From the NCBI GenBank assembly GCA_030612185.1, contig JAUWOI010000014.1, positions 1 to 20,372 on the forward strand: a DNA stretch of 20,372 bases, in the 5' to 3' direction. This document shows positions 1 through 20,372 of this stretch, piece after piece. Under the pieces are notes generated by a model. It saw nothing but the letters and a program-made list of their open reading frames with translations, did not search any database and had not been told where the DNA came from. Made by a program: the position numbers and the translations under genes. The stretch's first letter is position 1. The number at the start of each line of letters is the position of its first letter. This stretch comes from Anaerolineae bacterium (GTDB taxonomy: Bacteria > Chloroflexota > Anaerolineae > B4-G1).

Positions 1-1
1 G

Positions 2-2245
2 GCAGCGCGCACGATCGCTACGTTGGGGGATGCGGTCTCGCCCCCCGAACCCGGCGAGCCTAACGATGCTGATGGGGATGGCGTGCCTGATGATGAGGAC
101 GTCTGTCCGGGTTTCGATGACACCCTCGACACCGATGGAGATGGCGTGCCTGACGGCTGCGACAACTGCCTTGCTGTCGCCAACCCTGACCAAGCCGATG
201 CCGATGGCGACGGGGCCGGCGATGTCTGCGACGACACATCCATCGCCTTGAGTGTGGAGGCCGACCCGCAGACAGTGTACAGTGGCGATGTCGTACTCTT
301 CACTTACACCACAACAAACAATGGCGACGTGGACTTGACTGACGTGACCATTGTGGACGGCTTCGGAAATACTATCAACGTGGGCACGCTGGCAGCGGGC
401 GCTACGAGCGTAGAGACCGTCAGCGAGAGTATCAACACGACGACGACCAACGACGTAACGGCGACGGGCACTGATCCCCAGGGTGAGACGGTGAGCGACA
501 GCGACAGCGCCGCAGTGATAGTCATCGGTCCGGCCCTGGACCTGACCGTGGAGGTAAACCCGGGGGTGGTCTCTAGCGGCGAGTTGGTGACCTTCACCTA
601 CACTGTCCAGAACACCGGGGACGTAGACTTGACCAACGTGACCGCCGTGGACGGTTTCGGCACCTCCGTCGGCCCTGTGGATCTGACGGTGGGCGCTCCC
701 GCCGTGTTCTGGCAGGTTCCTTATCGCCTCTATGAGACGACGACGAACAATGTCGTTGCTACGGGCACCGACCCGCTGGGAGGAGCGGTGAGCGACAGCG
801 AGAGCGCCACGGTGTTCGTGGAACTCTACCCCATCGTCATCCAGGAGCCTCTCCTCGAGGATGACACCGTGGTCAACGGCACGGCCGAGGCCGGGCGAAC
901 CGTCTCCATCCGCGACCTGATGGACGCGGCCTTTCCATCTCTCAGCGTCGCGGTCCAGCCAGACGGGACGTTTGAGTTTGCGGGCCTTCCGCCGCTGGTG
1001 GCCGGTCACGTGATCGCGGTGGAGGGGTACGGCAAGTGGGACTCGGCTGCCGTCGCCGGTGACCTCGATCCCATTGCGATAAGCGAGCCTCTCTGTCACG
1101 GCGATAGTCTGATCGGCGGTACAGCCGAGCCTGAACAGACAGTCACACTGGCCGTCGTGGACACTGGCTACCAGGATCGTAGCACGGTGGCTGCCGATGG
1201 CCAATTCACCTTCAACCTGCCCGATACCCAGCCCCTGCAGGCTGGCCAAACTGTCAGGGTCAGTGGATATGAAGAGAGCGCTTCGGTTGTGGTCCAGGCG
1301 TGCACCACCGATGCCTATATCGTCATCTCGCCCCAGTGTGGCCCCTCCGGCTCGATGGTTATCACTGTCCAGGGATACAACTGGGAATACCAGAACAAGA
1401 ACGATGACGTGACGATCAGGTGGGATGGTGACAACGTGGGTGCTTTCGAGGCTGATGCTCAGCCTTCACAATGGGAGACACAGGTCACCGTCAACGTGAC
1501 GGCGGAAGTGCAGGCAGTAAGTGCCGCAAACAGTGTAATTCCCGATGTCATAGCCTCATTCGTCTCCCCCTGCCCGGCGCCCAACCTGGTTATTACCGAC
1601 TTGCGGCTGCTCACCACTGGTACCATATCAACCTACCAGCCGCTCGACTTCAGCGTGACGGTAGCCAACATCGGCACCCGGCCGGTCAACAATCTGTTCT
1701 GGGCGGATATCTATTCCGCCGAGCCGACTCCCCAGACGACAGGTGTCGCCTGGACAGGTGTGAGCAGTCTGGCCGCTGGCGACAGCATCCCGCTCACCAT
1801 TACTCTCCAGAGTGGTTTCGACATCACGGGTACGCACCAGATCTGGGCTCTGGCCGATTCCTGGAACCAGGTGAGCGAACTCGACGAGGAGGACAACGAC
1901 TACGGTCCGATCGTAGTAGAAGTGTCCGAGGAGGGCACACCACCGCCGCCACCCCCACCCACCGGGACTGGGTCTATTGTAGGAGAAACGTGGGTCTCGC
2001 TAGCCGGTATCCCCGTGCCGCACGGCCGCGCCAACGTGTGGTGTGTAGACGAGGCAGGCGACGTGGTCGCCTCCACCGCCTCCGATGACCTGGGCGCATA
2101 CGAGCTCCTCGGCCTGACTCCTGGCACCTACACTGTGCTCAGCGAGACCTGGATTGACGGCGCTCTATACTCGGGTACAGTGGCCGATGTTGAAGTCGTC
2201 GAGGACGAGACCACCGTGACCATCATTATCATGTACGAGCACTGA
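2..2245 (+). CDS. Large extracellular multidomain protein, 3' part (TSP3, DUF11-like, CARDB, Cna-B-like domains)
   Basis: The reading frame is open to the left window edge, so the N-terminus is missing and the TTG at 23 need not be the start. In order I see: three calcium-binding thrombospondin type 3 units of the DADGDGVPD type (about nt 65-235); two DUF11-like beta-sandwich repeats sharing a VDLTxVTxVDGFG core (about 241-535 and 536-830); two Ig-like units each opening with I-x-EPL (about 830-1065 and 1070-1300); an unassigned beta-rich segment (1310-1575); a CARDB domain starting PNLVITDLRL (1576-1930); a poly-proline linker of seven prolines; and a Cna-B/carboxypeptidase-regulatory-like domain ending in GAYELLGLTPGTYTV and a beta tail (1971-2240). 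There is no sortase motif or membrane anchor at the C-terminus. It is probably a secreted or surface adhesin/structural protein; its ligand is unknown. It is first in a closely spaced run with the Asp-box protein and TadE/TadG genes. Confidence 0.85.
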   Translation, partial: AARTIATLGDAVSPPEPGEPNDADGDGVPDDEDVCPGFDDTLDTDGDGVPDGCDNCLAVANPDQADADGDGAGDVCDDTSIALSVEADPQTVYSGDVVLFTYTTTNNGDVDLTDVTIVDGFGNTINVGTLAAGATSVETVSESINTTTTNDVTATGTDPQGETVSDSDSAAVIVIGPALDLTVEVNPGVVSSGELVTFTYTVQNTGDVDLTNVTAVDGFGTSVGPVDLTVGAPAVFWQVPYRLYETTTNNVVATGTDPLGGAVSDSESATVFVELYPIVIQEPLLEDDTVVNGTAEAGRTVSIRDLMDAAFPSLSVAVQPDGTFEFAGLPPLVAGHVIAVEGYGKWDSAAVAGDLDPIAISEPLCHGDSLIGGTAEPEQTVTLAVVDTGYQDRSTVAADGQFTFNLPDTQPLQAGQTVRVSGYEESASVVVQACTTDAYIVISPQCGPSGSMVITVQGYNWEYQNKNDDVTIRWDGDNVGAFEADAQPSQWETQVTVNVTAEVQAVSAANSVIPDVIASFVSPCPAPNLVITDLRLLTTGTISTYQPLDFSVTVANIGTRPVNNLFWADIYSAEPTPQTTGVAWTGVSSLAAGDSIPLTITLQSGFDITGTHQIWALADSWNQVSELDEEDNDYGPIVVEVSEEGTPPPPPPPTGTGSIVGETWVSLAGIPVPHGRANVWCVDEAGDVVASTASDDLGAYELLGLTPGTYTVLSETWIDGALYSGTVADVEVVEDETTVTIIIMYEH

Positions 2246-2259
2246 CCAAGAGGACCGTT

Positions 2260-2295
2260 ATGCATCTGGCTATGTATCTGGCTATGTATCTGGAT
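2260..2295 (+). repeat. Three 12-bp tandem units coding the start of the Asp-box protein
   Basis: Units ATGCATCTGGCT, ATGTATCTGGCT and ATGTATCTGGAT encode MHLA, MYLA and MYLD. Each begins with an in-frame ATG, giving three closely spaced candidate starts behind one ribosome site. Confidence 0.85.
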
Positions 2296-3684
2296 AGGCG
2301 CGGCTCGCGACCGCAAGCCCCGCCACGAGTACTCGCGGTGGCCCCCCTGCCTGGGGTGAACAACAGGGCACGGGCAACCCGCTGGTGGCTGTCGTGGCCC
2401 GTGGCGCTGCTGATAGCGGGACTGATAGCCGGCGTGGTTTTCGCCGCAACTGACCCCGACTGGGATGGTACGGAGCCGAAGAATGTCTCCGCCAGCGGGC
2501 CGAATTTGGCCCGGCAGCCGGCCATCGCGTCCAGCCCGTCGGGGCGGATGGTCGTCGTGTGGAGCGATCAGCGGTCAGAATCAGAAGGGGCGCAACGGAA
2601 TATCTACGCCGTCCTTTCAGATGACAATGGGGACACGTGGTCCACCGTGCCGGAACCGATATCTGATACTGAAGCCGACTCGCTATTGCCCGATGCGCTC
2701 GTCGTTGGAGACCAGTCCTTCGTCGCCTGGGTTGACGATGACCCGCCCACCGGGATCTACGAGGCGGCGTGGACGGGGACTGGAACCTGGGAAACGCATC
2801 ATATTCCTAGTCCTGTCCAGTTAAGTAATACGCGGCCGCGCCTGGCTGCCGGCGCGGACAGATTACACGTCGTGTTCAATGCCGGAAAGAACATTCCCGA
2901 CATCCTCTACGCCGCGCGCCCACTGGCGGCGGCGGCGTGGCCAACAGCGACCATCATATACACTCACACGGCCACCCTCGGTTCGTGGTATCCGGTGCTG
3001 GCCGTTGATCCAGATGGAGAGACGTTGCACGTGGTCTGGGAAGAACGCGCCTCCGCATCACAACGGGTAATCATGTATATGCGCGGGACGCTAAGTGGTG
3101 CCGACGTGGACTGGGCCTCCCCCATCACACTCTCCACAGGGATCACACTATCGCTCTGGCCCACCATTGCGGCCGATGCCAGTGGGAACCTGCACGTCGT
3201 CTGGGGGGAGCAGGTCGGAACGGGGGCTGTGCAGGAGCGGGGGCAGTATGTGCGCTACAGGCGCTACGATGTCGCCAGTGACTCGTGGTCAGAGCCGCCC
3301 GTTTTTCGACGGATTGATGACGAATCTGTAAGAGTCAATCAACTCCGCCCAACTGACATCTCTCCCAGCCTGGCCCTGGTGGAGAGGGACAATCAGGCAA
3401 CGGTCTGCGTTTCCTGGCACGGGTTTCGAGAGGGCGCATTGGCAGAGGAAGTGCTGCTGAGTTGCTCCCCGGACGGCGGGCAATCCTGGGAGGCACCACG
3501 GAACGTGTCACGCAGCCCTGGTGCAGAGGCGATCTCCATTGTGCCCTCCGTCGCGTTTGATGCGCGGGGGCGGTTACACAGTGTGTGGGAAGAACACGTT
3601 GGCGACAGCATAGTCTACAACTACGAGGTCTACTATGCCCGCGCTATTGTAAAGGTGTTTCTACCACTCATATTGAGGAGTTGA
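2260..3684 (+). CDS. Membrane-anchored Asp-box (BNR-like) beta-propeller protein
   Basis: 474 residues. A hydrophobic segment at residues 43-63, preceded by Arg-rich sequence, looks like a signal anchor, so the bulk is extracytoplasmic. Two Asp-box motifs are visible: SDDNGDTW (residues 120-127) and SPDGGQSW near the C-terminus. Repeated patterns such as LHVVWEE and HSVWEEHV fit blades of a sialidase-type propeller, but I see no sialidase active-site arginine triad that I could assign, so enzymatic function is not claimed. The start at 2260 has AAGAGGA five bases upstream. The first twelve residues are three copies of M-x-L-[AD], coded by a 12-bp tandem repeat. The protein ends in VFLPLILRS, a hydrophobic tail that I recall in many secreted Chloroflexota proteins. 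It lies 14 bp after the previous gene and 5 bp before the next. Confidence 0.75.
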   Translation: MHLAMYLAMYLDRRGSRPQAPPRVLAVAPLPGVNNRARATRWWLSWPVALLIAGLIAGVVFAATDPDWDGTEPKNVSASGPNLARQPAIASSPSGRMVVVWSDQRSESEGAQRNIYAVLSDDNGDTWSTVPEPISDTEADSLLPDALVVGDQSFVAWVDDDPPTGIYEAAWTGTGTWETHHIPSPVQLSNTRPRLAAGADRLHVVFNAGKNIPDILYAARPLAAAAWPTATIIYTHTATLGSWYPVLAVDPDGETLHVVWEERASASQRVIMYMRGTLSGADVDWASPITLSTGITLSLWPTIAADASGNLHVVWGEQVGTGAVQERGQYVRYRRYDVASDSWSEPPVFRRIDDESVRVNQLRPTDISPSLALVERDNQATVCVSWHGFREGALAEEVLLSCSPDGGQSWEAPRNVSRSPGAEAISIVPSVAFDARGRLHSVWEEHVGDSIVYNYEVYYARAIVKVFLPLILRS

Positions 3685-3689
3685 CACTG

Positions 3690-4337
3690 ATGGCGGACGA
3701 GGATAGGAAAAACCGGCTGTTGGGGCTTTTGGGAGTTGGTCTGGGGATAGCGGGCCTGCTCTTGCTTGGATACTTGCTCAGGCACCTACTGTGGGGTGAC
3801 GTGTCTATCTCAGCATCGCCGGCGACGACGGCCGTGCCGCCCACCCCGACGCGAGCATTGATAGACCTGTGGGATGCCTACGGGCAGGCTCGCACGGTGG
3901 CGCAGGCACGAGCGGAAGACGTACAACTCGTAGCGGCCTCCACGCAGTGGCAAGCGGCGAGTGAACAGGCATTGCTGGCCGGCGCCAGCAACTGGTCGTT
4001 CGTGTTCTACTCGGCGGCGAGCGATAGCGTGCTCGACATTGTCATAGGTGTTGGGGAAACACAGGTAGTGAACCAGACGCGGGTGTGGGTTGCCCCGAAG
4101 ATCATGGCCGAGGGCGCATGGCAGTCGGGGCCCAAGGACGCATTGTTGGTCTTCCTGGCCTACGGTGGCCGCACGTTTCTCGACGAACATCCACAGGCGG
4201 TGGTTGATCTGCACCTGGCCGAGAGTGACAGCGGGAGTCCAGTGTGGGCCATCGTCGCGCTGGATGTAAGTGACCGGAGCCTGCTTTCAGTGCTGATAGA
4301 CGCCGGCACAGGGCAGGTGTTGTCCGTCGCGCCCTGA
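3690..4337 (+). CDS. Small membrane-anchored protein of unknown function, PepSY-like C-terminus
   Basis: 215 residues with the start at ATG 3690, which has TGAGGAG about nine bases upstream and sits 5 bp after the preceding stop. A longer in-frame reading from 3585 would overlap the neighbour by 100 bp and is not preferred. Residues 10-31 form one transmembrane helix (GLLGVGLGIAGLLLLGYLL); a Pro/Thr-rich stretch follows and the remainder should be outside. The middle begins with an amphipathic helix (DLWDAYGQARTVAQARA). The C-terminal strand pattern around SPVWAIVAL and the closing DAGTGQVLSV resemble a PepSY-type fold, in which a strand ends in D-x-x-TG-x-V; this is a weak similarity. Its position directly before tadE suggests a pilus- or surface-associated role, by inference only. 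Confidence 0.7.
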   Translation: MADEDRKNRLLGLLGVGLGIAGLLLLGYLLRHLLWGDVSISASPATTAVPPTPTRALIDLWDAYGQARTVAQARAEDVQLVAASTQWQAASEQALLAGASNWSFVFYSAASDSVLDIVIGVGETQVVNQTRVWVAPKIMAEGAWQSGPKDALLVFLAYGGRTFLDEHPQAVVDLHLAESDSGSPVWAIVALDVSDRSLLSVLIDAGTGQVLSVAP

Positions 4338-4355
4338 TCACAGGAGAGGGAAGTT

Positions 4356-4808
4356 ATGGAGTACAAACGGAAAGAGAGAGGGCAAAGCCTGGTTGAGTTC
4401 GTGCTGATCCTGCCTGTACTGCTCATCATTCTGGCAGGGATGCTCGACCTGGGCCGGCTTTATTTCGCCTACGTGGCGGTCACCGATGCGGCGGCGGAGG
4501 GGGCGGCCTACGCTGCCATCCATCCCGAAGACGCTGCCATCCCCCCCGAGGATGAGGAGGACAATGAGATCGTTAATCGCGCCCAGGCCGCCAGCGGCGG
4601 GCTTGTCAAGATTGATAGAAGCCTGGTGGGGATTGAGTGCCTTGACCACCCTGAGTGCCTGGCCATGGCGTCGGGTGACCCTATCACCGTGACCGTCAGT
4701 TACACTTTCACCTTGGCGACGCCCTTTATCAGTGCCATGGTACCCGACGGCGTGCTGATGCTGAACGCCGTCGCTACCGAGGTCATTCTGGCCGGTGAGT
4801 TCTACTAA
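4356..4808 (+). CDS. TadE-like pseudopilin/pilus assembly protein
   Basis: 150 residues, typical for TadE. The N-terminus carries the family signature RGQSLVEFVLILPVLLIILA, a type IV pilin-like segment with the conserved glutamate after the short polar leader, then LGRLYFAYVAVTDAAAEGA. TadE-like proteins are minor pseudopilins of Flp/Tad pili, anchored in the cytoplasmic membrane with a periplasmic or external domain. Two cysteines sit close together (IECLDHPEC). The start at 4356 has AGGAGAGGG upstream and lies 18 bp after the previous gene. The Tad ATPase (TadA) and platform proteins (TadB/C) are not in the window, so this part of the locus would be accessory or lie downstream of them. Confidence 0.85.
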   Translation: MEYKRKERGQSLVEFVLILPVLLIILAGMLDLGRLYFAYVAVTDAAAEGAAYAAIHPEDAAIPPEDEEDNEIVNRAQAASGGLVKIDRSLVGIECLDHPECLAMASGDPITVTVSYTFTLATPFISAMVPDGVLMLNAVATEVILAGEFY

Positions 4809-4832
4809 GCAAGAGATAATAGGAGGTACAAG

Positions 4833-6041
4833 ATGACAAAGTTTCTACGTGCAGAGCGCGGGCAAGCGGTATTCATCATGGTGTTTGTGCTGGTTGGCCT
4901 GTTGGCCATGCTGGGGCTAGCGATTGACGGTGGCACGGTGTTTCTCGAACGCCGGCGCATGCAGAACGCCGCCGACGCGGCTGCGCTGGCCGGCACGCGG
5001 CTGCTGGCTGAGGCCATCTGCGGCGCCACTGAGGTCATCACTGATGGGCTTATTGCCGAGCAGGTCAACCACTACGCCGAGATCAACGGCGTGCCCAGCG
5101 GGAATGTGGTGGCCGACTACGTGGACTTTGACGAGGAGGTGGTGGGGGATGGTCATGTGGGCCATGTAAGCGACGGCAAAATACCCGAACGTTCCACCGG
5201 CATCTCGGTGACGGTCGAGATCAGCCGCTCGACTCATTTTGTGACGTTGATTGGGATAGACACGGCTGGCGCTTCGGCCGATGCGCTGGCGATGACCGGC
5301 CCGCTGCTTGCGACCGGTGGGCTGAGGCCGATTGGGTTGCCTGTGGAGGTCGTGGAAGATCTGGGCCCGGGGGGCGAACTCACGATCAACATGGAGAATA
5401 ACTGCGACGACGATAACTGTACCGTTCAGTACATCCGGGATGATGGTGAAGGTGTCACGCACGCGCACCGTGGATGGTTGAACCTGCACTACGTCTGGAA
5501 GCAGGACGAAGATCCGGATTTCCCGCGCGCTTTGGACGCCAACATCGGCACGGGATGGGGAGGGCCGCAGCATGAGGGGCTGATGGACTGGATGCTAACA
5601 CCTCCGCAGATCGTGCTCTACGCTGACTGCCCGTGGGACAGCGATTGCAGGGAAGGGGACTACGTCGCCGCCAAGCCGGGCCTTAGCTGGGGGGCAATGA
5701 CGGGAGGGGGCTCCGAGTCCCTGTGCGAACAGATAAGCGACGAAATCTCTATCTTACCGGTCTATGACGCTGTCCCAGCGTGCGCAGAGGTTCCCGACCC
5801 GAAGCCGGCTTGCTCACCGCAGGGTGGCCAGAGCGTCGGCTACGTCTATCACATCATCGGCTTCTCGGTGGTGTACATCACCGGCTGTGATCAAGGGGCC
5901 GGAGGCGTGCATAATATCCACATGGAGATAGTGGAAGTGATCCTGGGCCAGGGGCAGATAAACCCCACTGTGACAGGGGCGGGATACGGCGAGGGAAACG
6001 CCTGTCAGTTCAACGTACAGGTGGTCACGCTCTGGAAGTAG
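4833..6041 (+). CDS. TadG-like protein (putative Flp pilus-assembly TadE/G-like), Cys-rich C-terminal domain
   Basis: 402 residues. The N-terminus (RGQAVFIMVFVLVGLLAMLG, then LAIDGGTVFLERRRMQNAADAAALAGTR) is the classic TadG/TadE-G-like signature: one membrane helix at about residues 11-31 followed by the conserved D-G and NAADAAALAG block. A beta-rich region follows. After about residue 180 there is a large domain not found in the minimal family, with about ten cysteines (for example NNCDDDNC, CPWDSDC and PACAEVPDPKPAC), probably disulphide-bonded outside the cell. The ribosome site AGGAGGT at 4820-4826 supports ATG 4833. It is the last gene of the run and is followed 32 bp later by a strong terminator hairpin. 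A role in Tad pilus or surface assembly is inferred from family and from its tadE-like neighbour. Confidence 0.82.
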   Translation: MTKFLRAERGQAVFIMVFVLVGLLAMLGLAIDGGTVFLERRRMQNAADAAALAGTRLLAEAICGATEVITDGLIAEQVNHYAEINGVPSGNVVADYVDFDEEVVGDGHVGHVSDGKIPERSTGISVTVEISRSTHFVTLIGIDTAGASADALAMTGPLLATGGLRPIGLPVEVVEDLGPGGELTINMENNCDDDNCTVQYIRDDGEGVTHAHRGWLNLHYVWKQDEDPDFPRALDANIGTGWGGPQHEGLMDWMLTPPQIVLYADCPWDSDCREGDYVAAKPGLSWGAMTGGGSESLCEQISDEISILPVYDAVPACAEVPDPKPACSPQGGQSVGYVYHIIGFSVVYITGCDQGAGGVHNIHMEIVEVILGQGQINPTVTGAGYGEGNACQFNVQVVTLWK

Positions 6042-6073
6042 GTGCTACCCGCGTCGGAAAAGCGACACGACGG

Positions 6074-6108
6074 TGCCCGGGCCATTCAGCGGCCCGGGCA
6101 TTTCTTTG
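6074..6108 (+). terminator. Rho-independent terminator after the Tad-like operon
   Basis: A perfect 10-bp stem TGCCCGGGCC/GGCCCGGGCA (6074-6083 and 6091-6100) with a 7-nt loop ATTCAGC is followed by TTTCTTT. It lies 32 bp after the tadG stop and is oriented for the plus-strand operon. There is no T-tract adjacent to the stem on the minus strand, so it should not serve priA/abiE from the other side in the same way. Confidence 0.85.
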
Positions 6109-6122
6109 CCTGTGGCTGCTAC

Positions 6123-6164
6123 CTACAACACGCTCACCGGGTCCACGTCCACGCGCCAGCCAGG
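6123..6164. repeat. Displaced copy of the priA 3' end (direct repeat, left copy)
   Basis: These 42 bp, read on the minus strand, encode PGWRVDVDPVSVL plus a TAG stop, exactly the last 13 residues and stop codon of PriA. They match 7276-7317 at 38 of 42 positions. The four differences (GAC for GAT, CCG for CCA, GTG for GTA, TTG for CTG) are all synonymous. No other part of priA is present here. Similarity stops abruptly at the PGW codons on one side and at the stop codon on the other. Confidence 0.9.
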
Positions 6165-6403
6165 ACTACCTGGGCAGACGGCGCAGACGACGTTTCCACC
6201 GACATACGGTGGCTGCCGTAGATGTGGCGCAAGGCCAGGCCACCTTTGAGCACCAGTTGGTCGCCCAATTCTGGCGTACGTGCAATCCGACGCAGGACAA
6301 TAGTCAGAACATAGTCGCGCTCCAGGTAATCCACCGGTACGCCGCGCTTGGCGGCCAGTTGCACCAGCCGGGCGTAACTGAGCCTCACCAGGTCTCGCGC
6401 CAC
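6134..6403 (-). pseudogene. AbiEii-like nucleotidyltransferase toxin, C-terminally truncated
   Basis: Residues 1-68 match the start of the AbiEii/nucleotidyltransferase family: a helical lead, the conserved LERDYVL block and VLKGGLALRHIYGSHRMS, corresponding to the family's VFKGGTALR-x-x-YG-x-x-R-x-S. In the family this is followed at once by the metal-binding D-x-D. Here the sequence instead runs into non-homologous residues and then, out of frame, through the displaced priA 3' end to a stop. Only 89 residues remain where the family usually has more than 200, and the catalytic aspartates are absent, so it should be inactive as a nucleotidyltransferase. Its start overlaps the abiEi stop by 19 bp, the usual antitoxin-then-toxin order. 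Confidence 0.8.
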
Positions 6404-7203
6404 GAAAGCAGGTCCTCCTGGGTTACGTTGACGTGCAGCCGCCAGCGCTTATCGAAGAAAGTAGGTTGTTTGGGAAGCAGGCGCGATAGGTACACCTGGG
6501 GTGTGCGCCCCAGATGGGGTTGCAGGCGCTCAGCGTCCGGCAAGCCAATCGTCTCCATCAGATATCCCAGACGGCGACAAAGAGGGGCGCTGTCCATCTG
6601 CACCGCGTAGTCGGTCAAGCGGGTTGTATCTATGCGCTCCGCAGCGCGGGCGAGAGTCTTCGCGATTTCGACAATGCCACCGCCATATCGTTCCTGATAG
6701 AGCGAATCCAGGAGTGCCTTTTCCGGTTCGGCCAGCCAGACCGGGTGGTCACGGATCATCTCTCGGCGCCGGCCGAAGAAACGTCTGGGAGACAGCCGCA
6801 CTATGCGGTAGCGCCAACGCTTGAATCTGTGCTCTGCGCTGCGTCCCTTCGATTGGGCGACGTAGACCACACGGGGCCGTTGCTCAGTCAGGGCATAATG
6901 AACCAGCGCGCTCCAGAAAGAGACGTAGTAATCGTGGGTGGCGATGGCAGTGGCGATGAGGAAGGGATGCTCTTCCCAACCCATCACTCCGGCACGGGGC
7001 ACGACCAGGTAGCGGCCGCGCCGGATGGGCTCCAGCCACCCTTTGGCAGTCAAGCGCTCAATGGCGTGCCGCCAGGCGGTGTCATCCAGGGTGGGGAAGA
7101 GATGCCGGTGCTGCTCTACATTCAGGATGGCGGCTTCTTCCAGGTCGAGGGTGGAAAGGATACGCCCTTCGATGCTGCCCAAACTGGGTTGCACTATGTG
7201 CAC
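6385..7203 (-). CDS. AbiEi-family antitoxin / transcriptional regulator
   Basis: About 272 residues from GTG 7203. An N-terminal winged-helix region (ILNVEQHRHLFPTL through AIERLTAKGWLEPIRRGRYLVVP) is followed by the AbiEi C-terminal domain: FWSALVHYALTEQRP, the VAQSKGR segment, FFGRRREMI, and LAEPEKALLDSLYQERYGG, the family's characteristic 'AxPEKALLD' block. AbiEi represses its own operon and neutralises the AbiEii toxin (type IV toxin-antitoxin / abortive infection). A longer reading from ATG 7248 is possible, but that codon lies upstream of the -10 box of a consensus promoter, so it cannot be on that transcript. GTG 7203 or GTG 7194 is preferred, though neither has a strong ribosome site. 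Its partner toxin is truncated, so the gene may survive as an orphan repressor or an immunity-only gene. Confidence 0.82.
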   Translation of the reverse strand: MHIVQPSLGSIEGRILSTLDLEEAAILNVEQHRHLFPTLDDTAWRHAIERLTAKGWLEPIRRGRYLVVPRAGVMGWEEHPFLIATAIATHDYYVSFWSALVHYALTEQRPRVVYVAQSKGRSAEHRFKRWRYRIVRLSPRRFFGRRREMIRDHPVWLAEPEKALLDSLYQERYGGGIVEIAKTLARAAERIDTTRLTDYAVQMDSAPLCRRLGYLMETIGLPDAERLQPHLGRTPQVYLSRLLPKQPTFFDKRWRLHVNVTQEDLLSWRETW

Positions 7204-7214
7204 TTCTGATGCGC

Positions 7215-7239
7215 GATAATCCTGTGTCACAGGATTATC
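7215..7239. promoter_or_regulatory. 25-bp palindromic operator, probable AbiEi binding site
   Basis: A perfect inverted repeat with 12-bp arms GATAATCCTGTG / CACAGGATTATC and a single central base. It starts within the -10 box and covers the predicted transcription start of the abiE promoter, an ideal place for repression. AbiEi proteins are known to bind inverted repeats in their own promoters, so this is the likely autoregulatory operator. Confidence 0.75.
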
Positions 7240-7265
7240 ATACATCAAAAATGCAGCACTGTCAA
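7237..7265 (-). promoter_or_regulatory. abiE promoter (TTGACA-17-TATGAT)
   Basis: Reading the minus strand, TTGACA at 7265-7260 is a perfect -35 box, 17 bases separate it from TATGAT at 7242-7237, and the transcription start is expected near 7230. It begins 10 bp past the priA stop codon, so the islet brings its own promoter. The start site overlaps the 25-bp palindrome. Confidence 0.75.
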
Positions 7266-7275
7266 CTCGACGATG

Positions 7276-7317
7276 CTACAGTACGCTCACTGGATCCACG
7301 TCCACGCGCCAGCCAGG
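7276..7317. repeat. priA 3' end in place (direct repeat, right copy)
   Basis: The last 13 codons and TAG stop of the complete priA gene. It matches 6123-6164 in direct orientation with four synonymous differences. Together the two copies bracket the AbiE islet. Confidence 0.9.
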
Positions 7318-9915
7318 GGGAATTCGGATGGCGCGGAGGAATTCGGCAGGGTTGGCGTGGCGCAGGATGATCTGCCAGCGGTAGCGACCGCGCAAGCGGG
7401 CGAAGAAGGGGGGCGCAGGGCCGATCAGGTCAGTCGCGGGGAGGCCACGCCGGGCCAACGTTTCGCGCAGAATCTCGACCAACGCTTCGGCCTCGGCCCG
7501 GGCGCGGGATGGGCTGGTATTCTCGTAGACCAGTTTCGCCAGGCGACGGTAGGGCGGGTAGCCCTGTTCCCGACGGAAGGCCAATTCGCGAGCGGCGAAC
7601 CCGGCGTAATTGTGGGCGGCCGCGGCGACGACGGCGTAGTGGTCGGGGTTGTACGTCTGGAGGATGACTCGCCCGCCAAGAAGCCCCCGCCCGGCTCGCC
7701 CAGCCACCTGGGTCAGCAACTGGAAGGTGCGCTCACCGGAACGGAAGTCGGGCAGGTTGAGCGCGGTGTCGGCCGAGATGATACCGACGACGGTCACCAG
7801 CGGCAGATCGAGCCCCTTGGCGATCATCTGCGTGCCGACGAGGACGTGGGCCAACCCGGTGCTAAAGAGATGGAGAATGGCGGCGTGAGCGGCGTGGTTG
7901 CGGGCAGTGTCACGGTCCCAGCGCAGGGTGCGGACATCGAGCCAACGCTGGTGCACTTCTCGCTCCACCCGCTCGGTGCCCAGGCCGAAGTAGCGGATGC
8001 GCTTGCCCCCGCACTGGGGGCAGCGCTCGGGGCGGGGCTCGCGGGAGTTGCAGTGGTGGCAGACCAGGCGGGCGTGGGGGCTGTGATAGGTCAGTGGGAT
8101 GTCGCAACGGGCACATTTCACGACGTGACCACAATCGCGGCAGAGGACGAATGTAGCAGTTCCCCGCCGGTTGAGAAAGAGGATGACCTGCTCACCCTGC
8201 CCCAACGCCTCGTCCATCGCCCGCTGGAGGGCACGGCTGAAGATGGAACGGTTGCCGGCGCGCAGTTCGGCCCGCAGGTCCACGATCTGCACCGGGGGCA
8301 GGTCTATGTAACAAGCGCCAGCAGAGCCGTCGTGCAGCGCGTGATAGCGAATGTGGGGGATGCGGTAGCGGGTCTGGAGGTCGTGCAGGCGGCGGGTGTG
8401 CCCCATGATGCGGCGGGGCATCTCCAGCAGCGTGAACTGGCCGCGCTGGGCGCGATGGTAGGATTCAAGGCTGGGGGTGGCGGAACCGAGGATGACTGAC
8501 GCGCCGGTCATGCGGGCCAGTTCGAGCGCTGCGTCGCGGGCGTGATAGAAAGGTGCCAGGGGTCCAGGAGGAAGACGATCGTGTTGCTTAGCCCCTTCCT
8601 CAAATCCTATCTCTTCTTGTTTGTAACTGTCGTCGTGTTCCTCATCCAGAACAATGAGCCCGATGTTGGGAAGAGGGACGAAAAGAGCAGAGCGCGGACC
8701 AATGACAACGCCCACCAAGCCGGCACGGGCACGACGCCATGTGTCGTACCGTTCGCCGTCGGTGAGCGCGCTATGGAGAATGGCGATACGCCGGCCAAAG
8801 CGTGCTCCGAAACGATGTGCTGTCTGCGGTGTCAGGCTGATTTCGGGTACCAGCACGATGGCCTGTCGGCCTCGCGCCAGCACCTCGGCGACGGCTCGCA
8901 GGTAGATCTCTGTCTTGCCAGATCCGGTCACGCCGTGGAGTAGATAAGTAGATGCGGAATGAGTAGATGAGGAACCCCCTTCCCCATTTGCTCGTCCCTC
9001 ATTTACTCGTCTACTCACTCTACTTATTCCTTCCCTGATCTCCTCCCATACCGCCTGCTGATCCGACGTCAGGTGCGGAGGACTGTCGGGAACGAAGGTT
9101 GCATCGGCCAGCGGGTCACGCCAGACTTCCTCGATGTCGAAAGTAACGAGCCCTCGCTCGGCCAGTTTGTTGAGGTGGTAGCGGGTGCAGCCAGTCTCGG
9201 CATAGACCCAACTGACGTCTACCGGGCCACCTTCGGTGCGCAGGAACTCGACGATGGAGGGATAACATTCGCTCTTCAGCCCGGCCATCGCTGTGTCTGG
9301 GTCAACGTCGAGGGCTGTCCATTCAATTGTGCGCACCTGTTTTGGACGAGCGCGGGGCGGTGCCAGGAAGGGGGACTTGGCGATCACTCCCCGGCGAGCA
9401 AGCTGAGACGCAGCACGGCGCCATTGTTGGCGGGGCAGCAGGCGGTCCAATTGTCGCCCACGCAACTGGCCCTTGGAATCCAGCACTGTGATCAATCGCT
9501 CCTGGGCTTCCGTTCGCACGTCCCGAGGCTTGATCTCCCCCGTCAACTCGACCTGTACATCGGCGTATCCGACTACACCAGGTGGCAGCATCAGCATTAG
9601 GCATCTCCAGAGCGGCGCCAGGCACTCGCGACTCATCCAGCGGGCCAGCGCGATCTGGGCCGGCGTGAGGACGGGTTCGGGGTCCACCAGCGATTCGACG
9701 GGGCGGGTCTCGGGGACGGGGGACTCGTCACTGAGAGCGACGACGACGCCGTAGAGCCGGCGGGGGCCGAAGGGGACGACGACGAGAGAGCCCGCCACCA
9801 AGCGGCCTTGCAGTTCGTGTGGCAGGTGGTAGGTGAAGGTGGGGGCAGCCGCGCCCGGGGCCGGTGTCTTGACCGTAGAAAAGACGACTACATCAGCAAA
9901 CGGACCGGATTCCAT
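7276..9915 (-). CDS. priA: Primosomal protein N' (replication restart helicase PriA)
   Basis: 879 residues. PriA is a 3'-to-5' helicase that recognises stalled forks and reloads the replisome. The N-terminal DNA-binding region is followed by Walker A GVTGSGKTE (about residues 328-336), the VPEISLTPQ block, DEEHDDSYKQEE (Walker B DEEH), GSATPSLES, and the zinc-binding cysteines in CRDCGHVVKCARCDIPL and CHHCNSREPRPERCPQCGG. Next come GTERVE, GTQMIAKGLDLPLVTVVGI and QVAGRAGRG. It is longer than the E. coli protein (732 residues) because of insertions at about residues 296-325 (repeat-derived, just before Walker A), 432-452 (between SYKQEE and YHARDAA) and 505-530. ATG 9915 lies 8 bp after a heptamer array that supplies the only GAGGAG-like ribosome site. 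The last 13 codons are duplicated beyond the AbiE islet. Confidence 0.95.
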   Translation of the reverse strand: MESGPFADVVVFSTVKTPAPGAAAPTFTYHLPHELQGRLVAGSLVVVPFGPRRLYGVVVALSDESPVPETRPVESLVDPEPVLTPAQIALARWMSRECLAPLWRCLMLMLPPGVVGYADVQVELTGEIKPRDVRTEAQERLITVLDSKGQLRGRQLDRLLPRQQWRRAASQLARRGVIAKSPFLAPPRARPKQVRTIEWTALDVDPDTAMAGLKSECYPSIVEFLRTEGGPVDVSWVYAETGCTRYHLNKLAERGLVTFDIEEVWRDPLADATFVPDSPPHLTSDQQAVWEEIREGISRVSRRVNEGRANGEGGSSSTHSASTYLLHGVTGSGKTEIYLRAVAEVLARGRQAIVLVPEISLTPQTAHRFGARFGRRIAILHSALTDGERYDTWRRARAGLVGVVIGPRSALFVPLPNIGLIVLDEEHDDSYKQEEIGFEEGAKQHDRLPPGPLAPFYHARDAALELARMTGASVILGSATPSLESYHRAQRGQFTLLEMPRRIMGHTRRLHDLQTRYRIPHIRYHALHDGSAGACYIDLPPVQIVDLRAELRAGNRSIFSRALQRAMDEALGQGEQVILFLNRRGTATFVLCRDCGHVVKCARCDIPLTYHSPHARLVCHHCNSREPRPERCPQCGGKRIRYFGLGTERVEREVHQRWLDVRTLRWDRDTARNHAAHAAILHLFSTGLAHVLVGTQMIAKGLDLPLVTVVGIISADTALNLPDFRSGERTFQLLTQVAGRAGRGLLGGRVILQTYNPDHYAVVAAAAHNYAGFAARELAFRREQGYPPYRRLAKLVYENTSPSRARAEAEALVEILRETLARRGLPATDLIGPAPPFFARLRGRYRWQIILRHANPAEFLRAIRIPPGWRVDVDPVSVL
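8941..9028. repeat. GTAGATGAG-type repeat forming an imperfect hairpin inside priA
   Basis: Two arms (8941-8972 and 8997-9028) made of tandem 7-8 bp units such as GTAGATAA/GAGTAGAT, with the second arm inverted, flank a loop of about 24 bp. The segment reads in frame through priA as a Ser/Arg/Gly-rich stretch immediately upstream of the Walker A strand, where typical PriA proteins have a short loop. Its base composition and simplicity differ from the surrounding priA sequence. Confidence 0.7.
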
Positions 9916-9923
9916 CCAGATTC

Positions 9924-10014
9924 AACCGCTCCTCGCTAACCGCTTGCCGCTAACTGCCAACTGCTGGCTGCTAACGACTAACGGCTGATTGTTAACTGCT
10001 GACTGCTAACTGCT
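9924..10014 (-). repeat. Array of 13 heptamers, consensus AGCAGTT
   Basis: On the minus strand, thirteen contiguous 7-bp units run without loss of register: three exact AGCAGTT plus variants such as AGCAGTC, AGCCGTT, AGTCGTT, GGCAGTT and AGCGGTT. The array starts one base after the permease stop codon and ends 8 bp before priA ATG, so it is essentially the entire intergenic region. A second array of the same family lies at 20282-20316. It resembles the short tandemly repeated repetitive (STRR) heptamers described in filamentous cyanobacteria. Confidence 0.85.
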
Positions 10015-10015
10015 A

Positions 10016-10834
10016 TCAGACCTCCTCGCCGAAGCGAGGGCTGTAGCGCAGGAATACAAGGTAGCCGACGACAAGCACGACCAGCGCAGTGACGGCGGTG
10101 CGCAGCAGGAAGTCGAGGCCCGTCGGCCCGCCCCGGTAAAGCAGATCGCGGTAGGAGGCGATGATAGAGGCCATCGGATTCAGGCGGCGCAGCCAGAGTT
10201 GGGCGTCGAAGGTGATCCCCAGCGCAGTGATCTGTTGTGGAACGTCTTGGATTGGGTAAAACACTGGCGTCAGGAAGAAGCAGGCCAGCATGACCACGCC
10301 CAGGATGATCTGTGTGTCCCGGAAGAAAACGTTGAGGGTGGTGAGGAATAATGTCAGCCCGATAGTAAATGCCACCTGGATCAGAATGGTGATTGGCAGG
10401 AGCAGTACCCACCAGGTCAGTGGAGCGCCGGAGACAAGCACCAGGATGAAAAAGATAGGCAGGGCGATGAGGAAATTGACCAGGTTGGACAGCACGGTGG
10501 AGATAGGAAGCACCTCGCGGGGAAAGTAGACTTTTTTGATGAGGTGGGCGTTGCTGACGATGCTGCCGGTGGCCTGGAAGACCGCATCGTTGAAGAAATT
10601 CCAGGGCAACAACCCGCACAGCAGGAGAACCGAATAGTGGGCAGTACTCTCATCGCCACCGCGCAGTATGGTATAGACGGCGGTGTAGACGATCATCATC
10701 AATAGGGGGTTGAGCCATGACCAGACGATACCCAGGGCAGAACTTTTGTAGCGCACCTTCAGATCGCGCATGACCAGGTTGCGGATCAACTCCCGATATT
10801 GCCAGAGTTCGCGCAGGTGGCGCATGATATTCAT
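10016..10834 (-). CDS. ABC-2 type polysaccharide/LPS export permease (Wzm-like)
   Basis: 272 residues from ATG 10834, chosen because GGAGG lies about five bases upstream and the protein then begins in the family manner (MNIMRHLRELWQYRELIRNL, then VMRDLKVRYK). About six hydrophobic helices follow, with the family features SALGIVWSWLNPLLMMIVY, the LLPWNFFNDAV segment, the NAHLIKKVYFPREVLPIS loop and RLNPMASIIASYRDLLYRG. Such permeases pair with a Wzt ATPase to export O-antigen, teichoic-acid or other glycan chains across the inner membrane. It lies 10 bp downstream of a GT4 glycosyltransferase in the same operon, which supports glycan export. The ATPase is not found: downstream is priA, and nothing else here encodes an ABC ATPase, so the partner must lie elsewhere. 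Confidence 0.88.
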   Translation of the reverse strand: MNIMRHLRELWQYRELIRNLVMRDLKVRYKSSALGIVWSWLNPLLMMIVYTAVYTILRGGDESTAHYSVLLLCGLLPWNFFNDAVFQATGSIVSNAHLIKKVYFPREVLPISTVLSNLVNFLIALPIFFILVLVSGAPLTWWVLLLPITILIQVAFTIGLTLFLTTLNVFFRDTQIILGVVMLACFFLTPVFYPIQDVPQQITALGITFDAQLWLRRLNPMASIIASYRDLLYRGGPTGLDFLLRTAVTALVVLVVGYLVFLRYSPRFGEEV

Positions 10835-10844
10835 ATGGCCTCCG

Positions 10845-12047
10845 TCAAGTCTTCGGTGTGAGGATGCTGCGGTAAATGGTGAGCAGATGCCGCCCGGCGC
10901 GCTCCCAGGAGAAGTGGCGAGCAGCACGCTCCCGTAGTCTCCGTCCCAATTCGATACGCCGCCGTGGGTCGTTCAAGAGACCAGCGATGGCGTCGGCCAG
11001 TGCAGCCGGATCGCCGGTCCGTTCGGCGTACACACCCAGCGAGCCCAGGTACTCCCGGCTGACCGGGGTGTCGAAGGCGATGGTGGGCAGCGCCATCGCC
11101 ATATAGTTCAGGATCTTGCCGCAGCCCTCGGTAGCGGAGAGTTTCGGGGCCACAGCGACGTCGCCTAGTGCCAGGTGGGCTGGGGCCTCCTTGTAGATCA
11201 CCTTGCCGGTGAAGGTGGTCCGGTCGGCTACCCCCAGGTCGGATGCCATCTGCTGGTAGTGGGGGACGCCGGGGAAGCCCATAATCAGAAAATGCGCATC
11301 CACCCCGCGTTGCTTGAGAATTTGCGCCGCCTGCACCAGCAGCGGCGTGCCCTGCCACTGGGCGAGGAGCCCCAAGTAGGCGACGATGGGACGGCTGGCC
11401 GGGATACCCAGAGCCGCCTTGCGAGTTGCGACTTCCTCGGAAGTGAGCACGTCGGGCCGAAAAAAATCCAAGTTGACGCAGTCTGGCAGCGGGTAAACGC
11501 GACGGGCACTGCAGTTGAAATCGCGCTCCAGCAGGATAGCGCCCAGTTGGCTGCTGGTGATGATGACATCGGCCATCTGGTCAATGCGCAGTTCCAGCAG
11601 CCGCGCCCAGCGGTACCACAGCCCTTCGGGGCTGAGAAAATGATGATCTACCATCTCGCTGGTCATGCTGCCCTGAAAGTCGAGCAAGAGTGGCACACGC
11701 TGGATTCGGCTCAGGAAATAACCGATGAACGCACCCTCATGCGTGTGACTGTGGATAATGTCGAAGCGGCGGCGCAGCACGACTTTCAATCCGGTCCAGG
11801 CCAGAAAAGCGTCGAAGGCGATTTTATGCAGCGAAGAACCGACCTCGTAATCGGCGCGCCATGGCGTGGGCCGAGTGCGCACAATCTCCAGGTCGGGCAA
11901 ATCGCGCCCCAGGTAATAGGTGATGATCGTCACCTGATGACCCAGTCTTTGAAGTACCCGCGCCTCCTCCAAGATACGCACGTGCCCACCGTAGTCGGAG
12001 AAGAAGGAGGTGGGGGCGATCATCAGGATGCGGTATGTCTCGGTCAA
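10845..12047 (-). CDS. Glycosyltransferase family 4 (GT-B) protein
   Basis: 400 residues. The N-terminal half has the acceptor-domain pattern RILMIAPTSFFSDYGGHVRI, ARVLQRLGHQVTIIT, and FDIIHSHTHEGAFIG. The C-terminal half has the donor-domain pattern RPIVAYLGLLAQWQGTPLLVQA, HFLIMGFPGVPHYQQMA, then VAPKLSATEGCGKILNYMAM, which corresponds to the GT4 E-x7-E-like nucleotide-sugar region. It would transfer a sugar from a nucleotide donor to a growing cell-surface glycan at the cytoplasmic face. The start is TTG at 12047; an ATG eight codons in is an alternative but would clip the first beta strand. It lies 28 bp after the tyrA-like gene and 10 bp before the export permease. The sugar and linkage cannot be told from sequence. 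Confidence 0.85.
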   Translation of the reverse strand: MTETYRILMIAPTSFFSDYGGHVRILEEARVLQRLGHQVTIITYYLGRDLPDLEIVRTRPTPWRADYEVGSSLHKIAFDAFLAWTGLKVVLRRRFDIIHSHTHEGAFIGYFLSRIQRVPLLLDFQGSMTSEMVDHHFLSPEGLWYRWARLLELRIDQMADVIITSSQLGAILLERDFNCSARRVYPLPDCVNLDFFRPDVLTSEEVATRKAALGIPASRPIVAYLGLLAQWQGTPLLVQAAQILKQRGVDAHFLIMGFPGVPHYQQMASDLGVADRTTFTGKVIYKEAPAHLALGDVAVAPKLSATEGCGKILNYMAMALPTIAFDTPVSREYLGSLGVYAERTGDPAALADAIAGLLNDPRRRIELGRRLRERAARHFSWERAGRHLLTIYRSILTPKT

Positions 12048-12075
12048 TGCGCCTGGCCTGGTCTCTGGTGCAGAA

Positions 12076-13086
12076 TTATTTCTTCGAGCCTGTCCCTTTC
12101 CTCAGTCGGGTGCTCAGGCGCTCGCCGAGGAACATCCTCCCGATCTGCGCGCCCGCTGTGGACACGTGTTCTGTGCTGACATTGCCTTCTCTCCCCCACA
12201 TGCCTCGTTCCCGCTCCTCAATCCAGCGTTTCCGTCCCTCGGCGGCTGCGACGAAGACTGCATCCAACCCCTCCGCGTCGTCGTGGGTCAGCAGATCGCG
12301 CAAGTGCACCAACTCGCTCAGGAGGACATTGAGCCGCAGCAGAACGTTCTGACGGTTGAGAAAGACGGCGGTGTGGCGCTCGTGGATGTCATCAGTGGTT
12401 CCGGTGGCGGCGGCGAAACGGTAGCCGGCTAACTTGCGCATCTCTTGCCATCCGGGAGTGTCCACGGTGGCTCGCAGCAATGCGATACCCAGCAAGTCGG
12501 GCAGCCCCTCGACGCCAGCCTGTAGCCCATCGTGCTCGGTAACGTCAATGAAGAAAGGATGGGCCTCGAGTGACTTGACCAGCCTGGCGAAGGTGTCAGT
12601 CACAGCGCCGGAAGTTCTGGCCAGCGCGGTGAGGCAATAGAGCGCCCCCCTCAGTAGGTCGGCGCTGGCTGCGTCGAGCCCCTCCGAGGGTTCCAAGCCG
12701 ACGATGGCCGGATTGAGAACAGGGTGACCGCCGACGAAAAAGACACTCTCTGGCAGAAGTTCATCAGCCCAGTGCATCACCGGGGCCTTGAGGCGCGCCG
12801 TGTCGGTGACGAGACAGCCGGGTTGGAGGTGCGGCGCGATGGCGGCGAAGGTCTCGCGGATAGCGGTGAGCGGCACGGCGACGATGACCAGGTCAGCGTC
12901 CTGACACGCCCGGCCCGGCTTACGCTCCACCCGGTCGAAGGCACCCCGGGCACGTGCCAGGTCGGCCGCTACGGCGTCGGCGTCATAGCCGACGATCTGG
13001 AGCGACTCTTCCTGCGCCTTCAACCCCAAGGCGATAGAGACGCTGATGCAATCGGTACCGATGATCGCGACTTGTTTGAAATCCAT
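12076..13086 (-). CDS. Prephenate/arogenate dehydrogenase-like protein with altered glycine motif
   Basis: 336 residues from ATG 13086, with GAGGGA upstream (a TTG seven codons earlier is less likely). The layout is TyrA-like: an N-terminal Rossmann fold, the second-strand acidic residue in IVGYD (D35) favouring NAD, DLVIVAVPL, LVTDTARLK, and the GGHP block (H121). A helical C-terminal dimerisation domain follows. TyrA converts prephenate to 4-hydroxyphenylpyruvate in tyrosine synthesis. The usual GxGxxG dinucleotide loop is replaced: residues 10-15 read GTDCIS, so the second and third glycines are Asp and Ser. Activity is therefore uncertain and a repurposed or decayed paralogue is possible. 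The final 40 residues form a polar tail. It lies 17 bp after the HD gene in the minus-strand operon. Confidence 0.75.
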   Translation of the reverse strand: MDFKQVAIIGTDCISVSIALGLKAQEESLQIVGYDADAVAADLARARGAFDRVERKPGRACQDADLVIVAVPLTAIRETFAAIAPHLQPGCLVTDTARLKAPVMHWADELLPESVFFVGGHPVLNPAIVGLEPSEGLDAASADLLRGALYCLTALARTSGAVTDTFARLVKSLEAHPFFIDVTEHDGLQAGVEGLPDLLGIALLRATVDTPGWQEMRKLAGYRFAAATGTTDDIHERHTAVFLNRQNVLLRLNVLLSELVHLRDLLTHDDAEGLDAVFVAAAEGRKRWIEERERGMWGREGNVSTEHVSTAGAQIGRMFLGERLSTRLRKGTGSKK

Positions 13087-13103
13087 TGTGGTACTTCCCT
13101 CAC

Positions 13104-13634
13104 TCAATTCAGATTATCGGCCGCTTGCAATGCGGCCAGCAGTTGATCTTCCTCGGTTTGACGACCGGTCAGCCTGTCCTGGTGTCGCCGGATGAGGGCG
13201 ACAGTAAGAGGCGTGCAGTTGGCCTCCTGAGCCCAGCGCGATCCCACCTCCGGGTGCTGGGCATGGACGACGAAGGGGAGACGCCAACCTCGCGGTTCCC
13301 CCTGGCTCAGGCGGGCTAGTAAGCACGGCGCAAAGTGCTCCAGGAGCACAATGATCGCCCGCTGCCACGCAGGCAGCCGGGCGACGGCCTTGCCCACGTC
13401 GTGCAACAGTGCCGCCGCCAGAAGTTGCGGGTTCGTGTGGCCTGCCTGGCGCAGCGCGTGGTACACTGCCAGGGCGTGGTGCTGATCCTGGACAGCCTGA
13501 CAGCGGAAAAGCGCCTGTGCTTCCGGCGTCAAGATGCATATAGCCTGCTCTACCTCCTCCTCTGAAACCCGCGCGGTCGATGCTCGCAGGAACTGTCCCG
13601 CGCGGTAGCGGAGCGCGCTGGTCGGTTGACCCAT
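13104..13634 (-). CDS. HD-domain protein (putative metal-dependent phosphohydrolase)
   Basis: 176 residues from ATG 13634, which overlaps the upstream stop by one base (TGATG), implying coupled translation. It shows the HD-domain pattern: QDQHHALAVYHAL (His about 52), then AAALLHDVGKA (H78-D79) and a later LIRRHQDRL helix. HD proteins hydrolyse phosphoesters, often nucleotides, with bound metal. The protein is short, without other domains or membrane segments. The substrate is unknown. The gene sits between an M50 protease gene and the tyrA-like gene, with 17 bp to the latter. Confidence 0.78.
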   Translation of the reverse strand: MGQPTSALRYRAGQFLRASTARVSEEEVEQAICILTPEAQALFRCQAVQDQHHALAVYHALRQAGHTNPQLLAAALLHDVGKAVARLPAWQRAIIVLLEHFAPCLLARLSQGEPRGWRLPFVVHAQHPEVGSRWAQEANCTPLTVALIRRHQDRLTGRQTEEDQLLAALQAADNLN

Positions 13635-14266
13635 CAAAAGAGCAGCAACAGGTTCAATAAGAGCCCATACACTGGCGCGATCACCATTCCGATCAGATTC
13701 ACCCCTATCCGCGGGAGGATGAAGAGCAGCACGGCCAGGATGAGCGTGCCAAAGGGGCGCAAGCGTAGCAGGTCATCTCCCCAGCGGGGCGGCAGCAGAC
13801 CCATCAGGATTTTCTCCCCATCCAGAGGGTAGATGGGGATAAGGTTAAAGAGCATCAGGCTCAGATTGATCCCGATGGCGACGAGCAACAGGTGTCCGAT
13901 GCTAAAGTCCCCTGTATACGAATCTATCCAGCCCAAACGAAAGGGGATAGCGAGCAGCATGGCCAGGACAAAGTTGGAGAAGGGGCCGGCTGCCGCGCTG
14001 ATGGCCATGCCTGCCCGGGGATTCGTGCGCATCTGATAGGGATTGACGGGCACTGGCTTGCCCCAGCCGAAGCCGGAGAACAGCAACAGCAGGCTACCGA
14101 TGGGGTCGAGGTGGGCCAGTGGGTTGAGTGTCATACGGCCCCGCATGCTGGCGGTGTCGTCTCCCAGTTGGTAGGCTGACCAGGCGTGGGCCCATTCGTG
14201 GATCGGGATGGCCAGGAACAGGATGATGAGCCGGACCAGGATGGTGGATACTGAAAGCCCAAACAT
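13634..14266 (-). CDS. Site-2 protease family protein (M50 zinc metalloprotease)
   Basis: 210 residues from ATG 14266, with GGGAG about nine bases upstream; an in-frame GTG at 14296 has no better support. It is a compact multi-helix membrane protein with the zinc motif HEWAH (residues 23-27) in the first helix, NPLAHLDPIG, and the third ligand in NLIPIYPLDG (D149), all typical of small bacterial M50B proteases that cut membrane proteins within the bilayer. There is no PDZ or CBS domain, so it belongs to the minimal class. It is the first gene of the minus-strand operon and overlaps the HD gene by one base. The substrate is unknown. Confidence 0.9.
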   Translation of the reverse strand: MFGLSVSTILVRLIILFLAIPIHEWAHAWSAYQLGDDTASMRGRMTLNPLAHLDPIGSLLLLFSGFGWGKPVPVNPYQMRTNPRAGMAISAAAGPFSNFVLAMLLAIPFRLGWIDSYTGDFSIGHLLLVAIGINLSLMLFNLIPIYPLDGEKILMGLLPPRWGDDLLRLRPFGTLILAVLLFILPRIGVNLIGMVIAPVYGLLLNLLLLF

Positions 14267-14307
14267 AGAGTGTATCTCCCGTTGTCTGTCGGTCACCGTA
14301 AGTGACA

Positions 14308-14345
14308 GTCCTCAATTATAACATGGTTGCCGGAAAGGAGCGAAC
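14308..14345 (-). promoter_or_regulatory. Probable promoter for the M50-HD-tyrA operon
   Basis: TATAAT lies on the minus strand at 14320-14315 with a start predicted near 14308, about 40 bp before the M50 ATG. The -35 region about 17 bases upstream is a poor match (TCGCTC), so the call rests on the -10 box and the position in the divergent gap. Confidence 0.45.
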
Positions 14346-14351
14346 GGACAG

Positions 14352-14380
14352 TTGCCCCTCTCCCCCGATGATGTTATAAT
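14352..14380 (+). promoter_or_regulatory. gatCA promoter (TTGCCC-17-TATAAT)
   Basis: A consensus TATAAT at 14375-14380 with a TTGCCC -35 box 17 bases upstream. The predicted transcription start near 14387 is about 23 bp before the gatC ATG at 14410. It probably drives gatC and gatA, and through overlapping stops and starts the following HEPN-MNT-TPR-ATPase genes. Confidence 0.7.
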
Positions 14381-14409
14381 CACCTCTCATGATCACCATG
14401 GAGAATGTG

Positions 14410-14697
14410 ATGAAACTAAGCCGGGAGGGAGTCGAACACATTGCCGAACTGGCCAGGCTGGCCCTGAGCGACGAAGAACTGGCCCTGTATCAGGAGCAAC
14501 TTTCGGCCATCCTGGAGCACTTCGGGCGGCTGCAGGAACTGGACACCGAGGCCATCCCTCCCACGGCGACCGTTCTGCCGCTGCGCAGCGTGATGCGCGC
14601 CGACGAACCGAGGCCCCCATTCTCCCGCGAGGACATCCTGGCCAACGCTCCCGCTGCTGAGGAGGGGTGTTTCAAGGTGCCGGCGGTGCTGGAATAG
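14410..14697 (+). CDS. gatC: Asp-tRNA(Asn)/Glu-tRNA(Gln) amidotransferase subunit C
   Basis: 95 residues, the usual GatC size. It begins [20 protein letters not shown], the family N-terminal helix, followed by the Y-x-E-Q-L-x-x-I-L block and the proline-rich wrap segment ([17 protein letters not shown], then [11 protein letters not shown]). ATG 14410 is preferred over ATG 14389 and 14398 because it has GGAG six bases upstream, matches the family start, and the earlier ATGs fall at the predicted transcription start. GatC stabilises the GatA-GatB interface in the enzyme that amidates mischarged Glu-tRNA(Gln) and Asp-tRNA(Asn). gatA follows after 7 bp; gatB is not in the window. Confidence 0.93.
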
Positions 14698-14704
14698 AAG
14701 TGAT

Positions 14705-16165
14705 ATGAAACACTATCAACTTGCCATCCACGAAGCAAGTGACCGCTTGGCCACCGGGGAGTTCTCGGCGGTCGAACTGACCCAGGCCGTGCTGGAGCGT
14801 ATCCTCGCGGTAGATAACGATGTCAAGGCGTACCTGACGCTGACGCCGGAGGAGGCGTTGGCGCAGGCCCGCGCTGCCGACGAGCGCCGCGCTGCTGGCG
14901 AAGATACCCCGCTGCTGGGTATCCCTCTGGCGATCAAGGACGTGCTCTGCACCAAGGGTATTCCCACCACCTGTGGCTCCCGCATCCTCGAGAACTTCGT
15001 CCCGCCCTACGATGCTACCGCTGTGGCTCGTCTTAGGGCCGCTGGCGCGATCATCCTGGGCAAGACCAACGTAGATGAGTTCGCGATGGGCTCCTCTACA
15101 GAGAACTCCGCTTTCTTCACCACGCACAACCCCTGGGACCTGAGCCGCGTGCCGGGTGGAAGCAGTGGCGGGAGCGGGGCCGCCGTCGCCGCCGACGAGT
15201 GCCTGGGTGCGTTGGGCACAGACACCGGTGGCAGCGTGCGCCAGCCGGCCGCCTTCTGCGGCGTCGTCGGCCTCAAGCCGACCTACGGGCGGGTGAGCCG
15301 GTATGGGCTGGTGGCTTTCGCCTCCTCGCTGGATCAGATTGGTGTGCTGACGAAGAACGTGACCGACGCGGCGTTGCTGTTGGGCGTGATCGCCGGCCAC
15401 GACCCCTGCGACTCCACTTCGGTGGATGTGCCGGTGCCGGATTATAACGGCGGATTACAGGGCGACAACGGGCTGGAAGGAACACGGGTCGGTGTACCAA
15501 AGGAGTACTTTATTGAGGGCATGCAGCCAGAGGTGGAGATGGCAGTGCGGGCCGCGGTGGATCAACTGGCCGACCTGGGGGCCGAGATTATTGAGGTCAG
15601 CCTGCCTCACACCGACTACGCCCTGCCGGTCTACTACCTCATCGCGCCGGCCGAGGCCAGCGCCAACCTGGCCCGCTACGACGGTGTGCGCTATGGCCTG
15701 CGGGTGGACGACGACGACCTGATCGAGATGTACAAGGCAAGCCGCGGGCAGGGCTTCGGGCCGGAGGTCAAGCGGCGTATCATGCTGGGCACATACGCCC
15801 TCTCCGCTGGCTACTATGACGCCTATTACCTCAAGGCGCAGAAGGCGCGCACGCTGATCAAGGCCGACTTCGACGCCGCGTTCGAGCAGGTGGACGTCAT
15901 CGTCGCTCCCACCAGCCCTACCACCGCTTTCCGCATCGGTGAGAAGACCGACGACCCGCTGCAGATGTACCTCTCCGATGTCTTCACCCTTTCGATGAAC
16001 CTGGCGGGCATCTGCGGGCTGAGCCTGCCCTGCGGCTTCGACGCTGGCGGCCTGCCAATCGGCATGCAGGTGATGGGGCCGGCCTTCGGCGAGGAGGCCG
16101 TCCTGCGCGTGGCACATGCTTACGAGCAAGCGACGGAGTGGCACACACGGAGGCCACCGCTGTGA
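14705..16165 (+). CDS. gatA: Asp-tRNA(Asn)/Glu-tRNA(Gln) amidotransferase subunit A
   Basis: 486 residues, the full family length. The amidase-signature triad is complete: K78 (in [12 protein letters not shown]), the cis-Ser S153 in [13 protein letters not shown], and nucleophile S177 in [36 protein letters not shown] and [12 protein letters not shown] are further GatA blocks. GatA releases ammonia from glutamine and passes it to GatB for transamidation of misacylated tRNA. It is 7 bp after gatC. Its stop codon is shared with the GTG start of a HEPN gene (GTGA, 16162-16165), an unusual coupling of a core translation enzyme to a toxin-antitoxin-like module. Confidence 0.96.
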
Positions 16166-16554
16166 GTCGAGAGGCGGACGTTTGGGCCTGGCTGGAATAC
16201 GCGGAAGCAGATCGCCGCTCCGCCTACAATGCAATGAGGGCGGCTGACTACCGGGATGTGGCGTTTCACTGCCAGCAAGCGGTGGAGAAACTACTGAAGG
16301 CGGTCATCGTCCAGCAGACAAGTCAGCGTCCTCCTTACGAGCACAATCTCTGGAGACTCTGGCAGCACGTCTCCGGCATCGCGTGCCCGCCTGACGTCCA
16401 GGCAGCGATGGCTGCTCTAAATCCGCATTACTTCCTGAGCCGGTACCCTGGTGTGGGCATCGAGTATGACCTGGAGGCAGCCCAGGAGTTGGTGGAACGT
16501 ATGGAGCGTGTATGGCAATGGCTTACGAGGACCGTGAACTTACTAGACGAATAG
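16162..16554 (+). CDS. HEPN-domain protein (toxin partner of an MNT nucleotidyltransferase)
   Basis: 130 residues from GTG 16162, which overlaps the gatA stop by four bases and has GGAGG eight bases upstream. It shows the helical HEPN pattern of the HI0074-like class: [68 protein letters not shown]. An R-x4-H (R31 to H36) is present, but I cannot say it is the ribonuclease motif used by other HEPN families. HEPN proteins of this type pair with a minimal nucleotidyltransferase, as here, where the next gene overlaps by 43 bp. In the HepT-MntA type the HEPN protein is an RNase and the partner AMPylates it. That role is plausible here but not shown. Confidence 0.85.
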
Positions 16555-16916
16555 CCCGCTACCTGGCGTTTGTGGGCCAGCACGTGCAGGTGGAACGGGC
16601 CTTCCTGTACGGTTCGTATGCTTATGACACCCCCCGTTCGCGCAGCGACGTAGACATGGTAGTGCTGTCCCTGGACTTTGCGCAAATGGACCGCCGCCGC
16701 TGCCAGGAGCAACTGGCCATCTGGGCTTGGCAGGCAGGGGTAGGGGACATTGAGGCCCTGGGGCTGACGCCGGAGGAGTTTGAGACCGCCAGCGATCTGA
16801 GCCTGCTGGGCGAGGTGCGTGAGAAGGGCGTCATCGTCTACGACGCCGCGCACCCGGAGCGCACCCCTGCCGTGGCGCTGCGGGAGCGGCGGGCGGAGTA
16901 CGGAGAAGTAAGATGA
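16512..16916 (+). CDS. MNT-type nucleotidyltransferase (antitoxin partner of HEPN)
   Basis: 134 residues. The minimal nucleotidyltransferase signature is intact: G34-S35, then D46-V-D48 (GSYAYDTPRSRSDVDMVVLS), preceded by a helix and the strand VERAFLY. The C-terminal third (LLGEVREKGVIVYD) matches the usual MNT end, plus about twenty extra charged residues (HPERTPAVALRERRAEYGEV). MNT proteins transfer AMP or other nucleotides and silence HEPN toxins. The start ATG 16512 lies 43 bp inside the HEPN gene. The stop overlaps the next start in ATGA (16913-16916), so three adjacent genes are translationally linked. With its motif intact, it is probably active. Confidence 0.87.
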   Translation: MAMAYEDRELTRRIARYLAFVGQHVQVERAFLYGSYAYDTPRSRSDVDMVVLSLDFAQMDRRRCQEQLAIWAWQAGVGDIEALGLTPEEFETASDLSLLGEVREKGVIVYDAAHPERTPAVALRERRAEYGEVR

Positions 16917-17986
16917 GCGACGCCTTTACTGATTACGAAACCGGGCTAAACCGTCTGTTGACACGGCTGGACCGTGACCATCCATGCTACACCGAGGCGC
17001 TGGTTCTTCAGCAACGCTTATTGGAGAATCTGGCCCGTGTCCATCTGTACGGAGATACTGAAACTAGTCAGGCTGAGCGTACTCAGATACTAGACGTATT
17101 GAACCGTCTAGCCTTGGATACAGTGGGTGAAAGCTTTAGCGCGCTATTCCCTACCCGGAAATGGGAGTGGAAGGAAGCACTCATTGGTGAACGCATTATT
17201 ATCGGTGAAAGGAGCTATGCTGCCAGAGTAAAGCACCTTCGACAGAGACTGCAAATTGCCCGCGAGACGGGTGACCTAGCAGCAGAAGGTGCAGCATTGG
17301 ATGATCTGGGCTCGCTTGGTGAGGCCCAGAGCGATTTTGAGCAGGCTATTAGGCACTACGAGCAAGCCATCGCCAGTACCCACAAACTAGGTGACCGCCA
17401 GTCAGAAGCCATCTATCTGCATCACTTGGGATTGGCTTTCATGCGGTTGGCTGATGATGAGCCTAGCCAAAGTCAGAGCCATTTCTCTCACGCTGTTGAT
17501 GCGCTTCGCCAGGCGATGGAGGTAGTTAACGTGCTAGACGTCGCTCCCCTTCTGCGCGCTCGTATCCGCTACCACCTGGGACGTTGCTACCACCAGTTGA
17601 GCCGCTGGCGCGAGGCCATCACGTTGCTGGAGCAGGCCCGCGAGACCTTTTCCCGCCACAAGACCCGCCCTGAACTGGCCAATGCTCTGCTGGAACTGGG
17701 GCGACTCTATCACCAACGTCAAGACTTCGAGTCCGCCTACATCTATCTGAAGGATGCACTGCGTCTCTTCCGGCGGCTGGAGGACATCGACGGTATCGCT
17801 GTGGCGCAAGAGGCTCTGGGCAGCCTGGCGCTGCAAACCGCCCGATTGCCAGAGGCGGTTGCATCTCTCCAAGAGGCCCGCCAGGGCTACGCGACTCTGC
17901 GACGTAGTGAGCGTATCCGCGCGGTGGACGATCTGCTACGCATCGCTCACCAGGCTCGCCAACCCGTGGGAGGTACTGCACTATGA
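16913..17986 (+). CDS. TPR-repeat protein with N-terminal effector-associated-like helical domain
   Basis: 357 residues. Residues 1-75 (YETGLNRLLTRLDRDHPCY, QQRLLENLARVHLYGDTET, LNRLALDTVGESFSALF) form a compact helical region of a kind I recall at the N-termini of Chloroflexota NACHT, TIR and CHAT proteins, where short effector-associated domains mediate self-association. From about residue 105 to 345 there are roughly six TPR-type helix pairs (GDLAAEGAALDDLGSLGEAQ, EAIYLHHLGLAFMRLADD, RIRYHLGRCYHQLSRWREAI, ALLELGRLYHQRQDFESAY, AQEALGSLALQTARLPEAV). No enzymatic motif is seen. It is probably an adaptor or sensor. It starts in ATGA overlap with the MNT gene and ends in ATGA overlap with the ATPase. 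The first 600 bases look more A+T-rich, with more ATA/CTA/TTA codons, than the remainder, hinting at a mosaic gene. Confidence 0.75.
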   Translation: MSDAFTDYETGLNRLLTRLDRDHPCYTEALVLQQRLLENLARVHLYGDTETSQAERTQILDVLNRLALDTVGESFSALFPTRKWEWKEALIGERIIIGERSYAARVKHLRQRLQIARETGDLAAEGAALDDLGSLGEAQSDFEQAIRHYEQAIASTHKLGDRQSEAIYLHHLGLAFMRLADDEPSQSQSHFSHAVDALRQAMEVVNVLDVAPLLRARIRYHLGRCYHQLSRWREAITLLEQARETFSRHKTRPELANALLELGRLYHQRQDFESAYIYLKDALRLFRRLEDIDGIAVAQEALGSLALQTARLPEAVASLQEARQGYATLRRSERIRAVDDLLRIAHQARQPVGGTAL

Positions 17987-19219
17987 GTTCGATTGCCCAT
18001 TACCGTGAGACCTTGCGCCGGTGGGGGCTGAGCGACGTTCCCTTTCGCGCCACGCCACCGGAGAATCCGGCGGAGTTGAGCCGCGTCTTTTACGGTCGCC
18101 GGCGAGAACTGTAACTGGCGCTCCCAGCACTTTACGAGGGGTGCAACGTGCTGGTGCGCGGCCTGTGTGTGGGGAGTTGGCAAGACCGCCTTTATCCTGC
18201 GCTTGCTCCACCGCCTGCAACAAGAGACCGCTGCGTTGGGAGAGCAGATGCTTATCCTGTACGTCGGTCGCTTCCCTGGCGAGACGTCGGAGGCGCTGTA
18301 CCGGGCGTTGCTGTTACCGTTGTCTGAGGCATTGGCTAACGCGGAGCCGGAGGCCCGTCGCGTGTGGGACGCCCTCAGCGGCCTGCAAATCACCCACAGC
18401 CGCCAACTCCAGGTCGAGGGCAAAGTGGATCTGCAACTCGTCAGCATCGGCGGCTCGTGGGAGCGGGGAAGGGAGGAGGGTTGGCAAATTCAGAACGTCT
18501 ACACTGTCTTGCTGCGTTTGCTTGACGTTGCCCAGGAGCGGTATGAACGGGTCATCGTTGCCGTTGACGACCTGGACAAGAAGGAACCGCGCGCGGTGCA
18601 GGATCTCCTGGACGACGCCACCGACCTGTTGCGACGCGGGCAGGGAAAACGGGGCTTTCTGCTGACCGGTCGCTTTACCTCGACCCTACAGGATGTCTCC
18701 GGGCAGATGTTGGGCCTGTTCAGCGAGACCATCCCACTGCCCCGGATGAGCACCGACGAGTTGTACCACATTGCCGTCAACTACCTGAACACAGCCCGTG
18801 AGCGTCCGTCCGGCGAGGTCATGCCCTTTGCGCCGGAAGTCATTTCCCAGATCTCCGAATACGCCTACCACATCCCCCGCCAGTTCAACCAGATCTGCGG
18901 AAAGGTGATGCGCCGGGGCGCGATGAACGGCGTTGAGCAGATTGACGAACAGACCTTCCCCACGCTTTGGCGGATGGTGCAGGACGAGTTCGCATTGGAA
19001 CTCACCCCCGATATTCGCCGGCTGCTCTACATCGCCCGGCGCAGCGGCGGGCTTTCAGCAGACATTGACGATGCCACGCTGGAGCAGTTGGGGGTCGAAA
19101 CGTTTGTCGAACTACTGCCTATGCTCAAAGAATATGAGGGAGACCTGCTCATCCGGCAGGAGGATGGGCGGCTGTTGCCCAGTGCGTTCGTGCCGGACGA
19201 GGAGGAGCGCGGTGGCTGA
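17983..19219 (+). pseudogene. P-loop (AAA/STAND-like) ATPase gene with a nonsense codon and a frameshift
   Basis: ATG 17983 overlaps the TPR stop (ATGA). The first 43 codons end FYGRRREL, then TAA at 18112-18114, where related ATPases have a REREL-type continuation. The same frame continues LALPALYEG and NVLVRGL, and a second lesion follows: a (TG)4 tract at about 18164-18171 shifts the frame by +1. Without four of those bases the text would read VRGLWGVGKTAF, a perfect Walker A. From 18167 to the stop the second frame is open for about 350 codons and holds Walker B VIVAVDDLDK, a sensor-like LLTGRFTSTL, the lid-type YHIPRQFNQICGKV and a winged-helix-like C-terminus. The lesions make full-length ATPase impossible without recoding. 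The open remainder implies recent damage or a sequence error. A GTG at 18167 could start a form beginning at WGVGKT but without the preceding strand. Confidence 0.78.
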
Positions 19220-19364
19220 GCCTCTTTTGCCCAGTGGCGACTCTCAAAGAGGTCCTGGAACAGGCCCCTGGCAAATGCCTCTGGCCTGCCGTGACCCGGA
19301 CCTAGTTCTCCCCCGTGACGCCCCGCGCTTCGGGGAAGTGATGAAGCAATCTGTCATCACGTGA
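19212..19364 (+). CDS. Possible 50-residue ORF overlapping the ATPase end
   Basis: GTG 19212 overlaps the ATPase stop by eight bases and has GGAGGA at 19201-19206, continuing the pattern of overlapping starts in this run. The 50-residue product (starting VAEPLLPSGD, ending GEVMKQSVIT) has no recognised domain, signal peptide or membrane helix. It may be a small real gene, or the remnant 5' end of a larger gene lost by deletion before galU. Confidence 0.35.
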   Translation: MAEPLLPSGDSQRGPGTGPWQMPLACRDPDLVLPRDAPRFGEVMKQSVIT

Positions 19365-19370
19365 CTAATT

Positions 19371-19402
19371 TGCCAATGTACCAATCTACCAATTTACCAA
19401 TC
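19371..19402 (+). repeat. Four tandem octamers TACCAATY upstream of galU-like gene
   Basis: Four contiguous 8-bp units: TGCCAATG, TACCAATC, TACCAATT, TACCAATC. The array fills the gap between the small ORF and the galU-like ribosome site (AGGAG at 19404-19408). It is a different family from the AGCAGTT heptamers. Confidence 0.8.
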
Positions 19403-19413
19403 CAGGAGCAACT

Positions 19414-20274
19414 ATGAAAGGCATCATCACCATCGCCGGATACGGCACCCGTTTCCTGCCGGCGTCCAAAGCGGTCCCCAAAGAGATGTTCCCCATCGCC
19501 GGCATCCCGCTGATCCAATACCACGTGGAGGGACTGGTCGCGGCGGGCATCACCCAGATCATCGTCGTCGTGCGCGATGGCAGCGCGGTGGTCCAGAGCC
19601 ACTTCGCGCCCGCCCCCGACCTGGAGCGACATCTGGAGGCATCGGGCAAACTGGCGCTGTTGGAGGAGGTGCGACGCATCTCCCGCATGGCCGAGATTGT
19701 CTTCGTGCGCCAACCCGAGACGCTGCCCTACGGCAACGCCTCCCCAGCCCTGGCCGCCCGCTCCTGGCTGACCCCCGGCGAGCCGTTCTACTACATGTTC
19801 GGCGACGACATCATCATCGGCGACGTGCCAGTGCCGCAGCAGATGCTAGAGGCGTTCAACAAGTTCCGGCCGGCAGCCGTCCTCGCCACGCAGAGCGTGC
19901 CGGACGACGAGACCCACCTGTACGGCTGCATCAAACTGAAGCCCGGTTCCGACAACGAGATGGCGCGTATCATCGAGAAGCCTGCACCGGGTACCGCCCC
20001 CTCCAACTGGGTGCAGATCGGCCACTTCATCTTCACGCCGGAAGTGTTCGATGTGCTGGATAACCTGGAACCGGGGCACGGAGGCGAACTGTGGCTGGCT
20101 GATGCGGTGGATCGGCTGGCGGCGCGTGCGTCTGTCATCGTGCAGCCCATCAAGGGCCTGTGGATGGCCGCTGGAGACCCGCTGCGCCAACTGAAGGCCA
20201 ACATCAAGATGGCCCTACGGCGCGACGATATGCGCGATGACTTGATCGCCTACCTGCGTGCGCTCGAGTTGTGA
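19414..20274 (+). CDS. Sugar-1-phosphate nucleotidyltransferase (GalU-like UTP-glucose-1-phosphate uridylyltransferase)
   Basis: 286 residues. The nucleotide-binding signature GYGTRFLPASKAVPKEM (residues 9-25), LIQYHVEGL, a metal-binding G130-DD, YGCIKLKPG, IIEKPAPG, GHFIFTPEVFD, GGELWLADAVDRL and GLWMAAGDP all fit the GalU/RfbA nucleotidyltransferase fold and follow GalU more closely. It would make UDP-glucose for glycan synthesis. One variation is that the usual GalU GLGHA element before the GDD strand reads PYGNA, so substrate preference may differ and I give no symbol. ATG 19414 has AGGAG upstream. It follows the octamer repeats and precedes the heptamer array. A link to the glycosyltransferase/permease genes on the other strand is possible but they are not in one operon. 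Confidence 0.85.
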   Translation: MKGIITIAGYGTRFLPASKAVPKEMFPIAGIPLIQYHVEGLVAAGITQIIVVVRDGSAVVQSHFAPAPDLERHLEASGKLALLEEVRRISRMAEIVFVRQPETLPYGNASPALAARSWLTPGEPFYYMFGDDIIIGDVPVPQQMLEAFNKFRPAAVLATQSVPDDETHLYGCIKLKPGSDNEMARIIEKPAPGTAPSNWVQIGHFIFTPEVFDVLDNLEPGHGGELWLADAVDRLAARASVIVQPIKGLWMAAGDPLRQLKANIKMALRRDDMRDDLIAYLRALEL

Positions 20275-20281
20275 CGTAATT

Positions 20282-20316
20282 AGCAGTTAGCCGTTAGCAG
20301 TCAGCAGTTAGCGGCG
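20282..20316 (+). repeat. Heptamer array (AGCAGTT family) after the galU-like gene
   Basis: Five in-register heptamers: AGCAGTT, AGCCGTT, AGCAGTC, AGCAGTT, AGCGGCG, then decayed units. Same family as the 13-unit array before priA, about 10 kb away. The rest of the window to 20372 contains no recognisable gene. Its last 15 bases form a small inverted repeat CGACCA-TCT-TGGTCG at the edge. Confidence 0.8.
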
Positions 20317-20372
20317 GCTATCGGCGATTGGTATCTTCTCAATATCTTGGGGGAACGCGACCATCTTGGTCG

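Follow-up and report, generated by a model that had tools for sequence, protein, structure and literature searches.

A small toxin-antitoxin islet appears to have inserted at the 3' end of priA in an Anaerolineae bacterium and to have replaced the tail of that gene, a reading that is well supported by the sequence comparisons described here. Within the window (the whole stretch of DNA that was analysed, 20,372 nucleotides), the last 13 codons and the stop codon of priA (7276-7317) occur a second time, in the same orientation, at 6123-6164 (Table 1). The two tails are identical at 38 of 42 nucleotides with a spacing of 1153, and both translate to PGWRVDVDPVSVL-stop. A sequence-only reading of this DNA had described the direct repeat and had noted that its four mismatches are synonymous, and we find the same: the differences are GAT/GAC, CCA/CCG, GTA/GTG and CTG/TTG, and when random quartets of substitutions were simulated in the tail, all four were silent in just 0.2-0.7% of trials. 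That reading had also named a chance similarity as what would undo it. Against the 38 matching positions observed, the best same-orientation 42-mer match in first-order Markov resamplings of the window averaged 23.3 and never exceeded 27 (200 resamplings). The first 23 nucleotides of the two tails are identical and all four differences fall within the last 19, a clustering that has a 3.5% chance under an even spread. Since PriA proteins ending in GWRVDVDPVSVL are common among the homologues listed (50 of 120), silent differences are what would be expected of a tail donated by a related lineage, and the proposal that one of the two tails had such an origin fits these counts. Codon preferences weakly favour the left-over copy as the native tail (ratio 4.6).

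The islet between the tails contains a promoter, an intact abiEi and a dead abiEii. The promoter starts 10 nt past the priA stop; a scan found one promoter of this kind, compared with 0.5 expected in shuffled sequence. It lies under a 28-nt inverted repeat, as expected of a promoter regulated by AbiEi, and this repeat (7199..7255), with its core AATCCTGTG-A-CACAGGATT, is probably the AbiEi operator. AbiE is negatively autoregulated, as stated in the available excerpt of PMC7319586. Homology to the starts at L310 and L311 places the beginning of abiEi at GTG 7194 rather than TTG 7248. Relatives of this AbiEi were found in 6 of 396 genomes of the class at E<=1e-38, with a best identity of 56%, and in viral contigs neither the tail pattern nor AbiEi was matched.

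An intact AbiEii is absent from the window, where just the first ~70 residues match. This piece is 55.7% identical over 70 residues to the AbiEii of L311, the closest among those compared at the DNA level. After HRMSV the gene continues in another frame as RRLRRLPR-stop (6192-6166), and the stop of this stump falls 1 nt short of the left-over tail. We infer that a deletion inside the gene, out of frame and spanning about 180 residues, left a short stump; it would have killed the toxin while retaining the end of the islet. The earlier description of the cargo as abiEi with a truncated abiEii stands as regards the antitoxin gene and the damage to its partner, with an internal deletion probably taking the place of truncation. 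The deletion would have followed the arrival of the islet and left an orphan AbiEi that probably represses just its own promoter. Gene order and the inverted repeat over the promoter resemble those of the type IV toxin-antitoxin system AbiEi/AbiEii; unlike such systems, the window has a toxin gene that is destroyed.

Table 1. Features at the priA 3' end and on the tadG side of the window.
Feature	Position	Strand	Basis
priA, complete, 879 aa	7276..9915	-	domains PriA 3'BD, DEAD, Zn-ribbon, Helicase_C, PriA_C
functional priA tail, last 13 codons + stop	7276..7317	-	direct repeat D1, silent differences
islet, 1,111 nt, flanked by the tails	6165..7275	-	spacing of the repeat
sigma-70-like promoter, TTGACA-17-TATGAT	7237..7265	-	11/12 consensus positions
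inverted repeat I1 spanning the promoter	7199..7255	.	28-nt arms, 82% complementary
abiEi antitoxin, intact	6385..7194	-	PADLOC AbiEi E=3.3e-59; Pfam AbiEi_1 3.4e-6
abiEii toxin gene, 5' part, 70 codons	6194..6403	-	PADLOC AbiEii E=1.5e-11
probable abiEii 3' stump, RRLRRLPR-stop	6166..6192	-	sequence reading against L311 SRKLRFLR-stop
left-over (displaced) priA tail	6123..6164	-	direct repeat D1, 38/42 identical, silent differences
hairpin on the tadG side of the left-over tail	6075..6099	.	read by eye
tadG-like gene facing priA	4833..6041	+	Pfam Tad E=1.7e-13

Our survey of priA 3' ends covered 140 distinct loci, made up of 28 from Chloroflexota (taken from 80, with 52 left out because their titles were unclear or did not name Chloroflexota) and 112 further genome places, which include 80 + 6 among the matches listed; L135, L143 and L144 were excluded with the priA end cut off. 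A second tail in direct orientation occurred at one of the 136 ends for which 300 nt or more of following sequence was available, locus L142 of genome G635, which scored 36/42 against 26/42 for the next best site and a median of 22. Tail duplication at priA is rare. The sequence-only reading had looked to relatives for priA followed by variable cargo and a second tail; G635 provides such a case, with unrelated cargo, and the other 135 of 136 sites do not. Among 48 genomes of the order a search with the tail pattern matched 6, G635 alone twice, at a low sensitivity that left many genomes' own priA ends unmatched, and phylum-wide the exact pattern matched 2 of 400 genomes, once each. In a general control on 7,534 ORF ends (ORFs of at least 100 aa, 2.6 Mb), 20 hits within 5 kb reached at least 33/42. 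The window accounts for one of them and a single place in G635 for three, and L225 is annotated among the remainder. At L225 (G621:C174) an AbiE pair lies between 300-nt direct repeats (1121-1420 and 3217-3516, 87% identical) that form part of a P-loop ATPase-like gene, so diverged flanking repeats occur also away from gene ends.

In G635, priA is followed by a promoter, an RHH_1 gene, a PIN gene, the second tail and, on the other strand, a lactate permease gene. Both cargo domains score above cut-offs (RHH_1 E=1.2e-4, PIN E=8.8e-11), and the ribbon-helix-helix gene followed by the PIN-domain gene gives the pair its VapBC-like character. The layout is shared with the window: the promoter, here a perfect TTGACA-17-TATAAT, starts 3 nt past the priA stop (10 nt in the window), and the toxin stop lies 15 nt before the second tail (1 nt in the window), in an islet of 0.8 kb as against 1.1 kb. 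The longest stretch of identity between the G635 tails is placed differently from that in the window, and the left-over tail there has two silent changes, Q to R and D to G replacements and a lost stop. Coding conservation of the displaced tail, which the sequence-only reading had put forward, is thus a feature of the window and not of G635.

Genome G018 has the same flanks and no cargo: its priA runs directly into the same lactate permease, and identity to G635 is 79.6% in the priA flank (137 nt) and 79.1% in the permease flank (679 nt). In G631 an RHH/PIN pair (L335, G631:C62, 302-1100) adjoins the same permease tail to tail, with no priA tail between them and no priA at left; the priA contig of that genome (C218) ends within the priA tail. 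The G631 PIN protein is 77% identical to that of G635, and the similarity between the two pairs starts at the first base past the G635 priA stop, which marks the edge of the islet there. PriA identities (88.9% for G631-G018, 85.5% for G635-G631 and 84.0% for G635-G018) place G631 nearest to G018, and the pair would therefore have been either ancestral and cleanly lost in G018 or acquired twice. The cargo-free site of G018 may accordingly reflect loss of the pair rather than a site that never held it. On these comparisons G635 is an independent filled site with an unrelated toxin-antitoxin cargo; the footprint of integration at the priA 3' end, as first proposed from the window, is strengthened by this second filled site and by the same flanks without cargo in G018.

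Of the 35 surveyed ends in the order whose downstream sequence reaches at least 300 nt, 3 or more have toxin-antitoxin genes adjoining priA. G225 (L153) has an intact AbiE pair, of a different type, that begins 48 nt past the end of priA; behind priA in G640 (L295) AbiEi is intact and AbiEii is reduced by deletions, and in G639 (L294) an AbiE locus has shrunk to its promoter region and first codons. A second priA tail is absent in all three, which together present one AbiE locus as intact, with its toxin partly deleted, and fully deleted. Further relatives have AbiEi homologues (85-86%) and PriA homologues (81-78%) whose longest contigs are equal in length, at 33212 and 37930 bases, with two weaker equal-length pairs at 10357 and 12892 (55 AbiEi rows compared by eye with 120 listed PriA rows). 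This suggests that those relatives carry abiE and priA on common contigs, where the two may be adjacent. If such shared islets are old, the intact left-over tail of the window would need a recent re-insertion or an exchange of tails.

A home-made tyrosine-recombinase model built from 10 proteins found no integrase in the window, and the 1,111 nt of the islet are taken up by abiEi and the remains of abiEii, in line with the sequence-only reading. Near the priA ends of the 140 loci (median downstream length about 6 kb), the model matched just one fragment, at L190, its sole match in 124 loci and the window, with none in 16 further loci. Integrases in longer elements at the same site, which that reading had proposed to look for, came down to this fragment. 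At L190 (G062:C172), in a stretch behind priA that is partly masked, an HTH protein and a C-terminal tyrosine-integrase fragment lie on the other strand (500-790 and 1252-1584); the HTH protein could be an antitoxin. The draft genome of G635 gave 0 tyrosine-recombinase matches, and on the G018 contig that bears priA an integrase lies about 13 kb past the gene, with no second tail in that stretch. Within the 42-mer, no inverted repeats or core symmetry appeared by the criteria used. A dif (XerC/D) site in the tail was tried with the E. coli dif sequence and rejected, the best matches of 11/28 and 9/28 being the same as in shuffles. Sliding identity along the priA of 13 relatives, a noisy measure, gave no clear switch of donor.

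The best explanation of these observations, to which we give an even chance, is insertion of the islet within the priA 3' end by a recombinase that acted in trans or has since been lost. Entry of a single toxin-antitoxin module would have parted the final codons of priA from the DNA that originally followed them, and the incoming DNA would have carried a priA tail of a related lineage that now completes the gene, the last part of the functional tail having arrived with the islet. The old tail of the host would have been left 1.1 kb downstream, still joined to the tadG side. The crossover would lie inside the tail, with the 23 identical nucleotides as a candidate core, and a site-specific recombinase would have served the islet from elsewhere, or before its loss, as it might a cis-mobilizable element. 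A near-common junction, tight edges in both cases and 23 identical nucleotides followed by diverged ends speak for a site-specific process. Doubt comes from the tyrosine-integrase negatives, the lack of core symmetry or a dif site, and the different placing of the identical stretch in G635; the absence of a priA tail in G631, and AbiE in G225 and G640 without a second tail, also count against the favoured model. Recombination without any dedicated enzyme has to be weighed beside it: DNA bearing a related-lineage priA and toxin-antitoxin genes would have recombined homologously in priA and been joined by short homology or illegitimately in the tail, or, in a variant, a tail-bearing circle would have integrated through a single short-homology crossover. 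The G621 repeats and the recombinase negatives keep this a serious rival, although we think it rather more probably wrong than right. Diverged tails of related lineages require no enzyme, the tyrosine model found no integrase in the window or at priA ends, suitable donors exist in G225 and G640 with AbiE after priA and no second tail, and the AbiE pair of G621 sits between 300-nt, 87% repeats of part of an ATPase gene. Such joining fits less easily with two independent junctions at nearly identical priA codons, right at the toxin stop, and the best-matching relative shows no clear switch along priA, noisy as that comparison is. We modestly favour site-specific recombination in trans, of a CIME-like kind, over recombination by short homology.

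A local duplication of the priA tail, with the gene pair arriving later and the copies drifting, would account for same-orientation tails 1,153 nt apart and for the drifted left-over tail of G635. Yet four of the four window differences are silent, as in 0.2-0.7% of simulations, the same combination also arose in G635, and none of 136 sites has a duplicated tail minus cargo, which makes such a history improbable in our judgement. We rate lower still an assembly artefact, in which the contig would fuse two related organisms: the contig of the window is indeed short (20,461 bases), and G635 and most relatives are in many contigs, but a false join at shared sequence leaves one copy rather than two, G635 has the identical anatomy, and the equal-length AbiEi/PriA contigs (33212, 37930) suggest co-location elsewhere.

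Most descriptions of insertion at gene ends concern large islands that encode an integrase; the genomic islands known at the 3' ends of protein genes, SGI1 for example, are large. Some Acinetobacter dif modules carry toxin-antitoxin pairs. The sequence-only observation is confirmed and its interpretation partly supported, as an uncommon form of insertion at gene ends in which single toxin-antitoxin modules are the cargo. CIMEs are decayed integrative elements that retain att sites, and the classical CIMEs of S. salivarius, of 1.2-13 kb, lie in islands at the 3' ends of rpmG, rpsI, fda and rplL (excerpt of PMC7563491). Like the CIMEs of that excerpt, the islet lacks recombination genes, is flanked by repeats of a gene 3' end, which may be att sites, and has a small cargo; it differs from those described there in its target, priA, and in carrying one toxin-antitoxin pair in 1.1 kb (0.8 kb in G635). 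By the tyrosine-integrase search and the content of the 1,111 nt (abiEi and what remains of abiEii), it encodes neither an integrase nor conjugation functions, and in 140 regions downstream of priA (median about 6 kb), one of which holds an integrase fragment, no ICE or IME that could be its parent came to light. To us the islet looks like something that works as a CIME does, which is not to claim it as one. SGI1 is a genomic island at the 3' end of trmE (excerpt of PMC8409611), and the islet is like it in using the end of a coding gene as insertion place with the frame kept; unlike islands of that type, the window has no match to the tyrosine-integrase model. The dif modules of Acinetobacter plasmids have 28-bp Xer sites (available portion of PMC6449649) and resemble the islet in that a few genes lie between short sites and bring no recombinase with them, whereas the priA tail has no dif similarity. 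In the open-licence literature, the mentions of priA that were followed up (PRIAM, an author name, a reference title and a Chlamydia gene converging on priA) held nothing relevant to priA as an integration site.

In both cases a single two-gene module forms the cargo; the two modules are unrelated and sit at nearly identical codons of priA, a replication-restart gene, whose end thus seems to be a place where very small islets land. If the process is site-specific, the islet would count among very small mobile units and offer a tidy setting in which to ask how toxin-antitoxin pairs pass between chromosomes. An antitoxin gene left without its toxin next to a conserved gene can be the remnant of an islet that has decayed. 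We consider unlikely the broader proposition that Chloroflexota have a class of recombinase-less cassettes of ~1 kb, with one toxin-antitoxin pair apiece, for which the conserved priA coding end is a dedicated attachment site, bringing a replacement tail with a promoter right after it and moved in trans by an enzyme with its gene elsewhere.

On the other side of the islet, the tadG-like gene has relatives in 31 of the 48 genomes from the order, and none was matched in the 19 first-read priA loci. The sequence-only reading had expected islet-free relatives in which priA faces a terminator on the tadG side (6074-6108); we found no empty tadG/priA junction. At the place of that terminator a hairpin, possibly the original terminator, can be seen by eye (6075-6099), but a terminator scan of 6000-7400 called none. 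A 250-aa open frame without a Pfam match lies beside tadE/tadG (3585-4337). One draft genome holds two distinct priA genes (G624:C9 and G624:C375), 75% and 80% identical to that of the window, and is perhaps a mixed assembly.
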